This document shows positions 1 to 49,918 of a stretch of 49,918 bases of DNA, piece after piece. The number at the start of each line of letters is the position of its first letter. The first letter of the stretch is position 1. The stretch spans positions 11,719-61,636 of the forward strand of contig JAGRGG010000081.1 of the NCBI GenBank assembly GCA_020445645.1, in the 5' to 3' direction. Origin of the DNA: Geminicoccaceae bacterium (GTDB lineage: Bacteria; Pseudomonadota; Alphaproteobacteria; Geminicoccales; Geminicoccaceae). Below the pieces are notes generated by a model. The model was not told the origin of the DNA. It saw nothing but the letters and a program-made list of their open reading frames with translations, and made no database searches. The position numbers were made by a program, and so were the translations under genes.

Positions 1-427
1 TCATCCCGTGCGGGCAGCCGAAGTTGAGCTCGATCCCGTCCGCGCCCGTCTCCTCGACCAGCGGCAGGATCTTGCGCCACGCCTCCTCCTCGCAGGGCAC
101 CATGATCGAGACCACCATCGCCCGGTCGGGGTAGTCGCGCTTCACGGCCTTGATCTCGCGCAGGTTCACGTCGAGGGGGCGGTCGGTGATGAGTTCGATG
201 TTGTTGAAGCCGATGAGGCGGCGGTCGCCGTCGTGGAGCGCGCCGTAGCGGGGGCCGTTGACGTTGACGATGGGGGGATCCTCTCCCAGCGTCTTCCAGA
301 CCACCCCGCCCCAGCCGGCCTCGAAGGCCCGGCGGACGTTGTACTCCTTGTCGGTCGGCGGGGCCGAGGCGAGCCAGAACGGGTTCGGCGACGTGATGCC
401 GACGAAGTCGGCGCGAAGGTCGGCCAT
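1..427 (-). CDS. preA: NAD-dependent dihydropyrimidine dehydrogenase, PreA subunit (partial, C-terminus beyond the left edge)
   Basis: The first 142 residues are visible. PreA is the FMN- and iron-sulfur-containing subunit that, with PreT, reduces uracil and thymine to their 5,6-dihydro forms in the cytoplasm. Seen here: the N-terminal dihydroorotate-dehydrogenase-like motif NPFWLASAPPT (residues 15-25), the stretch WKTLGEDPPIVNVNGPR (44-60), and ELNFGCPHGM (133-142) running to the edge. The start ATG (425-427) is preceded by a strong GGAGG ribosome site and lies 11 bases after the preT stop, so the two are co-transcribed. The catalytic loop and the C-terminal 4Fe-4S domain are off the window. 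The family assignment is firm; pyrimidine specificity rests on the preT pairing. Confidence 0.93.
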   Translation of the reverse strand, partial: MADLRADFVGITSPNPFWLASAPPTDKEYNVRRAFEAGWGGVVWKTLGEDPPIVNVNGPRYGALHDGDRRLIGFNNIELITDRPLDVNLREIKAVKRDYPDRAMVVSIMVPCEEEAWRKILPLVEETGADGIELNFGCPHGM

Positions 428-438
428 GAGGGAACCTC

Positions 439-1764
439 CTACTGAGACGCGGCGCGGAGCGCCCGGTCGATCGAGCGCGCGGCGATCTTGCCGTCTTCCA
501 CGGCCTGGACGGTGAGGTCCCGGCCGGTGCGGGCGCAGTCGCCGCCGGCCCAGACGCCGTCGACCGAGGTGCGGCGCTCGGCGTCGACGCGGATCCTGCC
601 GCCCTCGAGTTCGAGGCCGACGCCGGCGAGCGGGTCGGGGGGCAGGGTCTGGCCGATCGCCTTCAGGCAGCGGTCGGCCGGGACGACGAAGGTCTCGCCG
701 GTGCCGGCGAGGACGCCGTTCTCGAACGCGGTGCGCTCGAACGCGACCCCGACGAGCCTTCCCCCTTCGCTCAACAGGCGGCTGGGCCGCGCCCAGTGGC
801 GGATGACGACGCCTTTCGTCTTCGCCAGGTCCTGCTCGTAGCCGGACGCCGGCATCTCACCTTGGCCGCGCCGGTAGACGATCGTCACCTCCTCGGCGCC
901 GAGGAGCTTCGACTGCACGGCGGCGTCGACCGCGGTCATGCCGCCGCCGACGACGACGACGCGGCGCGCATCGCCGAGCCGCCTCGGGTCGTCGGCCTGC
1001 CGAAGGCGGGCGATCCAGGCGACGGCGTCCTCCACGCCTTCGATATCGTCCTCGCCCGGAAAGCCGAGGTCGTTGGTGTCGGGCAGGCCCATGCCAAGGA
1101 ACACGGCGTCGAACGCGTGGCGGAGGCCCTCCAGCGTCGCGTCCCGGCCGAACGCCTCCCCCTGGCGGACCTCGATCCCGCCGATCGAGAGGATGAACGC
1201 CGCCTCCCGTTGCGCGAAGCCGTCCACCGTCTTGTAGGCGGCGATGCCGTACTCGTTGAGCCCGGCCGGCTTCTCCCTCGCGTCGAAGACCGTGACGTCG
1301 TGGCCGAAGGCGGCGAGGCGGTGGGCGCAGGACAGGCCGGCGGGGCCGGCGCCGACGACGGCGACCCGGCGGCCCGTGGGCTCGGCGCGGGCGTAGGGCT
1401 GGCCCTGGTGGTTGTCCATGTAGTGGTCGGTGGCGTGGCGCTGGAGCATCCCGATGCGGACGGGCTTGCCCTCCATCGCCACCCGGACGCAGACCTCCTC
1501 GCACAGGGTCTCGGTCGGGCAGACGCGGGCGCACATCCCGCCCATGATGTTGGCGTCGAAGATTGTCTTCGCTGCCCCGTCCGGGTTCGACGCCCCGATC
1601 TGGCGGATGAACAGCGGGATGTCGATGCCCGTGGGACACGCCGTCACGCAGGGTGCCTCGAAGCAGAACAGGCAGCGGTCGGCCTCGGTCAGCGCCTCCT
1701 GGCGCGAGAGCGGCGGGTGAAGCTCGGCGAAGCCCGCCCAGTCGCCTTCGTTCGGTTCCCGCAT
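439..1764 (-). CDS. preT: NAD-dependent dihydropyrimidine dehydrogenase, PreT subunit
   Basis: Electron-input subunit (441 aa) of the PreTA pyrimidine reductase, related to the glutamate synthase small chain. From the chosen ATG, the N-terminal iron-sulfur domain shows cysteines at 31, 34, 39, 43 (CLFCFEAPCVTAC) and 78, 82, 88, 92. The FAD Rossmann motif GAGPAGLS is at 138-145 and the NAD(P)H motif GGGMTAVDAA at 273-282. ATG 1764 is preferred because a GGGGGGATGA stretch precedes it; an upstream in-frame TTG at 1806 would add 14 residues with no recognisable similarity. A TTGACC hexamer (complement of 1820-1825), just past the 1827-1862 hairpin, might be the -35 of its own promoter. The alternative reading, a glutamate synthase small subunit, is disfavoured by the adjoining preA. 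Confidence 0.92.
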   Translation of the reverse strand: MREPNEGDWAGFAELHPPLSRQEALTEADRCLFCFEAPCVTACPTGIDIPLFIRQIGASNPDGAAKTIFDANIMGGMCARVCPTETLCEEVCVRVAMEGKPVRIGMLQRHATDHYMDNHQGQPYARAEPTGRRVAVVGAGPAGLSCAHRLAAFGHDVTVFDAREKPAGLNEYGIAAYKTVDGFAQREAAFILSIGGIEVRQGEAFGRDATLEGLRHAFDAVFLGMGLPDTNDLGFPGEDDIEGVEDAVAWIARLRQADDPRRLGDARRVVVVGGGMTAVDAAVQSKLLGAEEVTIVYRRGQGEMPASGYEQDLAKTKGVVIRHWARPSRLLSEGGRLVGVAFERTAFENGVLAGTGETFVVPADRCLKAIGQTLPPDPLAGVGLELEGGRIRVDAERRTSVDGVWAGGDCARTGRDLTVQAVEDGKIAARSIDRALRAASQ

Positions 1765-1826
1765 GGCCGCGTCATCCCCCCGTTTGACATCCCGATGTTC
1801 GATCAAATCTTCGGGGGGCGGTCAAG

Positions 1827-1862
1827 CACGCTTCGCGTCCGCGCCAGCGGACGCGAAGCGTG
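1827..1862. terminator. Palindromic repeat copy R1, perfect 16-bp hairpin
   Basis: CACGCTTCGCGTCCGC (1827-1842), loop GCCA, then its exact complement (1847-1862). It lies 4 bases beyond the DUF1850 stop on the minus strand and carries the same core (ACGC-TTC-GCGT) as the hairpins near 9.7, 16.3, 17.5, 24.8, 28.3, 35.2 and 44.9 kb. It probably terminates or attenuates TRAP-operon transcription before preT. No long T-run follows on the minus strand, so it may be leaky. Confidence 0.7.
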
Positions 1863-1865
1863 ATC

Positions 1866-2242
1866 TTATTCTCGGCCAGGACAGGCCCAAAGCCGCGCCG
1901 GATCCTCACCCGAGGGATCTCCCAGGATCGCGTCGACGGAGCGGCACGCGCCCTCGACGCAGAGCGTGTAGGGCGGCACCGCCGCCGAGCGGCCGAGGGT
2001 GAGGGCGTCCTGCGGCGGGAGGTCGGGGTGCCACTGCCAGAAGGCGCCTCTACGTATGGCCCCATCCGGGACTTCCATCCCGGCGCCGCTGCCCTGGACG
2101 CGGGCGGCTTCGAGGACGAGGCGGCCGTCCGCGGCGCGCCAGTCCTCCTCCCAGCGCGTGTGCTCGACCGAGTGGGTCCAGGCGAGGGTGAAGCGTTCGG
2201 CCTCCAGCGCGACGACGAGGGCGCCGAGGCCGAGGCAGACGC

Positions 2243-2246
<4 letters not shown>
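1866..2246 (-). CDS. DUF1850 domain protein, TRAP-transporter accessory
   Basis: 126-residue protein starting at GTG 2244-2246, which overlaps the permease stop as GTGA, so translation is coupled. The sequence matches the DUF1850 pattern: a hydrophobic N-terminus (residues 1-13), then FTLAWTHSVEHTRWEEDW (19-36) and RVQGSGAGMEVPDGA (49-63). DUF1850 proteins commonly sit immediately after TAXI-TRAP permeases. Their molecular role is unknown and an envelope location is likely. The start is fixed by the overlap; other in-frame start codons would lie deep inside the permease gene. Confidence 0.85.
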
Positions 2247-4300
<2,054 letters not shown>

Positions 4301-4321
4301 GCGTCACCCCCCCAGCGGGGT

Positions 4322-4339
4322 GCCGGGACGGCGCCCGGC
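4322..4339. other. Intercistronic hairpin between TRAP binding-protein and permease genes
   Basis: GCCGGG, loop ACGGCG, CCCGGC: a 6-bp GC stem in the 55-base gap between the binding protein and the permease. Such hairpins often protect the upstream message and lower downstream expression, which would suit the need for excess binding protein. No T-run follows, so full termination is unlikely. Confidence 0.35.
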
Positions 4340-4355
4340 CCCCTTCGGCCTTCGC

Positions 4356-5309
4356 CTAGAGCAGCCCCTTTTCCTTGAAGTAGCGCTCGGCGCCGGGGTG
4401 GAGCGGGATGACCGGGTCCTTCGCCGCCTTCGCGGGGTCGATCCCCTTCGCGGCGCCGTGCGCGGCGACGAGCTGGTCGAGGTGGTCGAAGATCGCCTTG
4501 GTCATCTCGTAGACGGTTTCCTCGTCCAAGTCGGCGCGGGTGACGAGGTAGTTCGGCACGGCGGCGGCCGGCACGGGCTGGTCCTGGCCGTCGTAGGTAT
4601 CGGCCGGGATCGTCGTCGTCTGGTAGGGCTGGCCGACCTTCTCGACGAGGGCGGGCTCCACCGGCACCATGACGATCGGCACCGACGAGGCGAGGTCGCG
4701 GATCGAGGCGACGCCGAGGCCGGCGGACTGGAGCGTCGCGTCGATCTGCCGGTTCTTCATGAGTTCGACCGACTCGGCGAACGGCAGGTACTCGACCTTG
4801 CCGAGGTCGTCGTAGCTCATCCCGGCGGCGGCCAGGATGGCGCGGGCGTTGAGCTCGGTGCCGGACTTCGGCGCGCCCACCGACAGGCCCTTGCCCTTCA
4901 ACCCTTCGAGCGAGGCGATGCCGCTCGCCTTGCTGGCGACGATCTGGACGACGTTCGGGTAGATGGCGCCGATGGCGCGCAGGTTCTCCAGGGGCTTCCT
5001 GAAGCCCGCCTCCTCGTTGCCCTCGGCGGCGGCCTTGACCGAATCGGCGAGCGCGAAGGCGACCTCGCCCTTGCCCTGCTCCAGGAGGTTCAGGTTCTCG
5101 ACCGAGGCCTTGGTCGACTGCACCGAGGTGCGGACGTCCTTCACGTTCTCGCCGATCACCGTCGAGACGGCGACGCCCAAGGGGTAGTAGACGCCGGACG
5201 TGCCGCCGGTAAGCACGTTGATGAAGGTTTCGGCGTGCGCGGCGGGGGCGAACGCGAGCGCGGTCGCGGCGAGGAGGGCGCCCTTGAACAGGGTGCGGCG
5301 TCGGGTCAT
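4356..5309 (-). CDS. TAXI-family TRAP transporter solute-binding protein
   Basis: 317-residue periplasmic binding protein. From ATG 5307-5309 it opens with a clear signal peptide (MTRRRTLFKGALLAATALAF, cleavage near AHA-ET) and continues with the TAXI hallmark INVLTGGTSGVYYPLGVAVS. Later stretches such as VGAPKSGTELNARAILAAAG and YLPFAESVELMKNRQIDATL are typical of the ligand-binding fold. A longer frame exists (to 5369), but the signal peptide and a GGGAG ribosome site fix this start. It is the first gene of the transporter operon, transcribed away from the Pao genes across a 138-base divergent region. The ligand is unknown; glutamate and other carboxylates are known for some family members. 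Confidence 0.92.
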   Translation of the reverse strand: MTRRRTLFKGALLAATALAFAPAAHAETFINVLTGGTSGVYYPLGVAVSTVIGENVKDVRTSVQSTKASVENLNLLEQGKGEVAFALADSVKAAAEGNEEAGFRKPLENLRAIGAIYPNVVQIVASKASGIASLEGLKGKGLSVGAPKSGTELNARAILAAAGMSYDDLGKVEYLPFAESVELMKNRQIDATLQSAGLGVASIRDLASSVPIVMVPVEPALVEKVGQPYQTTTIPADTYDGQDQPVPAAAVPNYLVTRADLDEETVYEMTKAIFDHLDQLVAAHGAAKGIDPAKAAKDPVIPLHPGAERYFKEKGLL

Positions 5310-5447
5310 CGGAATCTCCCTGGTTCGTTCGGTTGCGAACATCGTGCCCCTCCCGGCCCCGTCCGGCAAGGGTGGGGGCTTTTCAAACGGCGCGGACGGC
5401 CCATTCTCCCATTCTGGAAACGGTCAAAAGAACAACCGGGGGTCATC
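5310..5447. promoter_or_regulatory. Divergent promoter region between TRAP and Pao operons with a candidate operator
   Basis: This 138-base gap must hold promoters for both directions. An interrupted palindrome GTTCG-N8-CGAAC lies at 5323-5340, immediately upstream of the binding-protein start, and could be a repressor site. A short tandem (CCATTCTC-CCATTCTGG) lies near 5401-5417 on the Pao side. I cannot assign convincing -35/-10 boxes. Confidence 0.3.
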
Positions 5448-6059
5448 ATGACGAATCCCACGCCCGGCGCGAGCCGGCGGGAATTCCTTTCCACGGCCGC
5501 GAGCGCCCCCCTCGTCGCGGGCGCCGCGGCGGGCGTACTCGGCGGCGAGGCGCGGGCGCAGACGACGACGGGGGCGGCGATGGCGGGCGGGCAGGTTTTG
5601 GTGACGCTGAAGGTGAACGGGCAGACGCACCGACTGTCGCTCGACCCGAGGGTGACGCTGGTCGACGCCCTGCGCGAGCACCTCGGTCTCACCGGCACCA
5701 AGGTCGGCTGCAACCACGGGCAGTGCGGCGCCTGCACGGTGCACAAGGACGGGGTGCGGGTGCTGTCCTGCCTCACGCTCGCCGTGGCGGCGGAGGGGAG
5801 CGAGATCACGACGATCGAGGGGCTCGCGGACGGCGACGAACTGCACCCGATGCAGGCGGCGTTCGTCCAGCACGACGCCTACCAGTGCGGCTACTGCACG
5901 CCGGGGCAGATCCTGTCGGCGGTGGCCTGCGTGAAGGAGGGGCACGCGGGGAGCGACGCCGAGATCCGGGAATACATGAGCGGCAACCTCTGCCGCTGCG
6001 GCGCCTACGTGAACATCGTCGCGGCGATCAACGACGCCAAGACGAAGATGGGGGCCTGA
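5448..6059 (+). CDS. paoA: Aldehyde oxidoreductase, 2Fe-2S subunit with Tat signal (PaoA/YagT type)
   Basis: 203-residue small subunit of a xanthine-oxidase-family molybdenum hydroxylase; it passes electrons from the molybdenum centre to FAD. A twin-arginine signal is visible (SRREFL at 9-14, hydrophobic stretch, ARAQ near 38), so the complex should be exported folded to the periplasm. The plant-type 2Fe-2S cluster uses Cys88, 93, 96, 108 (CNHGQCGAC...C) and the second cluster Cys147, 150, 182, 184 (CGYC, CRC). Of the start codons available in a much longer open frame, only this ATG gives a protein beginning with the signal. paoB follows 3 bases after the stop. Confidence 0.92.
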   Translation: MTNPTPGASRREFLSTAASAPLVAGAAAGVLGGEARAQTTTGAAMAGGQVLVTLKVNGQTHRLSLDPRVTLVDALREHLGLTGTKVGCNHGQCGACTVHKDGVRVLSCLTLAVAAEGSEITTIEGLADGDELHPMQAAFVQHDAYQCGYCTPGQILSAVACVKEGHAGSDAEIREYMSGNLCRCGAYVNIVAAINDAKTKMGA

Positions 6060-6062
6060 GCG

Positions 6063-7046
6063 ATGCTGCCCTTCGCCTACGAGAAGCCCAAGTCCCTGGA
6101 CGACGCCGTGAAGGCGCTGGCGGACGAGGGCGCCGTGCCCATCGCCGGCGGCACGACCATGATCGACCTCATGAAGCTCTACGTGCTGCAACCGCCGAAG
6201 CTCGTCGACATCGGCGGGCTGCCGGGGCTGGGTGAGATCGAGGAAACCGACGACGCCGTCGTCTTCGGCGCGCTCGTCAGGATGGCCGACGCGGCGGAGC
6301 ACCCGCTCCTGAAGTCGGACTACCCCGCCCTCTCCGAGGCCCTGTGGCTCGCGGCCTCGCCGCAGATCCGCAACATGGCGACCTTGGGCGGCAACGTGCT
6401 CCAGCGCACCCGCTGCCCCTACTTCCGCGACACGAGCTACAGGTGCAACCGCCGGGTACCGGGCTCGGGCTGCGACGCGATCGGCGGGATCAACCGGCTG
6501 CACGCCGTGCTGGGCACGAGCGAGACCTGCATCGCCAGCTACCCCGGCGACTGGGCGGTGGCGCTCGCTGCCTTCGATACGGAGGTCGACGCGGTGTCGC
6601 GTGCCGGCAAGCGGACGATCGCGTTCGCCGACCTGCACCTGCGCCCGGACGACCACCCGGAGCGGGTCCACGCGCTGAAGGAGGGGGAGGTCATCACCCA
6701 CGTCCGGGTGAAGAAGACCCCGCTCGGCAAGGCGTCCACCTACTACAAGGTGCGCGACCGCGAATCGTATGCCTTCGCGCTGGCCTCGGTGGCGGCGGCG
6801 CTCGTCATGGACGGCGAGACGGTGAAGGACGTGCGCCTCGGGCTGGGCGGGGTCGCCTCGGTGCCGTGGCGGGCCAGGGAGGCCGAGGACGGCCTCAAGG
6901 GCCAGGAGCTTACGCCGGAAACCGCGCGCCGGGCGGGCGAGACCGCCTTTCGGGACGCGAGGACCTACGACCACAACGCCTTCAAGGTGCCGCTCGGCGT
7001 GGAAACCGTCGTCGAGGCCCTGATGAGCGCGAAGACGAGGGCTTGA
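6063..7046 (+). CDS. paoB: Aldehyde oxidoreductase, FAD subunit (PaoB/YagS type)
   Basis: 327 residues; the FAD-binding subunit that delivers electrons to the final acceptor. FAD motifs seen: PIAGGTTMIDLMK (26-38) and ATLGGN (106-111). Cysteines 118, 128, 137 and 156 lie in the loop that holds an extra 4Fe-4S cluster in PaoB-like proteins, separating it from plain xanthine dehydrogenase FAD subunits. It has no signal peptide, so export would depend on the PaoA Tat signal. Gene spacing of 3 bases on both sides makes a tight operon paoA-paoB-paoC. Confidence 0.91.
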   Translation: MLPFAYEKPKSLDDAVKALADEGAVPIAGGTTMIDLMKLYVLQPPKLVDIGGLPGLGEIEETDDAVVFGALVRMADAAEHPLLKSDYPALSEALWLAASPQIRNMATLGGNVLQRTRCPYFRDTSYRCNRRVPGSGCDAIGGINRLHAVLGTSETCIASYPGDWAVALAAFDTEVDAVSRAGKRTIAFADLHLRPDDHPERVHALKEGEVITHVRVKKTPLGKASTYYKVRDRESYAFALASVAAALVMDGETVKDVRLGLGGVASVPWRAREAEDGLKGQELTPETARRAGETAFRDARTYDHNAFKVPLGVETVVEALMSAKTRA

Positions 7047-7049
7047 GAC

Positions 7050-9332
7050 ATGGCTGAACTGCCGCTCATCGGCGAAGGCGCGCCGCGCATCGACGGCCGC
7101 CTCAAGGTCACGGGCGACGCCCGCTACGCCGCCGACTTTTCCGTGCCGAACCCGGCCTACGCCCAACTCGTCACCTCGACGATCGCCAGGGGACGGATCG
7201 TGTCCCTCGACGCAAGCGAGGCCGGGAAGGTGCCGGGGGTCCTGAAGGTCTACACCCACGAGAACGCGCCGAAGATCGAGGGGGTGCCGTTCTTCGGCAA
7301 GGGCGGGCAGGCCTACCAGGGCTTCCGCCCGTTGCAGGGTGTCGAGATCAAGCACGAGGGGCAGATCATCGCGCTGGTCGTCGCCGAGACGCTGGAGGCG
7401 GCCCGCGAGGCGGCGTTCAGGGTGAAGGCGACCTACGAGCCCCAGACGCCCGCCGCCACCTTCGGCGACGGGGGGACCGAGACGGAGGTCGCGGCCGAGA
7501 TTTCGAAGCAGCACACCGACCCCAAGACCGGCGACGCCGACGCCGCGCTCAAGGACGCGGCGCACGTGGTCGAGGCCGAGTACGAGACGGCGACGAACCA
7601 CCACAACGCGATGGAGCTTTACAGTACGACGGCGCACTGGACCGGCGACCACCTCACGATCTACGAGCCGAGCCAGTGGGTCTACGGCCTTCGGGCCGGG
7701 GTCGCGGGCGAGCTTGGTATCCCGCAGGACAAGGTCCGCGTGCTCTCGCCGTTCACCGGCGGCGCGTTCGGCTCGAAGGGAACGGTGACGGCGCGCTCGG
7801 CGCTCACCGCCGCCGCGGCGCGCGCGCTGAACCGGCCGGTCAAGCTGCTTGTCACCCGCGCGCAGGGCTACACGACGGCCTCGTACCGCGCCGAGACCAA
7901 GCATAGGATCCGCCTCGGCGCCGACGGGGACGGCACCTTCGTCGGCTTCGTCCACGAGGGCTTCGAGCTCACCTCGCGCCCCGACACCTTCCTCGTCTCG
8001 GGCACCGAGTCGACGGTTCGGATGTACGGCTTCAAGAACGTCCGGACGAAGGTGAGCGCCGTCAGGGCCGACCGCAACACGCCGGGCTTCATGCGCTCGC
8101 CCGCCGAAGTGCCCTACATGTTCGCCTTGGAAAGCGCCGTCGACGAACTGGCGTGGAAGATCGGCATGGACCCGATCGAGCTTCGCCTGAAGAACGACAC
8201 GAAGACCGACCCCATCACCGGCAAGCCGTTCACGACGCGGCAGGTGCGCGCCTGCTTCGAGCGGGCGAAGGAACTGTTCGGCTGGGACAGGCGGGTGGCG
8301 AAGGTCGGTGCCATGCGGGCCGACGGCGAACTGGTCGGCTACGGCGCCGCGCTCGCCTGCTACCCGACGCAACTCGCCCCCGCCGCCGTCCGCCTCACGC
8401 TCGAGGGCAAGGGACGGGCCCGGGTGCAGATCGCGGCGCACGACATCGGCACCGGCACCTACACCGTGCTGGCGCAGGCGGCGGCGGGGCTCCTCGGGGT
8501 GGCGCTCGACAGGGTCGAGGTCGAGCTGGGCGACACGAACCTGCCGGCCGGCCCCATCTCGGGCGGGTCGGTGGCGACGGCGAGTTCGGTCTCGGCGATC
8601 ATGAAGGCGGCGGAGGCGATCCGCTTGCGGCTGGCAACGGCGGCCACGACCTCGAACGACGGGCCGCTCGCCGGCAAGGACAAGGAGAGCGTCGTCCTGA
8701 AGGACGGAAGGCTCGTCGCCGAGGACGGCACGGGCGAGGACCTGACCGACGCCTTCAAGCGCCTCGGCGTCGGCACGGTCGAGGAGTACGCCGAGTGGCT
8801 GCCCGACGGCGTCGACGAGAAGGCGATGCGCGGCCTCTACAACGGCAGCGTCAAGATCGTCGGCGGGCCGATGCAGGACCGGACCCAGTTCTCGTTCGGG
8901 GCCGAGCTGGTCGAGGTCCGGGTCAACCCGCGCACCCTTTCGATCCGGGTGCCGCGCATGGTCGGCGTCTTCGCGTCGGGGCGGATCATGAACCGGATGA
9001 CGGCGGGGAGCCAGGTGCTAGGCGGGATGGTCTGGGGCGTGGGCTCCGCCCTTCACGAACAGACCGAGATCGATCGCCGCTACGCCCGCTACGTCAACGA
9101 CAACATCGCGGAGTACCTCGTCCCGGTGAACGCCGACATCGTCCACCAGGAGATCGAGTTCCTGGAGGAGGACGACGGCGAGGTGAACCTTGCCGGCGTC
9201 AAGGGCCTGGGCGAACTCGGCAACGTCGGCACCAACGCCGCCGTCGCCAACGCCGTCTACCACGCGACGGGCTTTCGCGCGCGCAAGATCCCGATCCGGA
9301 TCGAGGACGTGCTCAAGAGCCACTTGGTCTAG
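7050..9332 (+). CDS. paoC: Aldehyde oxidoreductase, molybdenum cofactor-binding subunit (PaoC/YagR type)
   Basis: 760-residue catalytic subunit of the PaoABC-type enzyme, oxidising aldehydes to acids at a molybdenum centre. Seen: FTGGAFGSKG near residue 235 (cofactor loop), NTPGFMRSPAEVPYMFALE near 345, SGGSVATASSV near 505, and the C-terminal KGLGELGNVG with the catalytic glutamate at 722. Length and order fit PaoC, which carries the cytosine-dinucleotide form of the cofactor. No cofactor-insertion chaperone (PaoD/XdhC) gene follows; the next gene is a DUF427 protein. Xanthine or isoquinoline-type substrates cannot be excluded by reading alone. Confidence 0.92.
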   Translation: MAELPLIGEGAPRIDGRLKVTGDARYAADFSVPNPAYAQLVTSTIARGRIVSLDASEAGKVPGVLKVYTHENAPKIEGVPFFGKGGQAYQGFRPLQGVEIKHEGQIIALVVAETLEAAREAAFRVKATYEPQTPAATFGDGGTETEVAAEISKQHTDPKTGDADAALKDAAHVVEAEYETATNHHNAMELYSTTAHWTGDHLTIYEPSQWVYGLRAGVAGELGIPQDKVRVLSPFTGGAFGSKGTVTARSALTAAAARALNRPVKLLVTRAQGYTTASYRAETKHRIRLGADGDGTFVGFVHEGFELTSRPDTFLVSGTESTVRMYGFKNVRTKVSAVRADRNTPGFMRSPAEVPYMFALESAVDELAWKIGMDPIELRLKNDTKTDPITGKPFTTRQVRACFERAKELFGWDRRVAKVGAMRADGELVGYGAALACYPTQLAPAAVRLTLEGKGRARVQIAAHDIGTGTYTVLAQAAAGLLGVALDRVEVELGDTNLPAGPISGGSVATASSVSAIMKAAEAIRLRLATAATTSNDGPLAGKDKESVVLKDGRLVAEDGTGEDLTDAFKRLGVGTVEEYAEWLPDGVDEKAMRGLYNGSVKIVGGPMQDRTQFSFGAELVEVRVNPRTLSIRVPRMVGVFASGRIMNRMTAGSQVLGGMVWGVGSALHEQTEIDRRYARYVNDNIAEYLVPVNADIVHQEIEFLEEDDGEVNLAGVKGLGELGNVGTNAAVANAVYHATGFRARKIPIRIEDVLKSHLV

Positions 9333-9343
9333 GAGCGAAAGCG

Positions 9344-9697
9344 ATGGGCAAGGAAAGCCACACGGTCGAGGTCCGGCCGTTCCGGGGCACGGTGCGGGTC
9401 GAGGCGAACGGGGCGACGCTCGCGTCGACCACCCGGGCCCTCCTCCTGGAGGAGACGGGCTACCCCCGACGCTTCTACGTGCCGGAGGCCGACATCGAAG
9501 CCGAGCTTTCGCCGAACCCGCGCAGGACGCATTGTCCCTTCAAGGGCGACGCGGCCTACGCCAACACGAGCGCGAACGGCCTGCCGATCGAGGCGGTCGC
9601 CTGGAGCTACCCGAACCCCATCGCCGACGTGCCGGATCTCGCGGGGCACTGGTGCTTCGATCCGGGGAAGACGGAGACCGTCGTAGAGGAGGAATGA
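9344..9697 (+). CDS. DUF427 domain protein
   Basis: 117-residue soluble protein that follows paoC by 11 bases, with AGGAG 9 bases before the ATG, so it is probably the last gene of the Pao operon. It shows the DUF427 (NTP_transf_9) signature: RVEANGATLASTTRALLLEE early, YVPEADIEAELSP in the middle, and the tail THCPFKGDAAY ... AWSYPNPIADVPDLAG. The family has a small beta fold and no settled function. The position suggests a link to aldehyde oxidation or to an unrelated stress role; I cannot choose. Confidence 0.85.
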   Translation: MGKESHTVEVRPFRGTVRVEANGATLASTTRALLLEETGYPRRFYVPEADIEAELSPNPRRTHCPFKGDAAYANTSANGLPIEAVAWSYPNPIADVPDLAGHWCFDPGKTETVVEEE

Positions 9698-9783
9698 CGC
9701 TTCGCCGCGTCCGCTGACGCGGGGTCTTTCTTTCCTCAGACGAAAAAGAGGAAAGAAAGACCCCGCGTCAGCGGCGCGAAGCG
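9698..9783. terminator. Long bidirectional terminator hairpin, repeat copy R2
   Basis: Between convergent DUF427 and actP genes. A perfect 27-bp stem pairs 9711-9737 with 9748-9774 around a 10-base loop (AGACGAAAAA). After a small bulge on the left side, the outer CGCTTCGC / GCGAAGCG arms pair too. It contains the GC-rich CGCTTCG core, then GGGGTCTTTCTTTCCTC, so each direction has a GC stem followed by a T-rich run. It begins right after the DUF427 TGA and ends 10 bases short of the actP stop. Confidence 0.8.
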
Positions 9784-9792
9784 CGTCCTCGC

Positions 9793-11493
9793 TCAGTGCG
9801 CCGCGGCACCCTCGGCGCCGATGCCCGTCTGCGAGCGGACGTATTGGCCGCGGAACGCCTCTTCCTCGGCGCGCGCCGTGCGCGATCGGTCGAGGAGGGA
9901 GACGAGCCAGATGCCGCCGAACGCGACGATCATCGAGAACAGGGCCGGGTTCTTGTAGGGCGAGAGGGGCTCGGCGTAGCCGAACACGTCGACCCAGACG
10001 GTCTTCGAGATGACGACGAGGACGAAGGCGGTGAGGAGGCCGAGGAGGCCGCCGACGAAGGCGCCCTTGGTCGTCGTCTTCGACCAGAACATCGACATGA
10101 AGAGGACCGGGAAGTTGCACGACGCCGCGACCGAGAAGGCGAGGCCGACCATGAAGGCGATGTTCTCCTTCTCGAAGGCGATGCCGAGGATGATGGCGAC
10201 GATGCCGAGGATCACGGTGGCAATCTTCGAGACCCGGATCTCCTGCTGGTCGGTGGTCCGGCCCCTGGCGATCACCGAGGCGTAGAGGTCGTGGCTGACG
10301 GCCGACGCGCCGGCGAGCGTCAGGCCGGAGACGACGGCGAGGATGGTGGCGAACGCCACGGCCGAGATGAAGCCCAGAAAGAGCGAGCCGCCGGTCGCGT
10401 TGGCGAGGTGGACGGCCGCCATGTTCGAGCTGCCGACGAGGTCCTTGACGAGGTCGAGGGCGCCGCCCTCCCCCGTGCCCGTCGTCGGGTAGTAGGCGGG
10501 GTTGCCCATCAAGAAGACGATGGCGCCGAAGCCGATGATGAAGGTGAGGATGTAGAAGTAGCCGATGAAGCCGGTCGCGTAGAACACGGACTTGCGGGCC
10601 TCCTTCGCGTCGGCGACGGTGAAGAAGCGCATGAGGATGTGCGGCAGCCCCGCCGTGCCGAACATGAGGGCGAGGCCGAGCGAGATGGCGTCCAGGGGGT
10701 CGGTGACGAGCCCGCCGGGCGCCATGATCGCCTGCCCGCTGGGGTGGACGTCGACGGCGGCCTGGAACAGGGCGGCGGGGCTGAAGCCGTAGGCGGCGAG
10801 GACGAGGATCGCCATGAGGGTGGCGCCGGCGAGCAGGAGGCCGGCCTTGATGATCTGCACCCAGGTGGTGGCGAGCATCCCGCCGAAGGTGACGTAGAAG
10901 ATCATCAGGATGCCGACGATGATGACCGCCCAGAGGTAGGGCAGGCCGAAGAGCAGCTCGATCAGCTTGCCGGCACCCACCATCTGCGCGATCAGGTAGA
11001 AGGCGACGACGACGAGCGTGCTCACGGCCGAGAGCGAGCGGATCGGCGTCTGCCTGAAGCGGTAGGCCGCCACGTCGGCGAAGGTGTACTTGCCGAGGTT
11101 CCGGAGGCGCTCGGCGATCAGGAACAGGATGATCGGCCAGCCGACGAGGAAGCCGATCGAGTAGATGAGCCCGTCGTAGCCGGACGCGAAGACGAGGCCG
11201 GAGATGCCGAGGAAGGACGCGGCCGACATGTAGTCGCCGGCGATGGCGAGGCCGTTCTGGAAGCCGGTGATCCCGCCGCCGGCGGCGTAGAAGTCCCTGG
11301 CCGACTTCGTGCGCGAGGCGGCCCACTTCGTGATGCCGAGCGTCGCCAGCACGAAGGCGAGGAACATGAGGATCGCGGTCCAGTTCGTCGGCTGACGCTG
11401 GACCTCGCCCGAGATGCCCTCGGCGGCGAAGGCCGCGGGCGGCAGGAAGGCGAGCCCCGCGGCCGCGAGGGGGGCCATGAGGAAACGGCGCAT
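9793..11493 (-). CDS. actP: Cation/acetate symporter, ActP-type sodium:solute symporter
   Basis: 566-residue inner-membrane transporter of the SSS family, importing acetate or similar short carboxylates with a cation. It begins with a signal-like segment ([18 protein letters not shown]), then about 13 membrane spans; motifs include [16 protein letters not shown] near residue 83 and [20 protein letters not shown]-like helices. ATG 11491-11493 overlaps the DUF485 stop as ATGA, the standard yjcH-actP arrangement. Acetyl-CoA synthetase, often adjacent, is not here. Specificity for acetate is inferred from the DUF485 pairing; pyruvate or other monocarboxylates are possible. Confidence 0.9.
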
Positions 11494-11801
11494 CACTTGC
11501 TCTCCTCGACGATCTGCCGGGTCAGCCGGTCGAACTCGGAATTGGCGCGGGCGACGTAGACGCCCGTCAGCGCGAAGGCGGCGACGATGACGGCGATCCC
11601 GACCGGGATGCCCCAGGTGACGACGCCCCCCGCGACCGACGCGCCGAGCACGCCCGGCGCGAAGGCGACGACGAGAATGAAGGCGAAGTAGATGGCGAGC
11701 ATGACGATCGTGAGCTGCCATGCGAAGCGCGAACGCTTGTCGATCAGCTCCCGAAAGCGCGGGCTCTGCTCGACCCGGTTGTAGACGAGATCGTTATCCA
11801 T
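11493..11801 (-). CDS. yjcH: DUF485 membrane protein (YjcH type)
   Basis: 102-residue inner-membrane protein with two hydrophobic helices (about residues 29-52 and 62-84) and the DUF485 opening [20 protein letters not shown]. It precedes and overlaps actP by 4 bases; these small proteins regularly accompany acetate permeases, probably as an accessory subunit. The ATG at 11799-11801 has only a weak ribosome site (GGGAAA). The 292 bases upstream, before corA, hold the divergent promoters; the only structure seen there is a small GCCCC-TTTC-GGGGC hairpin. Confidence 0.88.
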
Positions 11802-12093
11802 GGGCGTTTCCCAAGACCAGCACTCCCCCGGTGGCCCCTTTCGGGGCGGTTCGCGGCGTCCTTCCTCAAGGGCGGACGGGCCGCGTCATGGACCGGCTTC
11901 CTAGGCAGTCGCGGAACGTCTGTCCGCAGGGCCGCGTCAGCTTGCCTCAATCGGGACGGCGCGGGCACGGTGCGGTGGGTTGACGCAGGCGGGAAGGCCG
12001 CCTGCCGGATGGGCCGGCGGCCGGGGGCGGTTGCCGGAACGTCGTGCCGCCGGTAGCTAGGGGCCGGGCCAAGGGGGCCGGACGGAGAAGCCG

Positions 12094-13056
12094 ATGCTGC
12101 AATGCTACGACACCCAGGGCCGCCGCCACCTCCTCGGGCCGGAAGAGCCGATCGGCCCCGACGCCGTGTGGCTCGACCTCCACGTGCCGAACCGGGACGA
12201 GGTGCGCCGGGTCGAGGCCCTGCTCGGCATCGAGATGCCGACGGTCGAGGAGATGGCCGAGATCGAGGTGTCGAGCCGGCTCTACCGGGAGGACGACGCC
12301 GTGTTCATGACGGCCTCGGTCCTCTCCAAGAGCGAGGGCGAGGCGCCGACGAGCCAGGCGGTCAGCTTCGTCGTCGGCAAGGGGCGGCTCGTGACGCTGC
12401 GCCACTCGGAGCCGAAGCCGTTCCAGACCTACTGCCAGAACATCCTGCGCCACCACGAGACCAACCTCACGGCGGAACTCGTCCTGGCGGGACTGCTCGA
12501 CGCCATCGTCGACCGCCTCGCCGACATCCTGGAGACGGCGAGCGCCGAGATGGACCGGATCTCGGGCGAGACCTTCGCCCGCTCGCGCAACCTGAACAGG
12601 GTCCGCGACTACAGCGAGATCCTGGGCCGGATCGGCCGCTGCGGCAACCTGATCGCCAAGGTGAAGGAGAGCCTCGTCAGCCTCGGCCGGCTCGTCGCCT
12701 TCGCCAGCCTCACCCTTACGGGCAAGTCGAACAAGGCGCTGACGTCACGGCTGAAGACGGTGGCGCGCGACATCGTCTCGCTCAACGACCACGTCAACTA
12801 CCTGTCGAACAACGTCACCTTCGTCCTCGACGCCACGCTCGGCTTCATCAGCATCGAGCAGAGCGCGATCATCAAGATCTTCTCGGTCGTCACCTTCATC
12901 TTCCTGCCGCCGACGCTGGTGGCCAGCATCTACGGGATGAACTTCCGGGTGATGCCCGAACTCGACTGGTCCTTCGGCTACCCGATGGCGCTCGGCCTCA
13001 TGGTGGTCTCGGCCGTCCTGCCCTGGCTGTTCTTCAAGCGCCGCGGCTGGCTCTAG
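12094..13056 (+). CDS. corA: CorA-family magnesium/divalent metal transporter
   Basis: 320 residues. CorA forms a pentameric inner-membrane channel for Mg2+ (also Co2+, Ni2+, or Zn2+ efflux in ZntB relatives). The signature GMN is at 281-283 (SIYGMNFRVMPELDWSFGY), between the two C-terminal membrane helices (about 258-280 and 293-315). The large soluble N-terminal domain has the usual charged helices. The loop after GMN (MPELDW) resembles the acidic MPEL loop of Mg2+-type CorA. It starts at ATG after CGGAGAAG. It stands alone, divergent from the acetate transporter pair. Confidence 0.92.
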   Translation: MLQCYDTQGRRHLLGPEEPIGPDAVWLDLHVPNRDEVRRVEALLGIEMPTVEEMAEIEVSSRLYREDDAVFMTASVLSKSEGEAPTSQAVSFVVGKGRLVTLRHSEPKPFQTYCQNILRHHETNLTAELVLAGLLDAIVDRLADILETASAEMDRISGETFARSRNLNRVRDYSEILGRIGRCGNLIAKVKESLVSLGRLVAFASLTLTGKSNKALTSRLKTVARDIVSLNDHVNYLSNNVTFVLDATLGFISIEQSAIIKIFSVVTFIFLPPTLVASIYGMNFRVMPELDWSFGYPMALGLMVVSAVLPWLFFKRRGWL

Positions 13057-13297
13057 GAACGCCGAGGGATTGAAGGCCCTCCTTGTCGAAGCGGCGCGCC
13101 AGGAGCCCTTCCAGGGCGGGCGGCAGGGCGGTTCCGCCCGGCGCCGACCAGACCGCGACGCGAGCCAGCCAAAGCCAAAGCCCTTCCCAGCGGCGACGCA
13201 GCACGTCCACCTCCCGCGATCGTTCCAGCACGGGAAGGATTATGACGAAGGCCGCGCACGGCGTCGCGGGAGAAAGGCGCGTCCGCCTTCTTGGCAA
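13034..13297 (-). CDS. Possible small unknown protein after the ureohydrolase gene
   Basis: An 87-codon frame begins at TTG 13297, 14 bases after the ureohydrolase stop, and runs 23 bases into the 3' end of corA on the other strand. An internal GTG (VLERSREVDVLRRRWEGLW) would give a shorter form. The product is basic with a tryptophan-rich middle (LWLWLARVAVW). There is no convincing ribosome site and third-position GC is lower than in neighbours. It may be translated or may be chance; I recognise no family. Otherwise the 255-base gap 13057-13311 appears empty. Confidence 0.2.
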   Translation of the reverse strand: MPRRRTRLSPATPCAAFVIILPVLERSREVDVLRRRWEGLWLWLARVAVWSAPGGTALPPALEGLLARRFDKEGLQSLGVPRASRGA

Positions 13298-13311
13298 CCC
13301 ACGAAGGGCGC

Positions 13312-14286
13312 TCAGCGATGCGGCGCCGCCACGGCGGCAAGGACGCAGAGCAGCTCGAACATGATGTTCGCCCCGGTCCAGGCGGTGAGGCCCCCCTGGT
13401 CGAAGGGGGGGCTGACCTCGACGAGGTCGGCGCCGACGAGGTCGAGCCCGGCCAGATGGCGCACCATGCGCTGGGCTTCCCTCGTCGTGAAGCCGCCGAT
13501 CTCGGGGGTGCCGGTGCCGGGGGCCATCGAGGGGTCGAGGCCGTCGATGTCGAAGCTGACGTAGGTGGGGGCGTCGCCGACGATCGATCTAGCCTCGGCC
13601 ATGACGGCGTCGACGCCGCGGTCGGCCAGCTCCTCGATCATGACGATCCTGACCCCGTTGGCCCGGCCCCATTCCACGTCGGCGCCGTCGTAGGCGGTGC
13701 CGCGGATGCCGATCTGGACGATGCGCCTCGGGTCGAGGAGCCCCTCCTCGCAGGCGCGGCGGAAGGGGGTGCCGTGGGTGTAGCGGTAGCCGCCGTAATA
13801 GGCGTCGTAGAGGTCGGTGTGGGCGTCGAAGTGGACCATGCCGACGGGCGCCCGGTCGCCGACGATGCCGCGGAGCACCGGCAGCGAGATCAGGTGGTCG
13901 CCGCCCGCCGTGAGGGGGCGGACGCCGCGCCCGGCCAGATCCTTGTAGAAGCCCTCGATCTTCTCGAGGCTGTCGTCGAGCGAGACCGGGTTGACGGGGC
14001 AGTCGCCGAGATCCGCGCAGCGTGCTTCGTGGAACGGCCGGATCCCCGACGCCTGGTTCACCATGCGGATCATGCCGGACGCCTCGCGCAGCGCGCGGGG
14101 GCCGTGCCTCGCACCCGGCCGGTTGGACGTGCCGCCGTCGAAGGGCACGCCGACGATGCCGATCTCGACCTCGGCGAGGCAGGGGTCGCCCGGCTCGACC
14201 AAAGGCAGCTTCATGAAGGTCATGGCGCCGGCGAAGCGCGGCAGGTCCATGCTGGAGCGCGGCAGGAAAGCGTTCTCGTCGGCCAC
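13312..14286 (-). CDS. speB: Agmatinase-family ureohydrolase
   Basis: 324-residue Mn2+ enzyme that hydrolyses a guanidino compound to urea plus an amine. All metal-binding motifs are intact: GGDH (128-131), DAHTD (154-158) and SFDIDGLDP (244-252), giving ligands H131, D154, H156, D158, D246, D248. Agmatine to putrescine is the default assignment, and the putrescine-using genes puuD, puuA and an aminotransferase lie about 9 kb away. Close relatives act on guanidinobutyrate, guanidinopropionate or guanidine, and the sequence alone does not decide. It is a single gene, divergent from the FmdB-type gene across 95 bases. Confidence 0.85.
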   Translation of the reverse strand: MADENAFLPRSSMDLPRFAGAMTFMKLPLVEPGDPCLAEVEIGIVGVPFDGGTSNRPGARHGPRALREASGMIRMVNQASGIRPFHEARCADLGDCPVNPVSLDDSLEKIEGFYKDLAGRGVRPLTAGGDHLISLPVLRGIVGDRAPVGMVHFDAHTDLYDAYYGGYRYTHGTPFRRACEEGLLDPRRIVQIGIRGTAYDGADVEWGRANGVRIVMIEELADRGVDAVMAEARSIVGDAPTYVSFDIDGLDPSMAPGTGTPEIGGFTTREAQRMVRHLAGLDLVGADLVEVSPPFDQGGLTAWTGANIMFELLCVLAAVAAPHR

Positions 14287-14381
14287 GGGCAGGGTCTCCT
14301 TGGCTGATGCGCCTTCTTCCTAAGGGCGGGCGGCTTCGGCTATCAAGCCCGCGAAAGCCACAGCGCCAAAGGATACGCCCG

Positions 14382-14624
14382 ATGCCGCTCTACACCTACG
14401 ACTGCAAGGCGTGCGGCGAGTTCGCCGCCTGGGCCGGCATGGCCGACAGCGACCGGCCGCAGGCCTGCCCCGCCTGCGCCGGGGAGGCGCCCCGCGCCAT
14501 CGCCCGGCCCCGCATCGGCAAGGCCGGCGACATCCGCTCGGACGGCGGCGGCTGGGGCGAGGTCGCGGCCGGCAAGGCGGCGGGCGGCGGTTGCGGCTGC
14601 GGGGGCGGCGGCTGCCGGCATTGA
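14382..14624 (+). CDS. FmdB-type zinc-ribbon protein
   Basis: 80-residue protein with the FmdB opening MPLYTYDCKACGEF and two zinc knuckles: Cys8/Cys11 and Cys29/Cys32 (CPAC). The C-terminus is a glycine/cysteine tail (GGGCGCGGGGC) that could bind further metal. FmdB family members are putative regulators first noted beside formamidase genes, and their mechanism is unknown. The start is fixed by the conserved N-terminus, with AAGGA upstream. It is divergent from the ureohydrolase, so the two may share control of nitrogen-compound breakdown. Confidence 0.85.
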   Translation: MPLYTYDCKACGEFAAWAGMADSDRPQACPACAGEAPRAIARPRIGKAGDIRSDGGGWGEVAAGKAAGGGCGCGGGGCRH

Positions 14625-14737
14625 GACATGCTCGGCGTCGGCTGGCAGGGGGTCCTCGCGGTGCACCCGCCCTGGCGGCGCCTGCCCGATCGGGCTATAG
14701 GATCGCCTGCCATCCGCAACCGGCACGGAGAACGCCC

Positions 14738-15358
14738 ATGTCGCGCCCCCTTCGCCTCGCGGCCCTCCTCCTGGCGCTCCTCGCCCCGCCGGCGTTCGCC
14801 GCTGGCGGCCCCGTCGGGACGTGGCGGCTGACCGACGGAGCCAGAGCCGACATGACGCGGCAATTCGAGGCGGGGCTTGCCGAGCACTACGGCCCGGACG
14901 AGCGCGCGAAGGTGGACGCCGAACTCAAGGCGCGGATGGCGGACTCGAAAAAGAAGCAGCCCGAGGTCGCGGACCGGTTCGACGCCCTCTACGCCCGGGT
15001 GCGCGCGATCCTCATGGACCCCCTGCCGGTCTTCGAGAAGACGGTGGCGGCCGCCTTCCCCGAGGGCGGCGAACTGCGCCTCATGGAGAACGGCGAGGCC
15101 GCGTGGACGGGCTACGGCGAAGGCGTCGAGGGTGCCGAGGACGGCGCCGTGACGGGCAGTTGGGAGGAGGAAGGCGGGACGCTTCACCTCTACCCCGAGG
15201 CCGAGGTCGACGGCGTGCCGGCGCCCGAACTCGAAGGCCGCGTCGAGGGCGACGCGATGCGGCTGCACGCGAACCTGGGCGACGACGACGGCGACACCAC
15301 GCCCGAAGGGCTTCGCCGGGCGTTCGAGGGGGTGGAATGGGTGCTGGGGCGGGGGTGA
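14738..15358 (+). CDS. Secreted protein of unknown function
   Basis: 206 residues starting at ATG 14738 after a GGAG site. A signal peptide is clear (MSRPLRLAALLLALLAPPAF, cleavage near AFA-AG). The mature part opens with GTWRLTD, then a charged helical region rich in Lys/Glu (about 35-85), then a beta-like half with GEAAWTGYGEG, GSWEEEGGTLHLYP and repeated acidic turns (DDDGD). The beta half resembles lipocalin-like periplasmic domains that test a scaffold threshold, but I do not recognise a named family. It lies 49 bases before the FAH-family gene and may be co-transcribed. Confidence 0.75.
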   Translation: MSRPLRLAALLLALLAPPAFAAGGPVGTWRLTDGARADMTRQFEAGLAEHYGPDERAKVDAELKARMADSKKKQPEVADRFDALYARVRAILMDPLPVFEKTVAAAFPEGGELRLMENGEAAWTGYGEGVEGAEDGAVTGSWEEEGGTLHLYPEAEVDGVPAPELEGRVEGDAMRLHANLGDDDGDTTPEGLRRAFEGVEWVLGRG

Positions 15359-15407
15359 GCCCGCCGCTTGCCGCTCGAAGACCACGACAGAAAGAAGGCG
15401 ACTTCGC

Positions 15408-16262
15408 ATGAAACTGCTGCGCTACGGCCCCAAGGGCGAGGAGAAGCCGGGGCTTCTGGACGACGACGGGCGCATCCGCGACCTGTCCGGCACGATCGAC
15501 GACGTGGACGGCCGCTTCCTCGCCAACGGCGGGATCGAGCGCCTCGCCCGCCTCGACGTGTCGAGCCTGCCCGTCGTCGAGGGCCGGCCGCGCCTCGGCC
15601 CCCCCGTCGGGCGGATCGGCAAGCTGGTCTGCATCGGCCTGAACTACGCCGACCACGCCGCCGAATCGAACCTGCCGCTGCCGCCCGAGCCCATCATCTT
15701 CATGAAGGCCACGTCCTCGATCGTCGGCCCGAACGACGAGGTCGAGATCCCGAAGGACTCGCGCCACACCGACTGGGAGGTCGAACTCGGCATCGTCATC
15801 GGCAGGCGGGCGAAGTACGTCGACGAGGCGAATGCGCTCGACTGCGTCGCCGGCTACTGCATCGTCAACGACGTGTCCGAGCGCCACTTCCAGGCCGAAC
15901 GCCAGGGGCAGTGGACCAAGGGCAAGAGCCACGACACCTTCGCCCCCATCGGCCCCTGGCTGGTCACGAGGGACGAGGTACCGGATCCGGGCAACCTCAA
16001 GATGTGGCTCGAAGTCGACGGCCACCGCTACCAGGACGGCTCGACCGCGACGATGGTCTTCAAGACCGCCTTCCTCGTCAGCTACCTCTCCAGGTTCATG
16101 ACCCTGGAACCCGGCGACGTGATCCCGACCGGCACCCCCCCCGGCGTCGGCATGGGGCAGAAGCCGAAGGTGTTCCTGAAGCCGGGGCAGGAGATGCGCC
16201 TCGGGATCGAGGGGCTGGGCGAGCAGCGCCAGCGCACCGTGCAGGCGGGACAGGACGGATGA
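15408..16262 (+). CDS. Fumarylacetoacetate hydrolase (FAH) family protein
   Basis: 284-residue metal-dependent enzyme cleaving or isomerising a C-C bond in a dioxo acid. Metal ligands are visible in the family pattern: E124 and E126 in TDWEVELGIVIG, and D155 in CIVNDVSERHFQ. CIGLNYADHAAE (75-86) and PTGTPPGVGMGQKPKVFLKP near the C-terminus are typical of the ureidoglycolate lyase-like / 2-hydroxyhepta-2,4-diene-1,7-dioate isomerase-like branch. The exact substrate is not deducible. The ATG follows AGAAGG. The stop TGA is the first part of terminator hairpin R3. Confidence 0.88.
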   Translation: MKLLRYGPKGEEKPGLLDDDGRIRDLSGTIDDVDGRFLANGGIERLARLDVSSLPVVEGRPRLGPPVGRIGKLVCIGLNYADHAAESNLPLPPEPIIFMKATSSIVGPNDEVEIPKDSRHTDWEVELGIVIGRRAKYVDEANALDCVAGYCIVNDVSERHFQAERQGQWTKGKSHDTFAPIGPWLVTRDEVPDPGNLKMWLEVDGHRYQDGSTATMVFKTAFLVSYLSRFMTLEPGDVIPTGTPPGVGMGQKPKVFLKPGQEMRLGIEGLGEQRQRTVQAGQDG

Positions 16263-16290
16263 CGCTTCGCGTCCGCCGGCGCGAAGCGTC
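16261..16290. terminator. Bidirectional terminator hairpin, repeat copy R3
   Basis: GACGCTTCGC (16261-16270), 10-base loop, exact complement (16281-16290), between convergent FAH and FMN-reductase genes only 31 bases apart. The inner GACGC-TTC-GCGTC can form an alternative small hairpin. It overlaps the FAH stop codon and ends 3 bases before the reductase stop. Confidence 0.65.
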
Positions 16291-16293
16291 GTC

Positions 16294-16878
16294 TCACCTC
16301 TTCAGCGCCCGCGTCGTCCGGACGAGCGCCCGCGCCACGGCGGCGAGCGACCGGGCCTGCGCCGGGTCGAGCGCCGGTTCGCCCTCGTCGGGCAGGGCCT
16401 TGTCGGCGGCGCCGAGCGCCAGCTGTTCCGGGACGACGAGGAGGCCGAGGTTGGCGAGGAGCGGGCGCAGGTGGATGAGGCCGCGCAGGCCGCCGAACCG
16501 GCCGGCCGAGGCGGCGACGAGGGCGGCCGTCTTGCCGGCGTAGGCCACCTTCGGCACCGGGTCGTCCGGCTCCCTGCGCGAGCACCAGTCGAGGACGTTC
16601 TTGAGGAGGGGCGGGAACGAGCCGTTGTATTCGGGGGACGCGATCAGGAAGCCGTCGTGGCCGGCCATGAGCCGCTTCAGGCGCCTCGCCCCTTCGGGCA
16701 GGCCCTCGGCCCGTTCGGCGTCGCCGTCGTAGATCGGCATGGGGTAGTCGGCGAGGTCGGCCTGGGTGACGATCGCCCCCGCCTCCTCCAGCAGCGGCAC
16801 GGACGCCCGGGCGAGGCGGCGGTTCAGGGACGCCCTGCGGCGGCTGCCGGCGAAGACCAGGATGCGTGGGTCGCTCAA
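16294..16878 (-). CDS. NADPH-dependent FMN reductase family protein
   Basis: 194-residue flavodoxin-like enzyme. The FMN phosphate loop GSRRRASLNRRLA is at residues 11-23 and the conserved SPEYNGSFPPLLKNVLDW at about 81-98, which together define the family. It likely reduces FMN, quinones or azo compounds with NAD(P)H in the cytoplasm; the physiological substrate is unknown. It starts at ATG 16876-16878 and is divergent from the CBS gene. The 152-base divergent region contains a CGGTGG-TTTGC-CCACCG hairpin at about 16900-16916, in its leader. Confidence 0.9.
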   Translation of the reverse strand: MSDPRILVFAGSRRRASLNRRLARASVPLLEEAGAIVTQADLADYPMPIYDGDAERAEGLPEGARRLKRLMAGHDGFLIASPEYNGSFPPLLKNVLDWCSRREPDDPVPKVAYAGKTAALVAASAGRFGGLRGLIHLRPLLANLGLLVVPEQLALGAADKALPDEGEPALDPAQARSLAAVARALVRTTRALKR

Positions 16879-17030
16879 ATGGAATTCCCTCGTGATGGCG
16901 CGGTGGTTTGCCCACCGAGATAGGCGTGCCCCCCGCCGCTCAAAGACCCTCGCCGCGCATGGCCGGTGTGTGGCACAGTGGGGCCTGTTCCTTCTTGAAG
17001 GGCCGGAACACAGCGACAGGGAGCAAGGTC

Positions 17031-17465
17031 ATGACCAACCGGGTCGTCCGCGACATCATTCGCCGCCGGGACCTCGTCCGGACGAAGCCCACGGCGAGCG
17101 TCCGCGACGCCGCCAGGGAGATGGACCAGCACCGTTGCGGCAGCATCCTCGTCTGCGAGAAGGGCAGGCTCGCCGGGATCTTCACCGAGCGCGACCTCCT
17201 GACCCGGGTGGTGGCGCAGGGCCTGGACCCCGATGCCACCCCGCTGAAGGAGGTCATGACCCCGAACCCCGACACGATCGAGGCGGGCGACTTCGTCCGC
17301 GACGCCCTTCGCAAGATGGACGAGGGTGCCTTCCGCCATCTGCCGGTCATGGAGGGCGGCGAGATCGTGGGCGTCGTCTCGATCCGCGACATGCCGCTCG
17401 CCGACGTGGCCGAGCTGCAGCCGGAGCTGGAAGCGCGCCATACGCTGAGCGAGTGCCTGCGCTGA
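17031..17465 (+). CDS. CBS-domain protein (two CBS domains)
   Basis: 144-residue soluble protein consisting of a CBS pair: the first repeat about 8-68 (ASVRDAAREMDQHRCGSILV, GIFTERDLLTRV), the second about 75-130 (VMTPNPDTIEAGDFVRDALR, GVVSIRDM). CBS pairs bind adenosine nucleotides and act as energy sensors; stand-alone forms have no set partner. ATG 17031 is preceded by GGGAG. The TGA stop lies inside the R4 hairpin, which is shared with tenA. Confidence 0.9.
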   Translation: MTNRVVRDIIRRRDLVRTKPTASVRDAAREMDQHRCGSILVCEKGRLAGIFTERDLLTRVVAQGLDPDATPLKEVMTPNPDTIEAGDFVRDALRKMDEGAFRHLPVMEGGEIVGVVSIRDMPLADVAELQPELEARHTLSECLR

Positions 17466-17479
17466 CGCGAAGCGTCAGC
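17461..17479. terminator. Stop-codon hairpin, repeat copy R4
   Basis: GCTGACGC-GAA-GCGTCAGC: an 8-bp perfect stem with a 3-base loop. The TGA of the CBS gene (17463-17465) is in one arm and the complement of the tenA TGA (17475-17477) is in the other, so both convergent genes end within the same hairpin. It carries the core of the window-wide repeat. Confidence 0.65.
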
Positions 17480-18176
17480 CGTCCAGCCCCATCGCCCAGA
17501 AATCGGCCTCCAGGCGGCAGGCGTCCGTGAAGGTCCGGACGAGGTCGGCCCAGCGCGGGCTCGCCTGCGGCGTCGGGCCGAGCCTTCGGGCGGCGGCGCG
17601 GTCCAGTTGCGCCTCGGCCGCGCGCACGACGGCGACGTAGTCGGGGGCGGCGTAGGTCTCGATCCACTCGCGGTAGGGGTTGCCGTCCAGCCGGAGGGTG
17701 GGGTCGGCCTCGATGCGGGCCGCGATCTCGCCGTAGCCGACGACGCAGGGCGCCAGCGCCACGAGCAGGTCGAGGAGGTCGCCCTCGCCGCCCTTGGCAA
17801 GGACGTAGCGGGTGTAGGCCATCGTCGCCCCGTGCTCGGGCGTCGCCGCCATCGACGCCTCGTCGAGGCCGAAGCCGGCGCAGTAGCGCACGTGGAGCCG
17901 GATCTCCTCGTCGACGAGGGCGTGGAGGGTGGCGGCGCAGGCGCGCAGGTCGTCGAGGTCGACGGACTTCGCGGCGGCGAGCGCCCAGGCGCGGCCGAAA
18001 TGGACGAGGAACAGGTAGTCCTGGACCAGATAGCGGCGAAACGAGGGTCCGGGCAGGGTGCCGTCCTTGATCCCGTCCACGAAAGGGTGCGCCGCGTAGG
18101 CGTCCCAGGCGGGACCGGCGGCTTGGATGAGCCGGCCGGCCAAGCCGTCCGCCGCCACGAGCCGGAGCTTGGTCAC
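17475..18176 (-). CDS. tenA: TenA family aminopyrimidine aminohydrolase / thiaminase II
   Basis: 233-residue helical enzyme of thiamin salvage, hydrolysing aminopyrimidine breakdown products to HMP. Expected catalytic residues are visible: Cys144 in LAPCVVGYGEI, Asp53 in YLVQDYLFL and Glu223 near the C-terminus (RLEADFW). GTG 18174-18176 is chosen as start because AAGGAAG precedes it and the TenA fold begins just after (LIQAAGPAWDAYAAHPFVDG). No thiamin operon or TPP riboswitch is nearby. It converges on the CBS gene and diverges from the MATE gene by 102 bases. Confidence 0.9.
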   Translation of the reverse strand: MTKLRLVAADGLAGRLIQAAGPAWDAYAAHPFVDGIKDGTLPGPSFRRYLVQDYLFLVHFGRAWALAAAKSVDLDDLRACAATLHALVDEEIRLHVRYCAGFGLDEASMAATPEHGATMAYTRYVLAKGGEGDLLDLLVALAPCVVGYGEIAARIEADPTLRLDGNPYREWIETYAAPDYVAVVRAAEAQLDRAAARRLGPTPQASPRWADLVRTFTDACRLEADFWAMGLDG

Positions 18177-18278
18177 GGTCTTCCTTTCCCCCTGGTGCAC
18201 GGCTTTTCCTTCTAGACGCGAGGCGGCATAAGGCGCCAGACCCCGGCGGCGCCGGGCGCGTTCCTCGAAGGCCTTCCC

Positions 18279-19622
18279 ATGCCCCCCCTCGGCCGCTCGT
18301 TCCGCCTCGCCCTGCCGCTCATCCTCTCGAACCTCACCGTGCCGCTCATGGGCATGGTCGACACGGCGGTGGTCGGTCGGATCCCGGGGGCGCACAACCT
18401 CGCCGCCGTGGCGCTCGGCGCCGCCGTCATGAACTTGGTCGTCTGGGGGTTCGGCTTCCTGCGCACCGCGACCGGCGGGCTCGCGGCGCAGGCCTTCGGC
18501 GCCGGGGACGCCCGCACCCTGAAGGCCATCCTCCTGCGCTCCGGCCTCGTGGCGGTCGCGGCGACGGCGTTCGTCTTCCTCCTGGCCCCCTTCGCCTTCC
18601 CGGCGAGCGCCGCCCTGTTCGCGGCCGAAGGGGAACTGCGCGCGACGCTCCACGCCTATCTGGTCGTTCGCATCCTGGGAACGCCCTTCATCCTGGGGGG
18701 ACAGGTGCTGACCGGCTGGTTCCTCGGCCGGCAGGAGACGGGGGTGCCGCTCCTCGTCATGCTGACGGCCAACCTGCTCAACGCCGCCCTCGACGTGGTC
18801 CTCGTGCTCGGGCTCGGCTACGGCGTCGCGGGTGCCGCGGCGGCGACGGTCGCGGGCGACGCGGCCGGCCTCGCGGTGGCCCTCCTCGTCCTCCGCCGCC
18901 GCTGGCCCACCCTGCGCGCGGCCTCGCCCGCCCTCCGGGAGGTGGCGGCGAAGGACCCGCTCCTGCGGCTGCTCGCGCTCGGGCGCGACATCTTCCTGCG
19001 CACGATGGCGCTCCAGGGCGCCTTCCTCGCCTTCGCGGCGCTGGCGGCGCGGGAGGGTGCCCTCGTCGTCGCGGCGAACGCCGTGCTCCTCAACTTCTTC
19101 ACCCTCCAGGCGCACGGGCTCGACGGCTTCGCCGACGCCGCCGAGGCGACGGCGGGGCGGGCGGTCGGCGGGGGCAGGCTCTCGGACCTGCACGACGCCG
19201 TCAAGGCCGCCTTCGTCAACGCCGGCCTCCTCGCCGCTCTTCTGTCGCTCTCGTTCTGGGCCTTCGGGGAAGCGATCGTGGCCTTGCTCACCACGCTCCC
19301 CGAGGTGCGGGCCGAGGCCGGGCGCTACCTCGGCTTCGTCGCCCTGCTGCCGCCCCTGTCGGTCGCGGCCTTCGTCTGGGACGGGGTCTTCTTCGGCGCC
19401 ACGCGGGGAAGGGAGATCCGGAACGCGATGGGGCTCGCCTTCGCCGCCTTCCTCCCCCTCGCCTTCCTCCTTCGCCCCTTCGGCAACGCGGGCCTTTGGA
19501 CGGCGCTCCTCGCCTTCCTCGTCCTGCGGGGATTCCTCCTCACCTTCCTTTACCGGCGGGCGGGCTGGGGGGCGGGGTTCATGCCCGAAAAAACCGCCGC
19601 CGCGACGGCAACAACTCCTTGA
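18279..19622 (+). CDS. MATE family efflux transporter (DinF-like)
   Basis: 447-residue inner-membrane antiporter with 12 hydrophobic segments. It opens with RLALPLILSNLTVPLMGMVDTAVVG (split family motif LPLILSNLTVPLMGMVDTAV at about 9-28), followed by FLRTATGGLAAQAFGAGD; the second half repeats the pattern (GFADAAEATAGRAVGGG). The length and NLTVPLMGMVDTAV opening fit the DinF branch. It exports drugs or metabolites using Na+ or H+; the substrate is unknown. Its TGA stop falls inside the -35 hexamer of the presumed heat-shock promoter of the next gene. Confidence 0.9.
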   Translation: MPPLGRSFRLALPLILSNLTVPLMGMVDTAVVGRIPGAHNLAAVALGAAVMNLVVWGFGFLRTATGGLAAQAFGAGDARTLKAILLRSGLVAVAATAFVFLLAPFAFPASAALFAAEGELRATLHAYLVVRILGTPFILGGQVLTGWFLGRQETGVPLLVMLTANLLNAALDVVLVLGLGYGVAGAAAATVAGDAAGLAVALLVLRRRWPTLRAASPALREVAAKDPLLRLLALGRDIFLRTMALQGAFLAFAALAAREGALVVAANAVLLNFFTLQAHGLDGFADAAEATAGRAVGGGRLSDLHDAVKAAFVNAGLLAALLSLSFWAFGEAIVALLTTLPEVRAEAGRYLGFVALLPPLSVAAFVWDGVFFGATRGREIRNAMGLAFAAFLPLAFLLRPFGNAGLWTALLAFLVLRGFLLTFLYRRAGWGAGFMPEKTAAATATTP

Positions 19623-19645
19623 ACGCGTGAGGACAATCACCACAT
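19618..19645 (+). promoter_or_regulatory. Candidate sigma-32 (RpoH) promoter of the hsp20 gene
   Basis: CTTGAA at 19618-19623 and CCACAT at 19640-19645, 16 bases apart. The -35 is a perfect heat-shock hexamer and the -10 is a reasonable alphaproteobacterial match. It overlaps the stop codon of the MATE gene and would give a leader of about 100 bases containing the ROSE-like structure. Confidence 0.5.
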
Positions 19646-19646
19646 G

Positions 19647-19753
19647 GACGGTCGCGGGCGCTTCGGGTCCGCACCGTCGAAACCAGGGGGTCCGGCCCGT
19701 CTGAACGAGGGACGGCCCCCGACCAGAAGTCGCTCAAGAGAGGACTGACAGCC
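19647..19753 (+). promoter_or_regulatory. ROSE-like RNA thermometer in the hsp20 leader
   Basis: The leader folds into successive hairpins: 19647-19678 (GACGGT...ACCGTC plus GCGG/CCGC), an imperfect one at about 19694-19717 (GGCCCGTC/GACGGCC), and the decisive last one. In it AGTC-G-CT (19728-19734) pairs with AGGACT (19741-19746) around loop CAAGAG, leaving a single bulged G. The TCGCT/AGGA pairing is the ROSE signature (UYGCU against the Shine-Dalgarno), so AGGA (19741-19744), 9 bases before the ATG, is hidden at low temperature. Confidence 0.65.
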
Positions 19754-20227
19754 ATGCGCACCCTCGACCTTTCCCCCCTCTTCCGCTCGACCGTCGGCTT
19801 CGACCAGCTCGACAAGCTGCTTGATACGGCTTTTCGCGAGAGCAATCGCGAGGCATCCTATCCGCCCTACAATATCGCCAAGCTTGGTCAGGACCAGTAC
19901 CGGATCACGATGGCGGTCGCCGGCTTCGGCGAGGAAGATCTCGACATCACGGCGCATGACAACATGCTCACCGTGAAGGGGCAGATCGCGAAGCCCGAAC
20001 AGGATGTCGAGTTCCTGCATCGCGGAATAGCCCAGCGGGCTTTCGAGCACCGCTTCCAGCTCGCCGATCACGTGCAGGTCGTGGGCGCCGACCTCAGCAA
20101 CGGCCTTCTCGACATCCAGCTCGTGCGCGAGGTGCCGGAGGCGATGAAGCCGCGCAAGATCGCCGTGGGCGGCGACGCCGGCGCGACGCAGAAGGTCATC
20201 GAGGGCGACAAGCAGGAAGCCGCCTGA
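19754..20227 (+). CDS. Small heat-shock protein Hsp20 (IbpA type)
   Basis: 157-residue ATP-independent holdase that binds unfolding proteins in the cytoplasm. N-terminal MRTLDLSPLFRSTVGFDQLD and PPYNIAKLGQDQYRITMAVAGF are typical of the class A/IbpA group in proteobacteria. The alpha-crystallin domain spans about 37-135, with the conserved hydrophobic-Gly-Leu-Leu signature ADLSNGLLDIQL at about 113-124. Heat induction is supported by the RpoH-like promoter and ROSE-like leader. Base composition in the first 60 codons is slightly less GC-rich than the neighbours, usual for this gene. Confidence 0.93.
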   Translation: MRTLDLSPLFRSTVGFDQLDKLLDTAFRESNREASYPPYNIAKLGQDQYRITMAVAGFGEEDLDITAHDNMLTVKGQIAKPEQDVEFLHRGIAQRAFEHRFQLADHVQVVGADLSNGLLDIQLVREVPEAMKPRKIAVGGDAGATQKVIEGDKQEAA

Positions 20228-20242
20228 GCAACCGAACGATCC

Positions 20243-20304
20243 CGAACGGCGGCCTTTCGCCGTTCGATGGAGGCGAGGGGGGCGCCGCAAGGCGCCCCCT
20301 TTTC
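20243..20304. terminator. Two hairpins including a canonical intrinsic terminator
   Basis: First stem CGAACGGCG/CGCCGTTCG (20243-20251 with 20258-20266). The second is GGGGGCGCC-GCAA-GGCGCCCCC (20278-20299) followed by TTTT, the most textbook rho-independent terminator in the window. It ends hsp20 and lies before the convergent GGDEF-EAL stop. Confidence 0.85.
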
Positions 20305-20321
20305 GATTCGCGTGCCCGAGG

Positions 20322-22595
20322 TCAGGCGTCGTTCGGGACGGGTGAGCGTTGGCCCCGCAGCCGTCGCTCGATGTCCTCGGGCGGCATCGGCCGGCCGTAG
20401 AGGTAGCCTTGCGCCTCGTCGCACCCGTGCAGGCGCAGGAAGCCTGCTTGGTCCTCGTCCTCGATCCCCTCGGCGATCACCTGGAGGCCGAGGCTCTTGC
20501 CGAGCCCGACGACCGAACGGGCGATCGTGCCTCCGTCGGCCTTCCCGCCGATGTCGGCGATGAAGGAGCGGTCGATCTTGATCCGGTCGATCGGGAAACG
20601 CCGCAGGTGGCTGAGGGACGCGAAGCCCGTGCCGAAGTCGTCGAAGGCGACGCCGATCCCGAGCCGGCGCAGGCGGCGCAGCGGCTCGATGATCTGCGAC
20701 TCGTGCTTGAGCAGGATGTTCTCGGTGATCTCGAGCTCCAGGCGCTCGGGGGGCAGGCCGGTCTCGACGAGGATCCGCTCGACCTGGGACGCGAGCCCGC
20801 CCGAATGGAACTGGGCCGCCGACAGGTTGACGCCCACGCGCAAGGGCGGCAGGCCGGCGTCGAGCCAAGCCCGCGCCTGAAGGCAGGCGGCGCGCAGCAC
20901 CCAGCTTCCCGCCTGCGCCGCGAGGCTGCTCTCCTCCAGGGCCGGCAGGAACGCGCCGGGCGACAGGAGCCCGCGCTCGGGATGGTTCCAGCGCAAGAGG
21001 GCCTCGACGCCGACGACGGCACCGTCGTCCAGGCGTACCTGCGGCTGGTAGTGGAGCAGGAACTCTTCCTCGGCCACGGCGCGGCGCAGCTCGAGGTCGA
21101 GCCGGCGGCGGGCCTCGACCGCGACGCGGAGGTTGGGGTCGAAGAACTGGTAGCGGCCGCGCCCCTCCTTCTTGGCGCGGTAGAGCGCCAGATCGGCGTT
21201 CGCCATCAGCGTGTCCACGGCGTCGCCGTCGTGCGGGCACAGGGCCACGCCGACGCTGACCCCGACGTGGACCCTTCGCCCTTCGAGGATGAACGGTTCG
21301 CCCAGCGCCACGATCAGCTTGGCGGCGACGGCGGCCGCCGTGTCCGCGCCCTCGAGGCCGTCGAGCAGGACGGCGAACTCGTCGCCGCCGATGCGCGCGA
21401 CCACGTCGCGCTCGCGCACGCCGCCCCGCAGCCGCCCCGCCGCCTCGGCGAGCAGGGCGTCGCCCGCCGCGTGGCCGAGGCTGTCGTTCACGTTCTTGAA
21501 GTGGTCGAGGTCGACGAGCAGGAGCGCGCTGGATCGGGCGTGGCGCGTCGCGGCCTCGACCGTGCGGCGCAGCGCGCGGCGGAGGTGCTCCCGGTTGGCG
21601 AGGCCGGTGAGGGTATCGTAGTGCGCGAGGTGCAGGAGGCGGGCTTCCGCCGCCTTGCGCTCGGTGATGTCGCGGATGATGGCGCCGAAGCCGGCCTTCC
21701 CCCCCTCCCGCCACGTCGAGAGCGAGATCTCGGCCTGGAACGCGCGGCCGTCGCGGCCCAAGGCTTCGAGTTCGAGCGTGCGCCCGACCGCCGGCACGGG
21801 CTCGCCGGCGACGGCGCGGGCGAAGCCGGCCTCGTGGCGCCCCCGCTTCGCCTCGGGCACCAGCATCGCCAAGGGGCGTCCGACCGCGTCGCCGGCCGCG
21901 TAGCCGAACAGGGCCTCGGCGGCGGCGTTCCAGGAGGTGATGCGCCCGTCCGAATCGGCGCAGACGATGGCGTCGGGCGAGGTCGCGGTGATGCGCTCGA
22001 AGCGCTCCTGGCCCGCCCGGTGCGCCGCCGTCGTCCGCCGCAGCTCGATCCGGTCGACGACCGCCCTGGCCAAGGCGGCGAGCAGGCGCTCCTCCTCGGG
22101 GTCGATTCCCTCCGGGCGTGCCTCGAAATCGTGGACGCACAGGGCGCCGAGGCGGTGGCCGGAGGGCGCGGTGAGCGGGGCGCCGGCGTAGAAGCGGACG
22201 TTCAGCGGCCCCGCCACGATCGGGTTGGCGCTAAAGCGCGGGTCGAGGCGTGCGTCGGGCACCACCATGACCGGCGCCTCGCGGAGGATCGCGTGGGTGC
22301 AGAACGAGACCTCGCGCGAGACCTCGGGGATGTCGGTCCCGACCTTGGCCTTGAACCACTGCCGCTCGTCCTCGATCAGCGAGATGAGCGCGACGGGTGC
22401 CCGGAGCAGCTTGGACGCGAGGAGGACGAGGTGGTCGAAGTCCTCCTCCTGCGGCGTGTCGAGGATGTCGTAGCGGCGCAGTTCCGCGAGCCGGCCCGCC
22501 TCGTCGGCCGGAAGGGGGTAGGGTCTCGCGGTGCTCTGGGTCACGCCGGGCATCGTCCGCCTGATGGTCTGGGCAGAGTATGGCCTACGCTTCAT
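20322..22595 (-). CDS. GAF-PAS-GGDEF-EAL cyclic-di-GMP protein
   Basis: 757 residues, cytoplasmic, no membrane segment. Order: GAF (about 45-190), PAS (about 200-315), GGDEF (about 320-485), EAL (about 500-745). Both catalytic parts look intact: GGDEF at 403-407 with an RxxD inhibitory site (RERD, 394-397) five residues before it, EAL at 531-533, and DDFGTG plus IAEGIED later. It may therefore both make and degrade c-di-GMP, governed by the GAF/PAS input, whose ligand is unknown. ATG 22595 or the internal ATG 22553 could be the start; neither has a strong ribosome site. It is divergent from puuD. Confidence 0.9.
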   Translation of the reverse strand: MKRRPYSAQTIRRTMPGVTQSTARPYPLPADEAGRLAELRRYDILDTPQEEDFDHLVLLASKLLRAPVALISLIEDERQWFKAKVGTDIPEVSREVSFCTHAILREAPVMVVPDARLDPRFSANPIVAGPLNVRFYAGAPLTAPSGHRLGALCVHDFEARPEGIDPEEERLLAALARAVVDRIELRRTTAAHRAGQERFERITATSPDAIVCADSDGRITSWNAAAEALFGYAAGDAVGRPLAMLVPEAKRGRHEAGFARAVAGEPVPAVGRTLELEALGRDGRAFQAEISLSTWREGGKAGFGAIIRDITERKAAEARLLHLAHYDTLTGLANREHLRRALRRTVEAATRHARSSALLLVDLDHFKNVNDSLGHAAGDALLAEAAGRLRGGVRERDVVARIGGDEFAVLLDGLEGADTAAAVAAKLIVALGEPFILEGRRVHVGVSVGVALCPHDGDAVDTLMANADLALYRAKKEGRGRYQFFDPNLRVAVEARRRLDLELRRAVAEEEFLLHYQPQVRLDDGAVVGVEALLRWNHPERGLLSPGAFLPALEESSLAAQAGSWVLRAACLQARAWLDAGLPPLRVGVNLSAAQFHSGGLASQVERILVETGLPPERLELEITENILLKHESQIIEPLRRLRRLGIGVAFDDFGTGFASLSHLRRFPIDRIKIDRSFIADIGGKADGGTIARSVVGLGKSLGLQVIAEGIEDEDQAGFLRLHGCDEAQGYLYGRPMPPEDIERRLRGQRSPVPNDA

Positions 22596-22665
22596 TTCTT
22601 TCGGGTTAACGGCGGGCGCGGCGCGTCCGCTTGCCGGCCCAAGCCGGCTCGCCTATAGCTTGGCC

Positions 22666-23442
22666 ATGCGCAACCGGCCCCTCATCGGCGTCACCTGCTG
22701 CCTGATCCAGGGCGAGGCGTCGACGTTCCACCGCGTCCAGGACAAGTACGTCGACGCGGTCGCGGACGGCGCGGACGGCCTGCCCGTCCTCGTCCCGGCG
22801 CTGGGCGGGCGCCTGGACGCGGCGGAACTCGCGGGTCGTCTCGACGGGCTCCTCCTCACCGGCAGCCCGTCCAACGTCGACCCCGCCCGCTACGGCGGCC
22901 CGCCGCCGCGCCCGGACGACGAGGCCGATCCCGCGCGCGACGCGACGACGCTGCCCTTGGCGCTCGCCTGCATCGATGCCGGCGTGCCGCTGTTCGCCGT
23001 CTGTCGGGGCATCCAGGAGCTGAACGTCGCGCTCGGCGGCAGCCTGCACCAGCACGTCCAGGAACTGCCGGGCAAGCGGGACCACCGCTCCGACAAGACG
23101 AAGCCCTACGCCGCACGCTACGCCCCGGTCCACGAGGCGCGGATCGAGCCCGGTGGCGCCTTCGCGCGGCTGTTCCCCGGCGAGCGGGGCTTCATGGTGA
23201 ACTCGCTGCACGGCCAGGGGATCGACCGCGTGGCCCCCGGCCTTCGGGTCGAGGCGGTGGCGCCGGACGGGATCGTGGAGGCGGTGAGCCTGCCGGACGC
23301 CAAGGGGTTCGTGCTCGCCGTGCAGTGGCACCCGGAATGGCAGGTCCGGGACTACCCCGTCCACCTGCGGCTGTTCCGGGCGTTCGGCGACGCGGCGCGG
23401 GCGCGGGCCGCGTCCAGGCAGGGGCAGGAGCGGGCGCCTTGA
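22666..23442 (+). CDS. puuD: Gamma-glutamyl-gamma-aminobutyrate hydrolase (PuuD type)
   Basis: 258-residue class I glutamine-amidotransferase-like hydrolase that releases GABA and glutamate in the gamma-glutamylated putrescine pathway. The nucleophile Cys113 (FAVCRGIQELN) and His222/Glu224 (VQWHPEW) are in place, with LTGSPSNVDPARYG at 64-77. The frame opens further upstream, but homology begins at MRNRPLIGVTCC. Its stop overlaps the puuA start as TTGA, so the two are coupled. Confidence 0.92.
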   Translation: MRNRPLIGVTCCLIQGEASTFHRVQDKYVDAVADGADGLPVLVPALGGRLDAAELAGRLDGLLLTGSPSNVDPARYGGPPPRPDDEADPARDATTLPLALACIDAGVPLFAVCRGIQELNVALGGSLHQHVQELPGKRDHRSDKTKPYAARYAPVHEARIEPGGAFARLFPGERGFMVNSLHGQGIDRVAPGLRVEAVAPDGIVEAVSLPDAKGFVLAVQWHPEWQVRDYPVHLRLFRAFGDAARARAASRQGQERAP

Positions 23443-24779
23443 ACGTCGAAGGCTGGATGAAGGAGCGGCGCGTCACCGAGGTCGAGTGCGTCGTCGCCGA
23501 CATCAACGGCATCGCCCGGGGCAAGATCCTGCCCGGCCTCAAGTTCGTCCGCTCGCTCGCCGACGACACGCTGCGCCTGCCGGAGAGCGTGTTCATCCAG
23601 ACGGTGACGGGGGACTACCCCGAGGCCGACGTGATCGACCCCATCACCCGCGACGTGCGGCTGCGGCCGGACGCGGGCACGATCCATCTGGTGCCCTGGT
23701 ACGACGAGCCGACGGCGCAGGTCATCGCCGACTGCTACCACCACGACGGCACGCCCGTCATGATCCAGCCGCGCCACGTCCTCAAGCGCGTGCTCGGCCT
23801 TTATGAAGCGCGAGGCTGGAAGCCGATCGTCTCGCCGGAACTCGAGTTCTTCCTCACCAAGGTCAACACCGACCCCGACTACCCGCTGGAGCCGCCGATC
23901 GGCCGCAACCGGCGCCCCGAGACGGCGCGGCAGAGCTACGGCATCGAGGCGGCGAACGAGTTCGACCCCGTGTTCGAGGACGTCTACGACTGGTGCGAGG
24001 TCCAGGGGATCGACATCGACACCCTCACCCACGAGGCGGGGGCGGCGCAGATGGAGATCAACTTCAACCACGGCGACCCGCTCGGCCTCGCGGACCAAGT
24101 GTTCCTCTTCAAGCGCACCCTGCGTCAGGCGGCCTTGAAGCACGGCATCTACGCGACGTTCATGGCAAAGCCGATGCACAACGAGCCCGGCTCGTCGATG
24201 CACATCCACCAGAGCGTCTACGACGCGGGTACCGGGGAGAACCTGTTCGGCGCCGCGAACGCCGAAGGCTACAGCCCGGCCTTCCTCCACCACATCGCCG
24301 GCTTGCAGCGCTATCTGCCGGCGGCGATGCCGCTGCTCGCCCCGAACGTGAACTCGTACCGCCGCCTGCGCCGCTACTCGGACGCGCCGATCAACGTGCA
24401 GTGGGCCTGGGAGAACCGCACGGTGGGGCTGAGGGTGCCCGAGTCCGACCGCGAATCCCGGCGGGTCGAGAACCGGGTCGCCGGCGCCGACGCCAACCCC
24501 TACCTCGCCATCGCCACCACGCTCGCCTGCGGCTACTTGGGCATGGTCGAGGAACTGCAACCCACCGATCCCATCAAGGGCAGCGCGTATCGCATGGCGC
24601 AGACGCTGCCGCAGCAGATGCCGGACGCCTTGAAGAAGCTCAACTCGTCGTCGAGCCTGAAGGAGTGCCTGGGCGAGGACTTCGTCCGGGTGCTGATCGC
24701 GGTGAAGCAGACCGAGCACGAGGCGTATCAGAGCGTGATCAGCTCGTGGGAGCGCGAGCATTTGCTGCTCAACGTGTAG
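23439..24779 (+). CDS. puuA: Glutamine synthetase family protein, probable gamma-glutamylputrescine synthetase
   Basis: 446 residues. Joins glutamate to putrescine with ATP as the first step of the Puu pathway. Glutamine-synthetase landmarks are seen: ARGKILPG near 25, SPELEFFLT near 132, EAGAAQMEINFNHGDPL near 200, KPMHNEPGSSMHIHQS near 245 and ENRVAGADANPYLAIA near 347. TTG 23439-23441 is taken as start because AGGAG lies 8 bases before it and the residues up to WMKERRVTEVEC match the family; ATG 23457 would drop six. The puuD neighbour favours PuuA over ordinary GlnA, and the length is that of PuuA/GlnT types. The stop lies in the outer arm of a huge hairpin. Confidence 0.9.
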   Translation: MNVEGWMKERRVTEVECVVADINGIARGKILPGLKFVRSLADDTLRLPESVFIQTVTGDYPEADVIDPITRDVRLRPDAGTIHLVPWYDEPTAQVIADCYHHDGTPVMIQPRHVLKRVLGLYEARGWKPIVSPELEFFLTKVNTDPDYPLEPPIGRNRRPETARQSYGIEAANEFDPVFEDVYDWCEVQGIDIDTLTHEAGAAQMEINFNHGDPLGLADQVFLFKRTLRQAALKHGIYATFMAKPMHNEPGSSMHIHQSVYDAGTGENLFGAANAEGYSPAFLHHIAGLQRYLPAAMPLLAPNVNSYRRLRRYSDAPINVQWAWENRTVGLRVPESDRESRRVENRVAGADANPYLAIATTLACGYLGMVEELQPTDPIKGSAYRMAQTLPQQMPDALKKLNSSSSLKECLGEDFVRVLIAVKQTEHEAYQSVISSWEREHLLLNV

Positions 24780-24926
24780 AATACGCTTCGCGTCCGCTGG
24801 CGCGGGGCCTTTTTCTCCTTTTTTCGTCTGTTGACCGTGCTTGGCATGGGCGTTCGTGCCAAGCACGGTCAACAGACGAAAAAAGAGAAGAAAAGGTCCC
24901 GCGCCGGCGGACGCGAAGCGTACTCT
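24778..24926. repeat. 149-base near-perfect inverted repeat, repeat copy R5
   Basis: Arms of about 69 bases around a 10-base loop (24847-24856). The inner 29 bp are perfect (24818-24846 with 24857-24885); the outer part has a handful of mismatches. From the outside in, each arm has the CGCTTCGCGTCCGC core, GGCGCGGG, a T-rich tract and CGTCTGTTGACCGTGCTTGG. It starts on the puuA stop codon and ends 68 bases before the aminotransferase start. It is not protein-coding and no transposase is near. RNA from it would form a very stable hairpin, a probable terminator and RNase III target. Confidence 0.85.
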
Positions 24927-24994
24927 TTGCCCTTGGACAACGCGCGCTCCGCCAGATAAGGCTTGTCCCCCGACCAACGACCGACGGAGCCCGC

Positions 24995-26362
24995 ATGAGC
25001 CTTCGTGACGACACGCGGCGCTGGCGCGCGCTGGACGACCGGCACCACCTGCACCCCTTCACCGTGTTCCCCGAGCTGCGCGCCAAGGGCAGCCGGGTCA
25101 TCGTCGGCGCCGAGGGGTGCCATGTGTGGGATTCGGAGGGCAGGCGCTACCTGGACGGGATGGCGGGGCTTTGGTGCGTCAACGCGGGCTACGGGCGGGA
25201 GCGGCTCGTGGAAGCGGCGCGGCGGCAGATGGCGGAACTGCCGTTCTACAACACCTTCTTCATGACGACGACGCCGGCGGTGGCCGAGCTTGCGGGGAAG
25301 CTGGCCGAGATCCTGCCGGAAGGGCTGGACCGGGTGATCTTCATGAACTCGGGCTCCGAGGCCAACGACACGGTGATCAAGACCGTGCGCTACTACTGGA
25401 ACCTGATGGGGCGCCCGGAGAAGAAGACCCTCATCGCCCGGACGCTCGGCTACCACGGCGTCGGGCTGGGCTCCGCCTCGCTCACCGGCATGGGCTTCAT
25501 GCACAAGCCCTTCGACCTGCCCTTGCCGGGGTTCGCGCACATCGGCAACCCCTACCACTTCGCCGAAGGCGGCGACGAGGATCCCGAGACGTTCGGCCTT
25601 CGGGCGGCGGGCTGGCTGGAGGCGAAGATCCTGGAGATCGGGCCGGAGAAGGTCGCGGCCTTCGTCGCCGAGCCGATCCAGGGGGCGGGCGGGGTCATCA
25701 TCCCGCCGGAGGGCTACTGGCCGGAAGTGCAGCGGATCTGCGAGCGGTACGACGTGCTGCTGGTGGCCGACGAGGTGATCTGCGGCTTCGGGCGGACGGG
25801 GAACTGGTGGGGCAGCGACACCTACGGCATCCGCCCCGACATCGTGCCGATGGCGAAGGGGCTGACCTCCGGCTACCTGCCGATGGCGGCGGTGGCGCTC
25901 GGCCGGCGGGTCGGCGACGCCGTCGCCGGGGCGGCGGGCGAGTACGCGCACGGCGTCACCTGGAGCGGCCACCCGGTCGCCGCCGCCGTCGCCCTGGAGA
26001 ACATCCGCCTCATCGAGGAGGAGGGGCTGCATTTGCGGGCGGGCGGGCCGATAGGCGCCTGCTTCGCCGAACGCCTCGCCACGCTCGCCGACCATCCGCT
26101 CGTGGGCGAGGTGCGGGCGAAGGGGCTGCTCGCCTGCATCGAGCTGGTCGAGGACAAGGCGGCGAAGCGGCCCTACCCCTCGGCGCGGAAGGCGGGGCTG
26201 ACCTGCCGCGAGCACTGCTTCGAGAACGGCCTCATCATGCGCGCCGTCCGCGACGGGATGATCCTCTCGCCGCCGCTCGTCATCTCCGAGGCCGAGATCG
26301 ACGAGATCGTCACGAAGGCAAGGGTCGCGCTCGACGCCACGGCCCGCGACCTCGGCCGGTAG
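24995..26362 (+). CDS. Class III aminotransferase, putrescine/polyamine type
   Basis: 455-residue PLP enzyme. The PLP lysine is Lys288 (MAKGLTSGYLP), preceded by VADEVICGFGRTG (Asp259); phosphate-binding MNSGSEANDT is at 117-126. The opening LHPFTVFPELRAKGSRVIVG and the overall pattern fit the SpuC-like putrescine:pyruvate or beta-alanine:pyruvate group. Location after puuD-puuA supports an amine substrate such as putrescine or GABA. ATG 24995 has GGAG upstream. Because the R5 hairpin separates it from puuA, it may use its own promoter or depend on readthrough. The permease gene follows 9 bases later. Confidence 0.88.
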   Translation: MSLRDDTRRWRALDDRHHLHPFTVFPELRAKGSRVIVGAEGCHVWDSEGRRYLDGMAGLWCVNAGYGRERLVEAARRQMAELPFYNTFFMTTTPAVAELAGKLAEILPEGLDRVIFMNSGSEANDTVIKTVRYYWNLMGRPEKKTLIARTLGYHGVGLGSASLTGMGFMHKPFDLPLPGFAHIGNPYHFAEGGDEDPETFGLRAAGWLEAKILEIGPEKVAAFVAEPIQGAGGVIIPPEGYWPEVQRICERYDVLLVADEVICGFGRTGNWWGSDTYGIRPDIVPMAKGLTSGYLPMAAVALGRRVGDAVAGAAGEYAHGVTWSGHPVAAAVALENIRLIEEEGLHLRAGGPIGACFAERLATLADHPLVGEVRAKGLLACIELVEDKAAKRPYPSARKAGLTCREHCFENGLIMRAVRDGMILSPPLVISEAEIDEIVTKARVALDATARDLGR

Positions 26363-26371
26363 GGCGGGCTC

Positions 26372-28147
26372 GTGACCTTCGCGCAAGGGGCCATCGTCGC
26401 CATCTTCGTCGCCCTCATGGGGCTGTTCGTCTGGGGGCGGGTCCGCCACGACGTGGTGGCGATGGGCGGGCTGCTGGCGGGGGTGCTCTTGGGCGTCGTC
26501 CCGGCGAAGGCGGCGTTCTCCGGCTTCGGCGAGACGGCGGTGGTCTCGGTCGCCGCCATGCTGGTCCTCACCCGCACCCTCACCGAGACGGGCGCCACCG
26601 ACTGGCTGAGCCGGAAGGTCGAGGGCTGCACCCGGACGGCGTCGATGCACGTGGGCGCGCTTTCGGCGGTGACGGCGCTGATCTCGACCGTGATGAACAA
26701 CGTCGGCGCGCTCGCGCTCATCATGCCGATCGCCATGCAGACGGCGGCGAAGACCAAGCGCTCGCCCTCGATCCTGCTCATGCCGATCTCGTTCGCGGCC
26801 CTCCTTGGTGGCCTCGTCACCCTCATCGGCACGCCGCCCAACATCCTGGCCTCCTCGTTCCTCGAAAAGGCGACGGGGCGCCCCTTCTCGATGTTCTCCT
26901 ACACCCCGGTCGGCCTGCCGCTCGCCGTCGTCGGCGTCGTGTTCATGGCGACGATCGGCTGGCGCTTCCTGCCGAAGTCGCGGCGCTCGGCCGAGGCCGA
27001 GAGCTACTTCGCCATCGCCGACTACGTGACCGAGGCCAAGGTGGGGCCGAAGACCCCCCTCATTGACAGGAGCTTCGGGCAGGCGTCGGACCTGTTCGCC
27101 CGGATGGACGCCGCGATCCTGGGCCTGCTCCGCGACGGGCGGCGGCTGCCGAACGTGCCCCGGCGCTTCGCGATCCGGGAGGGCGACATCCTCATCGTCG
27201 AGGCGGCGCCGGCGAGCCTGCAACGCCTGAGCGAGGCGCACGGGCTCGAATTCGGCGACGCGACCGGCCCCGCCTTCCAGCTCTCCAGCGATGACGTCCG
27301 GCTCTCCGAGGTCGTCATCCGGCCGGGCTCGGAGCTGGACGGGCGCAGCGGCAACCGGGGGCGCCTCGCCCAGCAGTTCAACGTCACCCTGCTCGCCATC
27401 GCGCGCGAGGGCGGCCCCATCCGCGACCGGCTCGACCGCATCGTCCTCAAGGCCGGCGACGTGCTCCTCCTCCAGGGCGAGACGGTGCGGCTGAACGAGG
27501 TGATCCGCCTGCTGGGCTGCCTGCCGCTCGCCGAGCGGCGCCTGCAGATGGCCAAGCGCCGCCACGCGCGGCCGACGCTCGCCGTCTTCGCCGTCGCCAT
27601 CCTCGCCGTCGCCGTGAACGCGGTCGACCTGCCCGTGGCGCTCTGCACGGCGATCGCCGTCCTGGTCGCGGTGCGCATCCTGCCCGCCCGCGAGCTCTAC
27701 GACGCCATCGACTGGCCGGTCATCGTCCTGCTCGCCGCCCTGATCCCGCTCGGCACGGCCTTGCAGGAGACGGGGGTGACGCAGAACATCGCCCTCGCCA
27801 TCGTCCGCGCCGCGCAGGACCACGGGCCCATCGCGGCGCTTGGCATCGTCTTCCTCGTCACCATGATCACGACCGACATCCTCAACAACGCCGCCACCGT
27901 CGTCATCATGGCCCCCGTCGCCATCGAGACCGCGCAAAGGCTGCACGTCAGCGTCGAGACCTTCGTCATGACGGTCGCCATCGCGTCCTCCTGCGCCTTC
28001 CTCACCCCGATCGGCCACCAGAACAACACGATCGTCATGGGGCCGGGCGGCTACACCTTCACCGACTACATGCGGCTGGGGGCGCCGTTGCAGGCGGTCC
28101 TGATCCTGTTCGCCGTGCCGCTGCTGCTGCTGGTGTGGGGGTTGTGA
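26372..28147 (+). CDS. SLC13-like permease with TrkA-C (RCK-C) domains
   Basis: 591-residue inner-membrane transporter of the divalent anion:sodium symporter family. Two membrane halves flank a soluble centre (about 205-395) with two TrkA-C domains, the standard build of YfbS-like proteins. Family motifs: VMNNVGALALIMPIA near 108 and GLVTLIGTPPNILAS near 148 in the first half; MTTDILNNAATVVIMAPVA near 510 and LTPIGHQNNTIVMGPGGY near 547 in the second. The start is GTG 26372, 9 bases after the aminotransferase stop, so probably the same operon. Transported anion unknown; dicarboxylates or sulfate are typical. Confidence 0.88.
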   Translation: MTFAQGAIVAIFVALMGLFVWGRVRHDVVAMGGLLAGVLLGVVPAKAAFSGFGETAVVSVAAMLVLTRTLTETGATDWLSRKVEGCTRTASMHVGALSAVTALISTVMNNVGALALIMPIAMQTAAKTKRSPSILLMPISFAALLGGLVTLIGTPPNILASSFLEKATGRPFSMFSYTPVGLPLAVVGVVFMATIGWRFLPKSRRSAEAESYFAIADYVTEAKVGPKTPLIDRSFGQASDLFARMDAAILGLLRDGRRLPNVPRRFAIREGDILIVEAAPASLQRLSEAHGLEFGDATGPAFQLSSDDVRLSEVVIRPGSELDGRSGNRGRLAQQFNVTLLAIAREGGPIRDRLDRIVLKAGDVLLLQGETVRLNEVIRLLGCLPLAERRLQMAKRRHARPTLAVFAVAILAVAVNAVDLPVALCTAIAVLVAVRILPARELYDAIDWPVIVLLAALIPLGTALQETGVTQNIALAIVRAAQDHGPIAALGIVFLVTMITTDILNNAATVVIMAPVAIETAQRLHVSVETFVMTVAIASSCAFLTPIGHQNNTIVMGPGGYTFTDYMRLGAPLQAVLILFAVPLLLLVWGL

Positions 28148-28206
28148 AGCGGGAGGCAGGAGAGCCGGTTTCGGTTTATTTTCCTATGTGCTCGTCGTGC
28201 CCGCTC

Positions 28207-28267
28207 TTGGGTTCGTTTGGATGGTTGCGTGGGGGCGTTTTCGTGCGCCTTGGGTTCGTTCGGATGG
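28207..28267. repeat. Pair of 18-base direct repeats in a convergent intergenic gap
   Basis: TTGGGTTCGTTTGGATGG at 28207-28224 recurs with one change at 28250-28267, a 43-base period. The surrounding 210 bases between convergent genes are less GC-rich than elsewhere (a T-rich patch near 28170-28185). No open reading frame of note. Function unknown. Confidence 0.6.
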
Positions 28268-28327
28268 CTTCCCGAGTCCCCCCCCGAAGCCCGAGCGGCC
28301 GGGATCAGGATCAGGACGGCGGCGGCT

Positions 28328-28346
28328 GCGGACGCGAAGCGTCGTC
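28328..28346 (-). terminator. Repeat copy R6 near the SDR stop
   Basis: On the minus strand, GACGACGCTTCGCGTCCGC starts 11 bases after the SDR stop and contains the GACGC-TTC-GCGTC mini-hairpin common to the repeat family. It is a half copy without a mirrored arm. Confidence 0.5.
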
Positions 28347-28357
28347 TTCCCTTGCCC

Positions 28358-29035
28358 TCAGCCCCCCCGCAGCAGATCGAGGATCGCGGGGGCGCGTTCG
28401 TCCGGGGTGGCTTGCTCGGCGATCGGGCGGCCCGGGTAGCGGGCCTGCCAGAGCCTGGTGCCGGTCGGGCCGGGGTCGTGGAGGCGGACGCGGAGGCGGG
28501 GCGTGGCGAGTTCGGCGGCGTAGGCTTGGACGACGGCTTCGAGGGCGGCCTTGGCGGCGGCGTAGGCGGCCATGAAGGGGGTGCCGGGGGGGACGTCGGC
28601 GTCCTTGAGGAAGACGGCGGCGCCGCCTTCGCCCGCCTTCAGGACGGGGTCGAGGGTGCGGATGAGGCGCTGGGCGGAAAAGGCGTGGAGGGCGACCGTG
28701 GCTTCGAGGGCCTTGGGGTCGAGCTGCCACGTCGGGGTCAAGGGGCCGTGCTCGGCGGCGGCGTGGACGAGGCCGTCGAGGCGGCCGAAGCGGTGGTAGA
28801 GGGAGGGGCCGAGGCGGTCGACGGCGTCGCCGTCCTTGAGGTCGAGGGGGAGGAGGGTGAGGGCGTGGCCCTCGGCGCGAAGATCGTCGTCGAGTTCCTC
28901 CAGGGCCGCCTTGGTGCGGGCGACGGCGACGACTTGGGCGCCCTCCCGCGCGGCGGCGAGGGCGACGGCGCGGCCGATGCCTCGGCTGGCGCCGGTGACG
29001 AGGAGGACTCGGTCCTTCAAGGTCGCGTCCGGCAT
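28358..29035 (-). CDS. Short-chain dehydrogenase/reductase-like protein
   Basis: 225-residue Rossmann protein with the NAD(P) motif TGASRGIG (14-21) and the active-site pair Tyr158-x-x-x-Lys162 (YAAAK). The usual catalytic serine, 13 residues before the tyrosine, is absent: the region reads FLKDADVPPG, with Asp145 there. The NNAG motif is changed to HAAAE, as partly seen in YciK-like proteins. Activity may be altered or lost. ATG 29033-29035 overlaps the purF stop, so it is the last gene of the purF operon. No substrate can be assigned. Confidence 0.85.
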   Translation of the reverse strand: MPDATLKDRVLLVTGASRGIGRAVALAAAREGAQVVAVARTKAALEELDDDLRAEGHALTLLPLDLKDGDAVDRLGPSLYHRFGRLDGLVHAAAEHGPLTPTWQLDPKALEATVALHAFSAQRLIRTLDPVLKAGEGGAAVFLKDADVPPGTPFMAAYAAAKAALEAVVQAYAAELATPRLRVRLHDPGPTGTRLWQARYPGRPIAEQATPDERAPAILDLLRGG

Positions 29036-30486
29036 CAGTCGGCCTCGGCGAGGAGGGTGAGCTGGGCGTCGCCCTCGTTGGCGTCGGCGTCGAGGAGGCG
29101 GGTGGGGTAGTCGCCGGTGAAGCAGGCGTCGCAGTATTGCGGGTGCTCGCCGTCGCGGCCCCCCTCGCCCGCCGCCCGGTAGAGGCCGTCGATCGAGACG
29201 AAGGCGAGGCTGTCGGCGCCGATGAGCCGGCCCATCTCCTCGACGCTGTGCAGGGCGGCGAGCAGCTTCGCGCGCTCGGGGGTGTCGACGCCGTAGAAGC
29301 AGGGGTGGACCGTGGGGGGGCTGGCGATGCGGAGGTGAACCTCGCGGGCGCCCGCCTGCCGGACCATGCTGACGATCTTGGTCGAGGTCGTGCCGCGGAC
29401 GATGCTGTCGTCGACGAGGACGACCCGCCTTCCCTCCAGGCTCGCCCGGTTGGCGTTGTGCTTCAGGCGGACGCCTAAGTGCCGGATGCTGTCGGTCGGC
29501 TCGATGAAGGTGCGGCCGACGTAGTGGTTTCTGATGATGCCCAGCTCGAAGGGGATGCCGGACGCCTGGGCGAAGCCGATCGCGGCGGGAACGCCCGAAT
29601 CGGGGACGGGGACGACGAGGTCGGCGCCGGCGGGGGCCTCGCGGGCAAGCTCCTCGCCGATGCGCTTTCGGATCTCGTAGACGCCTTTGCCGTCGAGCCG
29701 GCTGTCGGGCCTTGCGAAGTAGACGTATTCGAAGACGCAGAAGCGCCGCCGCTTCGGGCGGAACGGGCGGCGCGAGTGGACGCCGTCCCCGTCGACGATC
29801 ACCATCTCGCCGGGGTCGAGGTCGCGGACGAACTCGGCGCCCAGGATGTCGAGGGCGCAGGTCTCGGAGGCGAGGACGTGGGCGTCGCCCAGCCGCCCGA
29901 GGACGAGGGGGCGGACGCCCAGGGGGTCGCGGACGCCGATCACGGCGTCGTCGACGAGGGCGACGAGCGACCACGCACCCTCCACCTGGTCCAGCGCCTC
30001 GACGAGGCGGTCCCGGATCGCGCGCGCCTTCGAGTGGGCGACGAGGTGGACGACGACCTCGGTGTCGGTCGTCGACTGGAACAGGGCGCCCCTGGCGGCG
30101 AGCGAGCGGCGCAGGTTGAGGGCGTTGGTGAGGTTGCCGTTGTGGGCGATGGCGATGCCGCCGGCGACGAGGTCGGCGAAAAGGGGCTGGACGTTCCTGA
30201 GCATGGACGCGCCCGTCGTGGCGTAGCGGACGTGGCCGATCGCGGCGTGGCCCTTCAGTTCGGCCAGGACGTGCGGGTCGTTGAAGCCGTCGGCGACGAG
30301 GCCCGTCGCCTTGCGGCTCCGGAACTGGCGGCCGTCGAAGGCGACGATGCCGGCCGCCTCCTGGCCCCGGTGCTGGAGCGCGTGCAGGCCGAGCACGGCG
30401 TGGGCGGCGGCGTCGGGGTGGCCGTGGACGGCGAAGACGCCGCACTCCTCGCGCGGCTTGTCGTCGTCCAGGAAGGCAGGCGTCAT
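29035..30486 (-). CDS. purF: Amidophosphoribosyltransferase
   Basis: 483 residues; catalyses the first committed step of purine synthesis (PRPP plus glutamine to phosphoribosylamine). It has an N-terminal propeptide ending before Cys15 (REECGVFAVHG), the nucleophile exposed on processing. The glutaminase domain includes HNGNLTN and GHVRYATTG, and the PRPP-binding loop is VVLVDDSIVRGTTS near 360. FCVFEYVYFARPDS, CFYG and YCDACFTGDYP provide the four cysteines expected for the 4Fe-4S-type enzyme. It lies 11 bases after cvpA, the common cvpA-purF pairing. Confidence 0.96.
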   Translation of the reverse strand: MTPAFLDDDKPREECGVFAVHGHPDAAAHAVLGLHALQHRGQEAAGIVAFDGRQFRSRKATGLVADGFNDPHVLAELKGHAAIGHVRYATTGASMLRNVQPLFADLVAGGIAIAHNGNLTNALNLRRSLAARGALFQSTTDTEVVVHLVAHSKARAIRDRLVEALDQVEGAWSLVALVDDAVIGVRDPLGVRPLVLGRLGDAHVLASETCALDILGAEFVRDLDPGEMVIVDGDGVHSRRPFRPKRRRFCVFEYVYFARPDSRLDGKGVYEIRKRIGEELAREAPAGADLVVPVPDSGVPAAIGFAQASGIPFELGIIRNHYVGRTFIEPTDSIRHLGVRLKHNANRASLEGRRVVLVDDSIVRGTTSTKIVSMVRQAGAREVHLRIASPPTVHPCFYGVDTPERAKLLAALHSVEEMGRLIGADSLAFVSIDGLYRAAGEGGRDGEHPQYCDACFTGDYPTRLLDADANEGDAQLTLLAEAD

Positions 30487-30497
30487 GGCGGGTCCGT

Positions 30498-31103
30498 TCA
30501 GCGGGTTCGCTCGACGAGGCGGTCGACGGCGTCGGTCGCGCCGGGGGCGTAGCCGTCGACGGCCTGCCCGACCGCCCCGCCCGCCGCCTCGATGGTCCCG
30601 CGCGTCGGGCGGACGATCTCGGGCGGCAGGAAGCTTGCGATCTCGGCCGCACCCTCCTTGATGAGCGGCAGGGTCGCGGCGTTCCTCACCCAGTCGGGGT
30701 GGCTCTTGGGGGGGACGATCATCGAGGCGATCAGGTAGCCGGCGACGACGATGAAGGCGCCGCGCGCGGCGCCGAAGAGGAGGCCGAGCAGGCGGTCGAC
30801 GGGGCCGAGGAACCCGCCTTCCACCCCGCGCGCGACGAACTGCGCCACGATCTTGAAGACGACGAGCGGCACGGCGAAGACGGCGAGGCCGGTGGCGATG
30901 TCGGCGAGGAGGGGGTGGTGGACCTGGGCCGCGACGTAGGGCCGGGCCTCGGCGAAGCCGAACCACGCGACGGCGAACGCGCCGATCCAGCATAGGAGGC
31001 CGAGCCCTTCGCGCACGACGCCCCGGCTCATGGCGAGGAGCGCCGAGAGGCCGACGAGGACGGCGACGGCGATGTCGAGGACGGTGAGACCCGTGCCGCT
31101 CAT
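30498..31103 (-). CDS. cvpA: CvpA family membrane protein
   Basis: 201-residue inner-membrane protein with four hydrophobic helices in the first 150 residues (opening TGLTVLDIAVAVLVGLSALL) and a proline-containing soluble tail. CvpA is linked to colicin V production and envelope homeostasis; the exact role is unsettled. ATG 31101-31103 is chosen, with GAAGGT upstream, over an in-frame TTG at 31124 that would add seven residues and overlap radA. Between radA and purF, as in many alphaproteobacteria. Confidence 0.9.
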   Translation of the reverse strand: MSGTGLTVLDIAVAVLVGLSALLAMSRGVVREGLGLLCWIGAFAVAWFGFAEARPYVAAQVHHPLLADIATGLAVFAVPLVVFKIVAQFVARGVEGGFLGPVDRLLGLLFGAARGAFIVVAGYLIASMIVPPKSHPDWVRNAATLPLIKEGAAEIASFLPPEIVRPTRGTIEAAGGAVGQAVDGYAPGATDAVDRLVERTR

Positions 31104-31113
31104 GCGCGAACCT

Positions 31114-32514
31114 TCATGCGTCAAGCGCTTCCTCGCGCCTTCGGCCGCGCCGCACCGGCCCGATCAGGGCGACGAGGTCGGCGAGCCGCGTGGTCTCGAC
31201 GAGCGCGATGCCCCCCTTCGGCGGCTTCGCCATCCGGGGGACGACGGCGCGCTTGAACCCCAGCTTCTGCGCCTCCCGCAGCCGGGCGTCGGTCTGGGCG
31301 ACGGGGCGAACCTCGCCGGCCAACCCGACCTCCCCGAAGACCACCGTCTGCCCCGGCACCGGCCGGTCGGCGAGCGAGGAGACCAGCGCGGCGGCGACGG
31401 CGAGGTCGGCGCCGGGCTCGCCCACCTTCAGCCCGCCGGCGACGTTCAGATAGACGTCGCGCCCGCTCATCACAAGCCCGCAACGCGCTTCGAGCACGGC
31501 CAGGATCATGGCGAGCCGGTTGCCGTCCCAGCCGACGACGGCGCGCCTGGGGGTGGCGAGCGGGCTGGGGGCGACGAGGGCCTGGACCTCGACCAGGATC
31601 GGCCGCGTGCCCTCGATCCCGGCGAAGACGGCGGCGCCCGCGATCCCCTCCTCGCGGTCGGCGAGGAACAAGGCGGAGGGGTTGCCGACCGGGTGGAGCC
31701 CGGCTTCGCGCATCTCGAAGACGCCGATCTCGTTCGCGGGGCCGAAGCGGTTCTTGACCGCCCGAATGATGCGGAACTGGTGCCCCCGCTCGCCCTCGAA
31801 GTAGAGGACGGTGTCGACCATGTGCTCCAGGACGCGGGGGCCGGCGATCTGGCCCTCCTTCGTCACGTGGCCGATGAGGAGGACGGCGGTGCCGCGCTTC
31901 TTGGCGAAGCGGATCAGGTCGTGCGACGCGGCGCGGAGCTGCGTCACCGTGCCGGGCGCCGGCTCCAGCCCCTCGACGTGCATGGTCTGGATCGAATCGA
32001 TGACGAGGAGGTCGGGGGCGGTCGGGCCGTCGACGGTGGCGAGGATGTCCTGGACCGAGGTGGCGACGCCGAGGCCGATGGGGGTGTCCTCCAGGCCGAG
32101 GCGCTGGGCGCGCAGGCGGATCTGCTCCGCCGACTCCTCGCCCGTGACGTAGACGACGCCGCGCCCGGCGGTGGCCAGGGCGGCGGCGGCCTGGAGGGTG
32201 AGGGTCGACTTGCCGATGCCGGGGTCGCCGCCGAGCAGCATCGCCGAGCCCTTGACGATCCCGCCGCCGAGCGCCCGGTCGAGTTCCTCGATCCCGGTGG
32301 CGAGCCGGGGCGGCATCCGCTCGGTGCCCTTCATCCCGGAGAGGACGAGCCCGGCGCGGCCCCTGGCGCTCGCCGCCCCCTTGGGGCGCGCCTCCGCCGC
32401 CTCGCGCTCTTCTTGCAGCGTGTTCCATTCGAGGCACGCCTCGCAGCGCCCGGTCCACTTGGGCTGGACGTTGCCGCAGGACTGACAGACAAAGACGTTG
32501 CGGGGCTTGGCCAT
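31114..32514 (-). CDS. radA: DNA repair protein RadA (Sms)
   Basis: 466-residue hexameric branch-migration ATPase assisting RecA. The four-cysteine zinc finger is at 10, 13, 24, 27 (CQSC...CEAC), Walker A GGDPGIGKST at 95-104, the RadA-specific KNRFG at 254-258 and a Lon-protease-like C-terminal domain (about 330-460). The frame extends far upstream, but the conserved MAKPRNVFVCQSCG fixes the start. It is divergent from modA across 78 bases and 10 bases upstream of cvpA. Confidence 0.96.
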   Translation of the reverse strand: MAKPRNVFVCQSCGNVQPKWTGRCEACLEWNTLQEEREAAEARPKGAASARGRAGLVLSGMKGTERMPPRLATGIEELDRALGGGIVKGSAMLLGGDPGIGKSTLTLQAAAALATAGRGVVYVTGEESAEQIRLRAQRLGLEDTPIGLGVATSVQDILATVDGPTAPDLLVIDSIQTMHVEGLEPAPGTVTQLRAASHDLIRFAKKRGTAVLLIGHVTKEGQIAGPRVLEHMVDTVLYFEGERGHQFRIIRAVKNRFGPANEIGVFEMREAGLHPVGNPSALFLADREEGIAGAAVFAGIEGTRPILVEVQALVAPSPLATPRRAVVGWDGNRLAMILAVLEARCGLVMSGRDVYLNVAGGLKVGEPGADLAVAAALVSSLADRPVPGQTVVFGEVGLAGEVRPVAQTDARLREAQKLGFKRAVVPRMAKPPKGGIALVETTRLADLVALIGPVRRGRRREEALDA

Positions 32515-32592
32515 GTCGCCTCGTGACGTATCCGGGCGGATCCGACGATCCCGCCCCAACGATCCCACCATATGGCGACGGAGACCCCGATA

Positions 32593-33351
32593 ATGAACCC
32601 ACGGCCGGGCCGGCTCCGCGCCCTCCTCGTCCTGGCCCTCCTGGCCCTCCCCGGCGGCGCCCGCGCCGACACGCTCGTCTTCGCGGCGGCGAGCCTGCAA
32701 GGGGCGCTGGATGCCGCGATCGAGGCGTCGGGGGTCGCGGCCAAGGCGTCCTACGCCGCAAGCTCGACGCTGGCCCGGCAGATCGAGGGCGGGGCGGAGG
32801 CGGGGCTGTTCATCTCGGCGAACCCCGAATGGATGGACTACCTGGCGACGCGCGGCCTGATCGACGCCGGGAGCCGCCGCGACCTCCTCGGCAACACGCT
32901 GGTCCTCGTCGCCCCGCTCGGGGGGGCGCCGGCGGGCGGGCTCGACCTGCCGCGGGCGCTGCCGGCGGCGCTCGGCGGGGGGCGCCTCGCCGTCGGCGAC
33001 CCCGACCACGTCCCGGCCGGGATCTACGCCAAGGAGGCGCTGGAGCATCTGGGGCTGTGGAAGGATTTGGCCCCCCGCCTCGCCCGCGCCGACAACGTGC
33101 GCGGCGCCCTGGCGCTGGTCGAGCGCGGCGAGGCGCCGCTCGGCATCGTCTACGGCACGGATGCGGAAGCAAGCGACAGGGTCGAGACCGTCGCCACCTT
33201 CCCGGACGACGGCCACGCCCCGATCCGCTACCCGGCGGCGCTGACCAGGGCGGCGGACGCGGGGGCAAAGCGCCTGCTCGCCTTTTTGGAGGGCGACGTG
33301 GCGGCGGAGATCTTCAGGGCGCACGGCTTCACCGTGCTCGCCGGACCCTGA
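32593..33351 (+). CDS. modA: Molybdate ABC transporter, periplasmic binding protein
   Basis: 252 residues with a signal peptide (RLRALLVLALLALPGGARA) and a mature protein opening with DTLVFAAASLQGALDAAI, the molybdate-binding signature. ASSTLARQIEGGAEAGLFIS and GDPDHVPAGIYAKEALEHLG are also typical. ATG 32593 has GGAG 9 bases upstream; seven extra in-frame residues are possible. First gene of modABC. The 78-base upstream gap shows a direct repeat ACGATCCC at 15-base spacing but no recognisable ModE-type Mo box. Confidence 0.93.
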   Translation: MNPRPGRLRALLVLALLALPGGARADTLVFAAASLQGALDAAIEASGVAAKASYAASSTLARQIEGGAEAGLFISANPEWMDYLATRGLIDAGSRRDLLGNTLVLVAPLGGAPAGGLDLPRALPAALGGGRLAVGDPDHVPAGIYAKEALEHLGLWKDLAPRLARADNVRGALALVERGEAPLGIVYGTDAEASDRVETVATFPDDGHAPIRYPAALTRAADAGAKRLLAFLEGDVAAEIFRAHGFTVLAGP

Positions 33352-33365
33352 CGGGCCTCCTCCTC

Positions 33366-34061
33366 ATGTGGCTGACCCCGGACGAGGCCGACGCACTGCG
33401 CCTCTCCCTGAAGGTGGGCCTGTGGTGCATGGCCCTCGGCCTGCCGCTCGCGCTCGGCCTCGCCCTCCTCCTCGCCCGGACCCGCTTTCCCGGCCACGGC
33501 CTCCTCAACGCGCTGGTCCACCTGCCGCTCGTCCTGCCGCCGGTCGTGACGGGCTACCTCCTCCTCCTCGCCTTCGGGCGGCGGGGTCCGCTCGGGCGCC
33601 TGCTCGAGGACGCCTTCGGCCTCGTCCTCGCCTTTCGCTGGACGGGGGCCGTGCTCGCGGCCCTCGTCATGGCGCTGCCCCTCATGGTCCGGCCGATCCG
33701 GCTCTCGATCGAGGGGGTCGACCGGCGGCTGGAGGCGGCGGCGGCGACGCTCGGCGCCGGCCCGCTTCGGGTGTTCCTCACCGTCACCCTGCCCTTGGCG
33801 CTGCCCGGCCTCGCCGTCGCCGGGATCCTGGGCTTCGCCCGGGCGATGAGCGAGTTCGGGGCGACGATCACCTTCGTCTCGAACATCCCCGGCGAGACCC
33901 GCACCCTGCCGCTCGCCATCTACACGGCGATCCAGGTGCCGGGCGGCGAGGGCGGTGCCCTTCGCCTCACCCTGATCGCCGTCGCCGTGTCGCTGCTGGC
34001 CCTCCTCGCCTCCGAGGCGTGGAGCCGGCGGCTCGCCGCCCGGCTGGACGGGCGGCCTTGA
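33366..34061 (+). CDS. modB: Molybdate ABC transporter, permease
   Basis: 231-residue inner-membrane permease with five to six helices. The ABC-interaction (EAA) loop reads EAAAATLGAGPLRVFLTVTL near residue 120. NALVHLPLVLPPVVTGYLLL near 44 is the ModB hallmark. The ATG is 14 bases after modA, and the TGA overlaps the modC TTG start. Works with ModA and ModC to import molybdate. Confidence 0.94.
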   Translation: MWLTPDEADALRLSLKVGLWCMALGLPLALGLALLLARTRFPGHGLLNALVHLPLVLPPVVTGYLLLLAFGRRGPLGRLLEDAFGLVLAFRWTGAVLAALVMALPLMVRPIRLSIEGVDRRLEAAAATLGAGPLRVFLTVTLPLALPGLAVAGILGFARAMSEFGATITFVSNIPGETRTLPLAIYTAIQVPGGEGGALRLTLIAVAVSLLALLASEAWSRRLAARLDGRP

Positions 34062-35146
34062 TCGAGGTCGAGGTCGAAGGGGGATTCGGCGGCTTCGTCC
34101 TCGACGTGGTGTTCCGGAGCCCCGCCGGGATCACGGCGCTGTTCGGCCATTCGGGCGCCGGCAAGACCACGCTGGTCGCCATGATCGGCGGCCTCCTGCG
34201 CCCAAGAAGGGGCCGCATCGCCCTGAACGGTCGGGTGCTGTTCGACGCCGCCCGGGGCATCGACCTGCCGGCGCGCCGCCGCCGGATCGGCCACGTCTTC
34301 CAGGAGGGGCGGCTGTTCCCCCACTTCAGCGCCGGGGGCAACCTGCTCTACGGTGCCAGGCTCGCCCCCGTCCCGCCGTCCAAGGCCAGGATCGGGGAAG
34401 TCGTCGCCCTGCTGGGCGTCGGCCCGCTCCTGAAGCGCCGCCCGAACTCGCTCTCGGGCGGCGAGGCGCAGCGGATCGCCATCGGCCGCGCCCTCTTGAG
34501 CCAGCCCGACGCCCTCGTCCTCGACGAGCCGCTCGCCGGGCTCGACCACGCCCGCAAGCAGGAGATCCTCCCCTACCTCGAAGGCCTGCGCACCCAGGCG
34601 GGCCTGCCGATCCTCTACGTCAGCCACGCGATCGACGAGGTCGCCCGCCTCGCCCGCGACATGGTGCTCCTGAGCGGCGGCCGGGTCGCGGCGACGGGGC
34701 CGGTCGAGACGGTGCTGGGCCGCCTCGACCTCCGCCCGATGACCGGCCGCTTCGAGGCCGGCTCGATCCTGGAAGGCCGCCTCGCCGCCCACGACCCCGA
34801 AGACCACCTGAGCGAGGTCGCCTTGGGCGGCCAGCGCCTCGTCCTCCCCCTCGTCGACGCCCCCCTGGGCGCCACCGTCCGCCTGCGCGTCCGCGCCCGC
34901 GACGTGGCGCTGGCGCTGTCCCGCCCGGAAGGCATCAGCATCCAGAACGTGCTCAAGGGCCGGATCGCCGACCTCCGCACCGCCGGCCCCGGCCTCGTCG
35001 AACTGAACCTCCTCGTCGAAGGGCAGACGCTCTCGGCAAGGCTCACCGTGCGCGCGGCACGCGCCCTCGACCTGAAACCGGGCCTCGAAGCCTTCGCGCT
35101 GGTCAAGACGATGGCGCTCGATCGGTCGGGGATCGCGGCGAGGTAG
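34058..35146 (+). CDS. modC: Molybdate ABC transporter, ATP-binding protein
   Basis: 362 residues. Walker A GHSGAGKTT (about 29-37), signature LSGGEAQRIAIGRALL near 130, Walker B LVLDEPLAGLD near 152 and the switch histidine in VSHAIDEV; the C-terminal 75 residues form a molybdate-binding TOBE domain (ISIQNVLKGRIADL onward). The start is TTG 34058-34060, overlapping the modB stop (TTGA). No other start codon would keep the first beta-strands (IEVEVEGGFGGFVLDVVF). The stop is followed by a degenerate terminator repeat. Confidence 0.94.
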   Translation: MIEVEVEGGFGGFVLDVVFRSPAGITALFGHSGAGKTTLVAMIGGLLRPRRGRIALNGRVLFDAARGIDLPARRRRIGHVFQEGRLFPHFSAGGNLLYGARLAPVPPSKARIGEVVALLGVGPLLKRRPNSLSGGEAQRIAIGRALLSQPDALVLDEPLAGLDHARKQEILPYLEGLRTQAGLPILYVSHAIDEVARLARDMVLLSGGRVAATGPVETVLGRLDLRPMTGRFEAGSILEGRLAAHDPEDHLSEVALGGQRLVLPLVDAPLGATVRLRVRARDVALALSRPEGISIQNVLKGRIADLRTAGPGLVELNLLVEGQTLSARLTVRAARALDLKPGLEAFALVKTMALDRSGIAAR

Positions 35147-35150
35147 GAAC

Positions 35151-35161
35151 ACGCCACGCGT
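35151..35161. terminator. Degenerate repeat copy R8 between modC and mlaF
   Basis: ACGC-CAC-GCGT, followed by CCGCCCC, matches the repeat-family core with TTC changed to CAC. It sits in the 22-base gap between convergent genes. A 4-bp stem is weak on its own, so this is the least certain copy. Confidence 0.3.
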
Positions 35162-35168
35162 CCGCCCC

Positions 35169-35936
35169 TTACGCCACCTGCCCCACCCGGATTGGTCCCT
35201 CGGCGCGGCCGTGGATGAACTGGTCGACGTAGGCGTTGCCGCTGGCGTCGATCGAGGAGGCCGGGCCTTCCCAGCGGATCCTGCCCTCGTGGATGAGGGC
35301 GACGCGGTCGGCGATCTTGCGGACGCTCGCCATGTCGTGGCTGATCGAGACGGCGGTGGCGCCGAGGTCCCGGACGCAGGCGCGGACGAGGTCGTTGATC
35401 ACGTCGGCCATGATGGGGTCGAGGCCGGTCGTCGGCTCGTCGAAGAAGATGATCTCGGGCTTGGTGGCGATGGCGCGGGCGAGGCCGATCCGCTTTTGCA
35501 TGCCCCCCGAGGTCTCGGCGGGGTAGCGGTCGGCCACGTCGGCGGCGAGGCCGACGCTCCGCATCACCCGCACCGCCTCCTCCCTGGCCTCGTGCCGCCC
35601 CAGGCGCTTTTCGGCGAGCAGGCCGAAGGCGACGTTCTCCCAGACCGGCAGGCTGTCGAACAGGGCGGCGCCCTGGAAGAGCATCCCGATCCGGCCCTGC
35701 ACGGCCCGGCGCTCGTCGTCCGAGGCGCCGACCATCTCCCTGCCGTCGATCCGGATCGAGCCCCCGTCGGGCGTGATGAGGCCGATGATGCACTTCAGGA
35801 GGACGGACTTGCCGGTGCCGGAGCCGCCGATGATGACCGTGCTCTGCTTTTCCGGCACGTCGAGGTCGACCCCCTGGAGGACGCGCTTTGGGCCGAACGC
35901 CTTCTCGAGGCCGCGCACGGCGATCTTGACGGTCAT
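35169..35936 (-). CDS. mlaF: Phospholipid-transport ABC ATP-binding protein (MlaF type)
   Basis: 255-residue ATPase. Walker A GGSGTGKS (about 37-44), signature SGGMQKRIGLARAI near 143, Walker B IIFFDEPTTGLDP near 162, and SISHDM. The ETSGGMQKR variant is typical of Mla/Ttg2A ATPases, which move phospholipids between inner and outer membrane. It lies 9 bases after mlaE. No mlaD gene follows; it ends convergent with modC, so MlaD-type partners must be encoded elsewhere. Confidence 0.92.
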   Translation of the reverse strand: MTVKIAVRGLEKAFGPKRVLQGVDLDVPEKQSTVIIGGSGTGKSVLLKCIIGLITPDGGSIRIDGREMVGASDDERRAVQGRIGMLFQGAALFDSLPVWENVAFGLLAEKRLGRHEAREEAVRVMRSVGLAADVADRYPAETSGGMQKRIGLARAIATKPEIIFFDEPTTGLDPIMADVINDLVRACVRDLGATAVSISHDMASVRKIADRVALIHEGRIRWEGPASSIDASGNAYVDQFIHGRAEGPIRVGQVA

Positions 35937-35945
35937 GAAGGGTTC

Positions 35946-36722
35946 CTAGCGGCTGAAGAAGATCTCGGTCACGACGTAGTTCGAGACCAGGATCATGATC
36001 GAGGCGGCGACGACGGCCTGGGTCGTCGCGGTGCCGACCCCCTGGGCGCCGCGCCCCGAGTTGTAGCCCTGGTAGCAGCCCATGAGGGTGATGATGAAGC
36101 CGAACACGCCGGCCTTGACGAGGCCCGACGTCACGTCCTCCGGTTGCAGGTAGTCGAGCGTGCTCTGGATCCACTCACCGGCCGGGAACCCCAGCTTGTA
36201 GGCGCCGACGAGGAGCCCGCCCATGACGCCGATGATGTCGGCGACGAGGACGAGGAAGGGCAGGCAGACGAGGCCCGCCAGGATGCGCGGGAAGACGAGG
36301 TAGCGGAAGGGGTCGGTCGAGAGGGTGGAGAGCGCGTCGATCTGCTCCGTCACCCGCATGGTGCCGAGTTCGGCCGCCATCGAGGCGCCGACGCGGCCTG
36401 CCACCATGAGCCCGGCGAGGACGGGGCCGAGTTCGCGGGTCATCGAGATGACGACGATCGTCGGGATGGCGCTCTGCGCCTCGAAGCGGGAGAAGCCCGT
36501 GTAGCTCTGGAGCGCCAGCACCATGCCGGTGAAGATGGCGGTGAGCCCGACGACGGGCAGGGAATAGTAGCCGATCTCGACGAGCATGCGCAGGAACTGG
36601 CGGGGGTACCAGGGGCCGCGCAGGCCGCGCCCGACGCCGGTCGCGGCGAACAGGGTGATGGCGCCCACCGTCTCGAAGGCGCCGAGCGTGCCCCGCCCCA
36701 CGGGCCGAAAGGGGTTGATCAT
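35946..36722 (-). CDS. mlaE: Phospholipid-transport ABC permease (MlaE type)
   Basis: 258-residue inner-membrane protein with five to six helices. MlaE motifs: FTGMVLALQSYTGFSRF near 65, TRELGPVLAGLMVAGRVGAS near 95, AAELGTMRVTEQIDALSTL near 115 and GCYQGYNSGRGAQGVGTATT near 210. The ATG (36720-36722) overlaps the alr stop as ATGA, which sets the start even though the frame extends upstream. With MlaF it forms a retrograde lipid transporter core. Confidence 0.93.
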   Translation of the reverse strand: MINPFRPVGRGTLGAFETVGAITLFAATGVGRGLRGPWYPRQFLRMLVEIGYYSLPVVGLTAIFTGMVLALQSYTGFSRFEAQSAIPTIVVISMTRELGPVLAGLMVAGRVGASMAAELGTMRVTEQIDALSTLSTDPFRYLVFPRILAGLVCLPFLVLVADIIGVMGGLLVGAYKLGFPAGEWIQSTLDYLQPEDVTSGLVKAGVFGFIITLMGCYQGYNSGRGAQGVGTATTQAVVAASIMILVSNYVVTEIFFSR

Positions 36723-37846
36723 GGTCTTGAATCGCCTTCCAGGTAGCGCCGTTCGATCCGGGGGCCGAGCCGGGTCAGGACCTCGTAGGCGATCGTCCCG
36801 GCGGCCTCGGCGAGCCGGTCGACCCCATCGTCGCCCCATACCAGCTCCGCCCGCACCCCCGGCCGCACCCGTCCGGCGTCCAGCGCCGTGGCGTCGACGG
36901 TGATCAGGTCCATCGACACCCGGCCGACGACCGGCACCTCGACCCCGTCGATGCGGGCGACGGATCGGCCACCGAGGCAGCGCAGGTAGCCGTCGGCGTA
37001 GCCGATGCCGACGGTGGCGATCAGCGAACCGGCGGGGGCCGCGTGGGTTGCGCCGTAGCCGACGCTGGCGGGGCCGTCAAGGCGGCGGACCTGGAGGACC
37101 GGGGCGGTGAGGCGAAGGACGGGCCGCATCGGGTTCGGCCGCCCGGGCGTCGGGTTGCCGCCGAAGAGCGCGATGCCGGGACGGCAAAGGGCGAGGTGGA
37201 AGTCCTGGCCGAGGAACATGCCGCTCGAATTGGCGAGGCTGAGCGGCACCCCCGGCAGAAGGGCGCCGGCGGCCATGAGGTCGCGGCGCTGGCGCCGGCT
37301 GCGCTCCGCGTCCCCCTCGGCGGCGACGAGGTGGGAGAGGAGGCCGCGCAGGTCGACGGCCGCCGCGTCGTCGCGGTCGACGCGGGCGAAGCCGGCGGCC
37401 GAGAACCCCAGCCGGGACATGCCCGTATCAAGGTGGAGGACAGCCGGCAGGCGGCGGCCGAGCTTCCGGGCGAGGGCGCTCCAGACCTCCAGGTCGAGCG
37501 GCTGGTTCAGGACGGGCACGATGTCCTTGGCCGCCATGTCCTCGGCGCCGCGCAAGGCGCCCTCCAGGACCAGGATCGCGGGCGTGGGGCCGAGGTCCGC
37601 GCGCAGGGCGAGGCCTTCCTCGACGCGGGCGACGTAGAAGGTGCGGCAGCCGGCGCGGCGAAGGGCCTTGGCGACGGGGGCGGCGCCGAGCCCGTAGCCG
37701 CCGGCCTTCAGCACCGCCGCCGTCTCGGCCCCGGGCGCCTCGTCCTTCAGGCGGCGCCAGTTGGCGACGACGGCGCCGAGATCGACCTCGGCGCAAGCCG
37801 GCAGGGGCGGCAGGACGGGGAGCCTTTCCCTAGACGGGGTCGTCAT
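36719..37846 (-). CDS. alr: Alanine racemase
   Basis: 375-residue PLP enzyme making D-alanine for peptidoglycan. The PLP lysine is Lys47 (AVLKAGGYGLGA), where most Alr proteins have K-A-N/D-A-Y, so GG is unusual. The second catalytic residue, Tyr264 (SVGYGATH), is present. HLDTGMSRLGF, LANSSG, CRPGIALFGG and VGRVSMDLITVD are also there. The start overlaps the dnaB 3' end by 17 bases (ATG 37844-37846). The dnaB-alr order is common in alphaproteobacteria. Confidence 0.94.
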   Translation of the reverse strand: MTTPSRERLPVLPPLPACAEVDLGAVVANWRRLKDEAPGAETAAVLKAGGYGLGAAPVAKALRRAGCRTFYVARVEEGLALRADLGPTPAILVLEGALRGAEDMAAKDIVPVLNQPLDLEVWSALARKLGRRLPAVLHLDTGMSRLGFSAAGFARVDRDDAAAVDLRGLLSHLVAAEGDAERSRRQRRDLMAAGALLPGVPLSLANSSGMFLGQDFHLALCRPGIALFGGNPTPGRPNPMRPVLRLTAPVLQVRRLDGPASVGYGATHAAPAGSLIATVGIGYADGYLRCLGGRSVARIDGVEVPVVGRVSMDLITVDATALDAGRVRPGVRAELVWGDDGVDRLAEAAGTIAYEVLTRLGPRIERRYLEGDSRP

Positions 37847-39353
37847 AGCCCATCTCGAGGTTGCGGAAACGACCGAAGCCGGGGTCGAACTGGAGGGCGA
37901 TGTTGCCGATCGAGCCGTTCCTCTGCTTCGCGATGATGATGTCGGCCCGGTTGTGCGCCCGGTTGCAGCGCTCGATCCATTCCTGGTGGCGCTGCTGGAA
38001 CTTCTCCAGGGTCTCGCCGTCGCGCTGCATGGGCTCCGAGCGGGCGAGGTAGTATTCTTCCCGGAAGACGAACATGACGACGTCGGCGTCCTGCTCGATC
38101 GAGCCCGACTCGCGGAGATCCGAGAGGAGCGGGCGCTTGTCCTCGCGGCTCTCGACGGCGCGGGAGAGCTGCGAAAGGGCCAGGACCGGGACCATCAGCT
38201 CCTTGGCGATCGCCTTCAGCCCCTGGCTGATCTCGGAGATCTCCTGAACGCGGTTGTGGTTGTTGCCGCCCGTCGAGGTGCCCTTGAGGAGCTGGAGGTA
38301 GTCGACGACGATGAGCGAGAGGCCGTGCATCCGCTTCAGCCGTCTTGCGCGCGAGCGCAAGGCCGCGATCGAGAGGGCCGGGGTGTCGTCGATGTAAAGG
38401 GGCCGCTTCGCCAGCGACTGGCTGGCCGCGACGACCCGCTGCCACTCGTCCTCGTCGCGCAGCTGCCCCCGCCTGAGTTCGTCCGAGCTGATCTGCGCCT
38501 CGGCGGCGAGCAGGCGCATGGCGAGCTGCTCGGCCGACATCTCGAGCGAGAACACGGCGACGGTGTGGTTCGGGTGCTTCAGCTCCCCCGCGTGCGGCCC
38601 CTCGGCGCGGATCGCGGCGGCGTTGGCGGCAAGGGTCACGGCGAGCGCCGTCTTGCCCATCGAGGGGCGCCCGGCGAGGATCAGGAGGTCCGACGGCTGC
38701 AACCCCGCCAGCTTCTCGTCGAGCCCGGTGAGCCCGGTCGGCACGCCCGTGATCTGGCCCGCCTTGTGGTAGGCGCTCTCGACGAGGCGGATCGTCGAGG
38801 TGAGGACGGTGGAGAAGTCGCGGAAGCCGCCGCGGGTTTCGCCGATCTGGGCGAGCGCGAACAGCTTCTGCTCCGCGCCTTCGATCTGCTCCAGGGCCGG
38901 CGTCCCGGCCTTCGGGTCGTAGGCCTCGTTGACGAGGTCCTCGCCGAGCCGGATCAGGCTGCGCTTGACCGCAAGCTCGTGGATGACCCGGCCGTACTCG
39001 ACGGCGTTGATGATCGTCTCGGCCGCGTGGGCAAGGCGGGTGAGGTAGCGCGCCCCGTCGAGCTCCTTGAGCGCCTCCTCCTCGTCGAAGAGGTGGAAGA
39101 GCGCCTTGGGGTCGGCCAGCATCCCCTTGCCGATCCGCTCGGCGCAGACCTCGAACAGGCGCTGGTGGACGGGCTCGAAGAAGTGCTCGCCGCGCAGGAA
39201 CTCCGCGACCCTGTGGTAGGTCTCGTTGTTGACGAGCACGGCGCCGAGCAGCGCCTGCTCCGCCTCCAGGTTGTGCGGCTGGGTGCGCAGCCCCGCCAGG
39301 AGGGCCTGCCCGCCCTCGCTCGCCAGACGAAGATGCGGTGCCTGTTCTGCCAT
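37830..39353 (-). CDS. dnaB: Replicative DNA helicase DnaB
   Basis: 507 residues, hexameric 5'-3' helicase of the replication fork. The N-terminal primase-interacting domain begins LRTQPHNLEAEQALLGAVL (22-40). The RecA-like domain has Walker A GRPSMGKTA (228-236), Walker B LIVVDYLQLL near 345 and DLRESGSIEQDADVV near 420. Normal length and continuous motifs rule out an intein. First gene of dnaB-alr-mlaE-mlaF. Two DnaA-box-like sites lie 66-86 bases upstream. Confidence 0.96.
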   Translation of the reverse strand: MAEQAPHLRLASEGGQALLAGLRTQPHNLEAEQALLGAVLVNNETYHRVAEFLRGEHFFEPVHQRLFEVCAERIGKGMLADPKALFHLFDEEEALKELDGARYLTRLAHAAETIINAVEYGRVIHELAVKRSLIRLGEDLVNEAYDPKAGTPALEQIEGAEQKLFALAQIGETRGGFRDFSTVLTSTIRLVESAYHKAGQITGVPTGLTGLDEKLAGLQPSDLLILAGRPSMGKTALAVTLAANAAAIRAEGPHAGELKHPNHTVAVFSLEMSAEQLAMRLLAAEAQISSDELRRGQLRDEDEWQRVVAASQSLAKRPLYIDDTPALSIAALRSRARRLKRMHGLSLIVVDYLQLLKGTSTGGNNHNRVQEISEISQGLKAIAKELMVPVLALSQLSRAVESREDKRPLLSDLRESGSIEQDADVVMFVFREEYYLARSEPMQRDGETLEKFQQRHQEWIERCNRAHNRADIIIAKQRNGSIGNIALQFDPGFGRFRNLEMGYDDPV

Positions 39354-39672
39354 GCGGGCAAACTAGCAGATCGGGCCGGGGCAACAGAAGGCCGGAGCGA
39401 GGCCAACCGTCCGCGTATTGTGGATAAGCCTGTGGATCGTCGGGGGACGGGCGGCGAAGAACCGTGCGCAAGCCCTTGAACGGGGCCGCGTCCGGCGCCG
39501 GGCGCGGCAATGTGGCAACAAGCGCCCCCGCTCGCCGGGCCCCGTGCAACCCACGCGAACATGTTCCGCCGCCACTACAACTTTTTGTTAAGGTTGCCCC
39601 CTTACAACCGTCTCCCGATCCACCGCTCCACGGGACTCTCCCCGGCACGGGCGGTCCAGCCGGGAGTTCGGG
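39354..39672. other. 319-base divergent gap between dnaB and the protease gene
   Basis: Holds the DnaA boxes near the dnaB side. On the protease side an AT-richer stretch (CTTTTTGTTAAGGTTG near 39580-39595) with a GGTTG/CAACC inverted repeat (about 39591-39609) probably lies in the protease promoter or leader. No reading frame on either strand looks real. Confidence 0.5.
39419..39439. promoter_or_regulatory. DnaA box pair upstream of dnaB
   Basis: TGTGGATAA at 39419-39427 is a perfect DnaA box (complement TTATCCACA). A second, TGTGGATCG at 39431-39439, matches 7 of 9 and lies 12 bases later, in the same orientation. They could allow DnaA control of dnaB, or titrate DnaA. Confidence 0.5.
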
Positions 39673-41883
39673 ATGTTCCCCTTGCGCCGCAGCCTCGTCA
39701 GCCTGTTGGCCCTCAGCGTCGCCGGATGCGGCGGCGGCGGGGGCGGCAGCGGGGGCGGCGGGGGCACGTACCCCCAGCTTCCGCCCTCGGTCAGCATCCC
39801 GCTCGTCGACGACCCGGCCGCCTTCGAGACGGCCGAGTACATGCACAGCGGCGCCTTGAGCCGCCTGCACGCCTCGCACGCCTACGCCGCCGGCGGCAGC
39901 GGCCAGGGGATCACCGTCGCCGTCGTCGACACCGGGATCGACGTGGACCACCCGGAACTCGCGGCGAACGTCCATCCCGACAGCACGGACATCGTGGCAT
40001 CGCGCGGCGTCGACGACGTGGGCGGCCACGGCACGGCGGTGGCCGGCGCCGTCGCCGCCCGGCGCAACGGCGCCTCGGTCCACGGCATCGCGCCCGAGGC
40101 GAGGCTGCTCGCGGTCCGTTCCGACCGCGTCGGCAGCTGCCCCGGCGCCTGCCGCTTCGGCCAGAACGACCTCGCCAACGCCACCGACTACGCGACGGCG
40201 CACGGTGCCCGGGTCGTGAACTACAGCCTCGCCGCCTCGGACCTGGGCAACCCCTTCAAGGACGCCCTCGTCCGGGCCGCGAACAAGGGCACGATCCTCG
40301 TCATGGCGGCCGGCAACAGGAGCCTGGGCAGCCCCGAGTGGCCGGGCCGGTTCGCGGCGGACGGCGACCTCAAGGGGCGCGGCATCGTCGTCGGCGCGCT
40401 CGACGCGAACGACGAGATCGCCTCGTTCTCGAGCCGGGCCGGGGTCGCCAGGAACGCCTACATCGTGGCCCCGGGCGTCGCGGTCGGCACGACGGTCATG
40501 GGCGGCGGCGAGGGGACCATGTCCGGCACCTCGATCGCGAGCCCCCTCGTCAGCGGCGCCGCCGCCCTCGTCCTCGACCTCGCCCCGCATTTGAAGGCCG
40601 AGCAGGTCGTGAGCCTCCTGCTCTCGACCGCCCGCGACCTCGGCGATCCCGGCGTCGACGCCGTCTACGGCCACGGGATGCTCGACCTCGAAGCGGCGCT
40701 GGCGCCGAGCGGCACCGTCACCGTCGCCGCGGGCGACAGGGTGACGGGGGCGGGGGAAGCGCTGGCATCCTCCAGCCTCACCCTTGGCGCCGCCTTCGGC
40801 GACCACCCCGACGTTTCGCACGCCCTCGCCGACGCCGTCGCCTTCGACGCCCTGGGCCGCGCCTACAAGGCGGGCCTGGAGCGCCGCGTCGCGGCCACGG
40901 CCCCCGCCTCGCCCCTGGCCGCGTGGCTGGCGCCGGGGGACGGGGTCGCGGGCGGCGAGACGCGGGACGGCGTGCGGCTCGGCTTCACGGCGGCGGAGAC
41001 GCCCGCCGACGATGCCCCCTGGCGGGGGGAGGACCGGGCGGTGACGTTCACGGGCGAAGCGGACCTCGGCGCCGCGACCCGGGTGCGCGCCGCGCTCGGC
41101 ACCGCGCCGGCGGGGCTCGGCGCCACGACGGCGACCGGCGGTGCCGCCCTGCCGGGGGCCCTGCCCCACTTCGGCCTCGTCGGCGGGGGCGGCCTCGTCG
41201 TCGACCACGCCTTCGGCAACGGCTGGCGCGTCCAGGCCGGCGGCAGCCTGGACGGGACGGGCGACGGCGCGGAAGGGCGGCGGGGCGTGATGGCGGCGAT
41301 CGAGCGGGGCGGCGACGAGACCCGCCTGCGGCTGGCGTTCGGCCGGATGGTCGAGGGCGAGGCACTGGGCGGCACGGCGCGGGGCGCCCTGGACGGCCTG
41401 CCCGACGCCGCGACGACGGTGGCCGGGTTTGAGGCCAGCGCACCCCTCCTGCCGGGCCTCGGCCTCGTCGGCGCGTTCGGCGTCGGCCTTACCGACGCGC
41501 GGCGCGCGGACGACGGCCTGCTGCGCGCCGCCTCGCCGCTGGTCAGCACCGGGGGCGGGCTCGCCCTCGTCGCCCGCGACGTGGCGGTGCAAGGCGACGG
41601 CCTGTCCTTCGGCGTCAGCCAGCCCCTTCGCGTCGAGACGGGCCGCCTCACCCTCTCCGTGCCGACGGGCCGCGACATCGCGGGCAACGTGAGCCGCGAG
41701 CGCCGCCGCGTCGACGCGGCGCCCGAAGGCCGCGAGTTCGACGTCGAGCTCGGCTACGGCCGGCCGCTCGAAGGCGGCGCCCGCCTCGACCTCAAGGCCC
41801 TCCTCCGCCTCGACCCCGCCCACGACGCCGAGGCCGCGCCCGAGTTCGGCGTCGGGCTGCGCTACCGCGTGCCGCTCGGCTGA
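39673..41883 (+). CDS. Subtilisin-like (S8) serine protease, lipoprotein with long beta-rich C-terminal region
   Basis: 736 residues. The signal ends in a lipobox with acceptor Cys19 (LSVAGC), then a glycine linker. The S8 protease domain spans about 70-340 with an intact triad: Asp86 (VVDTGID), His119 (GGHGTAVAG) and Ser287 (GTSIASP), plus the oxyanion stretch MAAGN near 211. Residues 345-736 alternate short hydrophobic and glycine-rich strands and end in VGLRYRVPLG, like an autotransporter-type barrel or a passenger-like beta domain, though a lipid anchor and a barrel together would be odd. Probably an envelope or surface protease. ATG 39673 is the only start before the signal. Confidence 0.87.
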   Translation: MFPLRRSLVSLLALSVAGCGGGGGGSGGGGGTYPQLPPSVSIPLVDDPAAFETAEYMHSGALSRLHASHAYAAGGSGQGITVAVVDTGIDVDHPELAANVHPDSTDIVASRGVDDVGGHGTAVAGAVAARRNGASVHGIAPEARLLAVRSDRVGSCPGACRFGQNDLANATDYATAHGARVVNYSLAASDLGNPFKDALVRAANKGTILVMAAGNRSLGSPEWPGRFAADGDLKGRGIVVGALDANDEIASFSSRAGVARNAYIVAPGVAVGTTVMGGGEGTMSGTSIASPLVSGAAALVLDLAPHLKAEQVVSLLLSTARDLGDPGVDAVYGHGMLDLEAALAPSGTVTVAAGDRVTGAGEALASSSLTLGAAFGDHPDVSHALADAVAFDALGRAYKAGLERRVAATAPASPLAAWLAPGDGVAGGETRDGVRLGFTAAETPADDAPWRGEDRAVTFTGEADLGAATRVRAALGTAPAGLGATTATGGAALPGALPHFGLVGGGGLVVDHAFGNGWRVQAGGSLDGTGDGAEGRRGVMAAIERGGDETRLRLAFGRMVEGEALGGTARGALDGLPDAATTVAGFEASAPLLPGLGLVGAFGVGLTDARRADDGLLRAASPLVSTGGGLALVARDVAVQGDGLSFGVSQPLRVETGRLTLSVPTGRDIAGNVSRERRRVDAAPEGREFDVELGYGRPLEGGARLDLKALLRLDPAHDAEAAPEFGVGLRYRVPLG

Positions 41884-42066
41884 GACGCTTTTTCAGGCGG
41901 GGCGAACGCTTCATGTCCGGCTCGCGCGGGGCCTTGTTTCTGCCTTGCCTGACACGGTTCCAGCGCCTGGGCCGGCCCGACGCCACCACGAAAGACCCGA
42001 AAAAGCGCCGCATGATGGATCCCAAAGCCGTCGCGCCGGGTCGGACGACGGGGCCGGGCTTCCCTT

Positions 42067-43305
42067 CTACGCCACCGAAACCCTTCGAGGCTCCGGCGAC
42101 CGCTCGCATTCAACGATATAGTCGCGGGTGAGCGGTACGGCGTCCTGCCGCCGGGCGAGCTGGAGCTGGAAGACGACGTTGCCCATGTGGCGGAAGGAGA
42201 CCTCGCTCGCCGCCAGATAGAACTCCCACATCCGGCAGAAGGTCTCGTCGTAGAGCGCTTTCGCCCGGTCGCGGTTGGCCGTGAAGCGCCGCCGCCAGTG
42301 GCGCAGGGTTTGGGCGTAGTGGAGCCTGAGCACCTCGACGTCGGTCACCCAGAGGCCTTCCTTCTCGACCGCCGTCAGGATTTCGGACAGGGCCGGGGTG
42401 TAGCCGCCGGGAAAGATGTACTTGCGGATCCAGGGGTTGGTCGCGTAGGGCGGCGGGTAGGAGCTGCCGATGGTATGGACGAGGGCCACGCCGTCGTCGG
42501 CCAGCAACTGCCGGACCTTGCGGAAGTACGTGCGGTAGTGCCCGAGGCCGACATGCTCGAACATGCCGACCGAGACGACGCGATCGAAGCGCCCCTCCAC
42601 CTCGCGGTAGTCTTTCAGGTCGAAGCCGGCCCTGCCGGCGAGACCGGCCCGCTCGGCGCGGGCGCGGCTCAGCTTGAGCTGCTCCTCGGACAGGGTGACG
42701 CCGACGACCCGTGCCCCGTACTCGCGGGCCAGATACAGCCCCATGCCCCCCCACCCCGAGCCGATGTCGAGGACTCTGTGGCCGGGCTCGACCAGCAGCT
42801 TCGCCGCGATGTGCCGCTTTTTCAGCGCCTGCGCCGTCTCCAGGTCCTCGTCGCCGTTCGGGAAGTAGGCACACGAATACTGGCGATCCCGGTCGAGGAA
42901 GAGGTCGTAGAGGGCACTGGAGAGATCGTAGTGGTGGGCGACGTTGCCGCGCGCGCGCCCCTTCGTGTTGTACTGCTGGGCACGGCGGAACAGTTCGTCG
43001 AGCCGACGCACCCCGTCGGTAAAGGGATGAAAAGCGCCCCGCGTCACCTCGTAATTGCGCCCGACGAGGTCGAGGAAGTCGTAGATCGTACCGTCCTCGA
43101 CGGTGAGCGTACCCGCCATGTAGGCCTCGCCGACGTGGAGGGCCGGGTTGTAGAACAGGCGGCGGTGGAGCCGTTCGTCGTGCAGGCGTACGGTGATCGA
43201 AGGGCCTTCCACCCTTCCCTGGAACAGGTGGGTCGCGCCCCCCGCGTCGACGACGGCCAGCGTTCCGACCCGTATCGCTTGTTGCAAGAGCCTTGCCAGC
43301 AGCAT
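42067..43305 (-). CDS. cfa: Cyclopropane-fatty-acyl-phospholipid synthase
   Basis: 412-residue SAM-dependent methyltransferase adding a methylene bridge to unsaturated membrane lipid chains. The N-terminal lipid-binding domain is at about 1-90 (ALHVGEAYMAGTLTVEDG); VAHHYDLSSALYDLFLD near 122, the SAM motif VLDIGSGWGGMGLYLAREYG near 178 and the active-site region SVGMFEHVGLGHY near 245 are all seen. ATG 43303-43305 (MLLARLLQQAIRVGTL) is chosen because family members start there and GAGGTGGG precedes it; ATG 43324-43326 and 43371 are further in-frame options. Convergent with the protease gene across 183 bases, where a loose inverted pair GCTTTTTC/GAAAAAGC (41887 and about 41998) may act in termination. 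Confidence 0.93.
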   Translation of the reverse strand: MLLARLLQQAIRVGTLAVVDAGGATHLFQGRVEGPSITVRLHDERLHRRLFYNPALHVGEAYMAGTLTVEDGTIYDFLDLVGRNYEVTRGAFHPFTDGVRRLDELFRRAQQYNTKGRARGNVAHHYDLSSALYDLFLDRDRQYSCAYFPNGDEDLETAQALKKRHIAAKLLVEPGHRVLDIGSGWGGMGLYLAREYGARVVGVTLSEEQLKLSRARAERAGLAGRAGFDLKDYREVEGRFDRVVSVGMFEHVGLGHYRTYFRKVRQLLADDGVALVHTIGSSYPPPYATNPWIRKYIFPGGYTPALSEILTAVEKEGLWVTDVEVLRLHYAQTLRHWRRRFTANRDRAKALYDETFCRMWEFYLAASEVSFRHMGNVVFQLQLARRQDAVPLTRDYIVECERSPEPRRVSVA

Positions 43306-43675
43306 GATCCCACCTCGATCAGCCATATCACGGTGCTTCCCTGGTAGAAGCCACCTGCTTTTCCCAACCATCGACCGGCGTTCAAGTTTCGGGGTGCGTC
43401 ATGCTTTTGTAGGGGGAGAGGGATGCGTTTTCAAGGGCTTGATAATACCTGAGGTTTAGGAGTCCAGCGCGAACCAAACCGAACGTTGCCGTCGGTTTTC
43501 TGGGCATGATGATTCCCCGTTCCATAATGAAATGGGGGTAAAGGGCCGGCGGTCCGGATCTCTCCGGGCGTTTCATCGCACGGCAGCGCATCGTTCGAGA
43601 GTGGTTGGACGGATGGCTTCTTACGCGGTCCCGTCGACCGCAAGCGCCATCCCCACGTTCATCGTCCCGCGCGCC
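43306..43675. other. 370-base gap upstream of cfa
   Basis: Less GC-rich than the rest of the window, especially 43395-43530. It should hold the cfa promoter. One small frame is listed separately. No repeat-family copy, transfer RNA or strong terminator seen. Confidence 0.4.
43382..43507 (-). CDS. Possible 41-residue protein
   Basis: ATG 43505-43507 has GGGGAA 6 bases upstream and opens a 41-codon frame (MPRKPTATFGLVRAGLLNLR, ending SMTHPET). It lies in the AT-richer gap upstream of cfa, on the same strand, and could be a leader or stress microprotein. I recognise no family, and the length allows for chance. Confidence 0.25.
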   Translation of the reverse strand: MPRKPTATFGLVRAGLLNLRYYQALENASLSPYKSMTHPET

Positions 43676-44627
43676 CTAATGGGCATGACGTTCGGTGGCG
43701 GGGTGCTCCGCCGGGTTGCGGCCTTCCCAAAACCCCATGGCGAGCAGGATCAGCGTGGTCAGACCACCGGTCATGAGGAGGTCGGTCGCGTAGGCGAAGG
43801 GAACGAGGAGGAGGAGGGCGGCGCTGCCGTCCTTGCCGCTCGTGCCGAAGTAGATCCACCACAGGGCGATGCTGCTCAGGAACGTGGCGAGGAAGGCGAT
43901 CAGGAGCGGCGCGTCCCACGCCCCGCCGTCGGCCAGCGTGGCGCCGGTGACGATGATAACCTCGCCAAGGGCCACGATCACGAACAGCTGGCAGGGCTCG
44001 GCCAGATGCCCGCCCTCGATCGTCCAGTCGCCCGTGCGCGAGCGCCCGAGGCGGGGAAGGGCGAAGCCGACCATCGGCGAGACGTACTCGCACAAGACCG
44101 CGACGGCCCAGAGGAGGACGCGCGCGATCCCGCCCGCGAAGCCGCCGGTGATCCAGAAGGCGACCGAGATGCAGAGCCAGCCGAGCATCCGCCGGAAGTT
44201 CGGGGTCAGCGCGTGGCCGGGGCCGAGGCGCCCCAGGACGATACAGGGTGCGGCCGACCTGGATCAGCGCGTAGCAGCCGGCGAAGACGAGCCCGCGCTC
44301 TCCGAACGCTTCCGGCAGGGCCGACGCCATCAGGAGGCTGACGAGCATGACGGCGAACAGCATCAGCCGGATCGGCGGCGTCTCCGGGTCGAACCAGTTC
44401 GTCACCCAGCAGGTGTATTGACAGACGAGCCGCACTCCGAACCAGAGGATCAGGGTTTCGACGGCGCCGGTGAGGCTCAGGTGGAGGAGGAGGTTGTGCG
44501 AGGGCTGGGTGACGGCGAAGACGTAGACGAGGTCGAAGAAAAGCTCCGCGAAGCTGACGCGCGCCTCGTGCCCGTCCCGCTCGCGGAGAAGGGATCCATG
44601 CCGGTCGCCGCCGGACCCTTCGGCCAT
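43676..44627 (-). pseudogene. ltrA: Low temperature requirement A (LtrA) protein, frameshifted
   Basis: Two frames together make one LtrA-like membrane protein. The first part (from ATG 44627) reads VSFAELFFDLVYVFAVTQPS and ends its similarity at IQVGRTLYR; the second continues with LGRLGPGHALTPNFRRMLGW from 44236, then several helices including FVIVALGEVIIVTGATL. The join needs a one-base shift at about 44237 (one extra or two missing bases). Joined length is about 316 residues, somewhat short for LtrA. It is a pseudogene, a sequencing error, or less likely a programmed shift. LtrA function is poorly known. Confidence 0.8.
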
Positions 44628-44959
44628 GTTCGCCCCCCATGCCGCCCGCCCGTGTCGGCGGGATCGGCCCCATCGACGGGATCGCGCCGATCGTCCGCCG
44701 CCGGGACGGGTAACACGCCGCGCGCGCCGTGTCATATTCCGGCCGTTCGGACAAGACCCCGCTTCCGGGTTGGCCGCCTCCGTCTGGCGAGCGGCGGTTC
44801 AAGCTTCCAGGCCCCGGATCGAGCACGGGACACGCGGGTGGGGCTGGCGGCGGCTTCTTGCCCCACCGCCGCCGAAACCCGCCCCGCCGCAAGACTTACG
44901 AAAAGAAGAAAGGCAAGGCCCAGCGCCAGCGGACGCGAAGCGCGTCCTTCCCTGCACCC
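44628..44959. other. 332-base gap between ltrA and flgL
   Basis: On the minus strand it lies after flgL and before ltrA. It contains the R7 terminator next to flgL; the rest should hold the ltrA promoter. No convincing reading frame or RNA gene is visible. Confidence 0.45.
44900..44947 (-). terminator. flgL terminator, repeat copy R7
   Basis: Read on the minus strand from 13 bases after the flgL stop: GGACGCG-CTT-CGCGTCC (7-bp stem, 3-base loop), then GCTGGCGCTGGGCC and a T-rich tract (TTTCTTCTTTTCG). This is a single, unmirrored half module of the family, and here it has the layout of an ordinary intrinsic terminator. Confidence 0.7.
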
Positions 44960-45853
44960 CTAACGCATGAAGTCGGCGAGCGAGAGGTTGCTGATCCGGC
45001 TGATCGTCAGGTACGCGGCCTCGAGGGTCACGCGGTCCTGGGAGAGCTGGGACATGGCGGTCGGCAGGTCGGTGTCCTCGATGCCGCTCGCCACCTGCCC
45101 GAGGTAGTCGCTCGTCGCGCGCTGGCCGTCGACGATGCCCTCCATCCGCGCCATGGTGGCGCCCACCCGTCCCCGCTGTTGGGCGAGCGACGCGATCTGT
45201 TCGCCGAGCCGGTCGTTCGCGGTGCGCAGGCCGTCGGCGTCGCCCGCCAGATGCGCCGCCTTGGCGTCGGCCAGGGTCTCGAACAGGGCGGCGAACTGAC
45301 CGGCGTTGACGTCGAGGGCGACCTCGGCGTCGCGGTCCATGCGGAGCTTCGTCGGCAAGGCGTCGCCCTTGTAGAACCCGGCCACGTCGGCGGCGCCCGC
45401 GATGGCGGCCGGAAGGTCGACCGGGCGGGTGTCGGTGCGGCTGCCGGCAAACAGATAGCGGTCGCCGAGCTTCGCGTTGAGGGTGCTCGCCACCTCACGC
45501 ATCAGGCCGTCGGCCTCGGCGTCGACCGGGACGAGCGAGCCCGCAGGATCGTTGAGGCGCTGGTTCAGGAGCGACTGCATCCGGATCATCTGGTCGGCGA
45601 CGTGGCCGAGCGCGTCGTCGACCGCCTGGACCCGGGTGAGCGAGACCTCGTTCTGCTTCGTGAGCGTGCCGAGCGAGGCCAGATGCTCTTTCGTGCGCAG
45701 GAGGAGCGCCGCCTGATCGCCGATCTCGGCGTAGCGGTGCGCGCTCTTGCCGGTGGCGATGTCGGTCTGCCGGTCGCGCATCCTCGTCTGCGTACCCTGC
45801 ATGAGGCTCGACAGGCGGGCGTTGAGGGCCGTGTCGCCGGTGCGGACAACCAT
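44960..45853 (-). CDS. flgL: Flagellar hook-associated protein 3 (FlgL)
   Basis: 297-residue flagellin-related junction protein between hook and filament. The N-terminal helices begin near GDTALNARLSSLMQGTQTRM and the C-terminal helix ends SRISNLSLADFMR, the FlgL end-pattern. LGDRYLFAGSRTDTRPV near 130 is the classical FlgL segment that separates it from flagellin. It lies 16 bases after flgK and is the last gene of the operon. Confidence 0.92.
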   Translation of the reverse strand: MVVRTGDTALNARLSSLMQGTQTRMRDRQTDIATGKSAHRYAEIGDQAALLLRTKEHLASLGTLTKQNEVSLTRVQAVDDALGHVADQMIRMQSLLNQRLNDPAGSLVPVDAEADGLMREVASTLNAKLGDRYLFAGSRTDTRPVDLPAAIAGAADVAGFYKGDALPTKLRMDRDAEVALDVNAGQFAALFETLADAKAAHLAGDADGLRTANDRLGEQIASLAQQRGRVGATMARMEGIVDGQRATSDYLGQVASGIEDTDLPTAMSQLSQDRVTLEAAYLTISRISNLSLADFMR

Positions 45854-45869
45854 GGGATGCTCCTTTGCG

Positions 45870-47747
45870 CTACCTGCCGATTTGCAGCAACTGGTCGAAC
45901 AGCTCGCTCGTGATGCTGATCAGGCGGGCGGAGACGCTGTAGGCCTTCTGGTAGAGCTGCAACTTGGCCAGCTCCTCGTCGAGATTGACCCCGGACACGG
46001 CACCCTGGCGAAAGCGCAGGTCTTCCGCGAGCGCGCGGTCGGCGCCCTCCTGGCGGTCCGCCTGGGCGACCCGCGCGGCGTTGACCGAAACCACGTCGGT
46101 CAGGTAGCCGTTCAGGCTCCTGGTGGCAGGCCCGAGCCCGCCGCGGCCGACCGTGGCGATGCCCTCGTCGACCGCCGCCGCCAGCGCCTTCAGCCCGCCG
46201 TTGTCGCCGATCCCGCCGACGACGGGGGCGCCGCCGCTGCGGTCGACCTTGACGCCGGCGAGCAGGGCGGGGTCCGCCTTGATGTCGGCGCGCACGTCGA
46301 GGTCGACCCCCTGCGCCCGCCCCCGCACGACGAGGTCGTTGAGGCCGAGATAGTGGGCCATGCCGTAGGACAGGCCGCGCCCGGCGGCGTCGGTGACGGT
46401 GAACGCGCCGTCGCCGGCGTCGAGCGCCATGCCGTAGGGCTTCCCCGCGCCGTCGAGCCCGAGGTCGATCGAGAAGGTCTCCGTCGCCGCGTCCCAGGCG
46501 GCGCTGCCGAGGCCGCCGAGCCGGGTCGAGATCTCGCCGGCGAGTGCTGCCGGGGTGTTGTAGGTGCCGACGTCGATCGCAAGGTCGGCGGCGACGGCGC
46601 CGGTGGCGTCGACGACGGTGAGGCGGGCTGTGCCGCTCGCGGCGGCGACGGTGCCGGGCACGGGCGTGCCCGAGAGCCGCTGCGGCGGCGGGTAGGGGAC
46701 GGCGTCGTTGTGCGCCCGGTTCAGGGTGTATTCCAGGATGACGCCGGTCTCGATCAACTGGTCGGACAGGCTTGGCAGGACGTCGTCGCGCGCCTCGATG
46801 AGGGCGGCGAGGCGCCCGCCCTTGACCGGGGAGACGATCGTCTGTTCGGCGTCCGGGGTGGCGTCGGCCTGGAGTTCCGGGGTCAAGGCCGCCCGCACGC
46901 CGCCGCTGATAAGGACGGTGCCCGTCTCGGCGGGCTTCGGCCGGCCGGTCGCGGGGTCGAGCTGGTTTTGCGTGTAGATCGAGACGGCGCCGAAGACGGT
47001 GTCGTCCTGCACGACGGGGGCCGGCGTGTAATCCAGGTAGCGCGGCGTGTATTCGAGGAGGGGCTGGCCGTTGCCGGCGTAGACGGCGAGCTTGCCGTCG
47101 TCGATCCAGGCCGTCTTGACGTCGATCTTCTGGGACAGCGAGGTGAGGAGGGCGTCGCGCCGGTCGAGCATTTCGGCGTTCTCGCCGCTCCGGGCCGCTT
47201 CGACGTTGATCTCTTGCAGGCCCTTCACGTCGGCGTTGATCGCGTCGACGGTCTGCTTGATCTCCTGGTCGAAGTCGCGGCGGAACTGGTGGACCGTGGC
47301 GTGGTCCGCCTTCAGCTGCGCCGTCATGTCGGCGACGGCGTCGACGAGGGCGCCGCGGCTGGCGGCCTGCTCCGGGTTGTTGGCGGCCCCTTCGAGCGCC
47401 GCCACCATGGTGCGCAGCTTCGCCGGCAGACCGCGGTCCGCCTCGCCGGGCTCGCCGAAGACGCTGCTGTCGACCCGCTCCAACGCGCCCTTCAGCCGCT
47501 CGCTGCGGCCGAGCATGCTTTCCTGGCGACGCAGCTCGGCGTTGAGGTAGACGTCGGCGGCGCGTTCGGGGTCGCCGCTCGTGACGCCCCTGCCGATCCC
47601 GTCGAGGACGAGGGTGGCGTTCCTGACCTCCTTGCGGCTGAAGCCCTCGGTGTTGGTGTTGGCGATGTTGTTGGCGACGGCCGACAGCGAGCGCTGCGCG
47701 GCGGCGAGGCCGGAGGTCGAGGTGCTGAGGGTGGCCTGGAGCGACAT
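45870..47747 (-). CDS. flgK: Flagellar hook-associated protein 1 (FlgK)
   Basis: 625 residues. The opening LSTSTSGLAAAQRSLSAVAN and IANTNTEGFSRKEV is the flagellar rod/hook N-terminal motif; VSGVNLDEELAKLQLYQKAY with SARLISITSELFDQLLQI closes the protein. FlgK forms the first ring on the hook tip. 6 bases separate it from the FlgN-like gene, whose product is the expected export chaperone. Confidence 0.94.
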   Translation of the reverse strand: MSLQATLSTSTSGLAAAQRSLSAVANNIANTNTEGFSRKEVRNATLVLDGIGRGVTSGDPERAADVYLNAELRRQESMLGRSERLKGALERVDSSVFGEPGEADRGLPAKLRTMVAALEGAANNPEQAASRGALVDAVADMTAQLKADHATVHQFRRDFDQEIKQTVDAINADVKGLQEINVEAARSGENAEMLDRRDALLTSLSQKIDVKTAWIDDGKLAVYAGNGQPLLEYTPRYLDYTPAPVVQDDTVFGAVSIYTQNQLDPATGRPKPAETGTVLISGGVRAALTPELQADATPDAEQTIVSPVKGGRLAALIEARDDVLPSLSDQLIETGVILEYTLNRAHNDAVPYPPPQRLSGTPVPGTVAAASGTARLTVVDATGAVAADLAIDVGTYNTPAALAGEISTRLGGLGSAAWDAATETFSIDLGLDGAGKPYGMALDAGDGAFTVTDAAGRGLSYGMAHYLGLNDLVVRGRAQGVDLDVRADIKADPALLAGVKVDRSGGAPVVGGIGDNGGLKALAAAVDEGIATVGRGGLGPATRSLNGYLTDVVSVNAARVAQADRQEGADRALAEDLRFRQGAVSGVNLDEELAKLQLYQKAYSVSARLISITSELFDQLLQIGR

Positions 47748-47753
47748 GGGGCT

Positions 47754-48170
47754 TCAGATCCGCTGGCTGAAGGTGACGGGGATGACGTGGCCGGCCGGGG
47801 CGGGCGCCTTGCCGTAGCCCCGCGCCGAGAGCGCCACGACGCTCTCGCCCAAGTGGCGCACCACCCCCTCGACGACCTGCCGGGCGGCGCCCAGCGCGCC
47901 GACGTTGGCCTGGATGCGGCCCTGAAGGCGGCGGATGGCGCCTTCGAGAACCTCGCGCGCCTCGATCGGCAGGGCGCCCAGCACGTCGGGCCGCTGCCGC
48001 ATCTGGCGCAGTTCGCGCTCGTAGGCTTCGACGAGGGCCGTCTTCTCGGCCTGAAGCTCGGACAGCTGCTTCAGGCGCATCTGCCGGATGACCGAGGTTT
48101 CACGGTCGAGGGTGTCCTCGAGCCTCTGGATCAGGGCCAGGAGGAGGGACAGGCGTTCCAAAGGGGGCAT
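47754..48170 (-). CDS. flgN: FlgN-like flagellar export chaperone
   Basis: 138-residue protein, mostly helical and coiled-coil-like (LLLALIQRLEDTLDRETSVI, LKQLSELQAEKTALVEAYER), as in FlgN chaperones of FlgK and FlgL. The assignment rests on the fold, the length and the position directly before flgK and flgL more than on strict motifs. Its start ATG shares one base with the flgJ stop (TGATG). Confidence 0.75.
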   Translation of the reverse strand: MPPLERLSLLLALIQRLEDTLDRETSVIRQMRLKQLSELQAEKTALVEAYERELRQMRQRPDVLGALPIEAREVLEGAIRRLQGRIQANVGALGAARQVVEGVVRHLGESVVALSARGYGKAPAPAGHVIPVTFSQRI

Positions 48171-48469
48171 CAGGCGGTCTCCTGCATTCTGAGCATTTCG
48201 CGCAGCACCGCGTCCGCGATGCCGATGCCGCCGCTGCGGCTGATAAGCTTGGCGTATTCCTGCTGCAACATGCTGCCGAACGGGTTGTCGTCGCCGGCAC
48301 CGAGGCCGTTCGTGCCGTCGAGCCCGGCGCCCATCCCGTTCAGGATCTGGGCGAGGAAGACCGACTCGAACTCCTCGGCGGCCTCGCGGAGACGGTCCGG
48401 GCGCTCGCCCTTCGTCGGCGGGGCCGCCCTGCCGAAAGGCGTCGCGGTGGCAAGCGGGGTTCCCTGCAT
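48170..48469 (-). CDS. flgJ: Rod-binding protein, FlgJ N-terminal domain only
   Basis: 99 residues with the rod-binding motif LREAAEEFESVFLAQILNGM (28-47) and SMLQQEYAKLISRSGGIGIA (66-85). The muramidase domain of enteric FlgJ is missing, as is usual in alphaproteobacteria, where a separate hydrolase does that task. It starts one base after the flgI stop. Confidence 0.9.
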   Translation of the reverse strand: MQGTPLATATPFGRAAPPTKGERPDRLREAAEEFESVFLAQILNGMGAGLDGTNGLGAGDDNPFGSMLQQEYAKLISRSGGIGIADAVLREMLRMQETA

Positions 48470-48470
48470 C

Positions 48471-49571
48471 TCACATCACCTCGATCTCGGCCTGAAGCGC
48501 GCCCGCCGCCTTGATCGCCTGGATGATGCCGATCATGTCGCGCGGGCCGACGCCGAGCGCGTTGAGGCCGGCGACGAGTTCGTCGAGGGTGGCGCCGGTC
48601 TTGAGGACGACGAGCTTCCTGTCGCTGCCGTCGTCGACCTGGACGTTCGTGCGCGGCTCCACCGCCGTCACCCCGTCGGAAAAGGGGTTCGGCTGGACCA
48701 CGTTCGGCTGCTCCGTCACCTTGACGGTGAGGTTGCCCTGCGCCACCGCGACCCGGCTGATGCGCACGTTCTCGCCCATGACGATGATGCCCGAGCTTTC
48801 GTCGATGACGATCCGGGCGGACGTGTCGGGCTCGACCCGCAGCTGCTCGATCTCGGTGAGGAGGCGGGTCGCGGCACCCGTGTAGGCGCCCGGGATGGCG
48901 ACGGCGACGGTGGCGGGGTCGATCGCCCGGGCGGCGTCGAGGCCGAGGCGCTCGTTGACGGCGGCGGCGACGCGCCCGGCCGTCGTCAGGTCCGGGTTGC
49001 GCAAGGAGAGGTGGAGCTGGCCCACGTCGTCGAGGACGAAGTCGACCTCGCGCTCGACGATGGCGCCGGCCGGGACCCTCGCCCCCGTTGGCACGCCGCG
49101 GGTGATCTTCTCGGCCTGCCCCGACGCCTCGAACCCGCCGACGACGAGGGCGCCCTGCGCCACGGCGTAGACCTCGCCGTCGGCGCCGACGAGGGGGGTG
49201 ACGAGGAGCGTGCCGCCGAGGAGCGACTTCGCGTCGCCGAGCGCGCTCACCTGCACGTCGATGCGCCCCCCCTGGCGGGCGAAGGGGGGCAGGGTCGCCG
49301 TCACCATGACGGCGGCGACGTTGCGGGTGTTCAGGTTGTTGCCGCGCGTGCTGACGCCGAGGCGCTCCAGCATGGCGACGAGGCTCTCCTGGGTGAAGAC
49401 GGCGTTGCGCAGGCCGTCGCCCGTGCCGTTCAGCCCGACGACGAGGCCGTAGCCGACGAGCATGTTCTCGCGGATGCCCTCGAAGTCGGCGATGTCCTTG
49501 ATCCGCACCGAGGCCGAGGCCGGGGCAAGCGGGAGGAGGAGGGCGAGGATCAGGACGAACACGAACCGCAT
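48471..49571 (-). CDS. flgI: Flagellar P-ring protein FlgI
   Basis: 366-residue periplasmic protein forming the P ring in the peptidoglycan layer. Signal peptide MRFVFVLILALLLPLAPASA, then VRIKDIADFEGIRENMLVGY and GLVVGLNGTGD, the family opening. The C-terminus has TLDELVAGLNALGVGPRDMI. The open frame extends 66 codons further upstream, but the signal peptide fixes ATG 49569-49571. First gene of flgI-flgJ-flgN-flgK-flgL, behind a sigma-54 promoter. Confidence 0.95.
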   Translation of the reverse strand: MRFVFVLILALLLPLAPASASVRIKDIADFEGIRENMLVGYGLVVGLNGTGDGLRNAVFTQESLVAMLERLGVSTRGNNLNTRNVAAVMVTATLPPFARQGGRIDVQVSALGDAKSLLGGTLLVTPLVGADGEVYAVAQGALVVGGFEASGQAEKITRGVPTGARVPAGAIVEREVDFVLDDVGQLHLSLRNPDLTTAGRVAAAVNERLGLDAARAIDPATVAVAIPGAYTGAATRLLTEIEQLRVEPDTSARIVIDESSGIIVMGENVRISRVAVAQGNLTVKVTEQPNVVQPNPFSDGVTAVEPRTNVQVDDGSDRKLVVLKTGATLDELVAGLNALGVGPRDMIGIIQAIKAAGALQAEIEVM

Positions 49572-49629
49572 GGGCAAACTCGCAAGAGGATCGAGGACGG
49601 CCGGGCAGGCCATGAAGCGAGCCGTACAG

Positions 49630-49645
49630 TGCAATCGACGTGCCA
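49630..49645 (-). promoter_or_regulatory. Sigma-54 promoter of the flgI operon
   Basis: On the minus strand TGGCACG-N4-TTGCA, with GG and GC ten bases apart: an essentially consensus -24/-12 element. Predicted start near 49618, giving a leader of about 47 bases to flgI. Fits the late, RpoN-dependent flagellar class of alphaproteobacteria. Confidence 0.85.
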
Positions 49646-49740
49646 AGAGTTTGCGACGGCGGTTTTTCAGGCCTTGGCCGACCGCGCGACCCGGCAAGGT
49701 TCGCCGCACCCGGCAAGTTTTTCCCGGTTGGACGAGGCCG

Positions 49741-49755
49741 TTTACCTTCCGTTCA
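49741..49755 (+). promoter_or_regulatory. Candidate CtrA site in front of fliX
   Basis: TTTA-N7-TTCA, each half one base from the TTAA-N7-TTAA CtrA consensus, 60 bases before the fliX ATG. Caulobacter fliX is CtrA-controlled, which makes the position sensible; the match itself is modest. Confidence 0.35.
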
Positions 49756-49814
49756 GGTGCGTGCGGCATAAAGGGGCCGAGCAGCGCAGCGCGAGATGGG
49801 CCGAAGGCACAAGA

Positions 49815-49918
49815 ATGCGGATCACAGGAGACACCGGACCAAGACGGATCGCGGGACGGCCGGGGGTCGGCCGCAGCACGGCGGCGGACGGCGGGCGCGC
49901 CGGAGAGGCCGCGCGCGC
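49815..49918 (+). CDS. fliX: Flagellar assembly regulator FliX (partial, runs off the right edge)
   Basis: Only the first 34 codons are inside the window (MRITGDTGPRRIAGRPGVG...). MRITG-P followed by a basic, disordered stretch is the usual FliX opening. FliX links flagellar basal-body assembly to FlbD/sigma-54 activity. GAAGG lies 7 bases before the ATG. The divergent flgI-fliX arrangement is as in Caulobacter. The assignment relies on few residues plus context. Confidence 0.7.
   Translation, partial: MRITGDTGPRRIAGRPGVGRSTAADGGRAGEAAR

Follow-up and report, generated by a model that had tools for sequence, protein, structure and literature searches.

RpoH-type promoter and probable ROSE-type RNA thermometer in the leader of an hsp20 gene from Geminicoccaceae

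The gene considered here encodes an IbpA-type small heat-shock protein (Hsp20) and lies in a window of 49,918 nucleotides, which is the whole stretch of DNA that was analysed from a Geminicoccaceae bacterium. The best explanation of the region upstream of this gene, and one that we hold with high confidence, is a heat-shock control cassette in which an RpoH promoter is followed by a ROSE-type RNA thermometer. The presence of a ROSE-type thermometer in the hsp20 leader is well supported by sequence comparison and covariation. Its melting, the control of translation, the use of RpoH and the position of the start site are read by analogy with known ROSE elements.

In the proposed mechanism, RpoH holoenzyme would transcribe from CTTGAA-N15-ACCACAT once heat or misfolded protein raises RpoH, and the mRNA would start at about 19652-19654, which would place hairpin I at its 5' end. 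Hairpin III would, at moderate temperature, keep the ribosome away by pairing AGUC-[G]-CU with AGGACU, in which the Shine-Dalgarno (SD) sequence lies. A short, weakly paired stem and the bulged G would make hairpin III heat-labile, and translation of Hsp20 would go up on heat shock. The probable part of hairpin I is to cap or stabilise the mRNA leader, or to guide its folding.

Promoter, hairpins and neighbouring genes

The features of the locus are collected in Table 1. The upstream gene encodes a MATE-family transporter, and its stop codon (TGA, 19620-19622) falls within the -35 element, the same overlap that an earlier note on this DNA had described. The tie between the MATE gene and the heat-shock unit is probably just positional. 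On the other side, the putative terminator suggests that hsp20 is transcribed as a single gene; a gene for a PAS-GGDEF-EAL cyclic-di-GMP protein (window 20322-22595, minus strand) converges on it. The best NCBIfam model for the window protein is IbpA, with a score of 160 bits that is under that model's cut-off.

Table 1. Features of the hsp20 locus (window positions)
Feature	Position	Strand	Basis
MATE-family transporter gene (DinF-like)	18279..19622	+	Pfam MatE 1e-32; NCBIfam matE 8e-66
-35 element CTTGAA of RpoH (sigma-32)-type promoter	19618..19623	+	Sequence; same element in same place in relatives
-10 element ACCACAT, 15 bases past the -35	19639..19645	+	Sequence; alignment of relatives; model R1
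Hairpin I core, GCGGGC-[G19660]-C-UUCG-G-GUCCGC, with bulged G	19654..19672	+	Fold; R1; covariation in 30 relatives
Hairpin II (GGGGGUCCGGCCC...CCCCC)	19686..19720	+	Fold; variable or absent in relatives
Hairpin III, AGUC-[bulged G19732]-CU / CAAGAG loop / AGGACU, ROSE-type UCGCU anti-SD	19728..19746	+	Sequence; fold; relatives
Shine-Dalgarno AGGA	19741..19744	+	Sequence; nine bases ahead of ATG 19754
hsp20 gene, IbpA-type small heat-shock protein, 157 aa	19754..20227	+	Pfam HSP20 1e-18
Putative intrinsic terminator, GC-rich inverted repeat then TTTT	20278..20303	+	By-eye reading, unscored

The published consensus for alphaproteobacterial RpoH1 promoters is CTTGAA-N15-16-CCTATAT (PMC4843759). 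The spacing in the window agrees with it, the -35 is perfect, and the -10 matches four of the seven consensus bases, or six of the seven in CCCACAT, a -10 form that the alignment shows to be common among relatives. A search for CTTGAA-N11-17-CCNNAT returned a single occurrence in the window, namely this promoter, where 0.13 would be expected. An RpoH gene is also present in the genome, its product scoring 376 bits where the cut-off is 323. Taken together, the promoter sequence, its conservation in relatives and the rpoH gene favour the RpoH promoter that the earlier note had proposed.

The genome in fact holds two RpoH-like sigma factors (G000:C227, L188, and G000:C230, L189), with the 376-bit one over the family cut-off and the other, at 275 bits, under it. 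This resembles the pattern in alphaproteobacteria that have paired RpoH1 and RpoH2. Elsewhere in the same genome, the groES leader (L190, about 1250-1500, contig C273) contains a CIRCE-like inverted repeat (GGCACTCCCTTCAACAGAGTGCTAA) with CTTGCA-N15-CCCTAAG upstream, which suggests that groESL may be under joint HrcA and RpoH control.

Folding the leader gives three consecutive hairpins (I, II and III), in line with the consecutive hairpins that the earlier note had described, at -52 kcal/mol; 7 of 200 shuffles were equally stable (z -2.0). ROSE elements comprise two to four hairpins over 60 to more than 100 nt, and the window leader has three, with the ATG about 100 nt past the inferred start. 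The stem of hairpin I can be extended to 19647-19678, given an early enough transcription start.

The terminal hairpin, with a lone bulged G opposite the SD, is just as the earlier note described it, base for base: A19728-U19746, G19729-C19745, U19730-A19744, C19731-G19743, C19733-G19742 and U19734-A19741 pair, and G19732 is left bulged. That is, the UCGCU at 19730-19734 pairs with the AGGA of the SD in the U(U/C)GCU fashion of ROSE elements, and it does so in the 5' leader of a small heat-shock gene. The short TCGCT/AGGA motif by itself is frequent by chance in a GC-rich genome. In the window, TCGCT-N3-9-AGGA was found three times against 3.3 expected, and genome-wide TCGCT-N4-8-GAGGA occurs 60 times against 40 for the reversed pattern. 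What goes beyond chance in these sequences is the place of the motif on the SD of hsp20 and its recurrence, with covarying arms, in relatives. Two further promising genomic matches to a ROSE-like pattern (C3 and C45) seem to fall within coding sequence and were set aside.

The leader among its relatives

The comparison drew on hsp20 relatives from public genomes and on 60 genomes related to that of the window. With the window leader and the leaders of its two paralogues, this gave 103 distinct leaders. Of these, 95 have the SD in a U(U/C)GCU-type hairpin with a bulged G, against 2.3% of dinucleotide shuffles; an alternative shuffle that spared the last 25 bases kept the hairpin in 55%, as it spared most of the hairpin itself. 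The outer pairs vary together across species (GUC/GAC, AUC/GAU, GGUU/AACC, GAUAUU/AAUAUC), with 45 double-change cells against 20.7 by shuffling and a covariation of 0.43 against 0.24. The SD hairpin is thus both conserved and covarying in related genes. The two paralogue leaders of the same genome (L002 and L003, contigs C125 and C55) are also ROSE-like, with GUUGUC-[G]-CU/AGGAUGAC in the one and the variant form UAUC-[G]-CC, preceding GAGGAUA, in the other. The protein behind the variant leader is without the equivalent of Arg93 of IbpA.

Hairpin I is likewise shared. In relatives it takes approximately the form CGGAU-[G]-CC-loop-GG-GUCCG, with one bulged G breaking the stem. Across 30 selected leaders all nine pairs form in every one, a figure inflated by the choice of leaders that have the stem, and five of the pairs have changes on both sides, which that choice did not force. 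The distance from the first base of the -35 to the bulged G is 42 nt in the window. Almost all the alphaproteobacterial leaders in which it was located have 41-47 nt, with a single case of 54, and those enterobacterial ibpA leaders that have hairpin I show 52-55 nt. Unlike this spacing, the distance to the start codon is widely variable among leaders. The fixed spacing argues that promoter and hairpin I are linked, and we infer that the mRNA begins at hairpin I or no more than a few bases away from it.

The sequences compared thus indicate that hairpin I is no arbitrary feature, being conserved and covarying, with its own bulged G and a fixed distance from the RpoH promoter. The earlier note had regarded the hairpins other than the last as different from those of known elements. 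This stands for hairpin II, which is variable, but not for hairpin I, which is the conserved 5' hairpin of the family. Two-hairpin leaders, in which about 55 nt separate the beginning of hairpin I from the ATG, occur in the window's family beside three-hairpin ones. Both kinds retain I and III, and hairpin II has apparently been acquired or lost repeatedly.

Two covariance models of our own were built from leaders picked for carrying the features, so pairing percentages in their alignments are inflated. R1 describes the promoter and hairpin I from 30 leaders of other genomes, with the window's genome excluded. On the window it gave one strong match (19618-19675, E 6.6e-7; next 1.9), and on the whole genome its best three matches were the leaders of the three hsp20 genes (E 5e-5, 8e-5 and 2e-4; next 0.68). 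This cross-species match, together with the recurrence and covariation of the SD hairpin, bears out the reading as RpoH promoter plus ROSE-type thermometer that had been put forward from the letters of the window.

Among 31 genomes of the same family, R1 matched in 29 at E<=0.05, and 43 of its 50 matches lie just upstream of hsp20. Three of the seven others precede hspQ, clpB and groES. These are classical RpoH targets, and their presence among the matches in relatives supports the reading of the promoter as RpoH-type. The remaining four lie before an ORF that by eye resembles an alpha/beta hydrolase (L185), apparently within coding sequence (L184), and far from any start (L180 and L183). The matching clpB leader of a relative (L181, G013:C23:595459-595527) has a GGAUGCC...GGGUUC-like hairpin, and hairpin I is possibly not restricted to hsp20. 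R2, the model of hairpin III, had its top window match at 19722-19752 (E 0.035); genome-wide it left the window site non-significant (rank 7, E 2.65), as the model is too short alone.

The earlier note had named the Rfam ROSE models as a check on the element, and here the expectation failed: the window leader was not matched by them, even at E<=10, and so did not reach the curated score of RF00435, RF01832 or RF02523. Run on the whole genome, RF00435 did not list the window leader among its matches; its best match was the paralogue leader on contig C125 (28.3 bits, under the cut-off), the only hsp20 leader listed. Clear enterobacterial ibpA leaders also fall under the ROSE_2 and ROSE_3 cut-offs. 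The hsp20 leader of one relative (L036, Crenalkalicoccus) clears the Rfam ROSE cut-off with 49.9 against 45 bits. The miss stems from narrow models, and an Rfam match is a criterion of detection that lies outside the biological definition of ROSE. Given the negative check, the case rests on the relatives, on our own covariance models and on L036 passing the cut-off. In addition, the Rfam consensus structures have a bulged G in the hairpin preceding the SD hairpin as well, and hairpin I therefore fits the ROSE architecture.

Rival readings of the leader

A GC-rich leader could carry CTTGAA and a weak hairpin by accident and be unregulated. The short motif is common, the Rfam result is negative and the whole-leader fold is just mildly stabler than shuffles; set against this are the cross-species R1 match, the ranking of the three hsp20 leaders at the top of the genome, the recurrence of the SD hairpin in the large majority of leaders and the nearly constant alphaproteobacterial spacing that the window shares. 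We strongly disfavour chance and consider it very improbable. Quite unlikely, in our judgement, is that the promoter is real and heat-induced while the hairpins merely fix a low, constant level of translation or protect the mRNA, with no sensing of temperature in the physiological range. The computed energies speak for it. For hairpin III alone, the SD accessibility computed with ViennaRNA is 0.006 at 25 °C and reaches just 0.016 at 42 °C, so that opening at 37-45 °C is not predicted, and for the whole leader the same program gives no rise in SD accessibility on heating. The outer stem is also short and GC-containing. Nearest-neighbour models handle the non-canonical pairs of ROSE elements poorly. 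Melting computed in this way looked little better for most of the relatives folded, which makes it a poor judge, yet one that gives no support. What tells against the absence of sensing is the weakness of hairpin III itself. Its energy of -7.2 kcal/mol lies inside the range of -4.1 to -7.6 reported for the hairpins of working ROSE-like thermometers in Pseudomonas (PMC3669281), and deleting the bulged G in silico takes it to -11.0 kcal/mol. Because removal of the bulge strengthens the hairpin, its conservation points to selection for weakness. In a ROSE-like element that has been tested, heat induction is weaker once the bulged G is deleted and is lost altogether when a stabilising change is added to the deletion (PMC11342760).

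The leader might also be chiefly a binding site for Hsp20 itself, perhaps at hairpin I, with the protein repressing its own synthesis until misfolded clients draw it away and melting playing a secondary part. E. coli IbpA sets the precedent: on binding the 5' UTR of its own mRNA it represses translation via Arg93 with Tyr34, both of which are conserved in alphaproteobacterial IbpAs (PMC10474464). The window protein retains an Arg and a Tyr that align with R93 and Y34, and hairpin I is strongly conserved and covarying, with a function in ROSE-like thermometers that is not fully understood (PMC3669281). On the other hand, the anti-SD hairpin and its bulged G are conserved as well, as a thermometer requires, the paralogue OWN3 has a ROSE-like leader yet lacks the Arg, and the literature consulted yielded no mapped alphaproteobacterial binding site. 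We regard self-repression as the chief role of the leader as unlikely, and the two mechanisms are compatible. A combined arrangement, in which hairpin I would be a second sensor that binds Hsp20 and the leader would read temperature through hairpin III and free chaperone through hairpin I, is a speculative extension by analogy that we would not expect to hold; the bulged G-CC/GG motif of hairpin I is conserved from alpha- to gammaproteobacteria. The RpoH promoter with a ROSE-type thermometer remains the reading that we prefer.

Significance and relation to known ROSE elements

By 2005, the ROSE elements reported from alpha- and gammaproteobacteria already numbered more than 40, according to a count cited in PMC4166951, and on this count a ROSE element in the window is a small surprise. 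Our literature search found no paper connecting Geminicoccaceae with RNA thermometers. The present comparison would add an uncultured alphaproteobacterial group of family rank, missed by the Rfam models, to the known range of ROSE thermometers. Small heat-shock leaders can be located genome-wide, with few other matches, by a covariance model that combines the promoter and hairpin I. Hairpin I, conserved and fixed in position, is the part that deserves specialist attention, and its function becomes easily testable.

With alphaproteobacterial ROSE (RF00435), the window leader shares the class of gene (small heat-shock), an RpoH-type promoter, several hairpins and a last hairpin in which U(U/C)GCU, leaving a bulged G, covers the SD; the first hairpin of the Rfam consensus also has a bulged G before CC. 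It differs in being undetected by the model, in the short C(UUCG)G top of hairpin I and in the sequence of hairpin II. The gammaproteobacterial ibpA/ibpB leaders of ROSE_2 and ROSE_3 (RF01832, RF02523) have the same anti-SD core, and the IbpA genes of the relatives are homologous. The ROSE_3 consensus includes a GAU-[G]-CC...GG-GUC hairpin as seen here. These models leave the window unscored, and the gammaproteobacterial ibpA hairpin stands further from the -35 than the alphaproteobacterial one, as the spacings above indicate. The short ROSE-like thermometers of Pseudomonas ibpA (PMC3669281) share a conserved GC-rich hairpin I and an SD hairpin of similar energy. They have two hairpins where the window has three, and the window's own family includes both short and long forms.
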